Below, one piece after another: positions 1 to 64,000 of a DNA stretch of 64,000 bases. The translations under genes and the position numbers were made by a program. Under the pieces are notes generated by a model. The model was not told where the DNA came from. It made no database searches and was given only the letters and a program-made list of their open reading frames with translations. The first letter of the stretch is position 1. Each line of letters starts with the position of its first letter. The stretch is from Paenisporosarcina sp. HGH0030 (GTDB lineage Bacteria; Bacillota; Bacilli; Bacillales_A; Planococcaceae): assembly GCF_000411295.1 (NCBI RefSeq), contig NZ_KE150421.1, forward strand, positions 1,035,645 to 1,099,644. The letters run 5' to 3'.

Positions 1-11
1 ATCTTATGAAG

Positions 12-332
12 CTAGATTGACTTTAAGACGTTGATTTTTGATGATACAAAATCCCATTTTCTCCAAAATAATTCAAGTTCCTGTCGGCCAGACTCATTAA
101 GTGAGTAAAACTTTCGGGGCGGCCCCATATCTGACGGTTTCTTTTCTATGCTCACCAGTTTTTTCTTTTCTAATCGCACAAGGATGGTGTAGACCGTCCC
201 TTCCACGACTTCAGTAAATCCAAGATCGTTCAGGCGGCGGGTAATCTCGTAGCCATAGGTTTCATGGCGGCTGATGATTTCCAGCACGCAGCCTTCCAGC
301 GAACCCTTCAGCATTTCAGTTAAATTTTCCAT
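12..332 (-). CDS. PadR-family transcriptional regulator
   Basis: A 106-residue winged-helix repressor of the PadR family, which usually senses small ligands or cell-envelope antimicrobials and represses its own operon. The family signature is clear: a recognition-helix region around YGYEITRRL, then VEGTVYTILVRLE, then the wing PPRKFYSLNESGRQEL. The start is placed at the ATG preceding ENLTEMLKG because an AGGAGG lies 8 nt upstream; an upstream in-frame ATG would add 30 residues that do not resemble the family and has no such site. The gene ends 12 bp from the window edge, so any regulated partner (often a membrane protein) would lie outside. Its upstream region holds two promoter-like copies with inverted repeats, consistent with autoregulation, which is inferred. 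Confidence 0.9.
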   Translation of the reverse strand: MENLTEMLKGSLEGCVLEIISRHETYGYEITRRLNDLGFTEVVEGTVYTILVRLEKKKLVSIEKKPSDMGPPRKFYSLNESGRQELELFWRKWDFVSSKINVLKSI

Positions 333-375
333 GTTCAGTTCCTCCTCTATTTCGTCTGACTTATATTCAGTATAA

Positions 376-432
376 CTTAGTACTAAGGGGAGATTTTTAC
401 TGAATAGCTTTTGCGAAATCACGCTATTCAGT
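376..432 (-). promoter_or_regulatory. padR leader: palindrome and stem-loop
   Basis: Between the promoter copies and the padR ribosome-binding site are a 12-bp perfect palindrome CTTAGTACTAAG (376-387) and a 10-bp perfect inverted repeat, ACTGAATAGC (399-408) with GCTATTCAGT (423-432). The palindrome may be another repressor site. The inverted repeat would fold in the mRNA leader. Confidence 0.45.
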
Positions 433-585
433 ATTGCTTATTACATGTATATCGTAACACCGAGTAGCGGAGGTGTCAACTATTTTCCTTAATAATATTT
501 TTGCAACCTCACTATTCAGTGATGTCGGTATCCAGTGTGACCTACTACAGGTATATCGTAACACGTAGTAGATGGACTGTCAACT
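424..585 (-). promoter_or_regulatory. Duplicated promoter/operator region of padR
   Basis: Two related copies lie in tandem (424-481 and 512-585), sharing CTATTCAGT, GTATATCGTAACAC and TGTCAACT. Read on the minus strand, each has a TTGACA -35 (plus 474-479 and 578-583) followed after 17 nt by TACGAT (451-456 and 555-560). In the upstream copy, CTACTAC (542-548) and GTAGTAG (565-571) form an inverted repeat around the -10, a good candidate PadR operator. The downstream copy has only a degenerate version of this repeat. Promoter and operator roles are inferred from position and motif. Confidence 0.6.
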
Positions 586-857
586 GGGTTTTCTAAATAT
601 TTATAAAACCAGCAATCCCCATGAGATACAGCCGATTTTCTTTATGGAGCTTTTACTTCCTCCTATGCTTCTTTCAAAAAAAGTTTGATCAAAAACAGTT
701 CGCAAACCCATATTTCACGATAGAAAGAAGCCATTTTGAAAAAAGATTGATCATGGCATTTTAATTTGTTATTAGTTATTTCGTTTTTTAAAAAAAGTTT
801 GAGCATTTTTTAGTAGTCCTTATTCAACTAATGTATCCTTTTGTTAAAAAGTATTTA
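586..857. other. AT-rich intergenic stretch with no gene seen
   Basis: No convincing open reading frame in this stretch on either strand. It contains three loosely similar A-runs followed by a GTTTGATCA-like sequence (676-692, 738-753, 789-805), spaced roughly 50-60 bp. TTATTCAACTAA at 825-836 matches the reverse complement of the inverted repeat near 1608-1620. No function can be assigned. Confidence 0.4.
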
Positions 858-1028
858 TTAGGATTTATTGTTAAAACAATCTTCACAAATGAACCTACCT
901 TCGTTGCTTAAATATGCTTTTATTTCAGTAAAACCTTTTCGCTTAGGATAACGCATTTTCACAAAAACAACGTCGTCTTCCTTAATCTCTTTATCACAAA
1001 TAGTACATTTGGGTTTTTCCCACAACAA
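858..1028 (-). CDS. Small CxxC/CxxC protein, probably metal-binding
   Basis: A 56-residue protein with two cysteine pairs, CTIC near residues 8-11 and CEDC near 48-51, around a basic centre (MRYPKRKGFTEIKAYL). The two knuckles suggest a zinc-ribbon or iron-sulfur fold; the sequence resembles uncharacterised small Bacillales proteins, but I know no assigned function. The start is a TTG preceded by AGAGGTGAT at normal spacing; the next TTG, one codon in, is an alternative. The start codon directly abuts the stop codon of the upstream frameshifted lipoprotein reading frame (TAA then TTG), so the two were probably translationally coupled. The frame is intact and coding-like. Confidence 0.7.
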   Translation of the reverse strand: MLWEKPKCTICDKEIKEDDVVFVKMRYPKRKGFTEIKAYLSNEGRFICEDCFNNKS

Positions 1029-1456
1029 TTAAATCACCTCTAAACTCAAATTACTTTCCAATTTATACTTCACATCGTTATATATTTCTATTGCTTGTTC
1101 ATAAATATCATCATTTGGGTCGATTTGATAATTTTCAGCACTATCACTTAGATGAAAAATCCCCTTTCATCTATCACTAAAGTACCTGAAATTTGGTCAT
1201 TATAGATAAATGTTATCGTTATCGCCTTTTCATAATTAATTTGTTGGTTTGTTTGTCCACTATAATCTATTTGATTGTAAGCCTTCACAAGTGACTGAAC
1301 AGTTTCTTTATCTACTTTGTTATATCCCTGGTACAAACTCTGTCCAAAGCCAATATCAAAGTAATCTGCTCTAATTTGTTTTACAGAGTTATTATTACAT
1401 CCGCTTACAATTAAAAATACAATTATTATAATAGACATAAATAATAATCTCCTCAC
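1029..1456 (-). pseudogene. Frameshifted small lipoprotein gene
   Basis: The reading frame starts at a GTG (1456) behind GGAGGGAG and encodes a lipoprotein signal peptide: MRR, a hydrophobic run, then the lipobox VSGC near residues 17-20. The frame ends at 1148, just after ERGFFI. In the next frame coding-like sequence continues without a stop (HLSDSAENYQIDP, then DIYEQAIEIYNDVKYKLES) to a TAA at 1029, directly in front of the next gene. Adding one T to the T5 run (1155-1159 on the plus strand as A5) restores one frame of about 142 residues. I conclude a one-base deletion, a sequencing error or slippage at the heptamer A TTT TTC. Function unknown; surface-anchored lipoprotein if expressed. 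Confidence 0.7.
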
Positions 1457-1590
1457 AATTTCACTCCCTCCAAGCTACGCTGATGAAAATCTTCTAAAAC
1501 TTACCTGCTTTTTCTTTAATACGTTTGAAATGAATAGAGGTTCCAATTTTAAATAAATTTTCCATTTGAAAAAAAATCCATTTTTTCTAA

Positions 1591-1617
1591 TTGAACTAAC
1601 CTGCCTCGTTAGTTGAA
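1591..1617. repeat. Inverted repeat TTGAACTAAC / GTTAGTTGAA
   Basis: Ten-base arms with one mismatch flank a 7-nt loop (CTGCCTC). Part of the arm recurs in inverse orientation near 825. There is no T-tract directly after the stem, so it is not a canonical terminator. The surrounding 1457-1880 interval has no other gene that I can support. Confidence 0.5.
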
Positions 1618-1703
1618 TAAGAATGAAGAGCTTTCATTACAGCCCAACTATCTTTAACTAAAGCATCCGTTTGATTCCACATAATAATTATTTATTCGGT
1701 ATA

Positions 1704-1790
1704 ATTTTTTACACTTTTCCAAAAGGACTCTGAATTATCCATTTTTTCCAAACTTGTCCTTTGTGAAATGTTTTTTAAAAGTGTAAAAAA
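1704..1790. repeat. Long inverted repeat upstream of the yfhD-like gene
   Basis: TTTTTTACACTTTT (1705-1718) pairs perfectly with AAAAGTGTAAAAAA (1777-1790). Inside, AAAGGAC and GTCCTTT extend the pairing with unequal internal loops. The structure lies 92 bp upstream of the plus-strand YfhD-like start. It could be a regulatory hairpin or the ends of a small defunct element; neither is proven. Confidence 0.45.
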
Positions 1791-1881
1791 CAGCGGAAAA
1801 TAATTTTTAGAATTCGTTTACATGAATATGACTTCGAAAGACAAACTAATACGAAACTAAATTAAGAAAGGAAGATGGAAT

Positions 1882-2160
1882 GTGGGCAGAGATGATAATA
1901 AAGCTACAAGTAATAACAAAAACAGTTTACCTCAAACGCCAAAAAGCTTAAAAATCCCACAAAGTCTTATCAAAGAAGAAACAGCTAGTGAATTTGCAGA
2001 AATAGGTTCCAAAGCGTTGAAAGTTTTAAACACATCCACTCATCAAAAAATTGCACCAGATCGTATTAGAGCAGAACTCGCTAGTGAATTTGCAGAAATA
2101 GGTACCCGAGCGTTAAGAGGTAAAAACACATCCATCCTATACACAACAAAGAAAGAGTAG
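1882..2160 (+). CDS. YfhD-like small protein with internal duplication
   Basis: A 92-residue, charged, hydrophilic protein. The N-terminus (MGR, then NKNSLPQTPKSLK) resembles the YfhD-like family of small Bacillales spore-associated proteins, whose members start MGR and carry NKxxLPQTPK. The remainder is unusual: the motif ASEFAEIGSKAL near residue 35 recurs as ASEFAEIGTRAL near residue 67, a roughly 32-residue tandem duplication. The GTG start has AAGGAAG 7 nt upstream. It is the first plus-strand gene in a mostly minus-strand region and ends before a bidirectional terminator shared with mutL. A sporulation promoter is expected if the family call is right, but I see no convincing sigma-F or sigma-G match. 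Confidence 0.55.
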   Translation: MGRDDNKATSNNKNSLPQTPKSLKIPQSLIKEETASEFAEIGSKALKVLNTSTHQKIAPDRIRAELASEFAEIGTRALRGKNTSILYTTKKE

Positions 2161-2267
2161 CATTGATAAAACGCAGTAGTAATAAATGAGCTCCAAGAAT
2201 TTGTCGTGGTGTAAACCTGTTATTAATTCACGATAGATAAACCTTTTCTTTTAATATTCTCATTTAA

Positions 2268-2299
2268 AAAGCGACCGAATATGTAAATTCGGTCGCTTT
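2268..2299. terminator. Bidirectional terminator between the yfhD-like gene and mutL
   Basis: Perfect 13-bp arms, AAAGCGACCGAAT and ATTCGGTCGCTTT, around a 6-nt loop. T-rich sequence follows on both strands, stronger on the minus strand. It lies between convergent genes. Confidence 0.9.
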
Positions 2300-2359
2300 C
2301 TGATTCTTCATTATTTAGTGTTCGTTTAAACAATATCATTTGTAAATCGATCTATATCA

Positions 2360-4159
2360 CTACATAACGCGTTTGAACATTTTTTCAATTTCGTATGTGG
2401 AGAAATGAACAATTACAGGGCGGCCGTGCGGACATGTAAATGGATGCTCGGCATGTTTAAGATCTTCCATCAGTTTGACCATATCTTCTCTCGTCAAATA
2501 GTGATTGGCTTTAATGGAACGTTTGCAACTCATCATAATGGCTGCATCTTCGCGTAATTTCTTGATGTCCGTTTTACGGGTTGTCAGTACTTGTTCAACG
2601 AGTTCTTTTACAATCTCTTCTTCGAACCCTTTCGGAAACCATACGGGGTACTCCCGCACAATAAACGTTGTCGGGCCGAACTCTTCGAGAAAAATCCCAA
2701 CTTCTTCAAGTTCATTTGCCGATTCTTTTAATCGAAGTGCTTCGTCAGCAGAATAATGCATGGACAGAGGGATGAGCAGAGATTGTCTTTCATTCGACTG
2801 CACATCTCCTACCTTCTCACGGAAAAATTCATATTTAATCCGTTCCTGTGCCGCATGTTGATCGATTAAGTAAAAACCATCAGCACTTTGGGCTACGATA
2901 TACGTTCCGTGGATTTGTCCGACGATATCCAACTCCGGAAAAGGTTCCTTGGACGATACTGGTACCAGATGGTCGATTGATGGCTCAGGTGAAGATTGGA
3001 CCGGTTCCATCTGCTCTTTCACCATTAACGATTCTGGACTTTTATTGAAAGTCTGCATCGGCTGGAATGGAGCAGATGTTGTTGGTGTTGGTGTTGGTCT
3101 TGATTTCCACAAATCCATTTGTTCGCTTGGCGCAACCATCTTTTTCGGTTTTTCTGCAATTTCAGGTGCCCGCATAACGGATCTCAAACTCTTCCGAATC
3201 GTTTCCTCGACCAACTGTTGCAACTCTTTTTCTTTGCTCAAACGAATTTGTTGTTTCGAAGGATGAACGTTAACATCTGTTAAATATGGATCGCCTTCTA
3301 TATGAAGGATAACCAGTGGAAAGCGTTCAATCGGCAAAAACGTGTGGTAAGCATTGACGATTGATTGCTGGACACTATAATGTTTTACCCAACGTCCATT
3401 GACAAATAGAGTCAGGTAATTTTTCGAAGCGCGTGTGATTTCCGGTAATGACGCATAGCCATGGATTCGGTAATCTGCTGATTCCCCTTCAAAAGGAATC
3501 ATTTTTTTTGCGATGGCCATGCCATAAATAGCTGCAACGACTTGTTGCAAATCACCCCGACCATTTGTATGAAGAAGCACTTGTTCTCCATGTGTCAGTT
3601 TAAAAGCGATAGACGGATAGCATAGTGCAAGTCGATTAAGTAAATCAATGATATGCCCAAGTTCCGTCTGGATCGTTTTCATATATTTCAAACGGGCCGG
3701 AGTATTAAAAAACAACTGCGACACTTTGATATCTGTACCTTTACGAAGTGCGCCTGCCTGTTGTTTTTTTAAGTGACCCCCTTCTATCTCGATGCTTGTC
3801 CCTGTGGAAACACCGTCTGAAGTCCATAAAGAAACTTTGGATACCGATGAAATACTGGCCAGTGCTTCTCCACGGAATCCGAGTGTTCGAATTCGGAACA
3901 GATCATGTTCATTTGAGATTTTGCTCGTCGCATGTCGTGAGAATGAAAGAATTGCATCCTCTCCATCCATCCCGCTTCCGTTATCCGTTATTTGAATGGT
4001 CTGCAGTCCCGCTTCTTCCAAATACACATCAATGGAAGTGCTGCCAGCATCAATTGCGTTCTCAACGAGTTCTTTCACGACGGAAGCAGGTCGTTCCACC
4101 ACTTCTCCCGCAGCGATTTTATTTGATAAAGGTTCGTCCATTAATCGTATTTGTCCCAT
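2360..4159 (-). CDS. mutL: DNA mismatch repair protein MutL
   Basis: A 599-residue MutL ATPase/endonuclease that couples mismatch recognition by MutS to strand incision. The N-terminal GHKL ATPase shows ENAIDAGS, DNGSGM and TLGFRGEAL (residues about 33-100). A proline/serine-rich linker spans about 345-400. The C-terminal domain carries the endonuclease metal motif DQHAAQERIKYE and later SCKRSIKANH and CPHGRP, as in organisms without MutH. ATG start behind AAGGAG, 24 bp after mutS, so the two form one operon. Length and layout are normal for the family. Confidence 0.98.
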   Translation of the reverse strand: MGQIRLMDEPLSNKIAAGEVVERPASVVKELVENAIDAGSTSIDVYLEEAGLQTIQITDNGSGMDGEDAILSFSRHATSKISNEHDLFRIRTLGFRGEALASISSVSKVSLWTSDGVSTGTSIEIEGGHLKKQQAGALRKGTDIKVSQLFFNTPARLKYMKTIQTELGHIIDLLNRLALCYPSIAFKLTHGEQVLLHTNGRGDLQQVVAAIYGMAIAKKMIPFEGESADYRIHGYASLPEITRASKNYLTLFVNGRWVKHYSVQQSIVNAYHTFLPIERFPLVILHIEGDPYLTDVNVHPSKQQIRLSKEKELQQLVEETIRKSLRSVMRAPEIAEKPKKMVAPSEQMDLWKSRPTPTPTTSAPFQPMQTFNKSPESLMVKEQMEPVQSSPEPSIDHLVPVSSKEPFPELDIVGQIHGTYIVAQSADGFYLIDQHAAQERIKYEFFREKVGDVQSNERQSLLIPLSMHYSADEALRLKESANELEEVGIFLEEFGPTTFIVREYPVWFPKGFEEEIVKELVEQVLTTRKTDIKKLREDAAIMMSCKRSIKANHYLTREDMVKLMEDLKHAEHPFTCPHGRPVIVHFSTYEIEKMFKRVM

Positions 4160-4183
4160 AGGGTCCGCTCCTTTCTGAATCGT

Positions 4184-6760
4184 TTATTTACCGATTTTTT
4201 GTTGCAATTCATATAAGAACTGAAGTGCCTTCATCGGTGTTGTTCCGGAAATATCCAAATCTCTTATGGTTGTCAGGACATCCTCTTGCTGAGGTTCTTT
4301 TGAAATATTCTCAGCATCTTTCTTCGTTTCTTGGAAGAATGTTAATTGTTCATTTACAGAAGACTGTGTATCTTTAAGATTATGTTCCTTACCAGTTTCA
4401 AGCTCTTGAAGAATGTCTCTTGCCCTAGCAAGAATCGGTTCAGGTAACTGAGCCAGTTCCGCCACATGGATCCCGTAACTCTTATCAGCTGGACCATTTT
4501 TCACTTTGTGTAAAAAGACCACTTTGCCACTCTGCTCGACCGCAGCTACATGAACATTGCGTAATTTATCCAGCTGTTTTTCGAGCTGCGTTAATTCATG
4601 GTAGTGTGTTGAAAATAAGGTATTTGCACGAATTTCATGATGAATGTATTCCATCATTGCTTGAGCGAGAGCCATCCCATCGTAAGTGGACGTACCCCTA
4701 CCAATTTCATCGAACAGCAAGAGGCTGCGTTCAGTCGCATGCGTTATTGCGTATGTGGATTCCAGCATTTCGACCATGAAGGTACTTTGACCAGCTGCTA
4801 AATCATCCGCTGCACCAATACGTGTAAAAATTTGATCGGTCACAGGCAGCAATGCTTGTTCTGCCGGCACGTAGCAACCCATTTGCCCCATAATGACCGT
4901 AATAGCCACTTGTCGCATGAATGTACTTTTACCAGACATATTGGGTCCTGTAATGAGCAACATATTCTCTTCGGATGTCAGGGCACAATCATTCGGTACA
5001 TAATGCTGTTTGTTCATCATTTTTTCAACTACAGGATGACGTCCGTTAACGATATTCAGTTCCAAACCGTCATGAAACTTTGGTTTAGTCAGTCGATATT
5101 GGTCAGACACTTCAGCAAAACTCGTAAATACATCGAGTTCACTTACCTTGGCTGCCAGTTGCTGAACTTGTGGAATGTATTGTTTCACTTGTTCACGTAT
5201 GTCGACGAAAAGAGAATACTCCAATGCTAAACTTTCTTCTTCTGCTGTTAAAATCAAAGACTCTTTTTCTTTCAGTTCATCCGTAATATATCGTTCCGCA
5301 TTAGCTAACGTTTGTTTTCTTTCGTAGCGTGCCATATCAGCCAAGTGAATATTTGATTTTGTGATTTCAATGAAATACCCAAAGATACGGTTATAGCCTA
5401 TTTTAAGCCCTTTGATGCCAGTCCGTTCCCGTTCCTTCAACTCGAGAGCAGCAATCCAGTCTTTGCCGTTCTTCTTCGCATAGCGGAGCTCGTCCAAGCG
5501 TTCGTGAAAACCGTCACGGATGATATCCCCTTCTTTAACTGAAAGAGGTGGATGATCGGCGATTGCTTCTTGCAGCAAACTCAAAAGCTCTTCACACTCA
5601 TCTAACTGGTCAGCCGCTTTTTTAAGCGCAGGTTTACCACTTTCAATCAATTGGGTTTTAATCAATGGAATTTGAAGAATCGATTGTCTTAATTGACTTA
5701 AGTCCCGGCCACTAGCAGTGCCAAAAGAAATGCGACCAATCAAACGTTCCAAATCATATACTTCTTTTAAGCTTTCTCGAATATCCGCTCGGGAGAAATA
5801 GGCTTCCAGCATTTCAGTGACGATTTCCAAGCGCTCTTCAATTTTCATACGATTTGCTAAAGGTTGATGCAACCACTGCTTTAATTTGCGTCCACCCATA
5901 GCGGTCATTGTTTCATCGAGCAACCAGTATAGTGAACCTTTTTGATCACCACCACGAATGGATTGAACCAGCTCTAAATTGCGTTTGGAATGAAAATCTA
6001 TCGTCAAAAGCTCCTCGCGTTCCTGGAATTGGAATGCTTGAATATGCTCAAGTGAACGTTTTTGTGTGCGGTGTAAATAGTTCACCAATCGTCGACAAGC
6101 TCCACGCACCTCGACTGGATTATGTTCCGTAAAGGATTCATCAGCTTGTGCTTCGAGTTGGGTCTCTTCGATGGATAGTAAAATGGAATGCACGTCAGCC
6201 AAATCTGACAGTAGCACAAACAGTTGCTCAGGTACAACGAGTTCCCGGATGGATAACGTTTGCAATTCTTGAATTAAATTCTTTTCAGTGCCTGTTAATA
6301 TCGCGCTAGTACCTTCGCCTGTCGATAAATCCAAATAAGCATAAGCAAAGCGATTTTCATCCAGTTCTTCTGCCGAAGCGATAAAATGATTGCTTTTGCC
6401 ATCCATATTTTTACCTTCAATAATCGTACCAGGTGTAATTAAACGAACAACTTCACGCTTAACGACTCCTTTTGCTTGTTTAGGATCTTCCGTTTGCTCA
6501 CAAATTGCCACGCGGTGACCTTTTTGAATGAGTGTTTCTATATAATTTTGCGCTGCGTGATGTGGCACACCACACATAGGAATGCGGTCTTTACTTCCTC
6601 CATCACGACTCGTCAGTGTGATTTCAAGTATTTGTGATGCATTGATGGCATCATCGAAAAATAATTCATAAAAATCGCCCAATCGGAAAAACAAAAAGGC
6701 GTCTGTATATTCGGATTTAACTTGTAAGTATTGTTGAATCATAGGTGTATAGGTGTTCAT
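4184..6760 (-). CDS. mutS: DNA mismatch repair protein MutS
   Basis: An 858-residue MutS1 that binds base mismatches and small loops and signals through ATP to MutL. The N-terminal mismatch-binding FxE motif lies in GDFYELFFDDA, the Walker A is GPNMSGKSTFMRQ and the Walker B is LLFDEIGRGTSTYDG. The start is set at MNTYTPMIQQYL, which has AGAGG 7 nt upstream; an ATG 12 codons earlier lacks a ribosome-binding site. The gene lies between cotE and mutL, the usual Bacillales order. The 267-bp gap upstream holds the cotE terminator and presumably the mutS promoter. Confidence 0.98.
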   Translation of the reverse strand: MNTYTPMIQQYLQVKSEYTDAFLFFRLGDFYELFFDDAINASQILEITLTSRDGGSKDRIPMCGVPHHAAQNYIETLIQKGHRVAICEQTEDPKQAKGVVKREVVRLITPGTIIEGKNMDGKSNHFIASAEELDENRFAYAYLDLSTGEGTSAILTGTEKNLIQELQTLSIRELVVPEQLFVLLSDLADVHSILLSIEETQLEAQADESFTEHNPVEVRGACRRLVNYLHRTQKRSLEHIQAFQFQEREELLTIDFHSKRNLELVQSIRGGDQKGSLYWLLDETMTAMGGRKLKQWLHQPLANRMKIEERLEIVTEMLEAYFSRADIRESLKEVYDLERLIGRISFGTASGRDLSQLRQSILQIPLIKTQLIESGKPALKKAADQLDECEELLSLLQEAIADHPPLSVKEGDIIRDGFHERLDELRYAKKNGKDWIAALELKERERTGIKGLKIGYNRIFGYFIEITKSNIHLADMARYERKQTLANAERYITDELKEKESLILTAEEESLALEYSLFVDIREQVKQYIPQVQQLAAKVSELDVFTSFAEVSDQYRLTKPKFHDGLELNIVNGRHPVVEKMMNKQHYVPNDCALTSEENMLLITGPNMSGKSTFMRQVAITVIMGQMGCYVPAEQALLPVTDQIFTRIGAADDLAAGQSTFMVEMLESTYAITHATERSLLLFDEIGRGTSTYDGMALAQAMMEYIHHEIRANTLFSTHYHELTQLEKQLDKLRNVHVAAVEQSGKVVFLHKVKNGPADKSYGIHVAELAQLPEPILARARDILQELETGKEHNLKDTQSSVNEQLTFFQETKKDAENISKEPQQEDVLTTIRDLDISGTTPMKALQFLYELQQKIGK

Positions 6761-6922
6761 GTCAAAACCTCTTTCAAATACTAGCGATTCTTTCATTATA
6801 ACTTAACTTTCACAGTGGTTAAACAACCATGATCTTACAAAGGAACGTGCATATGTATAAAGTGAAGAAAAAATTATCGGCAATCTCTAAAAACTGCAAC
6901 CAAGTTGTGAATTTAAAATTAA

Positions 6923-6949
6923 TAGCGAAGTGACTGCGTCACCTCGCTA
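6923..6949. terminator. Hairpin between cotE and mutS
   Basis: Twelve-base arms TAGCGAAGTGAC and GTCACCTCGCTA with one mismatch and a 3-nt loop. The minus strand lacks a strict T-run, so it may be a backup terminator for cotE or a leader structure for mutS. Confidence 0.5.
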
Positions 6950-7000
6950 ATGTTTTATTTCTTATGTTCATCGGAAAGTAGATGAAGTCCAATGGTCATA

Positions 7001-7029
7001 AAAAAAAGCCGGATTTCGTGCCCCGGCTT
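7001..7029 (-). terminator. Intrinsic terminator of cotE
   Basis: On the minus strand AAGCCGG and CCGGCTT pair around a short loop and are followed by a run of Ts. The first arm overlaps the cotE stop codon. Confidence 0.85.
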
Positions 7030-7570
7030 AAGAGAATGATGAGGACTCTTTAGCATCACTAAATGTTGAAGTTGACGATGAAGATGAACTTTCGTCTTTA
7101 TATGACCATTCTTCCTCGTAATCACCTGGTTGAACTTGAATAACAACTGTTGTTTCACCAACAACTTCTGCATGCAATTCTCTTTCTACTGTTACTTTAA
7201 ATTGCTCGCCATCCGGTGTAATGATGGCTTCCGTGCAATTCGGTTGTTGTATGACACGTACATGTATGTCCTCAACACCTTGTGAATCATCTTCACGATA
7301 ATGAAGTTTAATACGCTCTCTGTATGGTACTGTTTCTGAAAATACAGAGGTTTTAGAATGGTCGTGATGTGCATACCACACATTGATGTCGTACTTTCCA
7401 GACACTTCCACAAATTTACCATGTTTCTTCGCTTGGTGAGTGTGATTAATAACCCAACACCCTAAAATGCTAGAAGGGTTATTTGGTGGACGTAACGTTT
7501 CACTAGCTTCTGCTCTCTTTTTACCTTTCGCCACGACTGCTTTCGTCACGATTTGACGGGTATATTTCAA
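7028..7570 (-). CDS. cotE: Outer spore coat morphogenetic protein CotE
   Basis: CotE organises assembly of the outer spore coat. The 180-residue protein has the conserved start region ITKAVVAKG-type (here IVTKAVVAKG), then PSSILGCWVINH and VNVWYAHHDHSKT, with an acidic and serine-rich C-terminus (SSSSSTSTF). I place the start at a TTG two codons inside the ATG: AGGAGG directly abuts that ATG, which is too close, but lies 6 nt from the TTG. The TTG also gives an N-terminus of the same length as the B. subtilis protein. It is transcribed separately from mutS, between ricA and mutS as usual. Sporulation control is known for the family, not visible here. Confidence 0.95.
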   Translation of the reverse strand: MKYTRQIVTKAVVAKGKKRAEASETLRPPNNPSSILGCWVINHTHQAKKHGKFVEVSGKYDINVWYAHHDHSKTSVFSETVPYRERIKLHYREDDSQGVEDIHVRVIQQPNCTEAIITPDGEQFKVTVERELHAEVVGETTVVIQVQPGDYEEEWSYKDESSSSSSTSTFSDAKESSSFS

Positions 7571-7636
7571 AGCCATCCTCCTTCGTTCGATTCCTTTTCA
7601 TCATATGCAGGCTGTGCCCATTAGGTGATAGGAATT

Positions 7637-7722
7637 GTGGAAAGCGCCAATTTTCTCGACACCGCTTGTTTCCGCTTGAGGGCTTGAAGCTTATGAGCGT
7701 GCTGGCGCTTGGAACTAGACAT
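7637..7722. repeat. Single copy of a dispersed intergenic repeat
   Basis: The 22 bases at 7701-7722, beginning GCTGGCGCTTGGA, match 39344-39365 at 21 of 22 positions. The preceding bases (7637-7700) are hairpin-prone, as in the 39-kb copies. It lies in the 242-bp gap between ricA and cotE and contains no open reading frame that I can support. Confidence 0.6.
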
Positions 7723-7764
7723 TATGAAAGGATGATTTAATAATGATTGAAACCATCGATGGAA

Positions 7765-7802
7765 AAGAAAAACTGCTCCCTCTTATATAGAAGGAACAGT
7801 TT
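7765..7802 (-). terminator. Intrinsic terminator of ricA
   Basis: AACTGTTCCTTC and GAGGGAGCAGTT (minus strand) form an imperfect stem followed by a short T-run, just after the ricA stop. Confidence 0.75.
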
Positions 7803-7812
7803 TATTTGCGTT

Positions 7813-8247
7813 TTATGAGCAACTGCCTGGTTTAGTATTTTGTACTCTTGAACCTGTTTCTCCGCGAAGTAAATCGCCTTCCGTTGATTCGATGATTTGG
7901 TTTGTTACATTGTTGGCAATAGTATTTGCTACTAATTGAAGTAAATCATTTACATCCCCTTGTGATTGCTTGAATTCTTGAACAATCGGGATTTCATCAA
8001 TTTCTTCTTCGATTTTCTCGATTTTACCTTCAATTAATGTTAATGCTTTTTCTTTACCGTAATGTTGGAAATTAACTGCTTGTTTTTGAAGACTCTTCAA
8101 ACTCGCAATTTTTTCACGGATTTTTTGATTTTCATTAATTTGCGCTTCCGCACGTTTAAAGAAATCCACTTCTTCTGTTTGTGCAATCATATCTGCGATT
8201 TCTTTAGCTTTTGCAATAATATCATCTTTTGTATATTTCGTTGTCAT
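7813..8247 (-). CDS. ricA: RicA (YmcA), RNase Y-associated regulator
   Basis: A 144-residue YmcA/RicA protein. In B. subtilis it forms the Fe-S containing Y-complex with RicF and RicT, which guides RNase Y processing and is needed for biofilm formation, competence and sporulation. It is a helical protein of the YlbF/YmcA fold, here with [24 protein letters not shown] and a central coiled stretch; a cysteine is present near the C-terminus (PGSCS). The start is the ATG that overlaps the miaB stop as ATGA; longer versions would run into miaB. Co-transcribed with miaB, with cotE downstream, as expected. rny itself is 6 kb away in this window. Confidence 0.92.
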
Positions 8248-9782
8248 AAGACACCCACTTCTTGGCCTGATAGAACTTCGATTAATTCGCCTTCTAGAGA
8301 CCATGTTTTTGTATTTGTAATCTTCACGTGAACCAATTTACCGATAATATCATTCGGACCTTCAAAATTCACTAGCTTGCTTGTTCTTGTATAACCCGCA
8401 AGTACCGCTGAATTTTTCTTACTTTCACCTTCAACCAATACTTCAACAATTTGGCCATCATAAGCCTGCATTGTCTCTGCTGATAATTTGTTGACAAGAT
8501 TGTTTAACCTTTGCAAACGTTGTTTCTTCACATCCATCGGAACATTATCTTCCATTTTGGCAGCCGGTGTCCCTTCACGAGGTGAATAGATATACGTATA
8601 GGCATGTTCAAACCCAACTTCTTCATATAAAGACATGGTTTCCTCAAACTGCTCGTCCGTTTCGTTCGGGAATCCGACAATAATATCCGTAGTCAATGCC
8701 GCATCAGGAATCGCAACTTTAATTTTGCTGACCAATTCCAAATATTGTTCACGGTTATATTTACGGGCCATTAGTTTTAGCATACTGGAGGAACCTGATT
8801 GGACAGGTAAATGAATATGTTCCACTAGATTTCCACGCTTCGCGAGCACTTCAATCAAGTGATCGTCAAAATCTCGTGGATGGCTTGTTGTAAAACGAAT
8901 GCGTGGCATATCGATTTGACGAAGATCATTCATCAAATCACCCAGTCGATATGTAAGATCGTCGAAATCTTTCCCATATGCATTCACATTTTGCCCAAGT
9001 AAAGTGACTTCTTTATATCCTTGTGCCGCTAGCTGTCTGATTTCCTGTATGATATCTTCAGGTCTGCGGCTCCGTTCTTTTCCTCTTGTATATGGAACAA
9101 TACAGTACGTACAGAATTTGTCGCATCCATACATAATATTGACCCACGCTTTGATTTCGCCACGTCGGACTTTAGGCAAACTTTCGATGACGTCTCCTTC
9201 TTTTGACCACACCTCAATGACCATTTCTTTTGACAGATAGGCTTCATTTAAAATGTGAGGCAAACGATGAATATTGTGAGTACCGAAAATCATGTCGACT
9301 TGATTATAAGTTTTTAATATTTTATTGACAACTGATTCCTCTTGAGACATGCAACCACAAACACCGATCAACACATCTGGATTATCACGTTTAATCTTTT
9401 TGTAGTGGCCAAGTTCACCAAACACCTTATTCTCGGCATTCTCACGGATGGCACATGTGTTCAGCAAGATGACATTTGCTTCTTGTACACTCTGAGTTGG
9501 CGTATAGCCCAGTTGCAGGAATATACCTGCCATTACTTCTGTATCGTGTTCATTCATTTGACATCCGAATGTCCGAATGAAAAACTTACGACCTTGTCCC
9601 ATTCCCAAAAATTCAGGTTGAATCGCAAAATCTTTATGGTAAGCTACTTCTTCTTTACCACGTTTCTTTGCTTCTTTCAAAGATGGTGCCACATAAACTG
9701 ATTGGAAATACTTACTGTAGTCTTTTTCCGTTTTATTCGTTTCTTTTACTTGTGAATTATGTAAGCGTTGCTCTTCGTTCAT
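8244..9782 (-). CDS. miaB: tRNA methylthiotransferase MiaB
   Basis: A radical-SAM enzyme that converts i6A37 in tRNA to ms2i6A37. The N-terminal UPF0004 domain has the first cluster cysteines in [19 protein letters not shown] and [10 protein letters not shown]. The radical SAM motif CxxxCxxC is [16 protein letters not shown], and a C-terminal TRAM domain follows (about 440-510). The roughly 65-residue N-terminal extension is typical of Bacillales MiaB. The start is the ATG at MNEEQRLHN with AAGGAG 8 nt upstream; 512 residues. It is cotranscribed with ricA by ATGA overlap. Confidence 0.97.
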
Positions 9783-9893
9783 AAAATTGCTCCTTTCATC
9801 CTGTACACCCATCAGACGAAAACTTCATTCCTCTATTATACTGATACGGCATGTGTTCCTACAAGATGTCAGCTGCAATTGTCGGTGTTTCGA

Positions 9894-9923
9894 CAAAAAA
9901 ACTGCCGATTTTCACCGGCAGTT
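9894..9923 (-). terminator. Intrinsic terminator of korAB
   Basis: AACTGCCG and CGGCAGTT (9916-9923 with 9900-9907) form an 8-bp perfect stem followed on the minus strand by seven Ts. Confidence 0.92.
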
Positions 9924-9929
9924 CAATTC

Positions 9930-10796
9930 TTACAAAAATTCTTTTACAAGTTCATCGAAATCTCTTTGGCTCATCATTAAATCTTCTGTTGATAATGGCG
10001 TTTCAGCGTAGCCTGACACCATTTCCTGATAAGAAGGTTGTTCGTTGTTTTGATAGATGATGCCTGTTACAAGGCTTTCATGTTCCATTAACGTTGCCAT
10101 TGCTTGTGGACGGTTGGATGAATCGTATCCTTCGACAGTTGAAAGTTTTGTGATGCGTTCCTTGAACCAATCATATGTGTTTATTTTGTTGTAAGTAACA
10201 CATGGACTGAATACGTTGATGAACGAAAATCCTTTATGGTTAATTCCAGCTTCAATGATACTTGTCAATTCTTTTAAATCGGAAGAGAATCCTTGTGCTA
10301 CAAATGTTGCACCAGACGTTAAAGCCATTTCCAGTGGAGCAAGAGAAGGTTCAATCGCACCTCCAGGCGTAGATTTCGTTTTGAAACCTGCTGCTGAACG
10401 AGGCGATGTTTGCCCTTTTGTCAGACCGTAAATCTGATTATCCATGACGATATATGTGATATCGATATTTCGGCGAATCGCGTGGATTGTATGTCCCATC
10501 CCGATCGCAAAACCATCTCCATCTCCACCTGAAGCAATTACGTTCAAATCACGATTAGCCATTTTCAAACCTTGAGCAATCGGAAGTGCACGACCGTGAA
10601 TCCCGTGGAATCCGTATGAATGTATATATCCAGAAATTCGACCTGAGCAACCAATTCCGGAAATAACCGCTAAATCTGTTGGTTCGATCCCTACATTAGC
10701 TGCTGCACGTTGAATAGCTGCCTGTACGGAAAAGTCGCCACAGCCTGGACACCAGTTGGGTTTTACATTATTGCGAAAATCTTTAAATGTTACCAT
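9930..10796 (-). CDS. korB: 2-oxoacid:ferredoxin oxidoreductase, beta subunit
   Basis: The thiamine-diphosphate-binding subunit of a CoA-dependent 2-oxoacid:ferredoxin oxidoreductase, probably acting on 2-oxoglutarate. CPGCGD (Cys16, Cys19), Cys50 in GIGCSG and Cys199 in FSPCVTYN fit the single [4Fe-4S] cluster of this type. The thiamine-diphosphate motif is GGDGDGFAIG to MDNQIYG. It overlaps korA by 14 nt and has AAGGAG inside the korA end, so translation is coupled. The true substrate (2-oxoglutarate or pyruvate) cannot be decided from sequence alone. Confidence 0.93.
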   Translation of the reverse strand: MVTFKDFRNNVKPNWCPGCGDFSVQAAIQRAAANVGIEPTDLAVISGIGCSGRISGYIHSYGFHGIHGRALPIAQGLKMANRDLNVIASGGDGDGFAIGMGHTIHAIRRNIDITYIVMDNQIYGLTKGQTSPRSAAGFKTKSTPGGAIEPSLAPLEMALTSGATFVAQGFSSDLKELTSIIEAGINHKGFSFINVFSPCVTYNKINTYDWFKERITKLSTVEGYDSSNRPQAMATLMEHESLVTGIIYQNNEQPSYQEMVSGYAETPLSTEDLMMSQRDFDELVKEFL

Positions 10797-12537
10797 CTGA
10801 GAGCAACTCCTTTACGCGATTCGTTAATTCTCTTGGCAAGAAAGGTGTTCCATCATATTTTAATACGTTCACGATTTTGTCATGAGCGCCAACATTCATT
10901 TTAATAATATTTGCCAGTTGACCAGTTGCATTATTTTCAACGACCAGTACTTTTTTCGCAGCCTCAATAAGTGGTGAAACATGTGCAGTCGGGAAAGGCT
11001 GGATTAAACGGATATGTGCATGATTAGCACGAATACCTTGTGCATTTAAATTCGCCTGAACTTCTTCTAGTACCCCTCGAGTCGAATTGAAGCCCACTAA
11101 CAGGACATCCGCTTCTTCATGAGGTGCATATACATGAACAGGGTTCGGGAAATTGACATGCTCCATTTTTCTCATACGCTTGTCCATTTGCAGTTGACGA
11201 TTTGCAGCCGATTCAGAAGGCTTGCCAGTTTCGTCGTGTTCAACACCAGTAACGTGGTGAATTCCATTTTTCATTCCAGGAATGACACGAGGAGACACAC
11301 CATCTTCCGTCACTTCGTAGCGTTTAAAGTATGATTTATCTTCGGCAGCTACTAATTCTTCTTCCACTTTTAGACGGCCTCTGCGAAGTGCCACTTTGCT
11401 GTAATCAAATGGTTCCACCGTTTGTTTACCTAACGATAGCTGTAAATCGGATAAAATAATAACAGGCAGTTGTAATTCTTCCGCAATATTAAACGCTTCA
11501 ATTGTATCGAAAAATGCTTCTTTGCCCGTACTTGGAGCGATGACCACTTTTGGGATCTCCCCGTGTGTACCATAAATCATCTGCATTAAATCGGATTGTT
11601 CTTGTTTCGTCGGCAAACCTGTTGATGGGCCACCACGTTGTGTATCAACAATGACGAGCGGTTGCTCGGTCATACCTGACAAACCGATTGCTTCCATCAT
11701 TAAAGATAAACCAGGACCCGCAGAAGCAGTAAATGAACGAACCCCACCGTAGTTTGCGCCAATCGCCATGGTTGCAGCGGCAATTTCATCCTCAGTTTGA
11801 ATTACAGCCCCACCAAATTTCGGCAATTTCTTAATCAAGTATTCCATTATTTCAGATGCAGGAGTAATAGGATAGGCTGCCATAAATCTAACACCAGCTG
11901 CAAGTGCACCTAAAGCGATAGCATCGTTTCCAATCATAAACAAACGATGTTTCCCATCTGCAGGCTCAAGTTCCCACTCACCAATCCGATCGCCCAAATG
12001 TTGCGCCATCACTTCATAACCTTGTTGGATCGCTTGCATGTTTTTTTCAACAATTGTCTCGCCTTTGCGGCCGAAAATTTCATCGACTACGCTTTGGAAA
12101 ACAGTTTTATCCAAATTTAACAAAGCGGATGTAGCACCAATTGCCACCATGTTTTTCATTAAAGACGTGCCGAGTTCAGATGCAATTTCCGTAAACGGAA
12201 CGCTGTACATGGTCGCAACACAATCTTCTGGGTGTTCGGGATTAAATTTCGTATCAGCCAAAATGACGCTTGAAGCTGTCAGTTCTTTATAGTTTACATC
12301 AATTGTTTCTTGGTCAAATGCAACTAAAATATCTAAATCATCTGGTATTGTGCGAACTTCTGTCGTTCGTACACAGATTTTATTATTCGTGTGTCCACCT
12401 TTAATACGTGAAGAAAAGTGACGATAGCCGTACAAGAAATACCCTAAGCGATTCATCGCCATTGAGAAAATTTCTCCGGTACTTTCGATTCCTTCCCCTT
12501 GTTGCCCACCGACTTTCCATGAAAGCTGATGTAACAT
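10783..12537 (-). CDS. korA: 2-oxoacid:ferredoxin oxidoreductase, fused gamma-alpha subunit
   Basis: A 584-residue fusion of the gamma domain (about 1-185, with GGQQGEGIESTG and RIKGGHTNN) and the alpha domain (from about 195, with AAYPITPASEIMEYL, the oxoacid-binding motif). Partner of KorB; together they decarboxylate 2-oxoacids to acyl-CoA and reduce ferredoxin. The ATG at MLHQLSWK lies 10 nt from AAGGAG; a TTG two codons earlier is only 4 nt from it, so I prefer the ATG. In B. subtilis this spot between spoVS and miaB carries tdh-kbl instead. Confidence 0.93.
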   Translation of the reverse strand: MLHQLSWKVGGQQGEGIESTGEIFSMAMNRLGYFLYGYRHFSSRIKGGHTNNKICVRTTEVRTIPDDLDILVAFDQETIDVNYKELTASSVILADTKFNPEHPEDCVATMYSVPFTEIASELGTSLMKNMVAIGATSALLNLDKTVFQSVVDEIFGRKGETIVEKNMQAIQQGYEVMAQHLGDRIGEWELEPADGKHRLFMIGNDAIALGALAAGVRFMAAYPITPASEIMEYLIKKLPKFGGAVIQTEDEIAAATMAIGANYGGVRSFTASAGPGLSLMMEAIGLSGMTEQPLVIVDTQRGGPSTGLPTKQEQSDLMQMIYGTHGEIPKVVIAPSTGKEAFFDTIEAFNIAEELQLPVIILSDLQLSLGKQTVEPFDYSKVALRRGRLKVEEELVAAEDKSYFKRYEVTEDGVSPRVIPGMKNGIHHVTGVEHDETGKPSESAANRQLQMDKRMRKMEHVNFPNPVHVYAPHEEADVLLVGFNSTRGVLEEVQANLNAQGIRANHAHIRLIQPFPTAHVSPLIEAAKKVLVVENNATGQLANIIKMNVGAHDKIVNVLKYDGTPFLPRELTNRVKELLSDGNI

Positions 12538-12690
12538 ATGCAAACAACTCCTTAACAGATCAGGTAATAACCTCTATTTTCCTACATAAGTTTATCACTT
12601 AATTGCTTCATTCACTATAAAATAGCGGTAGTTTTTTGAAATTCAGACCTTTGGAGGAAGCCAAATTAGTAATTTGTGCTGAAAATACGT

Positions 12691-12719
12691 AAAAACCCAA
12701 CCTCTTTTGAGATTGGGTT
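12691..12719 (-). terminator. Intrinsic terminator of spoVS
   Basis: AACCCAATCTC and GAGGTTGGGTT form a stem with one mismatched position, followed by a T-run on the minus strand. Confidence 0.85.
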
Positions 12720-12757
12720 AGTTTACAATTAAGTAAGAATAGCGCTTTACGCTTTTC

Positions 12758-13030
12758 TTATTGTGCTCTTGTACGTTTTTCAACTAAAAGCTTAATAGCT
12801 GTCCGGTCTTCCCCAGAGATCACAATATCTGTAAATGCCGGAGAACAAATTAAATCGGTGCCACTCGGCGCGACAAAGCCACGTGCAATTGCAACTGCTT
12901 TTACCGCTTGATTAAGTGCTCCTGCTCCAACTGCTTGCATTTCTGCATACCCTTTTTCACGGATGACTGCAACTAATGCACCTGCAACTGAGTTTGGATT
13001 AGATCTTGAAGATACTTTTAATGATTCCAC
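12758..13030 (-). CDS. spoVS: Stage V sporulation protein S
   Basis: A 90-residue Alba-fold-like SpoVS protein, needed for later sporulation stages and acting on septation. The conserved core PNSVAGALVAVIREKG, VGAGALNQAVKAVAIARGF and LICSPAFTDI is essentially unmodified. The GTG start has AGGAGG 7 nt upstream. The C-terminal tail (KRTRAQ) is slightly longer than the usual 86 residues. It lies between ymdB and korA and has its own terminator. Confidence 0.97.
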   Translation of the reverse strand: MESLKVSSRSNPNSVAGALVAVIREKGYAEMQAVGAGALNQAVKAVAIARGFVAPSGTDLICSPAFTDIVISGEDRTAIKLLVEKRTRAQ

Positions 13031-13117
13031 TACGATTCCTCCTTGTCCTTGCTGACCGTTGGACGATTAAGATGTCCTTAAGTCACTGTATGCAAGATAA
13101 GAGAAAGATAGAAGAAA

Positions 13118-13915
13118 TTATCCTCTGAAAGGATAATCTTCGTTGATATAAATACGTTCAAACGAAGTGGCTTTTCCTGTTTGGTTATCCAACTCTACGA
13201 AAAATGCGCTGAGTACAGATCTTCCTGACTTTGGTACCTCAAAACGAGCGGGCATATTCGTCTGGAAACGATACAGTACATCTTCTTTCTTCATCCCAAG
13301 TACGCCGTCGTAAGGACCTGTCATCCCGACGTCCGTGATGTACGCTGTTCCATTTGGATAAATGCGGGCATCTGCTGTCTGGACATGTGTATGCGTACCA
13401 ACAACGGCGGATACTTCCCCATCTAAATGCCAACCCATCGCTATTTTTTCACTCGTTGCTTCTGCATGAAAATCAACAAAAATCAGTGGAGATATTTGCT
13501 TTGCTTCATTTACAAGCTCAGTCGCTTTTTTGAATGGATCATCATGTGGCGGTAAAAATGTACGGCCATGCAAATTAATCACGGATAACGTATGACCGTT
13601 TTTTGTAATAGTCGTCATGCCCTTACCCGGTGCTTCATCTGAAAAGTTTGCCGGACGAATTAAATAATCAGTATCATCAATGAAATCAAAAATTTCTTTT
13701 TGATCCCATGTATGGTTCCCCATCGTCACAACGTCGACTCCCATATAAAGCAAATCTTGAAATATCTTTTGAGTTATGCCTCGACCTGCTGCAGCATTTT
13801 CGCCATTTGCAATGACCACGTCTGGTTGATATTTTCTTTTCAATCTTGGTAAATAATCTTCTACTGCATCGCGACCAATCGATCCAACGATGTCTCCAAT
13901 AAATAATACTTTCAT
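13118..13915 (-). CDS. ymdB: YmdB metallophosphoesterase
   Basis: A 265-residue calcineurin-like phosphoesterase. In B. subtilis YmdB hydrolyses cyclic nucleotides in vitro and controls the biofilm/motility decision. Metal-ligand motifs are visible: GDIVGSIGRDAV at the start, NGENAA, MGNHTWDQKE and later GTHTHVQTAD. The start is set at MKVLFIGD, with AAGGA upstream; an ATG six codons earlier would add only MKEGMK. It follows rny, the normal order. Confidence 0.95.
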   Translation of the reverse strand: MKVLFIGDIVGSIGRDAVEDYLPRLKRKYQPDVVIANGENAAAGRGITQKIFQDLLYMGVDVVTMGNHTWDQKEIFDFIDDTDYLIRPANFSDEAPGKGMTTITKNGHTLSVINLHGRTFLPPHDDPFKKATELVNEAKQISPLIFVDFHAEATSEKIAMGWHLDGEVSAVVGTHTHVQTADARIYPNGTAYITDVGMTGPYDGVLGMKKEDVLYRFQTNMPARFEVPKSGRSVLSAFFVELDNQTGKATSFERIYINEDYPFRG

Positions 13916-14043
13916 TTTCATTCCTTCTTTCATTTCCGTTGGCTCTGCTGTTGGTTGTTGATATTCCGCAAAACGGCTATCACCTTATTGGTGAATATTT
14001 CTTTAATGTAAGAATATCCTAAAAAACTTTTACTATCATAAAA

Positions 14044-14079
14044 AGTAAAAAAAGGCCTCAGATCGAAGCCCTTTTTACT
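14044..14079. terminator. Terminator of rny
   Basis: AGTAAAAA and TTTTTACT flank an imperfect GGC-rich stem. A T-run follows on the minus strand. The hairpin touches the rny stop codon. Confidence 0.7.
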
Positions 14080-15638
14080 TATTTAGCGTATTCAACGGCG
14101 CGAGTTTCTCGAATGACCGTTACTTTAATATGACCAGGGTAATCCAGTTCTTCTTCAATTCGTTTACGGATATCACGTGCCAAACGATGTGCTGTAATAT
14201 CATCAATTTGTTCCGGACGAACCATAATGCGAATTTCGCGACCTGCTTGAATGGCAAATGATTTCTCAACACCATCATATGACTCTGAAATTTCTTCCAG
14301 CTTCTCAAGACGACGAATGTAATTTTCTAACGTTTCACTACGTGCACCAGGACGTGCTGCTGACAATGCATCGGCTGCGGCTACTAACACTGCAATAACA
14401 GATGTTGCTTCTGTATCCCCATGATGGGAAGCGATACTGTTAATGACGACTGGATGCTCTTTATACTTCGTAGCAAGTTCCACACCAATTTCAACGTGGC
14501 TACCTTCCACTTCGTGGTCGATTGCTTTCCCGATATCGTGTAGAAGTCCTGCACGACGTGCAAGTGTTACATCCTCGCCAAGTTCAGCTGCAAGCAATCC
14601 AGCTAAAAATGCCACTTCTTTTGAGTGCTTCAGGACGTTTTGACCATAACTCGTGCGGTAACGCATCCGACCCATGATTTTAATTAAATCTGGATGTAAA
14701 TTATGAATGCCAATATCAAATGTCGTTTGTTCACCGATTTCACGAATTTGTTCATCAACTTCTCGTCTTGATTTTTCGACCATTTCTTCAATACGTGCCG
14801 GGTGAATACGTCCATCTTGCACTAATTTTTCAAGTGCGAGACGTGCTGTTTCACGACGAATCGGATCAAAACCAGAAAGAATAACTGCTTCAGGTGTATC
14901 ATCGATTATTAAATCGATACCTGTCAATGTTTCGAGAGTTCGAATATTTCGACCTTCTCGTCCAATGATGCGGCCTTTCATTTCATCATTTGGCAAGTTT
15001 ACGACTGATACAGTCGTTTCTGCTACATGGTCTGCCGCGAAGCGTTGTAGAGCTATTGACAAGATTTCACGTGCTTTCTTGTCTGACTCTTCTTTCGCAC
15101 GCGTTTCGGATTCTTTCGTCATAACTGCGATGTCCGTTGCTAATTCATTTTCTACTTGCTGTAGAATGATGCCTTTCGCTTCTTCACGTGTTAATGCAGA
15201 AATGCGTTCAAGTTCTGTTTGTTGTTTGGCAACTAATTCTGCCACTCTGCTTTCCATCTGCTCGATATGCTGTTGTCTCTCAGTCAGAGCGTCATCTTTA
15301 CGCTCTAGACCCGCTTCTCTTTTGTTAAGAGCATCATCCTTACGGTCAAGGTTTTCTTCTCTTTGCAAGTACCGATTTTCCTGTTTTTGCAGTTCAGATC
15401 GGCGTTCACGGATGTCAGATTCTGCTTCAGATCTCAATTTGTGAGTTTCATCTTTTGCTTCTAGTAATGCTTCTTTTTTAAGAGCTTCCGCTTCTCGCTT
15501 CGCTTCGTCTACGATAAGCACCGCAGACTGCTTCGCACCAGTCACTTTTGAATCGTTCACATTTTTAATTAAAATATAGCTAACAACGGCACCGACGATA
15601 AGACCAAGCAAAGCGGAGATGAGTACTGTTTCAATCAT
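14079..15638 (-). CDS. rny: Ribonuclease Y
   Basis: A membrane-anchored endoribonuclease that initiates bulk mRNA decay and processes specific operons. The 519-residue protein has an N-terminal membrane helix ([20 protein letters not shown]), a long charged coiled coil (about 30-200), a KH domain ([15 protein letters not shown]) and an HD phosphohydrolase domain ([20 protein letters not shown]). The start is the ATG at MIETVLIS behind AGGAGGTG; upstream in-frame codons lack family similarity. ricA, in this window, encodes one of its specificity factors. Confidence 0.98.
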
Positions 15639-15799
15639 TTGAACACCTCCTCTTGCTATTTCATTTTCATGTTCAGTCGGCTCATATATGGAGTCATCCA
15701 CAATACTGCCAAATGGTTTCATTTAAGAGATTATACAAGTTTAATTGTATAGATGTAAAAATACTCTGTCAAGGATTCACGAGTGTCCTTAAAGGAAAA

Positions 15800-15826
15800 T
15801 AGCCTGCCGATTTTTACGGCAGGCTA
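15800..15826 (-). terminator. Intrinsic terminator of recA
   Basis: TAGCCTGCCG and CGGCAGGCTA form a 10-bp perfect stem with a 7-nt loop. A TTTTCC tail follows on the minus strand. Confidence 0.88.
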
Positions 15827-15837
15827 CTACTTAAATC

Positions 15838-16896
15838 TTATTTTTCATCTAGTAATAACTCAAACTCTTCATCTTCTTCTTCCTCATGAGCTGCAATTGT
15901 GTAAGCTGTGGCCATCATGCCATAAGCTGCACGGATTTTTTGAGCAATCTCATTACGTGTTGAAGGATTATCTTTAAGGAATTGTTTTGCATTTTCGCGT
16001 CCTTGGCCTAAACGATCATCGTTATATGCATACCAAGAACCGCTCTTGTTCACGATGTCCATTTCGACTCCTAAATCAACGATTTCACCTTCACGTGAAA
16101 TCCCTTGTCCATACATAACATCGACTTCCGCAGTACGGAATGGAGGTGCTACTTTGTTTTTAACGACTTTAATTTTCGTTTTGTTCCCCATGAAATCGTT
16201 ACCCGACTTGATGGCTTCTGCACGACGGACTTCTAGACGCACTGAACTATAGAATTTAAGTGCGCGCCCACCAGGTGTTACCTCCGGGTTACCGAACATA
16301 ACGCCGACTTTTTCACGAATTTGGTTGATGAAGATTGCCGTAGTTTTTGACTTGCTGATTGCACCAGACAATTTACGTAAAGCTTGTGACATCAAGCGCG
16401 CTTGAAGACCTACGTGAGAGTCACCCATATCGCCTTCAATTTCAGCTTTAGGTACAAGTGCAGCAACTGAGTCAATAACAACGATATCAACTGCACCACT
16501 ACGTACAAGTGCTTCACAAATTTCTAATGCCTGTTCACCTGTATCTGGTTGTGATAATAATAATTCATCTATGTTTACGCCTAAATTTTGTGCATAAATT
16601 GGATCAAGCGCATGTTCAGCATCGATGAAAGCTGCTTGTCCACCAGCTGCTTGTGCTTCTGCAATCGCATGAAGTGCCACAGTTGTTTTACCTGAGCTTT
16701 CAGGTCCATAAATTTCAATAATACGTCCTCTTGGATATCCGCCCACACCAAGTGCCACGTCAAGTGCAAGAGATCCGCTGGAAGTAGTCAATACTTCACG
16801 ATCAGTTTTTTCGCCAAGTTTCATAATAGAACCTTTACCGAATTGTTTCTCAATTTGTTTTAACGCCATGTCTAACGCTGCTTTACGATCGCTCAA
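15838..16896 (-). CDS. recA: Recombinase RecA
   Basis: A 352-residue strand-exchange recombinase and co-protease for LexA. Walker A is GPESSGKTT, the L1/L2 loop region is present ([18 protein letters not shown]), and the C-terminus is acidic ([15 protein letters not shown]). The start is a TTG ([13 protein letters not shown] as translated) with AAGGAGG 8 nt upstream; the in-frame extension before it does not look like RecA. The promoter carries a LexA box. Confidence 0.98.
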
Positions 16897-16942
16897 GAAT
16901 GGTTCCTCCTTTGATTTAAACACTAATTTAACTTCTGTCTCT

Positions 16943-16993
16943 ACTATACTTGGTTTATGAGAAATATACAAGAAAAAAGCGAACGTTTATTCG
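16943..16993 (-). promoter_or_regulatory. recA promoter with LexA (SOS) box
   Basis: On the minus strand CGAATAAACGTTCG (16980-16993) matches the Bacillales SOS box CGAACN4GTTCG at all but one specified base. It is followed by TTGTAT (-35, 16966-16971), a 17-nt spacer and TATAGT (-10, 16943-16948). The positions fit a LexA-repressed recA promoter. Confidence 0.9.
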
Positions 16994-17120
16994 GTTTATT
17001 TTTTTATCATATTTAATGACAAGCTCATCATTATTCAAAAGGCTCTATAAAACTATTATTGTAGATTATTAAAAAATATAGAAGGAATCGGTTCCCTTTC
17101 CGTGTACGAGCAGATTGGTT

Positions 17121-17204
17121 AGTTGCTCCCAAATCGCGAAAGTTGATTTCAAATTTGAAAAAGTTGCTCCAAAACCAGTGAGAGTTAATCCCCTTTTCGA
17201 AAAG
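17121..17204. repeat. Degenerate 20-21-bp tandem repeat between cinA and recA
   Basis: Four units start AGTTGCTCC, AGTTGATTT, AGTTGCTCC and AGTTAATCC at 17121, 17141, 17162 and 17183, so the period is 20-21 bp. The tails are variable. Open frames across it are low-quality and show the period as a 7-residue echo; I do not call them genes. Function unknown. The rest of 16994-17308 holds nothing I recognise. Confidence 0.6.
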
Positions 17205-17308
17205 TAGAACAGTCCACAATGCCGCAATCGCATGAAGCTGGAGACCCACAAGTATGTGGTGTTCATTCTTGTTGGCTAGTGAGGAACATTCTTTTTACAG
17301 TGCCTATC

Positions 17309-17346
17309 AAAAAAGGAGCAATCTTTATGAGAATGATTGCTCCTTT
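17309..17346 (-). terminator. Intrinsic terminator of the pgsA-cinA unit
   Basis: AAAGGAGCAATC (17312-17323) pairs perfectly with GATTGCTCCTTT (17335-17346). T-rich tail on the minus strand. Confidence 0.93.
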
Positions 17347-17355
17347 ACAAATCTA

Positions 17356-18606
17356 TTATTGTGCTTGATTGTTTGATAGCAATTGAATCAAATAATGGAA
17401 CGTCCTCATCACTGCTCTCAGACGATTGGTATTACGCATATCGCTTAAATGCAGTTCGTGAGTCACCACATCATCATTAGGAAGGCTGATTGCGATCCAC
17501 ACAGTGCCTGCTGGCTTATTATCATGAGAGTTAGGACCAGCTGCACCTGTCAGTCCGACGCCTATATCCGTTTGGAACATTGCTTTCACCCTACTGGCCA
17601 TGGCAGTCGCACATTCAGCACTCACAACTCCATATTGGTCGATGATGTCTTTTGAGACTCCGAGCTGATTCATTTTCGACTCCGCTGTGTATGTAACCAC
17701 ACCACCAACCAATGTTTGACTTACACCAGGGATGGCAGCCAGTTCTGATTGGAATAATCCAGCAGTCAAACTTTCAGCTGCCGATATCGTCAATCCTTGC
17801 TCTATTAATAATTTGCTTGCACTTGATGCAAGCGAGTCATCGTTGTAACCGTATAAATAATCTCCTACGCGTGAAAGTAATACTTGTTCAGTTTCTTGAA
17901 TCAATTTTAGGGCTTCTTCTTCTGTAGAAGTTTTGGCGGTAATCCGCAAAGTGACTTCCCCATCGGAAGCTAGTGGCGCAATAGTTGGATTAGTTTGGGC
18001 ATCCAGTAAATCCATAATCCGTGTTTCAAGCTCCGCTTCACCGATTCCATAAAAACGAAGGACGTGTGAAATAATCACTTCTCCTTGATTCAGCCATTTC
18101 GCCAAAACGGGCTTTGCTTCTAATTGAAACATTGGTTCCATTTCTTTAGGTGGTCCAGGCAGAAGGATATACACATGGTTTCCTTTTGAATAGAACATCC
18201 CCGGAGCCATACCGTTATGATTAGCCAACACTTCACAGCCATCAAGTACAAGAGCCTGCTTCTTGTTGTTTTCAGTCATCGGAAGGTTTATACGGTTAAA
18301 GAATGCTTCAATGGAAATCAGTGCGGTCTCGTCCATAACGAGGTCCGTTCCTACGTGCCTTGCAATAGTTTCTTTCGTCAAGTCGTCCTTGGTTGGACCA
18401 AGTCCTCCAGAGAATACAATTAGATCCGCTCGTGTTTCAGCCAATTCAATCGCTTGTTTTAAACGCTCCGCGTTATCACCAACTACCGTATGATAATAGA
18501 CATTGACACCCAGTTCAGCCAGTTGACTCGAAATATAGCGTGCATTTGTATTTGTGATTTGTCCAAGCAACAGTTCAGATCCTACTGCAATAATTTCAGC
18601 ATTCAT
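17356..18606 (-). CDS. cinA: Competence-damage protein CinA
   Basis: A 416-residue two-domain CinA: an N-terminal MoaB-like/COG1058 domain (MNAEIIAVGSELLLGQITNTN, FSGGLGPTKDD) and a C-terminal nicotinamide-nucleotide deamidase domain (LTISAAESLTAGLF, GVGLTGAAGP). The family recycles NMN, and the gene is usually linked to recA and natural competence. The ATG at 18606 has only a weak GGGGCG-like site upstream. It follows pgsA by 14 bp and precedes recA, the normal order. Confidence 0.95.
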   Translation of the reverse strand: MNAEIIAVGSELLLGQITNTNARYISSQLAELGVNVYYHTVVGDNAERLKQAIELAETRADLIVFSGGLGPTKDDLTKETIARHVGTDLVMDETALISIEAFFNRINLPMTENNKKQALVLDGCEVLANHNGMAPGMFYSKGNHVYILLPGPPKEMEPMFQLEAKPVLAKWLNQGEVIISHVLRFYGIGEAELETRIMDLLDAQTNPTIAPLASDGEVTLRITAKTSTEEEALKLIQETEQVLLSRVGDYLYGYNDDSLASSASKLLIEQGLTISAAESLTAGLFQSELAAIPGVSQTLVGGVVTYTAESKMNQLGVSKDIIDQYGVVSAECATAMASRVKAMFQTDIGVGLTGAAGPNSHDNKPAGTVWIAISLPNDDVVTHELHLSDMRNTNRLRAVMRTFHYLIQLLSNNQAQ

Positions 18607-18620
18607 CTACATTCACGCCC

Positions 18621-19199
18621 CTATTTTGAGTCGAGTAACACACGGCGGTTTGCATAGAAGTAATCCCATCCAGACCAAACCGTAAAGAACAATGACACAT
18701 ACAACATGATTGAAGCGAATGGAATAGAGAACATTTCAAAAATAATATTGTGAAGTAGCAATGCGGAAATCGCGACAATTTGAGTCCACATCTTGATTTT
18801 CCCCAATTGTTTCGCTGCCACAACTTCACCTTCTTCTGCAAGAATTAAACGAAGTCCCGTAACAGCAAATTCGCGGCTGATTATTATGATAACAATCCAA
18901 GCAGGTGCGAATCCAAGTTCTACAAGGATGATCAAGGCTGCTGAAACCAATAATTTATCAGCTAGTGGATCCAGGAACTTACCCATATTCGTTACCAGGT
19001 TATGTTTACGCGCATAATATCCATCAATAAAGTCCGTTACTGATGCAAAAATAAAAATGATTGCGCCAATTAAATGTTCAACTGGTATAGTTGATCCTAA
19101 AAATGTAACATCACCCCAGCCAAAATCAACTAACATGAAAACAACAAATATTGGGATCATGATGATTCTTGAAACCGTAATTTGATTTGGTATATTCAT
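18621..19199 (-). CDS. pgsA: CDP-diacylglycerol-glycerol-3-phosphate 3-phosphatidyltransferase
   Basis: An integral-membrane enzyme making phosphatidylglycerol phosphate, the first committed step to phosphatidylglycerol and cardiolipin. The CDP-alcohol phosphotransferase motif DGYYARKHNLVTNMGKFLDP followed by LADKL (residues about 57-80) is intact. Several hydrophobic segments span the 192 residues. The ATG start at MNIPNQITVSR has GAGGAGA upstream; an in-frame start seven codons earlier is less well placed. It lies between rodZ and cinA. Confidence 0.97.
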   Translation of the reverse strand: MNIPNQITVSRIIMIPIFVVFMLVDFGWGDVTFLGSTIPVEHLIGAIIFIFASVTDFIDGYYARKHNLVTNMGKFLDPLADKLLVSAALIILVELGFAPAWIVIIIISREFAVTGLRLILAEEGEVVAAKQLGKIKMWTQIVAISALLLHNIIFEMFSIPFASIMLYVSLFFTVWSGWDYFYANRRVLLDSK

Positions 19200-19247
19200 T
19201 TTTGTCTCCTCTCGATTCAAAGAAAATAGCCATCTTGTTAGAGATGA

Positions 19248-20117
19248 CTATTGCTGTTTTGAAAATTGAATCATCATATTTTGAACAACTTTTTCTGCTG
19301 GTGAAATTCCATACTCCACTTTTTCGTCATTGACAAAGACATCTATTTGCGATGCTGATCCAACTCGAATACGCGCCGAAGGTAAATCACTTAGATCTAG
19401 GTTAACCGTTTCTCCCACGGCTAATTCACGACCCAGCATTTCTACACCGGATGGATTTTTAACACCAACCCATGTTCTGCCTCGTGCAACAATTTTCACT
19501 GAAAATGTTTCGGCTCCTGTAAGCGTATAATTAGTTGTTTCACCATCACCATCAATTGCACCCATTTCAATTTTCTGAGTCGGTACTGGCTCTACATCTT
19601 CTGGTACTTCCGGCTCTTCTTCAACCGGAGGTTCATCTTCGGTCGGAGTTTCATCTCCGGTCGGAGGTTCAATAGACACTTCGTCCTCGACAGCGTCCTC
19701 AGATGGGTCATCATTTTTCGCTAAATTTTGATAGGAAAACCAAAAAATCACGATACCAATAATAATGAATAGTGCCACTACGATCATCGGGATCATCTCG
19801 TTCATACTATTCGATGATCTTCCAATCGGTCGGCGTCTAGAAGGGGCAGACGTCATCGTTTGACGCACTTCTTCACTCGTGGAAGAAGGTACTTCCTGCT
19901 TATACGACTCTAGCAATTCATCAGAATTCAATCCAACTGCATCAGCATATTGCTTAATAAATGCTCGAACATAAAACGGACCCGGCATCATGCTGTAGTT
20001 GCCTTCTTCGATACCGGCAAGATAACGTTTTTGTATTTTCGTCATTTCCTGCAAGTCATCCAAACTATATCCTTTTGCCGTTCTCGCCTCTTTAAGACGA
20101 GTTCCTAATTCAGTCAA
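19248..20117 (-). CDS. rodZ: RodZ (YmfM) cell-shape protein
   Basis: A bitopic membrane protein linking MreB filaments to the elongation machinery. An XRE-type helix-turn-helix occupies residues about 1-70 (LGTRLKEARTAKGYSLDDLQ, IEEGNYSMMPGPFYVRAFIK). One transmembrane helix follows near 108-128 (VVALFIIIGIVIFWF), then a Pro/Glu-rich linker (about 140-180) with repeated PxxxE units, and a DUF4115 domain at the C-terminus. The TTG start has AGGTG 6 nt upstream. It lies 16 bp after ymfK and before pgsA. Confidence 0.93.
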   Translation of the reverse strand: MTELGTRLKEARTAKGYSLDDLQEMTKIQKRYLAGIEEGNYSMMPGPFYVRAFIKQYADAVGLNSDELLESYKQEVPSSTSEEVRQTMTSAPSRRRPIGRSSNSMNEMIPMIVVALFIIIGIVIFWFSYQNLAKNDDPSEDAVEDEVSIEPPTGDETPTEDEPPVEEEPEVPEDVEPVPTQKIEMGAIDGDGETTNYTLTGAETFSVKIVARGRTWVGVKNPSGVEMLGRELAVGETVNLDLSDLPSARIRVGSASQIDVFVNDEKVEYGISPAEKVVQNMMIQFSKQQ

Positions 20118-20133
20118 CTAAAACACCTGCCTG

Positions 20134-20931
20134 TTAAAAGTTAAAACCACCGAAGCCGTCCAAGTTACCTCTTTCAGACATCATCTGGTTTTTTTCCATC
20201 ATTTCGTATGTTATTTCTTCATCTGGTTCGTGTCGCAATTCAATAATGTAATCAAAGTCTTCAATCGTGTAATCTGATTGTTGAACGAACATATCAGGAT
20301 GTTCAACTACTTTAATTGACGGGAGGCGCATCATTTCACGCACCAACTGTAAATGACGTTCATCTGTAGATTGTCTCGTCACGATTCCGTCCAGGATAAA
20401 TATATTGTTATCACTGAATTCGTCTCCTGCCAATTGGCTACGGACGGTTTGTTTAATCATGGTTGAAGATAAAAACACCCATTTTTTATTTGCACTGACG
20501 CTAGCAGCAACAACTGATTCGGTTTTTCCTACTCGAGGCATTCCACGAATCCCGATTAATTTATGTCCTTCTTGCTTAAACAATTCTGCCATAAAATCGA
20601 CGAGTAGACCTAATTCATCCCGAACAAAACGAAATGTTTTTCGATCATCCGCATCTCGTTGTATGTATCGACCGTGTCTGACTGCTAAAATGTCACGTAG
20701 TTTCGGTTCCCGGAACTTTGTAACTTTTATCGTTTCCATCGTTGAAACAATCAATTCAAAACGTTCAATTTGCTCATCATTCTCTGCACGAAGCAACAAC
20801 CCTCGTCTGCCCTGGTCTACACCGTTAATTGTCACAATGTTAACACGAAGCATACCAAGTAAAGAGGCAATATCCCCAAGCAATCCTGGACGGTTTATTT
20901 GTATTTCATATTCAAAATACCATTCGCGCAT
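20134..20931 (-). CDS. ymfK: YmfK, DUF3388 protein with P-loop
   Basis: A 265-residue conserved Bacillales protein. The N-terminal ~75 residues look like an ACT-type domain (YEIQINRPGLLGDIASLLGML). A P-loop-like motif GIRGMPRVGKTES (about 127-139) and FILDGIV suggest nucleotide binding. No biochemical function is established that I can name. It sits in the conserved ymfJ-ymfK-rodZ-pgsA order. ATG start, with a loosely spaced AAAGG upstream. Confidence 0.85.
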   Translation of the reverse strand: MREWYFEYEIQINRPGLLGDIASLLGMLRVNIVTINGVDQGRRGLLLRAENDEQIERFELIVSTMETIKVTKFREPKLRDILAVRHGRYIQRDADDRKTFRFVRDELGLLVDFMAELFKQEGHKLIGIRGMPRVGKTESVVAASVSANKKWVFLSSTMIKQTVRSQLAGDEFSDNNIFILDGIVTRQSTDERHLQLVREMMRLPSIKVVEHPDMFVQQSDYTIEDFDYIIELRHEPDEEITYEMMEKNQMMSERGNLDGFGGFNF

Positions 20932-21086
20932 AATGTAACGACCTTTCCGCCTAACTTATTGAAGGAGCAAGTATTTTTCAACAAAAATCCTCCTAATGCG
21001 ACACCTTTCAAGTCTTTCTCAATAGATGACGTTTCCAAACTACTCTAGGTTCTATCATAGCTGATTTATGTACGTAAGAAAAGGAA

Positions 21087-21122
21087 AAAAGAAAAGAAGG
21101 AACAATGTCCTTCTTTTCTTTT
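21087..21122 (-). terminator. Intrinsic terminator of ymfJ
   Basis: Perfect 15-bp stem, AAAAGAAAAGAAGGA with TCCTTCTTTTCTTTT, and a 6-nt loop. The first minus-strand arm overlaps the ymfJ stop; T-rich tail follows. Confidence 0.9.
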
Positions 21123-21378
21123 ACTGTACAGTTTTTTGTTGAACTAATTTGACGACCATGTTCGCCAATGCATGTTGTTCATCTTCAGTAGCAACTGACC
21201 ATAAATCCGACAAAACACGCTCTTGTTCGTTCTTAGGATCCACATTTTTGGCTAAGTAATCGCCGATTTCATAAGCTGTTGATTGGATGGCTTTTTTAGT
21301 CATCCCAGTTGATTCGGCGTTCATTACATTTACACCCAGAAAGTGTGTCCATTTTTGCCAGTTTTCAAGTAAGGCCAT
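21121..21378 (-). CDS. ymfJ: YmfJ, DUF3243 protein
   Basis: An 85-residue conserved Bacillales protein of DUF3243 (NWQKWTHFLG, YEIGDYLAKNVDPKNEQERVLSDLW). Function unknown. The second ATG is chosen because AGGAGG lies 7 nt from it and only about 2 nt from the first; this also gives the usual family length. It is followed by a strong terminator, which separates it from ymfK. Confidence 0.9.
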   Translation of the reverse strand: MALLENWQKWTHFLGVNVMNAESTGMTKKAIQSTAYEIGDYLAKNVDPKNEQERVLSDLWSVATEDEQHALANMVVKLVQQKTVQ

Positions 21379-21421
21379 GTCCATTCCTCCTTTTCACAAA
21401 CAGTATGTGCAAAAAAAGAAT

Positions 21422-22150
21422 TTATATGTACCAACCGCCATTTACCCGGAGCACTTGACCCGTTATATAATCCGCATTTCCACTGGTTAAAAAAGTTACA
21501 AGATTAGCTACGTCCTGAGGTTTACCGAATGTTTGAAGAGGAATCTCATCTTCAAGCGCTATTCTTTCTCCCGCATCGAATGCTTCATTCATTTTCGTAT
21601 CAATGATTCCTGGGGCAATAACATTGACTCGAACTCCAGATGCCCCTGATTCCTTCGCATAAGCTTTTACGAAAGCATGCTGCGCACCTTTGACTGCTGA
21701 ATAAACAGTTTCTCCAGCCGCTCCAGTTTCTCCCCATATCGAGCCGATAAAGTTTATATAAGACCGGTCGTGCCGTCTTAATTTAGGAGCTAGCTGACCG
21801 ATGATTGTCATAGGTGCTTGCACATGCGTTCGCCACACCATTTCCATTTCTTGAGGTGTGGTCTCTTCAAGTAATTTATACAAAGCCTGACCAGATGCAA
21901 AGACAATCGTTTGAACTTCAAAAAGTTGTGTACAAATAAAATGGATTGCTTTATTGTCAGCAAGGTCTCCTTGAATGACATGAAATTCTTGGTTCGGATA
22001 AAGATCTTGTAAATGTGATATTAATTGATCAATGGACTGTTTGTTTTCATTGAAATGTAAATACAAACTCCAGCCATGTTTGGACATGTCATATGCAATG
22101 GCTTGCCCTATTTCACCCGATGCCCCAAAAATGCAGGCAAATTTCTTCAT
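21422..22150 (-). CDS. ymfI: YmfI, short-chain dehydrogenase/reductase
   Basis: A 242-residue SDR-family oxidoreductase. The Rossmann motif is FGASGEIGQAIA (residues about 8-19), the catalytic region has Ser in NFIGS and YSAVKGAQHAF as the YxxxK motif, and the C-terminal VNGGWYI is typical. It is similar to 3-oxoacyl-ACP reductases (FabG-like), but the substrate is not known. Overlaps ymfH by ATGA, so it is translationally coupled. Confidence 0.9.
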   Translation of the reverse strand: MKKFACIFGASGEIGQAIAYDMSKHGWSLYLHFNENKQSIDQLISHLQDLYPNQEFHVIQGDLADNKAIHFICTQLFEVQTIVFASGQALYKLLEETTPQEMEMVWRTHVQAPMTIIGQLAPKLRRHDRSYINFIGSIWGETGAAGETVYSAVKGAQHAFVKAYAKESGASGVRVNVIAPGIIDTKMNEAFDAGERIALEDEIPLQTFGKPQDVANLVTFLTSGNADYITGQVLRVNGGWYI

Positions 22151-23451
22151 GATGCCGATTGCTCTTTCTTCGGAAGAACAGAAAATACAGTCTGTTGTTC
22201 TTCACCTTGTATGGATTTGAAAGCTTGTTGCAAGTCCTCAACAGTCATCTTCTCAAGAGAAGGAACAGCATCAAATAAATCCATATCATTAAATGCGTAA
22301 CGAGTAAATTGGTTCGCAATAAATTCCACTGAATTTAAGGCACGAAGGAAATATCCAATTTTCTTCTTGCGGACACGGTCTAAATCGCTTTGTCCAAATG
22401 GCCATTTCTCTTCAACTTTTTTCAGTTCTTTTTTAATTGCTTCAATTAATTCTTTCGGCATTGAAGTGTCAGAACCAATCAAAGCAAAGCCATAGCCTTT
22501 TTCCAATGTGAAATCAAAAGCATACGATTCATCGATCCAGCCTTTTTCATAGGCTTCCACATAGAAGTCCGAAGATCGGCCAAAAATCAATTCCAATGCA
22601 AGTTGAATTCCCAGCTCGTGTTTCATCATGGCATCGCCTTGCAGAGAAGTTTCTTTCGCTTTTAGTCCAATATATACTTTTGGTTTCTGAACATCCATTA
22701 ACAATTTATTTTCATGTTTTGCAACTTCCAATGGTTCTTCAGGAAAAGCGCGTTGGATCGGTTGTGGTTCGGCAAATTCTTTTTTAGACTGATTTTCTCG
22801 GATATAAGTCATCATTTTTTCCGGATCTACTGCGCCAACAACGAACAATAACATATTTGACGGATGGTAGAACGTTTCATAACAAGTATATAAATGCTCA
22901 GCAGTAATTTTATCAATCGAATCGATTGTTCCTGCAATATCGATTTTCACGGGATGATCTCTGTACATATTTTCAATAGTGCCAAAATACAATCGCCAGT
23001 CAGGTTGATCATCATACATCGTGATTTCTTGACCGATAATCCCTTTTTCTTTTTCAACAGTTGCTTGTGTGAAGTAAGGCTCCTGCACAAAATTCAAGAG
23101 CGTTTCCGTGTTTTCATACAAGTGATCCGTTGAGGAAAATAAATACGCTGTACGGGTAAAGGAAGTAAATGCATTGGCAGATGCCCCATATCCACTAAAT
23201 TTCTGAAATACGTCGCCGTCTTCTTTTTCAAACATTTTATGTTCCAGGAAATGAGCAATTCCATCCGGGACAGTAATTTGCTCTGACTCACCTAACGGCA
23301 CGAAAGTACGATCAATTGCCCCATACTTTGTTGTAAAGGTCACAAATGTTTTCGAGAAGCCTTTTTTAGGCAAGATATATACTTCCAGACCATTATTCAT
23401 TTTTTCATGGTACATTTTTTCATCCAATTGTTTAAAGTGAAGCTCCTTCAT
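22147..23451 (-). CDS. ymfH: YmfH, M16-family zinc peptidase
   Basis: A 434-residue M16 peptidase-like protein. The zinc motif HxxEH is present as HFLEHKMFE (residues about 70-78), so this is probably the catalytic partner of YmfF. The start is the ATG at MKELHFKQLDEK with GGAGGAG upstream, inside the end of ymfF (20-nt overlap). In some Bacillales the ymfF/ymfH homologues sit with peptide-precursor genes; none is seen here. Confidence 0.9.
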   Translation of the reverse strand: MKELHFKQLDEKMYHEKMNNGLEVYILPKKGFSKTFVTFTTKYGAIDRTFVPLGESEQITVPDGIAHFLEHKMFEKEDGDVFQKFSGYGASANAFTSFTRTAYLFSSTDHLYENTETLLNFVQEPYFTQATVEKEKGIIGQEITMYDDQPDWRLYFGTIENMYRDHPVKIDIAGTIDSIDKITAEHLYTCYETFYHPSNMLLFVVGAVDPEKMMTYIRENQSKKEFAEPQPIQRAFPEEPLEVAKHENKLLMDVQKPKVYIGLKAKETSLQGDAMMKHELGIQLALELIFGRSSDFYVEAYEKGWIDESYAFDFTLEKGYGFALIGSDTSMPKELIEAIKKELKKVEEKWPFGQSDLDRVRKKKIGYFLRALNSVEFIANQFTRYAFNDMDLFDAVPSLEKMTVEDLQQAFKSIQGEEQQTVFSVLPKKEQSAS

Positions 23452-24724
23452 GCGACAGCTCCTCCTTTCCAGACAAGAAATAAACAAGTTCTTTATTAAT
23501 TGATTTTGCCATTTCCTGAATATCTTCTTTCGTGACTGATGTCCACTTTTCAACCCATGAATCAACTGAGAATTTTTCATCAAGGTCTTTGTATTGATCA
23601 TAAATCTCGATTTGTCCTCGAGCAGAATCAAGCGCTTCTTTTAATTGATTCTTCAACATGGCAACAGTTTGATCGATTTCATTTTTTGAAATCTCCCCAT
23701 TTTTCATTGCCTCCAATTGTTCATCAATTAAACGCACTGCTTTTTCTTGTTTACTCGCATCAATTCCAGCAAGAACAAATACTAATCCATATGCTGAAGA
23801 GAATGAACTTGACACATAATAAGCCATGCTTTCTTTTTCACGAACGTTCAGGAACAACTTCGCATGAGGATATCCACCGAAAATGCCATTCGTAATTTGC
23901 ATTTTTGGAAAATCAGGATGCGTAAACGTAACGGGTGTATTGTACCCAATATGCAATTTCCCTTGCTTCATTTCTTGTTGTTCGTTAACTTTATTTTTCT
24001 CAGCGGTTTTATGCTCAATATTTTCATGAACATTTTTTTGCTTTTTCGATCGTGCTTTGAAAGGAAATGCTTGTTTCAGCTTGGCAGTCATTTCTTCTAC
24101 ATCCACGTCACCCACAACATAAATATCCAACTCATCTTCTTCTAGCATTTTCTTGTAGGCTTTAAATAAGGATTCCTTGGTAATCGCATTAACATCTTTG
24201 ATGGTCCCGTTTGCACCAATAGAAGCTGGGTTATTTGGTCGCATTAATTCAACCAGTCGCTGTTGTGCATATCGGGTTTTATCATCGTATATTGACTCAA
24301 TACGTTGAATGACTGTATCTTTTTCACGTTTTACAATCGATTCTTTGAATGTTCCCTGCTCCAGATTTGGGCTGAAAAGAACCGTTTGCATAAGATTAAT
24401 TACTTGATCCAACACTCCACCAGTAGACAAATATTGATCATTGACAGACTCAGCAAGCAAAGTGACAGAATGATCACTCCCCTTTTTGCTTGAGTCTAAA
24501 TACATAATCGTCCCGTAAAGCTCATCTAAATGGCTCCGGAAAGCTGAATTGGATGGGAAAAGCTCATTACTATGCAACAATACATTTGAAAGTACTGAAC
24601 GTTCTGAAGCAGATTGATTAGTCAATAATTGTTTGAATTTAAATGAAAAGTTTACAGTTTTAAATTGATCTGTAGGCCTAATATGTAGATGGATGCCTGG
24701 TTGTAACTCGATTGTTTGAAACAT
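23432..24724 (-). CDS. ymfF: YmfF, M16-like peptidase without zinc motif
   Basis: A 430-residue M16-fold protein paired with YmfH. I see no HxxEH motif at the expected place (RSHLDELYGT instead), so it is likely the non-catalytic partner, as with many M16 heterodimers. The ATG at MFQTIELQPGIH has AGGAGGG upstream. It is first in the ymfF-H-I operon; the divergent gap to the plus-strand PH-domain gene is 260 bp. Confidence 0.9.
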   Translation of the reverse strand: MFQTIELQPGIHLHIRPTDQFKTVNFSFKFKQLLTNQSASERSVLSNVLLHSNELFPSNSAFRSHLDELYGTIMYLDSSKKGSDHSVTLLAESVNDQYLSTGGVLDQVINLMQTVLFSPNLEQGTFKESIVKREKDTVIQRIESIYDDKTRYAQQRLVELMRPNNPASIGANGTIKDVNAITKESLFKAYKKMLEEDELDIYVVGDVDVEEMTAKLKQAFPFKARSKKQKNVHENIEHKTAEKNKVNEQQEMKQGKLHIGYNTPVTFTHPDFPKMQITNGIFGGYPHAKLFLNVREKESMAYYVSSSFSSAYGLVFVLAGIDASKQEKAVRLIDEQLEAMKNGEISKNEIDQTVAMLKNQLKEALDSARGQIEIYDQYKDLDEKFSVDSWVEKWTSVTKEDIQEMAKSINKELVYFLSGKEELSHEGASL

Positions 24725-24984
24725 CGAAATCCCTCCTATTTCATTAATATGCCATACCATATCTTTCACTATACATTGTGCTGGTAAATGATTGCAAATA
24801 GCTCGTGAAAAAATATAAGTCTTACGTCCCATAAATACCTCTTGCTAGGGATCCAAATATCTGTTGTCAATTAATTCCTGAATCTTAATCACCGGTGAAC
24901 AAAAGAATTGTTCATTGAAAAAAATGTAAATCCAGTGAAACTTTCCTATTAGCTATTCGTAGTTAAATTAGGAGGTGATATTTT

Positions 24985-25434
24985 TTGGAGTTTAGTTCAA
25001 AAATAGATAAATTTTTCGTTGGAATCATATCAATCACAGTATTTATTATCCTTGGCGTATTTTTGTTTCCTCTGCTTTTAGATTATGATAGAACGAGTAT
25101 TGATACCATTACTGTACTTTCCTTATGTGTGTTATCAATTGGGGTACTATTGTGGTCTGCTTTTTCTATTAAATACGTCCTATATAATGACCACTTGTTT
25201 GTAAAAGGTGGGTTATTTAAAAGTCGAATCCCATATGAAGATATAACAAGGATTTCTCCCACAACTGAAATCTTTACTGGTTACCGCTTGTTATCATCAA
25301 AACAAGGTATTGAATTATTTTATAAATCAGCAACTTTAGGAAGTGTGAAGATTTCACCTAAAGACATTGACCTTTTCATTTTCGAATTAGAGAAACGTGC
25401 GCCAAATGTACAAATTGATAAAACAACTCAGTAA
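24985..25434 (+). CDS. Membrane protein with bacterial PH-like domain
   Basis: A 149-residue protein with two predicted membrane helices (about 10-31 and 40-62) followed by a roughly 75-residue soluble domain (IKYVLYNDHLFVKGGLFKSR, YEDITRISPT, KISPKDIDLFIFELEKR). This layout fits the bPH_4/YyaB-type bacterial PH-like domain. TTG start with AGGAGGTG 7 nt upstream. It is one of only two plus-strand genes in the window and lies between ymfF and the nucleoside transporter. Function unknown. Confidence 0.75.
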   Translation: MEFSSKIDKFFVGIISITVFIILGVFLFPLLLDYDRTSIDTITVLSLCVLSIGVLLWSAFSIKYVLYNDHLFVKGGLFKSRIPYEDITRISPTTEIFTGYRLLSSKQGIELFYKSATLGSVKISPKDIDLFIFELEKRAPNVQIDKTTQ

Positions 25435-25467
25435 ATTACCATTAACTAAATGTGTAAACAAAAAATG

Positions 25468-25496
25468 AAAGGACCAGGCAAAATGCCCGGTCCTTT
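25468..25496. terminator. Shared terminator of the PH-domain gene and the transporter operon
   Basis: AAAGGACCAGGCA and TGCCCGGTCCTTT form a 13-bp stem with one mismatch, between convergent genes; T-rich on both sides. Confidence 0.88.
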
Positions 25497-25507
25497 TAAG
25501 ATCGATT

Positions 25508-26467
25508 TTATCGTTTCCCTTTTATATAAGGTGTTCCTATAGCCTTTGGTGCATTTGCTTTACCAATGAATCCTGCTAAGGCAAGGATTGTTAAGACATA
25601 AGGTAAAATCAGTAAGAAAACACTTGGAATTTCGCTGATTATCGGCAATGATCCACCGACAATACTTAACGCTTGAGCAAACCCAAAGAACAAAGCTGCC
25701 CCCATCGCACCCAGGGGATGCCACTTACCAAAGATCATTGCAGCAAGTGCCATAAATCCTTGTCCATTGATTGTTGAATGACTGAAGTCCAATGAAATCG
25801 ACTGTGAATAAATCGCGCCACCGATACCGGCTAAACCACCTGAAATCATGACAGCAATATAACGCATACGTGTTACATTTATTCCCATTGTATCAGCGGC
25901 CATTGGATGTTCGCCTACAGCACGAAGACGCAGACCGAATGGAGTGTAATACAGGACAACCCATGCTAGAATAGCAATCCCAATTGCTAAAACAGAAGTC
26001 CAATAGACGTTCTGGAAAAACATCGGGCCTAAAATTGGAATATCTTTTAAGAACGGAATATCGTCACGCAAGAATCGTTCTTGAACAAAGTCTGTTTGTC
26101 CTTTTCCGTAAATCATTTTTACTAGGAACAAACAAAGCGCCACTGCCAATAAGTTAATTGCTACACCAGAAACGACTTGATCCGCACGGAATGATACAGA
26201 AGCCACGGCATGCAGTAATGAAAATAATGAAGCGACAACCATAGCAGCAAGAAGAGCCATCCACTCTGTACCTTGTCCAAATATATGAACGAAAGATAAG
26301 TTAAATAGAATACCAATGAAAGCACCCATGACCATGAGTCCTTCCAATCCAATGTTTACTACACCAGAACGCTCAGAGAAAACCCCACCGATAGCGGTTA
26401 AAATTAGAGGCGCTGCATAAGCAATGGCTGCAGGGATTAGAAAATATAATACTTCCAAGAAACTCAT
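25508..26467 (-). CDS. nupQ: Nucleoside ABC transporter permease (NupQ-type)
   Basis: A 319-residue membrane permease of the branched-chain/BMP-type ABC family (BPD_transp_2). About eight hydrophobic segments are visible, with the conserved region SGVVNIGLEGLMVMGA and VAINLLAVALCLFLV. It is the second permease of the BMP-nupOPQ cluster. The ATG follows the nupP stop by one base. Guanosine or other nucleoside uptake is expected by similarity; the actual ligand is not visible. Confidence 0.9.
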   Translation of the reverse strand: MSFLEVLYFLIPAAIAYAAPLILTAIGGVFSERSGVVNIGLEGLMVMGAFIGILFNLSFVHIFGQGTEWMALLAAMVVASLFSLLHAVASVSFRADQVVSGVAINLLAVALCLFLVKMIYGKGQTDFVQERFLRDDIPFLKDIPILGPMFFQNVYWTSVLAIGIAILAWVVLYYTPFGLRLRAVGEHPMAADTMGINVTRMRYIAVMISGGLAGIGGAIYSQSISLDFSHSTINGQGFMALAAMIFGKWHPLGAMGAALFFGFAQALSIVGGSLPIISEIPSVFLLILPYVLTILALAGFIGKANAPKAIGTPYIKGKR

Positions 26468-26468
26468 G

Positions 26469-27515
26469 TTACTTCGCCTCCTTTTTCTTGCTGAAGCGTT
26501 CAACAAATAATCGAATGACGTAGCCTGAAGCTACGAAGAAAATGATAATCGCAATGACAATAGATACGATTTCGGTAGGAATACCCGCTTCATTTGGCAT
26601 ATTTAAAGCTCCATATTTTAATGAACCAAATAATGCTGCCCCGAAAATAACACCAAGTGGCGTGTTAGCACCAAGTAGTGCAACCGCAATACCATCAAAA
26701 CCAATACCTGTAAAGCCGCCTTTAACAGAAGCATATTCAAACGTACCCAATGCTTCCATCGCTCCACCTAGACCAGCAAAGGCACCAGAAATGACCATTG
26801 CTAGAATGATATTTTTATTGACGTTCATTCCCGCATATTCTGAAGCATTTTGGTTTAAACCAACTGCTTTCAATTCAAATCCGCGAGTTGTTTTCTCTAA
26901 AATTAACCACATTACTAAAACCATGGCAAGTGCTATTAGAATTCCGTAATGAAGACGTGAGAAATCTGTCATGTTTTCAAGGAATTCTGAACGAAGTGAC
27001 GCCGTTGGGTGAATTGCCCCCGTATTGTCTCCTCCATTAGAAAACGTTTTCACTAATGCGTTTGTTGTGTGAAGTGCTATATAGTTCATCATGATTGTGA
27101 CAATTACTTCATGGACTTTAAAGCGAGCTTTAAGAAGTCCAGGAATGAAGCCCCATAACGCTCCCGCTCCAGCTGCCGCAATTAACGCAAGTGGCAAGTG
27201 AATGTATTTTGGAAAATCAAAGGCAACTCCTACATACGCCGCTGCAAACCAGCCAACGATTAATTGTCCTTCAACGCCAATGTTAAATAGTCCTGTACGG
27301 AATGCAAATGCAACCGCTAAACCAGCAAGAATGTATGGTGTAATTTGTCGGACGGTTTCACCCATCGTATAAACATCACCAAAAATTCCGTTCCATAATG
27401 CTGCATAGCCAGCGACTGGATCGTATCCACTAACTAACATAACAATTGCCCCTACAAGTAATCCCAGAATAACGGAAATGACAGGAACAAGAATATTAAC
27501 TAAACGATTAGACAT
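26469..27515 (-). CDS. nupP: Nucleoside ABC transporter permease (NupP-type)
   Basis: A 348-residue permease of the same family as the downstream gene, with FRTGLFNIGVEGQLIVG and ALHTTNALVKTF near the N-terminal half and about nine hydrophobic segments. It overlaps the ATPase gene by 8 nt, with GGAGGG in the overlap, so stoichiometric expression is likely. Named by similarity to the Bacillus nupNOPQ transporter. Confidence 0.9.
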   Translation of the reverse strand: MSNRLVNILVPVISVILGLLVGAIVMLVSGYDPVAGYAALWNGIFGDVYTMGETVRQITPYILAGLAVAFAFRTGLFNIGVEGQLIVGWFAAAYVGVAFDFPKYIHLPLALIAAAGAGALWGFIPGLLKARFKVHEVIVTIMMNYIALHTTNALVKTFSNGGDNTGAIHPTASLRSEFLENMTDFSRLHYGILIALAMVLVMWLILEKTTRGFELKAVGLNQNASEYAGMNVNKNIILAMVISGAFAGLGGAMEALGTFEYASVKGGFTGIGFDGIAVALLGANTPLGVIFGAALFGSLKYGALNMPNEAGIPTEIVSIVIAIIIFFVASGYVIRLFVERFSKKKEAK

Positions 27516-29064
27516 GGGAGCTGCCCTCCTCTTTCACTTGATTTGTCATAGCGCCTTTTTTCGATTGACCCGCCATTAACAATCCAAGTTCTTGTTCGTT
27601 TGTTTGAAGAGGATCCAAAGTATCCACGATTTGCCCATCATATATGACCGCAATACGATCAGATACGTTCATGACTTCATCTAATTCAAATGAAATTAAC
27701 AAGACAGCTTTTCCTTTATCGCGTTGTTCGATTAAACGCTGATGAATAAATTCAATCGCACCGACGTCCAATCCGCGGGTAGGCAGAGCGGCAATCAGTA
27801 AATCCGGATCCCTATCAATTTCACGGCCGATAATGGCTTTTTGTTGATTACCACCTGATAATGCACGTGCAGGTTCATGATCTCCCTGAGTACGCACATC
27901 GTATTTTTGAATGATTTCATTCGCTTTTTTCGAAATGGTCGAATAATTCATAAAGCCATTTTTTGAATTTGGGCTTGTATAATACGTTTGTAAAGCAATG
28001 TTATGACCTATTGGGAAATCAAGGACAAGACCATGTTTATGACGATCTTGAGGAATATGACCAACACCAGATTCCGTAATCTTGCGTGGTCGTTTACCTG
28101 TAATATCTTGACCATTCATGAAAACTTGTCCGCTTTTCACTTTACGCAGACCAGTAATTGCTTCAATCAATTCCGATTGACCATTTCCGTCAATACCGGC
28201 AATTCCGACAATTTCACCTTTACGAACATTTAGGTTAAGGCCTCTTACTTTTTCAATCCCCCGGTAATCAGTAACCACTAAATCTTTCACGTCCAGAACA
28301 TCTGTCGTAGGGTTAGCAGGACCTTTGACTGTTTTAAATTCCACTTGACGTCCAACCATCAAGGAAGCAAGTTCATTGGGGTTTGTCTCAGCAGTCACCA
28401 CTGTACCGATGCCTTGCCCTTTTCGAATAACCGTCACACGGTCCGAAACATCCATAATCTCTTTTAATTTATGAGTAATTAAGATAATAGATTTTCCTTC
28501 TTCAATTAAGCGACGCATAATCTGAATTAATTCCGTAATTTCTTGTGGAGTCAGAGATGCAGTCGGTTCATCAAAAATTAATATTTCAGCGCCACGATAC
28601 AATGTTTTCAAAATCTCAACACGTTGTTGCATACCAACTGAAATGTCTTCAATTTTTGCATACGGGTCGACGTCTAATCCATAAAGTTCAGACAGCTCTT
28701 GTACTTTTTTAGCAGCAGTTTTCACAGAAATCATACCAAACTTAGTTGGCTCACTACCTAAAATGATGTTTTCTGTAACAGAAAAATCTTCAACTAACAT
28801 GAAATGTTGGTGAACCATCCCGATTCCGAGGTTATTCGCAACATTTGGATCCGTAATCTTAACTTCTTGACCACGAACACGGATTTCTCCGCCTTCTGGC
28901 TGGTAAAGGCCGAAGAGTACGTTCATCAACGTCGATTTCCCTGCACCATTCTCACCGAGAAGAGCATGAATTTCGCCTTGTTTAAGTTGAAGGGTAATGT
29001 TGTCATTTGCAACGAAATTTCCGAACTCTTTTCGGATATTCAGCATTTCAATAACGTGTTCCAA
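27508..29064 (-). CDS. nupO: Nucleoside ABC transporter ATP-binding protein (NupO-type)
   Basis: A 518-residue double ATPase. The first half has Walker A GENGAGKST, signature ISVGMQQRVEIL and Walker B ILIFDEPTASL. The second half has a degenerate Walker A (GIDGNGQSE), signature LSGGNQQKA and a degenerate Walker B region LLIAALPTRGLDVG, the usual asymmetry of this subfamily. TTG start with GGGAGTG 8 nt upstream; longer starts have no ribosome-binding site. Confidence 0.92.
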   Translation of the reverse strand: MEHVIEMLNIRKEFGNFVANDNITLQLKQGEIHALLGENGAGKSTLMNVLFGLYQPEGGEIRVRGQEVKITDPNVANNLGIGMVHQHFMLVEDFSVTENIILGSEPTKFGMISVKTAAKKVQELSELYGLDVDPYAKIEDISVGMQQRVEILKTLYRGAEILIFDEPTASLTPQEITELIQIMRRLIEEGKSIILITHKLKEIMDVSDRVTVIRKGQGIGTVVTAETNPNELASLMVGRQVEFKTVKGPANPTTDVLDVKDLVVTDYRGIEKVRGLNLNVRKGEIVGIAGIDGNGQSELIEAITGLRKVKSGQVFMNGQDITGKRPRKITESGVGHIPQDRHKHGLVLDFPIGHNIALQTYYTSPNSKNGFMNYSTISKKANEIIQKYDVRTQGDHEPARALSGGNQQKAIIGREIDRDPDLLIAALPTRGLDVGAIEFIHQRLIEQRDKGKAVLLISFELDEVMNVSDRIAVIYDGQIVDTLDPLQTNEQELGLLMAGQSKKGAMTNQVKEEGSSHV

Positions 29065-29168
29065 TATATTCACTCCCTTAGGCACTTTTTAAATGAAAAT
29101 TAAATTAACACAGGAAAGGCTTTATCTATAAAACCTTTCATCTATTAATTTATTAAGGGCAATAAAAA

Positions 29169-29202
29169 CATCATAAAGACCGGAAATCCGGTCTTTATGA
29201 TG
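29169..29202 (-). terminator. Terminator/attenuator after the BMP lipoprotein gene
   Basis: Perfect 15-bp stem, CATCATAAAGACCGG with CCGGTCTTTATGATG, and a 4-nt loop, followed by TTTTTATT on the minus strand. It lies between the lipoprotein and nupO, so it probably lets the lipoprotein be made in excess over the permease. Confidence 0.88.
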
Positions 29203-29220
29203 ACTTATTCAAGTGTTAAA

Positions 29221-30288
29221 TTACTCTACAGTTTCAGGAACTGTTACTTCGCCATCAGCGATTTTCTTAGCATACTCATCGATTTGAGCTAAAACATCAT
29301 CTGGAATTGCTCCACGAGAATCCGCTAAGCCAACGCCATCTTCAGCTAAACCGTAAACTGTTGTTTCGCCACCTGGGAATTTATCTTCTGCAGCCAATTT
29401 AGAAATGTTTTGTACAGCTACGTCAACGCGTTTTAACATTGAAGTTAATGTTATGTTATCGTCGCCAACAGCACCTTCGTCATATTGGTCAGAGTCAACA
29501 CCAATTACCCAAACATAAGCATCTGGATCTTTAGTTTTCAATTCTTTAGCTTCTGCGAATACACCGTTACCAGTACCACCTGCAGCGTGGAAAATAATAT
29601 CTACGCCTGAAGAATACATGCGGTTAGCAGTTGTTTTACCAAGTTCAGCTTTGTCAAATGCACCTGTGTACTGAACATCAACTTCGATGCTTGGATCGAC
29701 AGCTTTTACGCCTTCAAGGAATCCAGCTTCAAAACGTTCGATTACAGGGATATCCATACCACCAACGAAACCGATTTTTTTCGATTTAGTCATTAATGCT
29801 GCAGCAACACCTGCAAGGTAAGAACCTTCTTGCTCTTTGAATAATACTGAAGCAACATTTGGTTGATCTACTACTGCATCAATAATAGCAAGATGATTAT
29901 CAGGTTTTTGAGTTGCGATTTCATTTACTGATTTCTCCATTAAGAAACCAATTCCGAATACTAAATCAAAGTTACGACGTACTAAGAGATTTAAGTTTGT
30001 GTTGTAGTCAGCGTCCGATTGTGATTGTAAGTAATCAATTCCACCATCGCCTTTTTCAAGACCATTGTCTGCACCAAATGCTTCTAAACCTTCCCAAGCA
30101 GATTGGTTGAATGATTTATCGTCTACTCCACCAACGTCAGTTACCATTGCTACTGAGAAATCAATTGCTTCTTTTTCTCCAGCAGAACCGTTACCTTCAT
30201 TCTTATCTTTGTCAGTACCACATGCTCCTAGAATTGTACTAGCAGCTAATACCATCGATAAAGCTAAACCAAATTTACGCTTTGTCAA
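29221..30288 (-). CDS. BMP-family nucleoside-binding lipoprotein
   Basis: A 355-residue substrate-binding lipoprotein of the basic membrane protein (BMP/PnrA) family that delivers purine nucleosides to the NupOPQ transporter. The signal peptide ends at the lipobox ILGAC (about residues 20-24). Family motifs: [19 protein letters not shown] and [11 protein letters not shown]. The TTG start has a G-rich GGGGGG site upstream. It follows the GntR gene by 51 bp and is separated from nupO by a strong hairpin. Confidence 0.93.
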
Positions 30289-30339
30289 TTTGAGACCCCC
30301 CAAAAAATGTTTTTTCTTATTAGCAGGAAGTTTGATGTT

Positions 30340-31068
30340 TTACACCCTTTTACGGACTACATGGAAACTGAATTTGTCAGCTCTAAAATAGTTTTTTGAA
30401 TATAATACTACTTGATCTTTGTCATTATAATGTAATTGCTTCAGAACTAGTAACGCCGTTTCAGGTTCACACTCTAAAATCGGAGATGCCACTTCGTGGT
30501 AGCCTGTTGGGTCGATAAAAGTAACAGCATAAGTTACCCGGATTTCCCCGGATTCTTCAATTGCTGTGAAAATCGATCCTTCTTGCCTACTTAAAAAATC
30601 AGAAGGCAAATACTTTGCGGGAACTTTGTCCACACAATACACAACTGGTTCACCATTTGCTGTCCTTACACGTTCAATTGTAATGACTGATTCGTCAATT
30701 TCGCAATGAAAGCGTTTTATATCATCTTCAGACGGAAGCGCTTCCATAGAACTCAAATAAATAGTACCTGGTTCCATGCCCACTTTCCGTATCATAGAGG
30801 AGATACTTGTTAAATGTTCGATACCAGAAGTGAAAACTGGTTTCGAATTAACAAATGTACCTACACCATGACGTCTTACGATAACATTTTCTTCTTCCAA
30901 CAGTCTAAGTGCTTCACGAAGTGTCGCACGACTGATTCCAAGTGATTTGGCCAGTTCAAATTCTGAAGGCAATTTTTCCTTCTCTTCGAATACACCGTTT
31001 GCAATATCGTCTTTAAGACGATCGATCACTTGAAGATACAAATGACGATGATCTGTTTTTATTGACAT
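30340..31068 (-). CDS. ymfC: GntR/HutC-family regulator (YmfC-like)
   Basis: A 242-residue regulator with an N-terminal winged helix ([28 protein letters not shown], residues about 34-62, shown in part) and a C-terminal UTRA ligand-binding domain. It heads the BMP-nupOPQ cluster, so it probably controls nucleoside uptake and its own promoter. The ATG at MSIKTDHRH follows GGTGGTGAT. Position upstream of the nup genes and downstream of spoIIIE matches ymfC in Bacillus. Confidence 0.88.
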
Positions 31069-31091
31069 ACATATCACCACCAACAGCAGAG

Positions 31092-31132
31092 ATCAGACAT
31101 CTGATGTAAAACTTTCCTACTAATCAGACATA
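31092..31132 (-). promoter_or_regulatory. Candidate GntR operators upstream of ymfC
   Basis: ATCAGACATCTGAT (31092-31105) is a perfect inverted repeat of ATCAGA/TCTGAT with a 2-nt centre. ATCAGACATA (31123-31132) repeats one half. Both lie between a TATAGT-like -10 (near 31133-31138) and the start codon, where a repressor would block transcription. Confidence 0.6.
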
Positions 31133-31235
31133 CTATACCACTTTTATTTGTGTAAATAAATAGATTTTTGGGTATTTACGAAAAGTTTCGTAAAAAACTT
31201 AATTTTTTTGTAATGCTTTTGTCATATAAAAGATC

Positions 31236-33539
31236 TTATGTTATGTCATCTTGCTTGGATTGAAGAACTTGTCTTGGCTTGCTACCTTCATAAGGTCCAA
31301 TCACTCCGCGCATTTCCATCTGATCGATAATTCGTGCCGCTCTTGAATAGCCGACTCGGAATCTTCGTTGCAATAAAGAAACCGATGCTGTTTGCATATC
31401 CGTAACGAGTTGCACAGCTTCATCATATAAATCATCCGTCTGTTCATCCACTGATACTTCTTCAATTTCGGTTGGAATCATTTCTTCTTGATATTGTGCT
31501 TTTTGCTGAGCAATTGCAAAATCAACTACTTTTTCTACTTCCTGATCCGATAAGAAAGCTCCCTGTACGCGGACTGGTTTCGATGCACCGGCTGCTAAAA
31601 ATAACATATCTCCACGGCCAAGTAGTTTCTCTGCTCCCCCCATATCCAAAATCGTACGGGAATCAATGGAAGACGAAACAGCAAACGCAATTCGTGAAGG
31701 AATATTCGCTTTAATTACCCCTGTAATAACATCCACACTTGGACGTTGCGTCGCAATAATTAAATGTATCCCAGCCGCCCGAGCCATTTGTGCAAGTCTT
31801 GTAATTGAATCTTCCACGTCGTTGGATGCGACCATCATCAAATCTGCCAATTCGTCTACAATGACTACAATATAAGGTAACTGGGGATGTTTTTCATCGT
31901 TCTCTTCATTCCACTTACGAATGTGATCGTTATATCCTTCTATATTGCGTGTACCTGTATGAGAAAATAGATCATATCGACGTTCCATTTCTGACACCAC
32001 TTTTTTAAGTGCCTGAGATGCTTTTCGAGGATCTGTTACGACAGGTGCCAACAAATGAGGAATTCCGTTGTAAACATTCAACTCGACCATTTTCGGGTCA
32101 ATCATCATCATTTTCACTTCGTGAGGTTTCGCACGCATAATGATACTAACAATAATGCCGTTAATACATACACTTTTCCCGCTTCCGGTCGAACCGGCAA
32201 CCAGTAGATGAGGCATTTTATTTAATTCCGCAAGAACAGCTTGTCCGGTAATATCACGACCAAGTCCGATCATCAATTTCGCATCTGGTTTATTGTTTTC
32301 TTTTGCTTCCAGCACTTCACGTAAACTTACGATGGCTACTTCCTGATTCGGTACTTCTATTCCGATTGCGGATTTTCCAGGAATCGGGGCCTCAATTCGG
32401 ATATCCCGAGCTGCAAGAGCTAATGCCAGGTCATCACTGAGACTGACAATCTTACTTACTTTCACACCAGTGTCAGGCAAAACTTCATATTTTGTAACTG
32501 CAGGACCTAAATGCACTTGCGTCACACGAGCTTTGACACCAAAGCTGTTAAACGTCTTCTCCAGTTTTTTTGCATTGGCTTGAATGATTGAATATTCACC
32601 GCTTTGATCACTATGTGGTGGTGCATTTAAAAGAGAAGCAGCAGGAAGTTGGTAATCTTTATTTTCCATCACTGCTTCTGATACAGAATCGAATACTTTT
32701 TCATTTAATTCTTCATTTTTCTCTATTTCTGGCTCCGGCTTTATTTCAACAACTTTCTCTGCACGTTCGGAAAAGGCAGATATAATTGGCGAAGTATGAA
32801 CGGGTTCAGGTTCTCTGAGGGTTGTAGCGACTTCTAGATCTTGTGCAACTGGAGGCGAACTCTCGGATTTTTTCCGTTTGTCACTTCTTCGTTGCACTTT
32901 TGGAGCAGCAGCTTTTGTTTTTCTCTTTTGTGTCATCATGGCCGACCAATTCTTTTTCCAAATCGGTACCTGGCTGGCTAAATAAGGAACGAGTGCTTTA
33001 CCAGACAGCAGAATAAAGCCAATCATAACTAGCAGCCATGCGGCAATAGTCGCCCCGCCAGAATCAAACAGGACATGGAATGTGGCAAAAAGAAATGCCC
33101 CCAATATCCCGCCCCCCAACGATTGGTCACGGTTAACAATTCCTTCGCTTTCAATCAATATTCGCCATGTTTCACGAAGAACAGAATCGCTTATAAGTGC
33201 GCCACCTTGAAACAATTGTTCAAATAATGCTAAGTGGCTGAAAAGTGTCAAGCTGCCTAAGATACTGAATAGTCCTAAAACAATTCGATTATTCATTCCA
33301 GGTACGGCTCGGTTAATCATCATCATGAGTGCAATGACAATACATAATAATGGAACTGCAAAATGCCAATTTCCAAAGAAAAACCTGGCGATTGACGAAA
33401 AAATGAAGCCAACAGCTCCTAATTCAAAAAAAGTAATGATGCCGAGTCCGATTATCAGTAAGCCAGCAATTTCATACATGAGTGGATGTATAGAAGTGGG
33501 CTTTTTCTTTTTAACAACCTTTTTCTTTCTTCTTGTCAC
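31236..33539 (-). CDS. spoIIIE: DNA translocase SpoIIIE
   Basis: A 767-residue FtsK/SpoIIIE translocase that pumps the chromosome into the forespore. A basic N-terminus ([11 protein letters not shown]) precedes about four membrane helices (residues 20-180) and a charged linker. The motor has Walker A GSTGSGKS and Walker [10 protein letters not shown]; the C-terminal gamma domain ([19 protein letters not shown]) is intact. A GTG start is chosen, three codons inside a GTG that lacks spacing. SpoIIIE is the better name than SftA by locus and membrane segments. Confidence 0.95.
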
Positions 33540-33660
33540 TTCGATCACCTTCTTTGGTTAGTTAATTAGTGAAAAGCATTTAAAGCGATATACATATGAA
33601 GACTACTCCACTGTTCAAAGCTCGGTCGTCTTAAGTGCTTTCATCTTTATGTGAAAGAAA

Positions 33661-33698
33661 AAGGATTTCCTGCCGCTACAAATAGCGAGGAAATCCTT
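33661..33698 (-). terminator. Intrinsic terminator of rnjB
   Basis: AAGGATTTCC and GGAAATCCTT form the outer stem; CGCT and AGCG extend pairing inside. T-rich tail on the minus strand. Confidence 0.88.
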
Positions 33699-33710
33699 CC
33701 GTTTTTCACC

Positions 33711-35378
33711 TTAATATTCCATAATAATCGGGATGATCATCGGACGTCTTTTCGTTTTTTGGTATAAGTACGAATTTAAGGTATCACGTATTTCTTGTTT
33801 TATGTTTGTCCATTCGAACGTTTCTTTGCTGACATATTTCTCAACGATTTTCTTCACTAACTCAGCTGATTCATCCATAAGCTGTTCAGACTCACGTACG
33901 TAGACAAATCCACGGGATAAGATTTCTGGACCAGATGCAATTTTCTTTTGTGCGCGGTTTAAGGTAACGACTACGATAAAGATACCGTCTTGTGACAGAA
34001 GTTTACGGTCACGCAGAACGATGTTCCCAACGTCTCCTATTCCAATACCATCGATTAACACGTTACCTGCCTGAACGCGGCCGCTCATACGCATTTTACC
34101 AGCTTTATATTCGACAATATCCCCTTTATCTGCAATAAAGATTTGTGACTTGGCCAAACCAGTAGCCTGGGCAAGTTTTGAGTGAGCCATCAGCATGCGG
34201 TATTCACCTTGAATCGGGATAAAGAATTTAGGTTTCATCAAGTTCAGCATCATTTTTAAATCTTCTTGGCTGCCATGTCCGGAAACATGCACTTTTTTAC
34301 TGGCAGTTAAAACTTTTGCACCAGTTTTTGCTAAGTGATTCATTGTTTTAAACATCGCAACTTCCATACCTGGTGACGGAGTGAATGTAATTAACACTGT
34401 GTCTGTATCTTTGATTTTCACATCTTTATGATGTTTTCTAACCATTTTTTCAAGCGCTTCAAGAGGTTCCCCTTGGTTACCCGAAACGATAATAACTACT
34501 TCATCATCTGCATAATTGCCGATTTCTTTGATTGAAATTAATGTTTCTTCATCAATTTTCAAGTATTCGAGACGTTTTCCAACATCAAAGACGTTTTCCA
34601 ATGTTTTACCTACAACCGCTACTTTGCGTTTTGACTCAATTGCTGTGTCAAACACTTGTTGGATACGAATGAAGTTAGAAGAATACAAGGAAACTAGAAT
34701 ACGGCCTTTTGCACCGTGGAAAGTTTCCGAAAGTTGTTCTTCAATCACCGATTCAGGAGTTGTGTATCCAGGTCGCTCCGCTTCAGTAGAATCAGACATT
34801 AAAATAAATACCCCTTCTTCACCAAGACCAGCCATTTTAGCGATGTCTGGACGGTAACTCCCTTTAGCAGATTGGTCGAATTTAAATTCTCCCGTATGCA
34901 CAATCGCGCCCTCAGATGTATGGAAGACAATCCCTAAAGAATCGGGAATACTATGTGTTGTATGGAAAAATGTAACATGAGTCGATTTGAAGTTCATGCG
35001 ACTTTTGTTAGTCACTTCAAAGAATTTTACAGGCTGTGCGGCCGGCAATTCTTTCAGATGCTCTTTTGCTAAGGCAATCGTCAAACGAGAACCGTAGACT
35101 GGTGCATGGATCTTGTTCAACAAATACGAAATTGAGCCGATTGCATCTTCATGCCCGTGTGTTAAAAAGATTCCTTTTACGCGCGCTTTATTTTCTTCTA
35201 AGTATGTTACGTCCGGAATGACAATATCAATTCCAAGCATTTCGTCTTCAGGGAACATGAGTCCACTGTCTACGACAAAGATTTCTTCATCTATTTCTAC
35301 TACGTACATTGCTTTTCCGATTTCCCCAACTCCACCGAGGGGGATAATACGGATGGTTTCATTTATTGTTTTAGTCAC
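33711..35378 (-). CDS. rnjB: Ribonuclease J2
   Basis: A 555-residue metallo-beta-lactamase/beta-CASP ribonuclease, which forms a complex with RNase J1 in mRNA and rRNA processing. The metal motif is HGHEDAIGS rather than HxHxDH, i.e. the final histidine is Ala, a J2-type degeneration that fits low exonuclease activity. Other family regions: TGEFKFD, SDSTEAERPG and HVSGHG. GTG start with AGGAGG 7 nt upstream. It lies next to dapA, as rnjB (ymfA) does in B. subtilis. Confidence 0.93.
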   Translation of the reverse strand: MTKTINETIRIIPLGGVGEIGKAMYVVEIDEEIFVVDSGLMFPEDEMLGIDIVIPDVTYLEENKARVKGIFLTHGHEDAIGSISYLLNKIHAPVYGSRLTIALAKEHLKELPAAQPVKFFEVTNKSRMNFKSTHVTFFHTTHSIPDSLGIVFHTSEGAIVHTGEFKFDQSAKGSYRPDIAKMAGLGEEGVFILMSDSTEAERPGYTTPESVIEEQLSETFHGAKGRILVSLYSSNFIRIQQVFDTAIESKRKVAVVGKTLENVFDVGKRLEYLKIDEETLISIKEIGNYADDEVVIIVSGNQGEPLEALEKMVRKHHKDVKIKDTDTVLITFTPSPGMEVAMFKTMNHLAKTGAKVLTASKKVHVSGHGSQEDLKMMLNLMKPKFFIPIQGEYRMLMAHSKLAQATGLAKSQIFIADKGDIVEYKAGKMRMSGRVQAGNVLIDGIGIGDVGNIVLRDRKLLSQDGIFIVVVTLNRAQKKIASGPEILSRGFVYVRESEQLMDESAELVKKIVEKYVSKETFEWTNIKQEIRDTLNSYLYQKTKRRPMIIPIIMEY

Positions 35379-35452
35379 TTGCTTTCCTCCTAAAAATTAC
35401 CCGATCAACATCCACTAGTAATCATTATACGGGACGTATGACAACAGTACAA

Positions 35453-35483
35453 ACAAAAAAAGGTCAGCTGAACACTGACCTTT
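35453..35483 (-). terminator. Intrinsic terminator of dapA
   Basis: AAAGGTCAG and CTGACCTTT form a 9-bp perfect stem with a 7-nt loop and a T-run on the minus strand. Confidence 0.92.
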
Positions 35484-35489
35484 CAAAAT

Positions 35490-36383
35490 TTATTTAAAAC
35501 TTTTTCTTTTTGCCTCATATTTCGCCCAAGCTTGATCGAAATCTTGCTTCTCATCACTCGTCATTTCAACAAGCGGAAGTCGAACTGATCCAACATCTAA
35601 ACCCAGTTTAGATAATGCATATTTCACTGGCACGGGATTCGGTTTTGCAAAGAGTGCACGAATGAGTGGTAACATCGCATGGTGTATTTCCGCTGCATCA
35701 GTGTGTCTGCCTTCTTCAAAAGCACGAATTAACTTTTGCATATCTTCGCCTACAATATGAGAAGCTACAGACACTACACCTGCACCTCCGATTGAAAGCA
35801 ATGGCAAAGTTAATCCATCATCCCCACTATAAACTGCGAAATCTGCCTGGCATTCTGAAATAATATCAGACATTTGCTCCAAATTCCCGCCAGCCTCTTT
35901 GATTGCTTGGATGTTTGAAATCTTACTTAATGCCAGAACCGTATCTGGCAACATATTAACTACTGAACGACCCGGTATATTATAAAGAAGTACAGGCAAT
36001 TTCGTTTCATTCGCGATCGTTTTAAAATGCTCATACATCCCTCGTTGATCCGGCTTATTGTAATACGGAGTAACGAGCATAATGCCATCCACTCCGGCTT
36101 CTTCAGCTATTTTGGTCAGTTCGATTGATGCTCTCGTGCTATTGCTACCAGTACCTGCATAGACTGGGATTCGTTTGTTAACTGATTCTACAGTAAAACG
36201 GATTAAGTCTGCTTTTTCTTGATTCGTTAATGTAGGAGATTCTCCCGTTGTTCCACAGACCACAATCGAGTCTGTGCCAGTTGCGATTAAATATTCGATA
36301 AGTTTTGCGACCATTTCAAAATGTATGGAGCCATCTGGTAAGAATGGTGTGACCATCGCAGTAGATACGCGACCGATATTCAT
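35490..36383 (-). CDS. dapA: 4-hydroxy-tetrahydrodipicolinate synthase DapA
   Basis: Condenses pyruvate with aspartate semialdehyde at the branch to diaminopimelate, lysine and dipicolinate. The 297-residue TIM barrel shows CGTTGESPTL, LYNIPGRSV and the Schiff-base lysine in AIKEAGGNLEQ. The ATG follows GGGGAGA. Only 14 bp separate it from asd, so the dapG aspartokinase usually between them is absent. The operon spans ymxH to dapA. Confidence 0.97.
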   Translation of the reverse strand: MNIGRVSTAMVTPFLPDGSIHFEMVAKLIEYLIATGTDSIVVCGTTGESPTLTNQEKADLIRFTVESVNKRIPVYAGTGSNSTRASIELTKIAEEAGVDGIMLVTPYYNKPDQRGMYEHFKTIANETKLPVLLYNIPGRSVVNMLPDTVLALSKISNIQAIKEAGGNLEQMSDIISECQADFAVYSGDDGLTLPLLSIGGAGVVSVASHIVGEDMQKLIRAFEEGRHTDAAEIHHAMLPLIRALFAKPNPVPVKYALSKLGLDVGSVRLPLVEMTSDEKQDFDQAWAKYEAKRKSFK

Positions 36384-36397
36384 AAGAATCTCCCCTT

Positions 36398-37438
36398 TTA
36401 AATAATTCCGTCTTCAATCATTGCTTCAGCTATTTGGATTGAGTTCAATGCTGCACCTTTTAATAAATTATCTGCAACAATCCACATGTGGAACCCTTTG
36501 TCATTTGACAGATCTTTTCGAATGCGACCAACGAAAACTGCATCTTGACCTTCTGCAAACAAAGGCATAGGGTATTGTTGTTTCGCAGGATTATCAAGTA
36601 CTTCAATACCTTTTGCAGCTTCTAAAATGGACCTTATATCAGCAACGCTTACGCCCTCTTTATCGACTTCAATAAAGACAGACTCAGAGTGGCCAGATAC
36701 AACCGGCAATCGTACACATGTAGCTGCAACCGATAAATCCGGAGCATGCATGATTTTCTTCGTTTCATTAATCATTTTCATTTCTTCCAGTGTAAAGCCA
36801 TTATCATCAAATGTATCAATTTGAGGAATAGCATTGAACGCGATTGGATAATGTGTCTCAGCACTTTTAACTGGCAATACTTGAGCCACTGCATTTTTAG
36901 TTTCCCCAAATGTAGCACTTTGGGCTTCGAGCTCATTAATTGCAACAGCTCCAGCACCTGAAACAGCTTGATACGTGGAAACGATCACATTATTCAAACC
37001 AAACGCTTCTTTAATTGGTTGCAATGCACAAACCATTTGAATCGTCGAACAGTTTGGATTGGCTATGATGCCATTGTGCAATTTAAGATCTTGACGATTC
37101 ACTTCAGGCACGACGAGTGGAATATCTTTATCCATTCGGAATGCACTTGTGTTGTCGATAACGACTGCCCCACGTTTAGCCGCTTCTGGCGCAAGGACTT
37201 TCGAAACTGATCCTCCTGCGCTGAATAATGCAATATCAACACCCTCAAATGCCTCAGGTGTCGCTTCTTCAATCGTATAAGATTTCCCTTTGAATTCAAT
37301 GTTTTTTCCGGCTGAACGTTTTGAAGCCAGGAACTTTATATGTTGAATTGGAAAATTTCGTTTTACGAGTTGTTCCATCATTTTCTCTCCAACTGCACCG
37401 GTTGCACCGACAACAGCTACTGTGTAGCTTTTAGCCAT
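36398..37438 (-). CDS. asd: Aspartate-semialdehyde dehydrogenase
   Basis: Makes aspartate semialdehyde for diaminopimelate, lysine, threonine and methionine synthesis. The 346-residue enzyme has the NADP motif VVGATGAVGEKM and the catalytic cysteine in NPNCSTIQM. The start is the ATG at MAKSYTVAV behind GGGAG; an ATG three codons earlier is less well spaced. Directly upstream of dapA. Confidence 0.97.
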   Translation of the reverse strand: MAKSYTVAVVGATGAVGEKMMEQLVKRNFPIQHIKFLASKRSAGKNIEFKGKSYTIEEATPEAFEGVDIALFSAGGSVSKVLAPEAAKRGAVVIDNTSAFRMDKDIPLVVPEVNRQDLKLHNGIIANPNCSTIQMVCALQPIKEAFGLNNVIVSTYQAVSGAGAVAINELEAQSATFGETKNAVAQVLPVKSAETHYPIAFNAIPQIDTFDDNGFTLEEMKMINETKKIMHAPDLSVAATCVRLPVVSGHSESVFIEVDKEGVSVADIRSILEAAKGIEVLDNPAKQQYPMPLFAEGQDAVFVGRIRKDLSNDKGFHMWIVADNLLKGAALNSIQIAEAMIEDGII

Positions 37439-37516
37439 GACACTCACTCCCTCTAGCCAACTAATTGGTCATAATGACGGTATTGTATCATAAACTTGCG
37501 TGATTGTGCATGAAAA

Positions 37517-38110
37517 TTAATCCGATTGCCCGTGTTGGATTAATAAGGGTTGAAGTTGTTGATGTTCTAGAGCTTTGACAATCGTTGGTAGAATCTGATT
37601 GAAATCGGAGATGAGGGAGTTTGGTTTTTTATATGGATCATCCTGACCGAATGGAATGAAGTAAATGTGTTTGGCATTTATTAATCTCATGACGTTTACG
37701 CCATTTAATCCAAGTGCATCATTAGTTGAAATGCCAAGGACGACAGGTCGACCGATTCGCATGGTTGCTTTGGCAGCCATCAAAACAGGTGAATCCGTTA
37801 TTGCATTAGCTAAGCGACTGATTGAATTGCCCGTTATTGGTGCAATGACCATGCAATCAAGTGGCGCTTTTGGTCCGAGTGGTTCTGCATCGGCAATAGT
37901 GGAAATTACTTTTGCCCCAGCAGCATCCTCTATTTTTCTTACCCATTCATCCCCTGTGCCAAAGCGAGTGGCAGCTACTAGCACGGAATGTGAAACGACT
38001 GGTACAACCACTGCACCCTGTTCTCTCAAAATAGTGATTTTCGGAACTACTTCTTCATACGTACAATGTGATGCTGTTATACCGAACCCTATTCTTTTAC
38101 CTGTTAGCAC
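37517..38110 (-). CDS. spoVFB: Dipicolinate synthase subunit B
   Basis: A 197-residue flavoprotein-like subunit (GFGITASHCTYEEV, APITGNSISRLANAITDSPVLM) of the spore dipicolinate synthase (also called dpaB). It acts in the mother cell to make the dipicolinic acid of the spore core. GTG start with AGGAGG. It begins 11 bp after spoVFA; asd follows after 78 bp. Confidence 0.95.
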   Translation of the reverse strand: MLTGKRIGFGITASHCTYEEVVPKITILREQGAVVVPVVSHSVLVAATRFGTGDEWVRKIEDAAGAKVISTIADAEPLGPKAPLDCMVIAPITGNSISRLANAITDSPVLMAAKATMRIGRPVVLGISTNDALGLNGVNVMRLINAKHIYFIPFGQDDPYKKPNSLISDFNQILPTIVKALEHQQLQPLLIQHGQSD

Positions 38111-38121
38111 ACCGTTCCTCC

Positions 38122-38922
38122 TTAGATATCTTTAGCTGATTCTGTCAAACATTTAAACAATATTTTTGATGCATCTTCTTTCAAAAATTGCCCTGGCAAA
38201 GAAGTACAGAGGCGATAGCATTCAGCATAATCGCCCTCCAATTCTAAGCAGCCAGGAGCGGAAGCAATATCATAAAACCGTTTGCTGGTTTTTAGTAACG
38301 ATTGATAATCTTCTGTTAACCATTTCGCAGGAATTGTGTTGATGAATATTGCCTGATCACAGGAAATTCCTTTTTCTAATTTTTTCACTTCGTAGCCCAT
38401 CGCCTGAGCTTCAGCCAATTGGACTGGTGAGCGTACGACTATCAGTGGATGTGCATCCATCCGTTTAAGCTGTGTCGCCAGCAATTTTGCTACTCGCCCG
38501 AAACCGGATATCATAAATTGTTTGCCTGCAACGGTTTCATGTTCTTCTAGATAATAGGCAGCAATAAATCCTTCTGCCGTTAACTTTGCATTCAACCAAA
38601 TAAATTGTTCATCTTCAAGGTAGGCTACTGTATTCAGTTCACTTGCTTCAAAAAAGCGTGTCCACTCTGGAGATAATTTTCCGATGAAACATTTTTTTAC
38701 GTTTTGAAAAAATTCCATTCCAATTGTATCGGTTACAATTTCAAGTGGCTGAATAGGTAAGACCATGATTTCTGGTTGAAAAGACAACAAATCCCGTTCC
38801 ACTTGATAACTCCATGCTTTGGATGGGATATATAATACTTGCTCGTCAATGTTTTTCAACAAAGTAGCAAGCTTTTCCATGCGAGGATCCGTACCTATGA
38901 CACACCATTTTCGGTTCGTCAT
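38122..38922 (-). CDS. spoVFA: Dipicolinate synthase subunit A (divergent)
   Basis: The NAD-binding subunit of dipicolinate synthase (also called dpaA), here 266 residues, shorter than B. subtilis (about 297), mainly in the N-terminal half. The Rossmann motif is GFGRVAKLLATQL (about 138-150), and INTIPAKWLT and YDIASAPGCLE follow the family. Start overlaps ymxH by ATGA. The pairing with spoVFB makes the call firm despite divergence. Confidence 0.88.
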   Translation of the reverse strand: MTNRKWCVIGTDPRMEKLATLLKNIDEQVLYIPSKAWSYQVERDLLSFQPEIMVLPIQPLEIVTDTIGMEFFQNVKKCFIGKLSPEWTRFFEASELNTVAYLEDEQFIWLNAKLTAEGFIAAYYLEEHETVAGKQFMISGFGRVAKLLATQLKRMDAHPLIVVRSPVQLAEAQAMGYEVKKLEKGISCDQAIFINTIPAKWLTEDYQSLLKTSKRFYDIASAPGCLELEGDYAECYRLCTSLPGQFLKEDASKILFKCLTESAKDI

Positions 38923-39188
38923 ATGGATTGATCCGCATGTAGATGAGACGTCTTAGTGAAGAGTATCCGATGTTCACCGATAAGGACGATATCTTCCCAA
39001 GCAATGTAGACATTTTGACTGGTTGATTTCGATTTAAAGGGCCGATTGCCTTGTTCTTTTAATACGAGAAATCCAATGATTTTTCCACTCGTTGGCTCAA
39101 ATAGTAATTCAGTATCAGCAAGCAATCCAAATCGTTTGCCGTCTTCAACTTGGATTAATTCTTTTACCGCCAATTCTGATAGCAACAT
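38919..39188 (-). CDS. ymxH: YmxH, YlmC/YmxH-family PRC-barrel protein
   Basis: An 89-residue protein of the YlmC/YmxH family with a PRC-barrel-like fold (LSELAVKELIQVEDGKRFGLL). B. subtilis has it at the same place before spoVFA. ATG start with GGAGGAG upstream. Biochemical function unknown; spore-linked by context. The normal neighbour mlpA is separated by a 1.5-kb insertion. Confidence 0.85.
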   Translation of the reverse strand: MLLSELAVKELIQVEDGKRFGLLADTELLFEPTSGKIIGFLVLKEQGNRPFKSKSTSQNVYIAWEDIVLIGEHRILFTKTSHLHADQSI

Positions 39189-39250
39189 ATGACTCCTCCT
39201 CCATGTTCATCTCCTTAAATATATGCAAAAAAAGACCACATGTTCACACG

Positions 39251-39590
39251 AAAAGCAGAAAGCGCTACTTTAGCTCGACTCCGACGGTGGAAGAAACGAA
39301 TCGGAAACCCGTTTCCGAATGAGGTTCTGAAGCGGAGGTGCGAGCTGGCGCTTGGAGCTAGACATCACGAAATGTGAAGATGGCCAATTTAGACCGACGC
39401 CGGCGCTGGAAGGGCCGATTCGAAAGCTTGCTTTCGAAAGAGGTTTAGGAGGGAAGGCGAAAGCGCGACATCGTGTCGCTACGCCTTCATGACCCACATC
39501 CTGTGGGCCCAAGCTTAGGTGCGGTCTGGCCTTCGGAGCTAGACATCAAGAAATGTGAAGAAGGTCATGTTAAACCAACTTCTACCGTGG
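39251..39590. repeat. Tandem array of hairpin-rich intergenic repeats
   Basis: Two and a partial unit, about 120-180 bp each. Unit starts resemble GACCGACGCC...TGGAAG at about 39273, 39391 and 39572. Unit ends share GGAGCTAGACATCA then GAAATGTGAAGA (39354 and 39535 on, 181 bp apart). Internal hairpins include CGGAAAC/GTTTCCG, TTCGAAAGC/GCTTTCGAA, GCGACA/TGTCGC and CCCACA/TGTGGG. No gene in the 39189-39726 gap. A related copy lies at 7637-7722. Confidence 0.75.
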
Positions 39591-39607
39591 AAGGTGTTAA
39601 GGACAAA

Positions 39608-39646
39608 GAGGGGTGGACTGTGACTAAGTCACTTCGTCCACCCCTC
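39608..39646. repeat. Strong nested hairpin
   Basis: GAGGGGTGGAC (39608-39618) pairs perfectly with GTCCACCCCTC (39636-39646); inside, GTGAC and GTCAC pair around TAA. No T-run follows on either strand beyond TTTG, so terminator function is uncertain. Located just after the repeat array. Confidence 0.7.
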
Positions 39647-39726
39647 AACAATTGTTGATATTTCAGTCTTAAATAGAGCCTAAATTTTAATGTCAGTTTT
39701 TTGATACGCACCCTTAGTTTTTTAAG

Positions 39727-40311
39727 TCAAACTGGTTTGCTACTTTTCTCAAGAAGTAATGCTCTATGTTCTTTTGCCAGGGTCATCAACACAAATTTAT
39801 TGGACTTAATCAAATTATTAATTCTATCTGCTTCGTAACATGCACTATTGTATAAAGTGTTATCAATTATTCCGACAGCTAACGCATCTTCGAGTTCATC
39901 AGCATCTAACTGAATAATTTCTCCTGATGGTAGTACAACAATATCTAGAAATAAGTCGTCCAACCAAGGTATATCATTTTCACAACCATTGCTTTGACAG
40001 ATATCAATATACCACTGAACAACCTCGCCTTTAGAATCGAACATCGTTGTTAATGAATGGCTTTTTCCACTTGGGAAATGTTGTAGCCAACTATAACCGT
40101 CATTAACAATACAAACATTTCTTTCACCGTATTTAACAAATAACGGCTCTGAAACACGATGAACTTTTAGTAAAGTAACATATCCTTGAAACTCTTCGGT
40201 ATCAAGAAAAGATTGTATATATTCTCTTTTTGTTACTCTCTTCCATCCTGAACGGTCACCATATTTCCTTTTTAACAAGTTCTCAACCCCTAAAAGAAAA
40301 TACACTCTCAT
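39727..40311 (-). CDS. DUF402-domain protein
   Basis: About 194 residues with a DUF402 (NtdP-like) domain: VCIVNDGYSWLQHFPSGKSH, MFDSKGEVVQWYIDIC, DDLFLDIVVLPSGEIIQLDADEL. The family includes nucleoside di/triphosphatases; the acidic motif region (DLFLD, LDADELEDA) fits metal binding. The start is uncertain: an ATG at 40311 lies 2 nt from AAGGA, and a GTG two codons in lies 8 nt from it; a longer frame runs to 40404. The gene is inserted between ymxH and mlpA, which are adjacent in B. subtilis, and is flanked by structured repeats. Confidence 0.75.
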   Translation of the reverse strand: MRVYFLLGVENLLKRKYGDRSGWKRVTKREYIQSFLDTEEFQGYVTLLKVHRVSEPLFVKYGERNVCIVNDGYSWLQHFPSGKSHSLTTMFDSKGEVVQWYIDICQSNGCENDIPWLDDLFLDIVVLPSGEIIQLDADELEDALAVGIIDNTLYNSACYEADRINNLIKSNKFVLMTLAKEHRALLLEKSSKPV

Positions 40312-40430
40312 ATTCCTTGTTAAACTAACTGGTTTTAGTAATTTAAGAAGGTAGTGTAAAAATGGATACGTACTTAATGAATGATAAGTTTCAATGATTG
40401 GCAATCAGTCAATTGTATCAGCATCTCTAA

Positions 40431-40603
40431 AGGGAATTGTGACACTCCCGCCGAAAAACTGACTTTCGAGACCCTGGAGAGCTTAAGCTCGAAGCGGCTC
40501 GGGAGTTAGTCTGCAGGAAAGATTAGGACCAAAGGTTGATTGGGTCTAATCTTTCCTACGAAGCAGTGCAGCAATGTAGAGCACGGGTTTTAGTAAATTC
40601 CCT
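40431..40603. repeat. Nested inverted-repeat element
   Basis: Outer arms AGGGAATT (40431-40438) and AATTCCCT (40596-40603). Inside, ACTCCCG (40444-40450) pairs with CGGGAGT (40500-40506), GAGCTTAAGCTC (40479-40490) is a perfect palindrome, and AGGAAAGATTAG pairs with CTAATCTTTCCT (40515-40557). Non-coding. It may be a small mobile element remnant or a structured RNA. Confidence 0.6.
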
Positions 40604-40632
40604 ACATATTTCATATCTAAATCAAATTAAAA

Positions 40633-40674
40633 AGACTGCAAACAAACTCAAAAATAAGAGTTTGTCTACAGTCT
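40633..40674 (-). terminator. Intrinsic terminator of mlpA
   Basis: AGACTG with CAGTCT, and ACAAACTC with GAGTTTGT, form a long stem with small bulges and a T-run on the minus strand. Confidence 0.9.
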
Positions 40675-40691
40675 GAGACAATTACAAAGGA

Positions 40692-41918
40692 TTAGTCTTT
40701 TGGTGTAATGATTGAGATGGCTGGTTGAATGGTAAAAATATCCGTTACGAGTTTCTGTACTTGATGGATATGCACTTCATCAATCGACTCCAATACTTCA
40801 TCATACGTTTTATGTTCATTGAAAATTAATTCATTTTTCCCATTGCGATTCATTCGAGCGTTCGTGCTCTCTAAACCGAGCATTAAATTTCCTTTTAATT
40901 GCTCTTTTGCATTGTTCACTTCTGTATCGGTAACCCCTTCATCCACCACTTTTTGAATGGTTTCATAAATGGTTTCCTGGAGTTTCTGCAATTGATTGCT
41001 GGAAGTCCCTCCATAAATAGCAACGGATCCTGCATCTTCATATGAAGAATGATACGAATAGATGGAGTAAGCCAACGCTTTTTCTTCACGGACTTCCTGG
41101 AACAGACGGGAAGACATATTTCCACCCAGAATATTATTCAATACAACAAGATCATAAATATGCTTATCTTTCACGCTTAGTCCAGGATAGCCAAGACATA
41201 TATGCCCTTGTTCCGTTTCGCGTGATTTACGTGATTCACCCGGTTGGAAAACTGGTGTGTCAAACGATGGACGAGCAGACATTGCAGTACTTGATCTGAA
41301 TTGACCGAATAAGGAATCAGTGTAATCGATCAAGCCATCCGGAATATTCCCCGCGATAGAAATCACAATATGTTCAGGTCGATAATGATGATCCATAAAT
41401 TGATGGATTGAATCTTTGTTGAACGTTTCGAGTGATTCTTTAGTCCCCAAAATCGATGCACCTAGCGTCTGGTTGGGATACATCACATTCCATAATTGTT
41501 CATGGACATCATCATCAGGTGTATCTTCTACCATCAGTATTTCTTCTAATACCACTTGGCGTTCTTTCTCTAATTCCTGTTCATCAAACTGAGAATGGAA
41601 AAACATATCTGCCAATACCGAAATGGCATGCTTCGCATGATGGTCTAATACTTTTGCATAATAGCAGGTTTGTTCTTTTGATGTAAATGCATTGACATGA
41701 CCACCAATACGATCGAACTCTTCAGCAATCTGACGAGCAGACCGAGTAGCAGTTCCTTTAAAAAGCATATGTTCGATAAAATGAGTTAAGCCATTTTCTT
41801 CAGGTTTTTCATGTCTAGATCCAACATCAACCCATACTCCGACAGCAACTGATCGGACATGTGGGATGTGTTCATAGACAATACGCACACCGTTTTGACT
41901 TGTTCTTTTTTGTAACAC
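40692..41918 (-). CDS. mlpA: M16 processing peptidase MlpA (YmxG)
   Basis: A 408-residue M16 zinc peptidase. The inverted zinc motif HxxEH is HFIEHMLFKGT (residues about 46-56), with a downstream glutamate-bearing helix. In B. subtilis the orthologue modulates extracellular protease gene expression. The GTG start has GGGGG 8 nt upstream. A terminator-type hairpin ends about 20 nt before the start, leaving little room for a promoter. Confidence 0.92.
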   Translation of the reverse strand: MLQKRTSQNGVRIVYEHIPHVRSVAVGVWVDVGSRHEKPEENGLTHFIEHMLFKGTATRSARQIAEEFDRIGGHVNAFTSKEQTCYYAKVLDHHAKHAISVLADMFFHSQFDEQELEKERQVVLEEILMVEDTPDDDVHEQLWNVMYPNQTLGASILGTKESLETFNKDSIHQFMDHHYRPEHIVISIAGNIPDGLIDYTDSLFGQFRSSTAMSARPSFDTPVFQPGESRKSRETEQGHICLGYPGLSVKDKHIYDLVVLNNILGGNMSSRLFQEVREEKALAYSIYSYHSSYEDAGSVAIYGGTSSNQLQKLQETIYETIQKVVDEGVTDTEVNNAKEQLKGNLMLGLESTNARMNRNGKNELIFNEHKTYDEVLESIDEVHIHQVQKLVTDIFTIQPAISIITPKD

Positions 41919-41940
41919 ACTAAAAGCCCCCAAACTTTAG

Positions 41941-41977
41941 AAAAAAGGTTGCCATTCACTGATTGGCAACCTTTTTT
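41941..41977. terminator. Bidirectional-looking terminator between pnp and mlpA
   Basis: AAAAAAGGTTGCCA and TGGCAACCTTTTTT form a 14-bp perfect stem with a 9-nt loop. On the minus strand the T-run ends just before the mlpA ribosome-binding site. Confidence 0.92.
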
Positions 41978-42096
41978 CTTTGTTTACTATTAAGAAAGAA
42001 TAAACTTTTTTTCAGTTGTTTTCTTTTTTCAAGTTTAGCTATATATAAGCTCCAAACGCCTGTCAGGATTACGTGACGTTTCTCGCTATTCTTATA

Positions 42097-44214
42097 TTAT
42101 GCTTCCTCTTTTTCTGCCGCTTCTTTTTCTTCTTTTACGACAATTTTACGCGACAAGTTCACGCGACCTTGGTTATCAATTTCAATAACTTTGACGAACA
42201 TTTCATCGCCAAGTTTTAAAACATCTTCAACTGCTTTCGTACGTTCTTCCTGGATTTCAGAAATATGAAGTAGTCCATCTTTACCAGGGAAGATTTCTAG
42301 GAATGCACCGAATTTTTCAATACGTTTCACTTTAGCCATATAGTATTCACCAACAGCTGCTTCGCGCACGATATTTTCAATGATTTCTTTTGCACGTGCA
42401 TTCATTTCCTGGTCAATTGAAGAAATGTAAATCGTACCATCTTGCTCTGTATCGATTTTCACGCCAGTTTCATCGATGATTTTGTTGATTTGCTTACCAC
42501 CCGGTCCAATAACGTCACGGATCTTATCAGGATTGATTTTTATCATGATAATTTTCGGTGCATATTGAGACAAATTCGTGCGTGGTTCAGAGATTGTTGC
42601 CATCATACTATCTAAAATATGCATACGGCCGATTTTTGCTTGTGTCAATGCCTCTTCTAAAATGCTGCGAGACAAGCCATCAATTTTAATATCCATTTGA
42701 AGTGCCGTAACACCTTTAGCAGTACCGGCTACTTTGAAGTCCATATCACCTAAGTGATCTTCCATTCCTTGAATATCCGAAAGAACAGAATAATGCTCAC
42801 CGCGCTTGATAAGACCCATAGCAATACCTGCAACTGGTGCTTTAATTGGAACACCCGCATCCATCATGGCAAGAGTTGATGCACAAATACTTGCTTGAGA
42901 AGTAGAACCGTTTGATTCCAATACCTCAGAAACTAAACGAATTGTGTATGGGAAATCTTTTTCATCAGGAATAACAGCAACAAGTGCACGCTCACCTAAA
43001 GCACCATGACCGATTTCGCGACGACCTGGTCCACGGATAGGTCCTGTTTCCCCAACACTGAATTGAGGGAAATTATAATGATGCATGAAACGTTTCGATT
43101 CTTCGATTCCTAAACCATCGATGATTTGAACATCGCCTAATGCACCTAAAGTAGCAATACTAAGTGCTTGCGTTTGCCCACGAGTAAACAATCCAGAACC
43201 ATGAGTACGAGGCAAAATCCCTGTCTCAGATGATAATGGACGGATCTCATCTAATTTACGGCCATCGGGACGAACTTTATCTTCTGTAATTAAACGGCGA
43301 ACTTCTTCTTTCACCATTTTATCTAAAATTTGGCGAACTTGTTTTAGTGTTGCTTCATCAGCTTCACGTTCAACGTAGATCGCTACAACTTCTTCTTTAA
43401 CTTCAGTGATTGCTAATTCGCGAGCATGTTTTTCATAAACTTGAATGGCACTGTTTAATTTTGTTTCGCACATTTCACTAATTTCGGCAGAAAGTTCAGC
43501 ATCAAGCTCGTAAAGTTTGATGTCCGTTTTCTCTTTACCCATAACCGCGACTACTTCTTCTTGGAACGCGATTAATTTTTTGATTTCTTCATGACCGAAC
43601 ATAATCGCTTCCAACATTACTTCCTCAGGAACTTCAAGTGCCCCTGCCTCAACCATGTTGATTGCCTCTTTTGTACCAGCAACAATTAAATCAATTGTAC
43701 TAACTGCCAATTGTGCTTGATTAGGGTTAATGATAAATTGACCCTCAATCAATCCTACTTGTACGCCTGCAATCGGGCCATCGAAAGGAATATCAGAAAC
43801 AGATAATGCTAAAGAAGATCCTAACATCGCAGCCATTTCAGTCGTGCAATCTTGATCTTTAGACATAACGATTGAAATAACTTGAACTTCATTACGGAAT
43901 CCATCAGGGAATAACGGACGGATTGGACGGTCAATTAGGCGACTCGTCAATACTGCGTTTTCTGATGGGCGTCCTTCACGTTTAATGAAACCACCTGGAA
44001 TTTTCCCTGCTGCGTAAAGACGCTCTTCATAGTTACATGTAAGTGGGAAGAAATCTAATGGCTTAGGATGTTTTGAAGCAGTAGCTGTTGAAAGAACTGT
44101 AGAATCTCCGTAACGGACCATAACAGCACCGTTAGCTTGTTTTGCATATTTGCCTACTTCTACTTGCAATGGACGACCTGCCCATTCGAAATTAAAAATT
44201 TGTTTTTCTGTCAT
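42097..44214 (-). CDS. pnp: Polyribonucleotide nucleotidyltransferase
   Basis: A 705-residue 3'-5' phosphorolytic exoribonuclease of the RNA degradosome. Two RNase PH domains are followed by a KH domain ([19 protein letters not shown], about 560-620) and an S1 domain ([15 protein letters not shown]). The phosphate-binding region [18 protein letters not shown] is intact. Start at [11 protein letters not shown] with GAGGAG upstream. It lies after rpsO and ends about 120 bp before a strong hairpin. Confidence 0.98.
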
Positions 44215-44364
44215 TGAATGAACTCCTCTCGTACTAAAAATCCTATTAAATTTAGTTGTATGTATCATTAGTAGTGTATCAAAAAAGCGTTTATCATGCG
44301 ATAAATTATAAAATTGTCATTGAGAGTTGGTTCTATACAAAGAAATCTTTTTGAACATAAAGAA

Positions 44365-44386
44365 AAAGCGGGACGAATCCCGCTTT
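44365..44386 (-). terminator. Intrinsic terminator of rpsO
   Basis: AAAGCGGGA and TCCCGCTTT form a 9-bp perfect stem; TTCTTT tail on the minus strand. Confidence 0.9.
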
Positions 44387-44400
44387 CACTAAAATGCATC

Positions 44401-44670
44401 TTATCGACGTAAACCAAGTTTAGCGATCAAGTCACGGTAACGTGATACTTCGTTTTCACGTAAGTATTTTAACAAGTTACGACGACGTCCTACCATTTTG
44501 AATAGGCCACGACGTGAGTGGTGATCTTTCTTGTGTGTACGCAAATGCTCGTTCAAGTTATTAATCTCTTCTGTTAACACAGCGATTTGAATGTCTGCAG
44601 AACCAGTGTCGCTTTCATGAGTACGATACTCAGCGATAAGTTCATTTTTACGTTCTTGTGTAATTGCCAT
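44401..44670 (-). CDS. rpsO: 30S ribosomal protein S15
   Basis: An 89-residue primary rRNA-binding protein of the small subunit; motifs [23 protein letters not shown] and KDHHSRRGL are intact (shown in part). The ATG follows GGAGGTG. The 134-bp leader to ribF contains pairing GC-rich segments (GCTTGGCAAGGCGA region) and could carry the S15 autoregulatory structure, which is known in other Bacillales but not proved here. Confidence 0.97.
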
Positions 44671-44804
44671 CCGGTTCACCTCCAATACTCTCATAATATC
44701 CCCAATTACCGAGCAAGCGTTGGTGAATCGCCTTGCCAAGCAACGGTTAAGCATATCTCTATGCACTTAAAAATAGTAGCACAGTTTAGATGGATATGCA
44801 ACTG

Positions 44805-45755
44805 TTACTTCAACTCTTGAAAAAACGAAATGGCCGTTTGTTTATCCTTTTCAATTTGTTGTTTCAAGGAGTCGATACCATCAAATTTGCGTTCATCCCG
44901 GATATGATGATACCAATCCAAGGATACTTCTTCTCCATAGATGTTCTTATCAAAATTAAACAAATGGACTTCAATCGTTAATTTTTTTTCATCCGGGTTT
45001 TTAAAAGTCGGTTTATATCCTACATTACAAACGCCATCCACCCATTCGTCTTGAATGAACATGCGCACGGCGTAAACACCCGTTGCTGGAATGTACGACC
45101 CTTCTTTTGCCTGTATATTCGCTGTTGGAAAACCGATTGTACGACCTCGTTTATCCCCATGAACAACGACACCTGGAATTTGGAATGGTCTGCCAAGTAA
45201 TTCATGGACTTTTTCCATATCTCCCTCGGTCAAGGCTTGGCGAATTCGTGTGGAACTGATTTTTTCCTGTTCATCCGATTTTTTCTCCACAACCGAAACG
45301 TCAAAATCATCATTCGCCAATTGAGTCATCACATTCATATCACCTTTTCCGAATGCACCGAATGTAAAATCAAAACCTGCGGTGACGTGTTTTATATGCA
45401 ATTGACGAATGAACGTTTGAACGAATTTTTCTGGAGTCAGCTGAGCGAAATCTGAAGTGAAACGAACAACGAATGCTGTATCGACCCCCATGGATTCAAG
45501 CAATTCCATTTTTTGATCCAAGGGCGTTATATAAAATACTTTCTCATTACGCTTACCTAGAACAATGGAAGGATGCGGGTCGAACGTCATGACCGCTAAT
45601 TTAAGTCCCCGTTCAGTTGCGATTTTCTGAGCATGTCCAATCACTTCTCGATGACCTAAATGAACGCCATCAAAAAAGCCAATCGCTAAAGAAAAAGGAC
45701 CAGATATTACTGAATCATTGAGGTGATGTGGATATGATAAGTGCACAATGTTCAT
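44805..45755 (-). CDS. ribF: Bifunctional riboflavin kinase/FAD synthetase
   Basis: Makes FMN and FAD. The 316-residue protein has the N-terminal adenylyltransferase HxGH-type motif GFFDGVHLGH (about 26-35) and the C-terminal flavokinase motif GRTIGFPTANI (about 200-210). Start overlaps truB by ATGA with AGGAGG upstream. Also called ribC in B. subtilis. Confidence 0.97.
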   Translation of the reverse strand: MNIVHLSYPHHLNDSVISGPFSLAIGFFDGVHLGHREVIGHAQKIATERGLKLAVMTFDPHPSIVLGKRNEKVFYITPLDQKMELLESMGVDTAFVVRFTSDFAQLTPEKFVQTFIRQLHIKHVTAGFDFTFGAFGKGDMNVMTQLANDDFDVSVVEKKSDEQEKISSTRIRQALTEGDMEKVHELLGRPFQIPGVVVHGDKRGRTIGFPTANIQAKEGSYIPATGVYAVRMFIQDEWVDGVCNVGYKPTFKNPDEKKLTIEVHLFNFDKNIYGEEVSLDWYHHIRDERKFDGIDSLKQQIEKDKQTAISFFQELK

Positions 45756-46678
45756 TCTGTATCTCCTCCTAATCGATTAAACATTTTTTCTGGTTTCATC
45801 TTGCCTTCTTTGGTCGGATGGTTGACATAAACAGCAACAGCCTTTTCCTCCACGGTAAAGACAATACGGTCATGATTCTTCAGTGCATCAATGGCATCCA
45901 ATACCTGACCATTCTGAACCGATTTCATCAAAAACGGTGGTACTTCAAATTTCGGCATATCTTGAAGTGCATAATCCAAGTCATACAATTTCTCAGTCAA
46001 TATGTTATTTTCGACCAGTTCCTGTACTTGATTCAGCGTCAGACAATCTTCAGCGGTGAATGTACCAGAAGCCGTGCGAACTAGTTTTGACATATGTGCT
46101 GGATAGCCTAGTTTTTCACCAATTTGTACAGCCAGCGTTCGTATATACGTACCTTTGCTGCATGATACGCGAATATTGAAGGTAACAAGTTCTCCAGAAA
46201 AAATATCCTCTTCACTAAGCAGAGATAGTTCATAAATCTTTACTTGTCTGCTAGGTCGTTCAACGGATTGGCCGGCTCTAGCATATTCATATAGTTTCTT
46301 TCCATTCACTTTTACTGCCGAGTACATCGGTGGCGTTTGCTCAATCGTACCAGTCAAGGAAAGTAAAGAATCAAGGATTTGCTGTCGTGAGAAATGCTTG
46401 TTGGATTCATCCGCCTCTACCACTTCACCGTCTGCGTCCTCTGTGGTTGTTGCAGTACCAATTGTCACTTCTGCTTCGTATATTTTCCCTGCATTTGTAA
46501 GATACTCCGCTACTTTGGTTGATTCCCCTAAACAAATGGGCAAGACTCCTTCCACACTTGGATCGAGAGTTCCTGTATGACCGATGCGTTTCATTTTTAA
46601 AATTTTTCGTAACTTAAAGACGCAATCGTGTGACGTCATCCCTTGTTCTTTCCATAGCGGAAGAATGCCGTTTTGCAT
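45752..46678 (-). CDS. truB: tRNA pseudouridine(55) synthase TruB
   Basis: Forms pseudouridine 55 in the T-loop of tRNAs. The catalytic aspartate is in GHTGTLDPSVEGVLP (about 34-48) and the family motif SCSKGTYIRTLA is present. 308 residues. ATG with AAGGAG. Coupled to ribF by ATGA overlap; a hairpin separates it from rbfA. Confidence 0.97.
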   Translation of the reverse strand: MQNGILPLWKEQGMTSHDCVFKLRKILKMKRIGHTGTLDPSVEGVLPICLGESTKVAEYLTNAGKIYEAEVTIGTATTTEDADGEVVEADESNKHFSRQQILDSLLSLTGTIEQTPPMYSAVKVNGKKLYEYARAGQSVERPSRQVKIYELSLLSEEDIFSGELVTFNIRVSCSKGTYIRTLAVQIGEKLGYPAHMSKLVRTASGTFTAEDCLTLNQVQELVENNILTEKLYDLDYALQDMPKFEVPPFLMKSVQNGQVLDAIDALKNHDRIVFTVEEKAVAVYVNHPTKEGKMKPEKMFNRLGGDTE

Positions 46679-46713
46679 TCGTTCCCACTCCTTTAATTAT
46701 GTAATTTAGAAAA

Positions 46714-46738
46714 AGCCTGCTTATAAAAAGCAGACTTC
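46714..46738 (-). terminator. Hairpin between rbfA and truB
   Basis: AAGTCTGCTT and AAGCAGGCTT (minus strand) form a 10-bp stem with one mismatch and a T5 tail. It would end or attenuate transcription before truB. Confidence 0.8.
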
Positions 46739-46744
46739 TTTTTG

Positions 46745-47101
46745 TTACTCAGTTTCTTCAGTTGTATCATTAATCTGTTTAAGTAAAGTGTCAATTTTGT
46801 TTCCGTAAGCAGATGACTCGTCAAATTCAAACATAAGTTCAGGTGTCTTACGTAATCGAATTCGTTGGCCAATTTCAGTACGGATAAATCCTTTAGCTTT
46901 AGCTAAACCTTTTAATGTTTCTTGACGTTTTCTATCGTCACCTAGAACAGTAATATAGACCGTCGCTTGTTGTAAATCACCAGTAACTTCTACATCAGTT
47001 ACAGTGACAAACCCAATGCGGGGATCTTTAAGTCTACGAGCAATAATTTCGCCTAATTCTTTCTTCATTTGTTCTGCTACTCGATTTGAGCGATTCGCCA
47101 T
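46745..47101 (-). CDS. rbfA: Ribosome-binding factor A
   Basis: A 118-residue KH-fold factor that helps 30S maturation near the 5' end of 16S rRNA. Family motifs: [30 protein letters not shown] and [17 protein letters not shown] with GAGGTG. It follows ylxP and precedes truB. Confidence 0.97.
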
Positions 47102-47123
47102 GATGGCTTCACCTCTGTTCTAT

Positions 47124-47402
47124 CTATAAATGTTCACGGATGGTTTCCGTTCGTTCCCATTCTGGATTTGACTCCAAGTAATGTATGGCGTGGGTCAACT
47201 CACGGTCGCTTGCATCAATTGATGAAGCTACACAAACAATCGCAATACGCGTTCTTTGCCATTTATCTTGATGATCTACTTCAGAAATAGATACGTTAAA
47301 CTTTTGCTTCGTTCGAGTAAGCATGCGCTGTAGAACAGCGCGCTTCTCTTTTAACGAGTGCGACGTCGGAATGATGAACTCGCATTCCGCGTAGGCAATC
47401 AT
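47124..47402 (-). CDS. ylxP: YlxP, DUF503 protein
   Basis: A 92-residue DUF503 protein with the conserved start [19 protein letters not shown] and [17 protein letters not shown]. It is regularly found between infB and rbfA and has been linked to ribosome maturation by context. Overlaps infB by ATGA. Confidence 0.93.
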
Positions 47403-49912
47403 TTGCGTTTAATTTCTTCCATTACGAATGCTTCAATAATGTCGCCTTCTTTAACATCATTGTAGTTTTTCACAGTGATCCCACATTCATACCCACGAGC
47501 GACTTCTTTTACATCATCTTTGAAGCGTTTTAGTGACTCTAACTCACCTTCAAATACAACGATGCTGTCACGAATGACACGAACGCCACTATCTCGGCTG
47601 ATTTTACCTTCTGTTACATAACTTCCGGCAATCGTACCGATTTTCGTAACTTTGAACGTTTCACGAACTTCAGCCTGACCGATAATTTTTTCTTGGAATT
47701 CAGGATCAAGTAAGCCAGTCATTGCCGCTTCAATTTCCTCAATTACTTTATAAATTACACGGTGCAGACGAATGTCTACGCCTTCAGCCTCAGCTGCACG
47801 TTTTGCATTGGTATCAGGTCGTACGTTGAAACCAATAACAATTGCATTGGAAGCTGCAGCAAGTGAAATATCTGATTCAGTAATTGCACCAGCACCAGTA
47901 TGGATGATGCGAACATTAACGCCTTCAACGTCAAGCTTCATCAGAGATGCGGCCATTGCTTCAACAGATCCTTGTACGTCTGCTTTCACAATCAGATTTA
48001 ATTCTTTCATTTCACCTTGTTTCATTTGGTCAAATAAGTTATCAAGCGTCACACGTGTTTTTTCAGAGCGTTGAGCTTGAAGCGCAGTGGATGCACGTGA
48101 TTCCCCTACTTGACGTGCTGTTTTCTCATCTTCGAATACTACAAAACGGTCACCAGCTTGAGGCACATCATTCAATCCTGTAATTTCAACAGGTGTACTT
48201 GGACCTGCTTCTTTCACACGACGACCTAAATCATTGACCATTGCACGTACGCGACCGAAAGTATGACCGACTACGATTGGGTCTCCAACTTTAAGCGTTC
48301 CATCTTGCACTAGAAGTGTAGCAACTGAACCGCGACCTTTATCAAGTTGAGCTTCAATTACTGTTCCAATTGCACGACGTTTAGAATCCGCTTTTAGTTC
48401 TGCAACTTCTGAAACTAATAAAACCATTTCAAGTAAGTTGTCAATTCCCTCACCTTTTAGTGCTGAGATTGGTGCGAAAATTGTATCGCCGCCCCATTCT
48501 TCAGATACTAAACCATGTTCAGTCAATTCTTGCATTACACGTTCAGGATTAGCAGATGGTTTATCCATTTTATTCACAGCAACGATAATTGGCACTTCAG
48601 CCGCCTTGGCATGATTGATTGCTTCAATCGTTTGAGGCATTACACCGTCATCTGCTGCAACTACTAAAATGGTAATATCGGTTACTTTGGCACCACGAGC
48701 ACGCATTGTTGTGAAAGCCGCGTGACCAGGAGTATCCAGGAAAGTGATTTTCTTGCCGTTTTCAACAACTTGGTATGCACCAATATGTTGTGTAATCCCG
48801 CCAGCTTCGCCAGCTGTCACTTTTGTATTACGGATAGAATCTAGAAGTGTTGTTTTACCATGGTCAACGTGACCCATAATTGTTACAACTGGTGGACGTT
48901 CTTTTTGAACGCCTTGTTCTTCTGCTTCACCTTCGAAATAGCCTTCTAAATCCGAAATATCAACGCGGATTTCTTCTTCTACTTCAACACCATAATCGGT
49001 ACAGATCAATTCAATTGCATCTTTATCCAATTCTTGGTTGATTGTTGCCATCACGCCAAGCAAGAATAATTTTTTGATAATTTCAGATGGCTCTCTGCCT
49101 AATTTTTTTGCCAGTTCAGCCACTGTCAATGATTCATAGAATGTGATTTTTTCAGGTAATTCTTTTTCTTTTCTTGGTACTGGAGGAGCAACAGGTTGAC
49201 GGTTTTGTTTCCCTTTGTTTCTTCCAGCGCGATTACCAGTGCCTGGACGGTGATTTCCGCCGCCACCTGGACGTCCACCAAATCCTGAACCTGCAGGACG
49301 GTTTTGTCCGAAGACTTTCTTTTCTTTTGATTGTGCACCTTGATCTTGTTTACGGCTGTCCCCTGTAGCAGTTGCTGCAGGTTTTTGCTTGTCACGAGAA
49401 GGTGTATTCGTCATCCCACGGCTTTGACCAGATGATGGTTTAGCTGGTGTACTTGGTTTATTTCCTTGATAACCACTTCCAGCTGGACGATCCCCTTGTG
49501 GGCGATTCCCTTGATATCCACTACCTTGTGGGCGGCTGCCTTGTGAACCAGACCCTTGTGGACGATTGCCTTGAGGACGGTCACTTTGTGGACGGTTGCC
49601 TTGTGAACCTGAACCCTGTGGACGGCTGCCTTGTGAACCTGAACCCTGTGGGCGATTTCCTTGATAACCAGAACTTTGGGGACGGCTGTTTTGAGAACCT
49701 GAACCCTGTGGACGATTGTTGCTTTGTGGTGCAGTTTTATGAGCAGGAGCAGACGGTTTCTTGTAGACAGAGTCCAACTTCGAAACTGCGTCGCCTTCTA
49801 ATGTCGACATATGATTCGTCACTTGTACGTTCAACTTACTTAATTGCTCAATAACTTCTTTACTCGTTTTATTTATTTGCTTTGCATATTCATGGACGCG
49901 TAATTTGGTCAT
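47399..49912 (-). CDS. infB: Translation initiation factor IF-2 with N-terminal repeat array
   Basis: The GTPase that loads initiator tRNA. It is 837 residues, long compared with B. subtilis (about 716). After the first IF2-N domain, residues about 66-150 hold eight or nine copies of a ten-residue Gly/Gln/Arg/Pro/Ser unit such as [11 protein letters not shown] second basic linker follows. The G-domain is standard: [29 protein letters not shown] at [11 protein letters not shown] behind GGGGGTG. Confidence 0.97.
49463..49717 (-). repeat. 30-bp coding repeats in infB
   Basis: Near-identical 30-bp units encode the ten-residue repeats of IF-2 residues 66-150. The units share GGTTCAGG- and CCACAAGG-type blocks, so slippage could change copy number between strains. 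Confidence 0.8.
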
Positions 49913-49916
49913 TTGG

Positions 49917-50237
49917 TCACCCCCGGTTAAATTCGTTGAGAAGTCCGGACAGTTTTTTAGCGAAACCGTCGTCAGTAATTGCGAGTACCACGCGGGCCTC
50001 TTTTCCTGTAGCATGTCCGAGATCAGAACGATCACCGAAAACATGTAACTCAACGTTGTATGTGTTGCATTTATCTTGAATTTTTTTCATCGTATTGTCT
50101 GATGCATCTGAAGAGATGATAACGAGTTTCGCACGGTTAGTACGAATATCTTTGACTACAAGCTCTTCTCCAGATATCAACATTCTTGCACGCACTGCCA
50201 GACCAATCAATTGTAAGATTCGTTGCTGTGTATTCAT
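49917..50237 (-). CDS. rplGA: YlxQ, L7Ae-family ribosomal protein
   Basis: A 106-residue L7Ae/L30e/S12e-fold protein ([32 protein letters not shown]) that probably binds K-turn RNA. Located between ylxR and infB as usual. Overlaps ylxR by ATGA. Confidence 0.93.
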
Positions 50238-50512
50238 ATAATTTGCTCTCTTTCAATCACAGTTAACAATTCTTCAAAAATGCTTTCTGGTATTTTTGCT
50301 TCCAATTGACTATCCAGCACTTTGCGTTTTTTAGCGATTTCTACTGCCTGCTTGGTTTTGGAGACATACGCTCCACGACCAGACTTTTTGCCAGTTAGAT
50401 CGACTGAAACTTCGCCTTCTTTTGATCGTACAACTCGAATCATTTCTTTTTTAGGAAACATTTCGCCTGTTGCCACGCATTTTCGTAAAGGTATTTTCTT
50501 TTGACTAGACAT
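50234..50512 (-). CDS. ylxR: YlxR, DUF448 RNA-binding protein
   Basis: A 92-residue protein with the DUF448 core KIPLRKCVATGEMFPKKEMIR and GRGAYVSKT. Recently implicated in transcriptional and metabolic regulation in B. subtilis; molecular role uncertain. The ATG directly after a TTG is chosen on ribosome-binding-site spacing (GAGGGTG). Confidence 0.93.
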   Translation of the reverse strand: MSSQKKIPLRKCVATGEMFPKKEMIRVVRSKEGEVSVDLTGKKSGRGAYVSKTKQAVEIAKKRKVLDSQLEAKIPESIFEELLTVIEREQII

Positions 50513-50531
50513 CAAAATTCACCCTCTTCGC

Positions 50532-51677
50532 TTATTCTTCGTCATCTTTATATAAATCAAAATTGTCATCGATATTTTCTTCATACTCTTCATCTTCAAG
50601 GTCGAAGTTTTCAGAAGCATGGGCAGATGGGTAAATACCTAATTCGCGAGCATCTGTTTCACTCTTGATATCGATTTTCCATCCAGTCAATTTAGCTGCT
50701 AGACGTGCATTTTGTCCACGTTTACCAATGGCTAAAGATAATTGATAGTCAGGTACTACCACTGTTGTAGATTTCTCTTCTTCATGGACTTGAACATCTA
50801 ATACTTTAGATGGGCTAAGTGCATTGGCAACAAATACCACTGGATCTTCAGACCATTCCACAATATCAATCTTTTCACCATTCAACTCATTAACGATTGT
50901 TTGAACGCGAGAACCTTTTGCACCTACGCAAGAACCTACTGGATCTACATCATCATTATGGGCAACAACTGATATTTTCGATCGATCGCCAGCTTCACGA
51001 GCGATTGATTTTATTTCTACGATGCCATCGTATATTTCAGGAACTTCCATTTCAAATAGACGACGAAGTAATCCAGGGTGTGTACGAGATACAAATACTT
51101 GTGGTCCACGAGTTGTACGTTCTACTTTCGTGATATACACTTTAATGCGCTCATGCGGACGGTATGTTTCAGTTTGAATTTGTTCATTCACCGGTAATAC
51201 CGCTTCAACTTTACCAAGTCCTACATAAATATTACGAGCATCCAGACGCTCAACAACACCATTTACGATATCTTCTTCGCGATCAACATACTCTTCATAA
51301 ATCAATCCACGTTCTGCTTCACGAACACGTTGTGTAACCACTTGTTTAGCAGTCTGTGCCGCGATACGTCCGAAGTTTCTAGGTGTTACTTCTTGTTCTA
51401 CAATATCTCCCAGTTCAAACGCAGGATTTACTTGTTTCGCGTCTTCTAATGAAATATGTAGTCGGTCATCCAACACTTCTTCCATTACATCCTTGCGTGA
51501 GTAAACCTTCATCGAACCATTATCCAGATTCAAATCAACACGTACGTTTTGTGCTTGATTAAAATTGCGTTTATACGCTGTAACAAGCGCCGCTTCAATC
51601 GCTTCAATTAGTACATCTCGTGAAATTCCTTTTTGTTTTTCAAGAGCTATTAAAGCATCCAGCAACTCATTTGCCAT
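50532..51677 (-). CDS. nusA: Transcription termination/antitermination factor NusA
   Basis: A 381-residue RNA polymerase-associated factor: N-terminal domain (about 1-125), S1 (about 135-200), two KH domains ([31 protein letters not shown]). The C-terminus is short and acidic ([21 protein letters not shown], partly shown), as in other Firmicutes lacking the acidic repeats of E. coli. ATG with AGGAGTG. Confidence 0.98.
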
Positions 51678-51700
51678 TATTTTTCACTCCTACATTCACA

Positions 51701-52183
51701 TTATGCAGAGAAATTAATCGCTAAACGCGCGAATGCAATTTTCTCTTTTGTAAGTTGAACTTTAATTTTTCTAGTTTTAATTCGAACTTCCATTTCTAAG
51801 CCTTGTTCGCTATAAGCAGTCAAAAAGCCTTCAAACTCTTTTTCTTTCAGGCCATTCACCAGTTCATATGTTTTCACATGAATGAATTGACCAACTGCAC
51901 GTTCGAAGTCACTCTCTTTGTTCAATGGACGTTCTGCCCCAGGTGAAGAAACTTCTAAAAAGTAGTTTTGCTCAATTGGATCCTTTGCATCCAACACTTC
52001 GCTGATACGTTCGCTTACAAGCGCACAATGCTCAATGTCAATGCCACCTTGAGGAGTATCTACATAAATACGTAAAAACCAATTACGACCTTCTTTTACG
52101 AACTCCGTATCAACGAGCTCCAAATTCAACTCTTCAACAATGGGCGTCACAAGCTTTTCTACTTCGGTTAATATTTTGCTCAT
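51701..52183 (-). CDS. rimP: Ribosome maturation factor RimP
   Basis: A 160-residue 30S assembly factor; motifs DTEFVKEGRNWFLRIYVD and EVSSPGAERPLNKESDF. The ATG at MSKILTEVEKLV with GGGAGG 5 nt upstream is chosen over an ATG six codons earlier. Heads the rimP-nusA-infB operon. Confidence 0.96.
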   Translation of the reverse strand: MSKILTEVEKLVTPIVEELNLELVDTEFVKEGRNWFLRIYVDTPQGGIDIEHCALVSERISEVLDAKDPIEQNYFLEVSSPGAERPLNKESDFERAVGQFIHVKTYELVNGLKEKEFEGFLTAYSEQGLEMEVRIKTRKIKVQLTKEKIAFARLAINFSA

Positions 52184-52224
52184 ATATGCCTCCCGCTGCA
52201 ACTTATTTTCGACATAACAAACAG

Positions 52225-52250
52225 AAAAGAGCGGGAAATCCCACTCTTTT
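52225..52250 (-). terminator. Intrinsic terminator of polC
   Basis: AAAAGAGCGGGA and TCCCACTCTTTT form a stem with one mismatch. It separates polC from the rimP operon. Confidence 0.88.
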
Positions 52251-52317
52251 GCCGTAAATCTATCAACAACTTGTTATACAAATGATACCATACGAATGCT
52301 CGCAGTGCAAATCAGGC

Positions 52318-55300
52318 CTAGAATAGCGACAATTGATTCGCATCTGGCATGCCTTCGAGACAACCAAGTTGATCCATGTATTCAATCAATGTTTTGGAAA
52401 CACGTCCACGTTGTCCTAAATCTTCTTTCGATAGGAACTCGCCATTTTTCCGTGCTTCCACAATCGTTTTGGCTACGTTTGTTCCGAGTCCAGGAATCGC
52501 ATCGAAAGGTGGAATCAATCCTTTGCCATCAATGACAAATTCAGCCGCCTTTGATTCGTAGAGATCCACTTTTTTAAAGTGGTAACCACGTTCACACATC
52601 TCCAAGGCAATTTCCAGAACCGTCAACAAGCTTTTTTCTTTCGGAGCGGCATCCAATCCTTTGGCATTAATCTCATCAATTTTTGCACGGATCGATGCAG
52701 AACCTTTCGTCATAGCGTGCAAGTCAAAATCTGCTGCGCGTACTGTGAAATATGCTGCGTAGTAAAGGATCGGGAAATGTACTTTGAAATATGCAATTCG
52801 AACAGCCATTAATACATAAGCGGCTGCATGGGCTTTCGGGAACATGTACTTAATCTTTTTACACGCTTCGATATACCATGCAGGAACGCCATTTGCCTTC
52901 ATGTCTTCTTCAAATTCCGGAGTTAACCCTTTCCCTTTACGCACAGATTCCATAATTTTAAATGCCAGAGACGGTTCAAGACCCTGGTAAATTAAATACA
53001 CCATGATATCATCCCGGCAACCAATTACATCCGAAAGCTGACAAGTCCCATTTTGAATAAGTTCCTGTGCATTTCCAAGCCACACGTCAGTACCATGAGA
53101 TAGTCCTGAGATTTGAACAAGTTCAGAGAAAGTGGATGGTTTCGTTTCTTCCAACATTTGACGAACAAAACGTGTACCAAACTCAGGAATCCCGAGTGTA
53201 CCCGTCTTACAGCCAATTTGTTCCTGTGTTACTCCAAGTGACTCCGTTCCACTGAAAATCTTCATTACTTCAGGGTCATCCGTTGGAATCGTTTTTGGAT
53301 CGATGCCAGACAAGTCCTGTAACATCCGGATAGCTGTCGGATCATCGTGTCCCAGGATATCAAGTTTCAATAAGTTATCATGGATGGAATGGAAGTCAAA
53401 GTGAGTTGTTTTCCACTCGGAGTCCTGTGCATCAGCAGGGAACTGAATCGGTGAAAAATCGAAAATATCCATGTAATCCGGGACAACAATGATTCCCCCT
53501 GGATGTTGTCCTGTCGAACGTTTAACTCCAGTACACCCTTGAACAAGTCGGTCGATTTCAGCGCCACGTATTGTTAAGTTGTGATCATTCGCATAACCAC
53601 GTACGTAGCCGTATGCTGTTTTCTCAGCAACCGTTCCAATCGTACCTGCACGATAAACATTGTCTTCACCAAAAAGTACTTTCGTGTAGTTATGTGCAAT
53701 CGGCTGATATTCTCCACTAAAGTTCAAATCGATATCGGGTACTTTATCCCCTTTAAATCCAAGAAACGTTTCGAAAGGAATATCTTGACCATCTTTTTTG
53801 TAAGGTATTTCACAATGCGGGCAGACTTTGTTTGGCAAATCAAAGCCTGAACTGACAGATCCATCATCAAAGAATTCAGCATGCTGGCATGAAGGACATA
53901 CATAATGTGGCGGCAATGGATTCACTTCCGTAATTTCCATTAACGTCGCTACAAGAGAAGATCCAACGGAACCACGGGAACCTACTAAGTAGCCGTCATC
54001 CAAAGATTTCTTTACTAGCTTATGAGAAATCAAATAAATAACTGCAAATCCGTGTCCAATAATGGAAGTAAGTTCTTTTTCAATACGGGCTTCCACAATT
54101 TCCGGCAATGAATCTCCGTAAATCTGTCTTGCCATCGCATAGCTCAATTCTCGAACTTCTTCATCAGAACCTTCGATTTTCGGCGTATACAAATCATCTT
54201 TAATCGGTTTGATGTCTCCGATTCTCTCCGAAATTTTATGGCTGTTCTCCACAACAATTTGTTTCGCGGTTTCTTCACCCAGGAAGGCGAAAGCGTCCAA
54301 CATTTCATTTGTAGTACGGAAATGAACTTTCGGTAACTTGTGGCGGTTCAGTGGATTGGCTCCACCTTGCCCTCCAATTAGAATCTGTCTAAAAATCGCA
54401 TCGTTCTCGTTTACATAATGGACATTTCCAGTTGCGACTACCGGACGTGCAATTTTTTTGCCCAGTTTAATCATTTTTCGAATGATGTCTTCAAGATTCC
54501 ATTCATCTCTCACAAGCTCGAGTTCAATTAAATGTGCGTAAACTTCTTTCGGATGGACTTCCAAGTAATCATAGAATTTTGCAATTCCCTCGACTTCTTC
54601 AGGAGATTTCTGCATTAACCCTTCGAATACTTCCCCTTTATCACACCCGGAACCAATCAACAGCCCTTTACGATGCTTGACTAGAACGGAACGCGGGATC
54701 CTCGGAACCCGGAAAAATGTGTTCATATGGGAATACGAGACTAGTTTAAACAAGTTTTTCAATCCGTCTTCATCCGTGGCAAGAAGCGTGCAGTGAGATG
54801 GACGCGCTCTCTTGTACGACTCTCCATTACCTGTTTGATGGTTGAACTCGTCGTGATAGTGAATCCCTTTTTGTTCAGCTTCTTTCAACAAGTTCAACAG
54901 TAAGTAGCCCGTGGCTTCCGTATCATAGATTGCCCGATGATGCTGGGTGAGCTCGATATTGAACTTTTTGGCCATCGTGTTTAATCGATGGTTTTTCATT
55001 TCCGGATGAAGGAAACGTGATAATTCCAACGTATCGATGACAGGATGGACCGTTTGTTCCAGACCGACTTTCTTATAGCCTACGTACAGGAAACCCATAT
55101 CGAATGACGCATTATGTGCAACCATGATGCTATCGCCGATCCAATCGTGGAAGCGCTTGATGACGTCTTCAATATCCGGTGCATCACGCACCATATCATC
55201 GGTGATACCCGTCAAATCGATGGTAGTAGCAGACAATGGATGATGCGGATTTGCAAAGCTTTCGAATTTGTCGATGACTTGACCATCTTTGATTTTCACA

Positions 55301-56646
55301 GCTGCAAGCTCAATAATGGTATCGTATACCGCAGAAAGGCCTGTCGTTTCAACGTCGAATACGACATAGGTTGCATCCGCTAGTGCTCGATGCTCCTCTT
55401 CATAGGCAATGTTTACTCCGTCATTGACCATGTAGATTTCCAATCCATAAATGATTTTAATACCATGTTTTTTTCCGGCTGCATAAGCATCCGGGAAGGA
55501 TTGAACAACAGCATGATCCGTAATTGCGACAGCGGGGTGTCCCCATTTGGCTGCCTGACTTACCAAGGCATCTACAGAAGAGACCGCGTCCATCTGACTC
55601 ATTGGTGTGTGTAAATGAAGTTCAATCCTTTTTTCATCTTCTGGAGCAGTATCTTTTCTGGAATCCACTTTAATTTCCATAATATCCTGTGCCATTATGA
55701 TCAAGTCTCGAACGAATGTATCGTTCTGTACTGAACCACGGACTTTTAGCCATGTCCCTTTTTTCAGCAGACCCATAAGCTCTGCATCTTCTTTGTCCCG
55801 GGAAAACATTTTAACAAGAATCGAGTCTGTGTAATCTGTAACTTTGACTGTTAATAATGAGCGGCCGCTTCGAAGTTCTTTTACCTCAACATCAAAAACA
55901 AAGCCTTCAATCGTGATGCGTCTTTCTTCATCCTGAATTTGCTTGATTTCCATAATTGGCTCGTCCGCTTTAATCGGGGTACCCAGTTGGAAGGGGCCAT
56001 TCAAGGTTACCCCAGGATTTGATGCACGATCTTTTTCACGTTTCTGCATATCAGCCAATGCTTTCTTGCCCAGCTCTTCTTCTTCGATTCTTCGTTGCTC
56101 CATAAACGCTTGCTGTGCTTCTGCCAGTTCTGCCTCTTGTTCGATAAATTTAAAATCAATCGGTAAGATTGGGAAACCATACGAAGCATAGACATCAGCA
56201 ATTTTAGACGCATATTTGCCTTTCAGTGTACGGAATTCAATTTCCTGTGCACACGTAAAATGGACGGTCTGACCATTGAAAGATGGAATTTGTGCATGTA
56301 GAAGATTTCGTAGAGGAGGCGACATATCATCAATTTCCTGCAATACAAACGGCCAGTAAGAAGCGATTAACTCAGCATCGACATGAGGTGATTCACAAGT
56401 AAGTGATAATTTTATATCCGCAATGCCAGCAAACTTTTCACGTAACCGCATATTGAATAGTTGAAACATGTTATAAGGCAATAGTTTCTCAACTTCTATA
56501 GTAAAACGCCATACACGCTCTTTTTTATGTACCGTCATACGACTTAGGGAAGCCGATTCAAAATGAGTCATGTATTCATCAGCGGTAAGTTCCAATTGTT
56601 GTAATAATAGTTGTAACCTTTTTTTGGCATCTTGTTCGTTACTCAT
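52318..56646 (-). CDS. polC: DNA polymerase III alpha subunit PolC
   Basis: The leading-strand replicative polymerase of low-GC Firmicutes, 1442 residues, close to the B. subtilis length. OB-fold (about 235-330), N-terminal PHP ([14 protein letters not shown]), inserted DEDDh exonuclease ([19 protein letters not shown]), zinc site ([15 protein letters not shown]), and the polymerase aspartates in [12 protein letters not shown] with GGAGG. Located after proS. Confidence 0.98.
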
Positions 56647-56678
56647 ACTCTATGCCTCCTTTCTTTCATAAGAAAAAG

Positions 56679-56709
56679 AAAGGAAGACCCGATTTCAAGG
56701 TCTTCCTTT
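56679..56709 (-). terminator. Intrinsic terminator of proS
   Basis: AAAGGAAGACC and GGTCTTCCTTT form an 11-bp perfect stem with a 9-nt loop; T-rich tail on the minus strand just before polC. Confidence 0.9.
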
Positions 56710-56712
56710 TGA

Positions 56713-58425
56713 TTAATCGTTTAATGACGAAAAGAAAGCTTGAAGATGGTCAACTACCTCTTCTTTTTTCCATTCAAATGCTTCGCCAGTTTTTCTTATT
56801 TTCACTTCGACTAAACCTTCGGCTGCTTTTTTACCGACTGTTATTCGGATCGGTAAACCGATTAAATCTGAATCGGCAAATTTCACACCCGCACGTTCAG
56901 CACGGTCATCATATAACACATCGTAGCGATATGATTTCATTAAATTATATAATTCATCAGAAAGAGCAACTTGTGCTTCGTCCTTTGTATTTACAGGCAC
57001 TAAATGTACATTATATGGCGCGATTGCACTTGGCCAGATAAATCCTTTATCATCTTGGAACTGTTCCGCAACAGCAGCCATGACACGGGAAACCCCAATA
57101 CCGTAACACCCCATAATATAAGGCTGTGAACGGCCATTATCATCAAGGAAAGTTCCGTTCATCGGTTCAGAGTAGGTTGTACCAAGTTTAAAGACGTGTC
57201 CTACTTCAATTCCTTTAGCGAAAACGATTGTTCCATTGCCGTCAGGAGAAGCGTCGCCTTCCATGATGAAACGTAAATCTTCATACTGGTCTACTGCAAA
57301 ATCACGTTCTGGATTAACATTCGTTAAATGGAATCCAGCAACATTTGCTCCACATACGCCATTACGAATCGACGCTACAGCATGATCAGCAATGACTTTT
57401 ACACCTAATGGAATTTTTACAGGACCTAGAGACCCAACTTCACATTGAAGCAAGTTTTGCACCTCTTCTTCAGATGCAAACTCTACCACTTTTGCCTGCA
57501 ATGTATTTTTAACTTTTATATCATTGATTTCGTGATCTCCGCGAGCGAGAACCAATACTAATTCCCCATCCACGTTAAACACCAACGTTTTGATACATTG
57601 TTGAGCATCTAGATTCAGGAAGCTCGCTACTTGCTCAATCGTTTTTTGGTCAGGAGTAGCTACTTTCTCGACCTCTTTTAGCTCTTCTGTTGATGCTGCA
57701 TATGAAACTTTAACTTCAGCCATTTCAATATTAGCAGCAAAGTCAGATGCGTCAGAATATGCAATCGTATCTTCCCCGATTTCAGAAAGGACCATGAATT
57801 CATGCGTATCTTTTCCACCGATTGCTCCTGAATCCGCAATAACCGCACGGAAATTCAATCCTAATCTAGAGAAAATATTTGAATAAGCTTTGACCATGTC
57901 TTCATAAGTCTGATCTAAACTCTCACGTGTAGCATGGAAAGAGTAAGCATCTTTCATAAGAAACTCACGGCCACGAAGCAAGCCAAAACGAGGGCGTTTT
58001 TCGTCACGGAATTTCGTTTGAATCTGGTAAAGAGTTAAAGGTAATTTTTTATATGACTTGATTTCGTCACGAAGCAAAGAAGTAATGACTTCTTCATGTG
58101 TTGCCCCCAAAGCGAAATCACGATTGTGTCGATCTTTTAAACGCATTAATTCCGGACCATATGAATACCAACGTCCAGTTTCTTGCCATAGTTCAGCTTG
58201 TTGCATCGCAGGCATTAATACTTCAACACCATTGATAGCATCCATTTCTTCCCGAACAATGCTCTCTACTTTTTGAAGAACGCGTTTTCCAAGAGGTAAG
58301 AAAGAATAAATGCCACTTGTATTTTGACGAATAAACCCTGCACGAAGTAGCAGCTGATGCGACTTAACGTCGGCATCAGCTGGAGTTTCACGAAGTGTAG
58401 GGATGAATGTAAGACTTTGTTTCAT
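56713..58425 (-). CDS. proS: Prolyl-tRNA synthetase
   Basis: A 570-residue bacterial-type (with INS editing domain) class II synthetase. Motif 2 region [17 protein letters not shown], motif 3 [16 protein letters not shown] editing domain about 225-405 (shown by [19 protein letters not shown]). ATG with GAGGAG. Located 37 bp after rseP. Confidence 0.97.
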
Positions 58426-58462
58426 AAGTTAAAAGCTCCTCATACCATCCGTAGATTAAATT

Positions 58463-59722
58463 TTAAAAGAAAAATCTTTGTATATCATTCCATGTAACAA
58501 CAACCATCAGCACCATCAATAACATTATGCCGACAAAATGGATCATTCCTTCTTTTTGTCGGTCCAATGGTTTCCCTCGAATCGCTTCAAATAAGAAGAA
58601 TAATAATCGTCCACCATCCAATGCCGGAAGTGGTAGTAAATTCATGATACCTAAGTTAATGCTTAGAATAGCTGCCCAATTCATTAGATTGAAAACACCA
58701 TATTGTGCCACTGCTTCGGTTGCTTTATAAATTCCTACTGGTCCTGACAAAGCATCAATTGTAAACTGTCCAGTTACCAACATGCCAAGGAGTTCAAAAA
58801 TTTTCGCAATCCAAGTGATGGTTTGATCAGCACCGAAAGCTAATGCTTTCAAAGGATTTTTTTCAACTGGACTTTCATATATAACTCCAATTTGTCCATA
58901 CTTTTCGCCGTCTTTTTCTACGGTTTTTGGTGTGATAGTTGAAGAAATGGTTTCACCATCTCGTACGTATTCAAACGTTAATTCTTCTCCTGCACTAGCT
59001 TGTACCTTTGCAGCGAGATCTTGCCATTTATTAATGGGCTGACCATCAATTTTAGTAACTAAATCTCCGTCCTGCATACCGGCTGCAAGGGCAGGGCTAT
59101 CATCAGAGACTCCCGAAATAACAGGCTCGTAAGTCGGAACCCCTTGCAACAAGCCAATTGCCAAGAAGATGAAGAAAGATAAAATAAAGTTAAATAAAGG
59201 ACCAGCAAAAATGGTCATAGCACGCTTGCCAAGTGATTTCGAACCAAATTGGCGATCATAAGGTGCTATTAATGTTTCTTTGCCATTCTCTACGATTACG
59301 GCTTTGCGTGAAACATTATATCGTACTAAACGTTCATCTTCATCGTATCCTTCAATCCAGAGTTCTTTTTCCAAATCGGAACGTTCAGTTTCCAAAAACA
59401 ACATGTCTTGTTGTTGTTTATTATGATTGAGGACGATTTTACGAACTTCTTCTTTTGAGTTTAACATGAGTCCGACACGGAATCCTGGCTGTAATTCAAC
59501 CGAATCCATATCTTCTCCAGCCATTCGCACATATCCACCAAGAGGCAGAAGACGAATGGTATAAAGAGTTTCCCCTTTTGTGATTCCAAGTATTTTTGGA
59601 CCAAAGCCAATTGCAAATTCACGTACCATGATTCCGGCACGTTTGGCAAAAATAAAGTGACCTAGTTCATGAAAAAATACTAGTGAACCAAATATCAGGA
59701 TAAAAGCAATGGTTGTCTCCAT
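58463..59722 (-). CDS. rseP: Site-2 zinc metalloprotease RseP (RasP)
   Basis: An intramembrane protease that cleaves anti-sigma factors and signal-peptide remnants. The zinc motif HELGH lies in the first membrane helix (about 18-22), a PDZ domain covers about 190-270 (VPTYEPVISGVSDDSPA) and the LDG motif is LPLPALDGGRLLF. 419 residues. ATG with AGGTGGG. Between dxr and proS, as rasP in B. subtilis. Confidence 0.96.
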   Translation of the reverse strand: METTIAFILIFGSLVFFHELGHFIFAKRAGIMVREFAIGFGPKILGITKGETLYTIRLLPLGGYVRMAGEDMDSVELQPGFRVGLMLNSKEEVRKIVLNHNKQQQDMLFLETERSDLEKELWIEGYDEDERLVRYNVSRKAVIVENGKETLIAPYDRQFGSKSLGKRAMTIFAGPLFNFILSFFIFLAIGLLQGVPTYEPVISGVSDDSPALAAGMQDGDLVTKIDGQPINKWQDLAAKVQASAGEELTFEYVRDGETISSTITPKTVEKDGEKYGQIGVIYESPVEKNPLKALAFGADQTITWIAKIFELLGMLVTGQFTIDALSGPVGIYKATEAVAQYGVFNLMNWAAILSINLGIMNLLPLPALDGGRLLFFLFEAIRGKPLDRQKEGMIHFVGIMLLMVLMVVVTWNDIQRFFF

Positions 59723-59767
59723 AAAGTCCCACCTTTTTTACAGCATTTCGCCGTCATCATTCTTTCA

Positions 59768-60916
59768 TCATTTTATCATGTTTCGAACATCTTTTCTCGT
59801 AATTGCATCCACATGCAATATCGTTTCCAAATCCGGAGTACTAATAAGCGTATGTTTGTCCATAACTCGTTCAATGCATTCTTCTATTTGGAGGAATCGA
59901 ATCTCTCCATTTAAAAACAAGGCAACGGCTGCTTCATTTGCAGCATTCAAAACTGTGGTCATTGTACCACCCGCCCGACCTGCATCGTATGCAAGTTTTA
60001 ATGCATGAAAACGTTCCATATTCATTTCTTCAAAATGAAGTTTGCCTATTTCAACAAGATTTAAACGTTTTGCACTTTTTCTTGGAAGCCTGTCCGGATA
60101 AGAAAGAGCATATTGAATGGGAACACGCATATCTGGTGTCCCAAGTTGTGCCATTACACTTGTGTCATGGAATTCCACCATTGAATGAATGATACTCTCC
60201 CTATGCAAGACAACTTCAATATCATCATAAGGCATGTCGAAAAGCACTTGTGCTTCAATCACTTCTAAACCTTTGTTCATCATTGTTGCAGAATCAATCG
60301 TAATTTTTGCGCCCATGGACCAGTTAGGATGACTCAACGCATCCTGTACTGTTACGTTCTCCAATTCTTTCCGCGTACGGTCACGGAAGCTACCTCCGGA
60401 TGCCGTTAAAATCAACCTGCTTACTTGGCTTCTCTTTTCACCATTCATCGATTGGAAAAGAGCTGAATGCTCGCTATCAACCGGTAAAATAGTTGCTTTG
60501 TATTTCTCTGCCGCAGTCATCACCAAATGCCCCGCTGTAACCAGCGTTTCTTTGTTTGCGAGAGCAATTGTCTTTCGTTGTTTTATTGCCTCTAACGTCG
60601 CTTCAAGACCAACACTACCCAAAACAGCATTTACTAAAATGGACGCATCTGGGTGAGTCGCAACGTCGATCAATCCATTGCTACCATATGCAAGTTCAAT
60701 GCTCGGAAATTCCTTCTTAAGTGAAATTGCATCAACTTCTTCTTGAACAGATACAAGTGTAGGATTAAATTCACGAATTATTTCTCTAGTCTTTTCAAGA
60801 TTGCGTCCAGCAGAAAAAGCCACTAGTTTAAATTGATGTGGATGTTCTCTTATGATGTCAATCGTTTGAATACCGATAGAGCCTGTTGCTCCCAATAAAC
60901 TAATCAGCTTTGTCAT
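59768..60916 (-). CDS. dxr: 1-deoxy-D-xylulose 5-phosphate reductoisomerase
   Basis: The second step of the MEP isoprenoid pathway, feeding UppS next door. The 382-residue enzyme has [14 protein letters not shown] (NADPH), [11 protein letters not shown] and [13 protein letters not shown]. The ATG at MTKLISLLG is preferred to a TTG three codons earlier, which sits too close to AAGGGGA. Confidence 0.97.
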
Positions 60917-60931
60917 AAACGTCAAATCCCC

Positions 60932-61726
60932 TTAACCAGCAAAATGCAAGAAATGTAAAAGTGGTAACACAAATAATAAGCTATCGAATCTGTCTAAAAT
61001 TCCTCCGTGTCCAGGTAAGATATCACCTGAATCCTTAACGTTGTAGTGGCGCTTAAGTGCCGATTCAACCAAATCGCCCATTTGACCAAAAATGGAAGCT
61101 AGTATCGTCACAATGACCAGAATCGTATAGGACGAACTGATTGGGTAAATCCATTGGAAAAGTAAAGCAAAAATAATAGCCGTCAAGATTCCTCCGATAA
61201 ATCCTTCAATGGTTTTATTAGGAGAAATATCAGGCCACAATTTCTTTTTACCAAATTTTTTCCCAGTAAAATAAGCTCCTGAATCGGTTGTCCAAATAAC
61301 CAGCAAGGCATAAATGACATATTCAATGCCATCCATACGCGTTTCAATGAAATAGAAAAATCCGATTCCAATATATAATACGCCCATAATAGAAAATGCA
61401 GCATCTTCAAATGTGTAGCGATTCTTCACGACAACGGTGTAGATAAGTAATAAAAGTACAGCAATAAGTGCTAAATCTATTTTGGTATACCCCGTTGTTT
61501 CCATTAATGGTATCGACCATTGATTAGGCGTTAGAAAAACAAATAATGCAAGAAGAGCGATTGCTCCATGAACTGAAAAAATGGTATGACCTTTCATACG
61601 TAATAATTCAAATAATCCGATTGCCGCCATAGCGTAAACGAGAAGTGTAAAAGGAAGACCTCCTAGCCAAACAATCGGAATGAATAATGCAGCTCCAATT
61701 ACTGCAGTGATGATGCGTTGTTTCAA
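60932..61726 (-). CDS. cdsA: Phosphatidate cytidylyltransferase
   Basis: Makes CDP-diacylglycerol, the precursor used by PgsA elsewhere in this window. The 264-residue membrane enzyme has about eight hydrophobic segments and the family signature GDLVESALKRHYNVKDSGDI followed by LPGHGGILDRFDS. Overlaps uppS by ATGA. Confidence 0.97.
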   Translation of the reverse strand: MKQRIITAVIGAALFIPIVWLGGLPFTLLVYAMAAIGLFELLRMKGHTIFSVHGAIALLALFVFLTPNQWSIPLMETTGYTKIDLALIAVLLLLIYTVVVKNRYTFEDAAFSIMGVLYIGIGFFYFIETRMDGIEYVIYALLVIWTTDSGAYFTGKKFGKKKLWPDISPNKTIEGFIGGILTAIIFALLFQWIYPISSSYTILVIVTILASIFGQMGDLVESALKRHYNVKDSGDILPGHGGILDRFDSLLFVLPLLHFLHFAG

Positions 61727-62517
61727 TTTGTTTCTTCTCCCTTCAATCCTCCATAACGGCGATTTCGGTTTTGGTAACTATCCACTGCGTCGAGCAAGCA
61801 GCTTTCGTCAAAATCTGGCCACAGCGTATCCGTAAACCAGAACTCTGTATAGGCCAATTGCCAAAGCATAAAGTTGCTGAGACGAACCTCTCCGCTTGTG
61901 CGGATAAGTAAATCAGGTTCGGGTAACTCACAGGTCATTAAATGCTGTGAAATTAAATCTTCCGTTACGTCGCTATAGCTAAGCGAACCCTCTTCAACGA
62001 GTTGTGCAATTTTTTGCATCGCTTGTGCAATCTCTGCACGACTTCCATAATTCAAAGCAAAGTTCAATATTAGTCCCGTATTATCTTTAGTTGCTTCCAT
62101 TGCTTTGCGAACAGCATTATGTGTATGTCGAGGTAATGTTTCACTTTCACCCATCATGACCACACGCACATTTTGTTCGATCAGCTCGGGTAGATAAGTA
62201 CCTAAAAACTCTTCGGGTAATCGCATAATAAAATCAACTTCAAGTTTTGGTCGTTTCCAATTCTCAGTCGAAAATGCATATACGGTTAATACGCCTACAC
62301 CTAAATCATTGGCAAGTCGAGTAATTTTCCGAACCGTTTTCATACCTTCATGATGACCGGCTACTCGTGGAAGAGCCCGTTTCTTCGCCCATCTCCCATT
62401 GCCATCCATAATAATCGCAATGTGTTCAGGTATTTGTTCTTTTTTAGAATGCGAAATACGCTCCGCCAGCGATTGATTTTGTCGTTCGGGTTTTCTCCGA
62501 ATGAGTTTATGTAACAT
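61723..62517 (-). CDS. uppS: Undecaprenyl diphosphate synthase
   Basis: Makes the C55 lipid carrier for peptidoglycan and teichoic acids. The cis-prenyltransferase motifs IIMDGNGRWAKKR, TVYAFSTENWKRP and DLLIRTSGEVRLSNF are intact in 264 residues. ATG with GGAGG. Heads the uppS-cdsA-dxr-rseP-proS group. Confidence 0.97.
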   Translation of the reverse strand: MLHKLIRRKPERQNQSLAERISHSKKEQIPEHIAIIMDGNGRWAKKRALPRVAGHHEGMKTVRKITRLANDLGVGVLTVYAFSTENWKRPKLEVDFIMRLPEEFLGTYLPELIEQNVRVVMMGESETLPRHTHNAVRKAMEATKDNTGLILNFALNYGSRAEIAQAMQKIAQLVEEGSLSYSDVTEDLISQHLMTCELPEPDLLIRTSGEVRLSNFMLWQLAYTEFWFTDTLWPDFDESCLLDAVDSYQNRNRRYGGLKGEETN

Positions 62518-62606
62518 GCTGAATCCTCCACTTTACTCGCTTATCGGAATGTCGTCTTTCCTATCATATCAAAAATCGATGGAATTTACTTCTTTCCCAT
62601 AAAAAA

Positions 62607-62633
62607 AGACGTCCTATGAAATAGGAACGTCTT
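62607..62633 (-). terminator. Intrinsic terminator of frr
   Basis: AAGACGT/ACGTCTT and CCTAT/ATAGG form a stem with a single bulge; seven-T tail on the minus strand. Confidence 0.9.
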
Positions 62634-62655
62634 AATCGAAAAAAAGTTCAAAAAC

Positions 62656-63213
62656 TTAAACTTCCAAAATTTCTTTCTCTTTATCTTTGGCAACTTGGTC
62701 AATTTGAACAATATAATCATCAGTTAGTTTTTGAACATTTTCAGAAAATCCGCGCAAATCGTCTTCTGTGATTTCGCTTTTCTTCTCTAATTTTTTCAAT
62801 TCATCATTCGCATCACGGCGGATGTTACGAATGCCGACTTTTGCTTCTTCTGCTTCTTTTTTGACTAATTTCACTAAGTCTTTACGACGTTCTTCTGTCA
62901 AAGCTGGTATAGCAATACGGATTAATGTACCATCATTTGATGGGGAAATCCCTAAATCTGATTTTTGAATTGCTTTTTCGATGTCACCAAGAGCAGTCTT
63001 GTCATAAGGTTGAATTGTCAGTAAACGTGCTTCAGGTGTCGCGATTCCGGCAATCTGGTTGATTGGCGTCGGTGCACCATAATAATCAACAAAGATTTTA
63101 TCCAATAAAGAAGCACTCGCACGACCCGCACGAATTGTTGAAAGTTCACGACTTAAAGCTTGAATCGCTTTTGTCATTCTTTCTTTTGTTTGATCAATCA
63201 CTTGTTTTGACAT
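62656..63213 (-). CDS. frr: Ribosome recycling factor
   Basis: Splits post-termination ribosomes with EF-G. The 185-residue protein has [18 protein letters not shown] and [14 protein letters not shown]. Its ATG overlaps the pyrH stop as TAATG, and its AGGAGG lies within the pyrH end. Confidence 0.98.
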
Positions 63214-63938
63214 TACGTATTCCTCCTAACGATCGTACCAATTGTTTCACCTAAAACGGCACGTTTAATATTTCCATTCTCCATAATTGAGAATACTATG
63301 AGAGGGATATCATTGTCCATACATAGTGTTGAAGCAGTCGAATCCATTACTTGCAAGCCTTGTTGAATGACATCGAGGAATGAAAGAGTGTCATACTTAA
63401 TGGCATCGCTATTTGTTTTTGGATCAGCTGAGTAGACGCCATCCACATTGTTTTTGCCCATTAAAATAACATCTGCCTCAATTTCTGCAGCACGCAGCGC
63501 AGCTGTCGTATCAGTAGAGAAGTAAGGATTCCCTGTTCCAGCAGCAAAAATAACGACTCTTTTCTTCTCTAAATGGCGGATTGCTTTTCTACGAATATAA
63601 GGTTCAGCTACTTGACGCATTTCAATTGATGATTGAACGCGTGTTTCAATGCCTGATTTTTCAAGTGAATCTTGCAGTGCTAAAGAATTCATAACAGTAG
63701 CTAACATGCCCATATAGTCCGCAGTTGCACGGTCCATACCCATTTCACTACCTACTTTACCGCGCCAGATATTTCCGCCGCCAACTACAACAGCAACTTC
63801 AACACCTAACTCTACAACTTCTTTCACTTGATCAGCTACGGATTTAATGATTTGAGGAGAAAGTCCAAAACCTTGTTCTCCTGCTAAAGCTTCTCCGCTT
63901 AATTTTAACACGACTCGATTGTATTTAGTCTCGCTCAT
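63213..63938 (-). CDS. pyrH: Uridylate kinase
   Basis: Bacterial UMP kinase of the amino-acid kinase fold, 241 residues: [30 protein letters not shown] and [21 protein letters not shown] with GGAGG. Upstream is a terminator, so pyrH-frr is its own unit. Confidence 0.98.
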
Positions 63939-63968
63939 GGGTAGCCTCCATTACACTTTTTTCTCGAA

Positions 63969-63995
63969 AAATAGGGAACACAAAATCGTGCTCCC
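63969..63995 (-). terminator. Terminator of the gene beyond the window (probably tsf)
   Basis: GGGAGCAC and GTGTTCCC (minus strand) pair with one G-T wobble and are followed by TATTTTT. The upstream gene is outside the window; tsf is expected from Bacillales gene order. Confidence 0.75.
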
Positions 63996-64000
63996 CGGAG

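Follow-up and report, generated by a model that had tools for sequence, protein, structure and literature searches.

BOX elements of Streptococcus combine constant ends with exchangeable internal modules. The ends of GTAG REPs often supply a stop codon (PMC3733652), and 40 to 51% of the copies of the bcr1-bcr18 repeats of Bacillus cereus lie within an mRNA in two strains (PMC3446304). Bacillaceae-1 (RF01690) has been listed as a candidate RNA (PMC2864571); its strand is uncertain, and CsrA binding has been proposed for its reverse complement (PMC4333381). No published description of the repeat analysed here was found in the open-licence literature, in which the listed text matches to its core sequence were off-subject by title.

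The window, i.e., the whole stretch of 64,000 nucleotides analysed here (G000:C1:1035645-1099644), comes from a 3.52 Mb genome in five contigs, referred to below as G000. It holds an array of hairpin units at 39249-39594, in which units 1 and 2 lie head-to-tail on the + strand, and a distant copy. The features are as follows, with scores from the covariance model R1, which was built from 15 ungapped 117-nt units, and from a broader model, R2:

39249..39365, + strand: unit 1, a complete 117-nt hairpin (R1 126.4 bits, R2 91.4 bits; alignment and pair counts), with its head at 39249-39257, 5′ bulge at 39267-39271, apical hairpin at 39301-39318 and tail block at 39354-39365

39368..39546, + strand: unit 2, a composite in which the 5′ and 3′ parts of the unit surround a nested Bacillaceae-1 (R1 73 bits end to end, R2 42.6 bits)

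39442..39507, + strand: the nested Bacillaceae-1 RNA motif (RF01690), full-length (model 1-67 of 67), 55 bits against a gathering score of 35

39549..39594, + strand: the 5′ portion of a truncated third unit, covered by the direct repeat at 39511-39594 (76% identity); this piece alone gives no R1 or R2 match

7631..7722, + strand: a decayed single copy 31.6 kb off, at G000:C1:1043275-1043366 in genome coordinates, with a tail block one base different (R1 37.3 bits, R2 26.1 bits)

The array is flanked by an 89-aa ORF (38919-39188, minus strand) and the gene for a DUF402 protein (39727-40404, minus strand), and a protein encoded near it shares 94% identity with a Paenisporosarcina quisquiliarum protein, on which basis the bacterium is assigned here to Paenisporosarcina. 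In the place of the DUF402 gene, the P. quisquiliarum locus has a different and shorter sequence.

The original prediction described GGAGCTAGACATCA-type blocks 181 bp apart, variable nested hairpins and a 22-base core shared with a distant copy, and this observation is confirmed as correct, if understated. The spacing is real, with 39330-39413 repeated directly at 39511-39594 at 76% identity; it is 181 here because the insert enlarges unit 2 to 179 nt, and other arrays of the family are tandem with a period of 117 to 120 bases. The 22-mer at 39344-39365 agrees with 7701-7722 at 21/22 positions, and 0/100 shuffles matched at ≤3 mismatches. The nested hairpins are real as well: the fold of 39249-39600 has a z of −2.14, with an equally good fold in 3/100 shuffles, and the extra hairpins of unit 2 are the Bacillaceae-1 module. 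For the outer unit, Rfam gave no gathering-score match in the window or at five loci of three other genomes, and a search over unit 1 (39249-39365) gave no match at E up to 1, Bacillaceae-1 included. The suggestion of a structured-RNA family is half borne out, in that one nested module is a published candidate RNA. A hit to the S10-Clostridia leader at 39407-39481 (24.2 bits, below the cut-off of 35.1; E 0.0073) was dismissed as chance.

The repeat is present in many copies. A DNA search of the genome gave 49 matches and R1 gave 65, which merge into 52 sites and are mostly intergenic; a separate R1 search counted 58. The seed set of R1, termed A2, comprises 15 of 21 basic units; four that nearly duplicate others were excluded, as were two that align poorly (L027 and L028, which were aligned first). 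In the alignment, the unit is one long imperfect hairpin with a constant head, AGAAAAGCG, a constant tail, GGAGCTAGACAT, and a conserved internal region around GGAAG/GAAGC; its stems are 12-18/99-105, 24-34/89-98, 44-49/75-80 and, at the apex, 53-59/64-70, with a 5-nt bulge on the 5′ side between the first and the second of these. Judged by eye, the ends of the unit are not inverted copies of each other. The bases preceding the head, at the 38 of 52 sites where it is readable, are A/T-rich, which is not decisive. A second internal module, about CCTTTGCGACGAGTAACCGCAGGAGCAAGG, was also noticed inside units at L189, where it is in tandem, and at L166, L160 and L240 (about 1900-1933).

The pattern of constant ends with changing stems, which the original prediction had noted, is sustained by strong covariation within the genome, within the genus and in other genera. 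In the defining set, 92.1% of cells pair, as compared with 27-48% in slid controls, and 18/33 pairs change on both sides. Because this structure was read from the defining set itself, it was tested on units of other species, using 18 of 93 matches (set A4), all ungapped 117-nt units lying outside the structure definition. These 18 units, all from other species within the genus, have 95.1% of their cells paired, as compared with 24-48% in slid controls, and show two-sided changes in 21/33 pairs. When A4 was shuffled, the measure of further pair types was reached by 41/500 shuffles and the other four measures by 0, in controls that leave relatedness uncorrected. RNAalifold, applied to 19 units with 64% mean identity, 17 of them from other genera, predicted 28 pairs, 27 of which covary. 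The compensatory changes support one fold, although a folded DNA strand would satisfy the same test.

The wobble pairs bear on this choice between RNA and DNA. G.U pairs are rare, accounting for 25/1021 standard pairs in the unit sets, and 29 comparison tRNAs taken from fetched loci have 41 G.U among 627 bracketed pairs. Such scarcity is what a DNA hairpin would lead one to expect, more than an RNA with a function would, and the RNA form is therefore not claimed as the selected one. One alternative is a hairpin that works at the DNA level, as a site where a chromosomal protein binds or carries out recombination, or as a substrate of hairpin-dependent recombination, with transcription being incidental. 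This reading agrees with two-sided changes that run nearly all from one Watson-Crick pair to another, with the occurrence of both orientations and with the changes in array length and modules described next. As a separate observation, unit hairpins and Bacillaceae-1 hairpins are both G.U-poor (about 1 to 3%) next to the tRNAs of the fetched loci (about 6.5%).

Change at fixed sites was followed in G041, which is classed as the same species as G000, at 22 sites pairable by their flanks, i.e., 18 chosen as stop-abutting and four others. With flanks 94 to 100% identical, an R1 match was found in G041 at 21 sites and a shortened remnant at one (430392), a cleanly empty site being seen at 0/22. The number of units differs between G000 and G041 at four sites (1837087, 1861832, 438671 and 25348), the interior length differs at four more (430392, 463810, 1497733 and 1850022), and a unit has been replaced in place at two, namely 399020 (77.6% identity) and 2302937 (82.6%, with a Bacillaceae-1 insert). 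At the window locus, G000 has two units, whereas G041 shows four R1 matches plus one further Bacillaceae-1. Unit 1 is the same in both genomes and the insert is missing from unit 2 of G041, whose array continues with a Bacillaceae-1 standing alone, then a composite unit and a fourth one. To the eye, window unit 2 carries an insert closely similar to that of the G041 composite unit, suggesting exchange, in one direction or the other, among units of a single array. In P. quisquiliarum, the array locus retains a decayed head only.

Among the stop-abutting sites, an R1 match was found at 17/18 in G041, 7/18 in G005 and 4/17 in G004, counts in which losses and gains are indistinguishable because the sites were chosen as filled in G000. 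No clean target duplication and no empty site with clean junctions was found at the orthologous sites of 18 insertions, and the evidence therefore falls short of transposition itself. The proposal of a mobile or recombining REP/MITE-like element accordingly divides into two parts: the recombining-element reading largely holds, as same-species genomes differ in array length, modules and in-place replacement, whereas membership in REPs or MITEs is unsupported, with no helper found among Y1 transposases and reverse transcriptases and no clean duplications. The condition under which that prediction would have been given up, namely no other copies, no covariation and no polymorphism, does not describe this family, given its many copies, strong covariation and differences between strains.

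The placement of the copies is strand-specific. At the 52 sites of G000, the upstream ORF, as called by a simple longest-ORF script, is in sense at 27 and antisense at 24. At 20/27 sense-ORF sites, the start of the unit falls between −7 and +3 nt relative to the stop codon, two of the 27 upstream ORFs being 429 and 1185 nt off and possibly spurious. By eye, the genes ahead of the stop-abutting units at C1:2479794 and C2:7975 resemble ssb and rocA. After exclusion of one of the 27 sites with a spacer over 700, 20/26 sites with a usable spacer are at the stop, as compared with 3.6 expected under uniform placement. None of 22 unit ends came to lie ≤10 nt from an antisense gene's stop, and of the 24 units preceded by an antisense ORF, 6 have their beginning ≤20 nt from the start codon of that ORF. 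At several sites, the stop codon is completed by the first bases of the unit. Where orthologous genes lacking a match were inspected by eye, most of them stop at the same codon, so no truncation by the repeat is visible; the exceptions are 112376 and 12761, where the G005 gene ends one codon earlier, and 2302937, where the last codons differ.

In other genomes, adjacency to the stop, counted within −11..+6 nt, a wider range than that used for G000, is weaker. It was found at 14/27 loci in one set, in which some loci are orthologous to G000 sites, at 2/18 in a second set, of which, by eye, six copies sit inside arrays and three within or beside rRNA spacers, and at 3/10 in a third. The 16S-23S spacers of three genomes also contain sense copies matched by a model (L081 and L094 in G001, L241 in G164, L242 in G122), those of a fourth contain one by eye (L248), and the unit at L078 lies 4 nt behind a tRNA-Met. 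Copies of equal score elsewhere in G001, G164 and G122 may represent further rRNA operons. Since many copies begin at the stop of the upstream gene, they would lie in a 3′ untranslated region, and the repeat is probably transcribed.

These placements count against the DNA-level hairpin, as a symmetric DNA site does not explain an abutment to stops that is found at 20/27 sense sites and at 0/22 antisense ones, and we regard that reading as unlikely. They speak for a host-serving structured RNA or 3′-UTR element, kept at stops to regulate mRNA stability or translation termination, a reading with which the sense-only abutment, the units in rRNA spacers and behind tRNA-Met, and the excess of G.U over A.C cells on the given strand (14 vs. 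7 in A2, 11 vs. 1 in A4) agree. However, the R1 match is gone at 11/18 and 13/17 orthologous stop sites in two other species, 24/52 sites follow an antisense ORF, and G.U pairs are rare overall, so that a host-serving RNA, too, has only a small share of our confidence.

The range of the repeat is wider than first estimated. R1 matched in 113/200 genomes of the family, representing 15/19 genera, and in 0/16 genomes of other families, which had suggested a repeat confined to the Planococcaceae. This was rejected on the basis of R2, which finds the repeat in 48/299 genomes and 26/118 genera of the class, 25 of the 48 genomes lying outside the family; two of these outside matches (G289 and G432) were read by eye. 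Carriage by phages or plasmids was likewise rejected, with no match in the phage or plasmid collections.

A helper that would mobilise the repeat was sought in the genome among Y1 transposases and reverse transcriptases. The Y1 transposase model (PF01797) gave 0 matches in G000, and the reverse transcriptase model (PF00078) gave 0 matches in G000 and in G006, a genome with 42 R1 matches; spread by a reverse transcriptase of its own was rejected, as the genome has none. Relatives carrying the repeat do encode long, weakly scoring Y1 proteins, taken as RAYT-like, one of which was checked (218 aa, Y1_Tnp 58.3 bits). This would suit a REP-type element moved by a RAYT, or a miniature element derived from IS200/IS605, as would the foot-bulge hairpin, the constant tag at one end, the arrays and the unit edge at stops, as in GTAG REPs (PMC3733652). 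However, besides the lack of a Y1 transposase in G000, 14 fetched Y1-transposase loci of relatives, a set that excludes their short IS200-type loci, show no R1 or R2 match at E up to 1, and in 4/5 cases examined (L264, L265, L270 and L271) the Y1 gene is bracketed by inverted repeats of other sequence. A RAYT/IS200 helper is thus unsupported in G000 and at the 14 loci of relatives, which makes such an origin very improbable. As neither a Y1 helper transposase nor a clean target duplication was found, REP and MITE describe the repeat by analogy, not by membership. The long Y1 (RAYT-like) genes of the Planococcaceae loci L264, L265, L270 and L271, together with the inverted repeats around them (GGTGCCACC, GAACCGTCCCCTTGCTTC, GGTGCCAGGTCCCCAC and another type), are candidate Gram-positive REP systems in their own right.

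The nested module was followed separately. Bacillaceae-1 is present in 22 of 41 genomes searched, and in the loci examined its settings are the present unit, one or more further hairpin repeats as judged by eye, and the position directly behind tRNA-Met; at L018, for example, tRNA-Met ends at 2349 and Bacillaceae-1 starts at 2350, followed by the repeat unit. One such further host (L213, L214, L220, L228, L233, L237 and L238) is a larger repeat of another kind, GCGGGAACAGCACGAGCTGAAGGCCCCG ... CCCGAGGAGACTGAAGCCGTGCCCGCGAAA, which is presumably common in Bacillus genomes, and an apparently module-free copy of it was seen in L119 within 3950-4760. A count over 32 distinct rows, with eight loci excluded (L216, L226-L231 and L234), gave 6 G.U against 11 A.C, too few to choose a strand. 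The idea that Bacillaceae-1 in the repeat serves, through its opposite strand, as a CsrA sponge (the proposal of PMC4333381), which its RTCCT-type loops (AGGAY on the complement) and the occurrence of CsrA in 20/22 genomes with the module against 12/19 without it would favour, was rejected as hardly credible because G004 and G007 have 20 and 66 copies of Bacillaceae-1, yet no CsrA match. Overall, a CsrA match was found in 32 of the 41 genomes searched, with G004 and G007 among those without one, and G007 has the most Bacillaceae-1 copies. On the favoured reading, Bacillaceae-1 would be a passenger module, hosted by these units and by other hairpin repeats.

Taken together, the repeat is probably a dispersed, non-autonomous, modular and recombining hairpin repeat, for which a manner of spread and a role after transcription are proposed. 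During copy spread, a trans-acting factor may have recognised a folded single strand, either DNA or RNA, with its constant ends, and present-day copies would change mainly through homologous recombination between units. The transcribed hairpins would act, if at all, after transcription, as structures at 3′ ends or in spacers that could affect stability, processing or ribosome run-off. Going further, the repeat might represent a new class of mobile repeat in Bacilli that depends on structure and has no known transposase, placed in sense at 3′ ends, whether of coding or of stable-RNA sequences (stops, tRNA-Met), as if guided by the transcript or the terminating ribosome, and offering a docking host to modules such as Bacillaceae-1; this extension is speculative, and we hold it to be quite doubtful. 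As far as the searches go, the repeat family, its range, its hosting of Bacillaceae-1 and its strain-level change at fixed sites are new. A high-copy repeat, found by R2 in 48/299 genomes of the class, thereby gains one anatomy and a search model. Because contact with stops is strand-specific and arrays change between strains, both mobility and 3′-UTR function can be tested directly, in bacteria that are not known to be pathogenic, and the search for the function of Bacillaceae-1 is reframed, as the motif is often a module within larger hairpin repeats.

Compared with described systems, the module at 39442-39507 is a Bacillaceae-1 RNA by score; it covers 66 of about 300 bases, and the outer 117-nt unit is not Bacillaceae-1. 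The repeat resembles REPs and BIMEs in its imperfect palindromes, intergenic position, arrays and edges at stops (PMC3733652, PMC2817692), and contact with stop codons, being known for GTAG REPs, is therefore not new in kind. In contrast to the 20-40 bp REP palindrome with its GTAG or GTGG head, the present unit has 117 nt, its own head and tail and no GTAG-type head, and its arrays run in the same orientation; unlike RAYT-linked REPs, it occurs in a genome without a Y1 transposase and has no copy beside the 14 Y1 genes of relatives. Like bcr1-bcr18, it is an interspersed intergenic repeat of a Bacilli group; bcr1-3 are called MITE-like (PMC3446304), whereas the present repeat could not be shown to be so, in a comparison by description. 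With YPAL/RU-2 of Yersinia, it shares internal rather than terminal inverted repeats, the absence of TA ends and, probably, read-through with upstream genes, PMC2229807 describing YPAL as co-translated; YPAL has target duplications and filled and empty sites, neither of which was found cleanly here. With BOX elements, by description, it shares constant ends and exchangeable modules.
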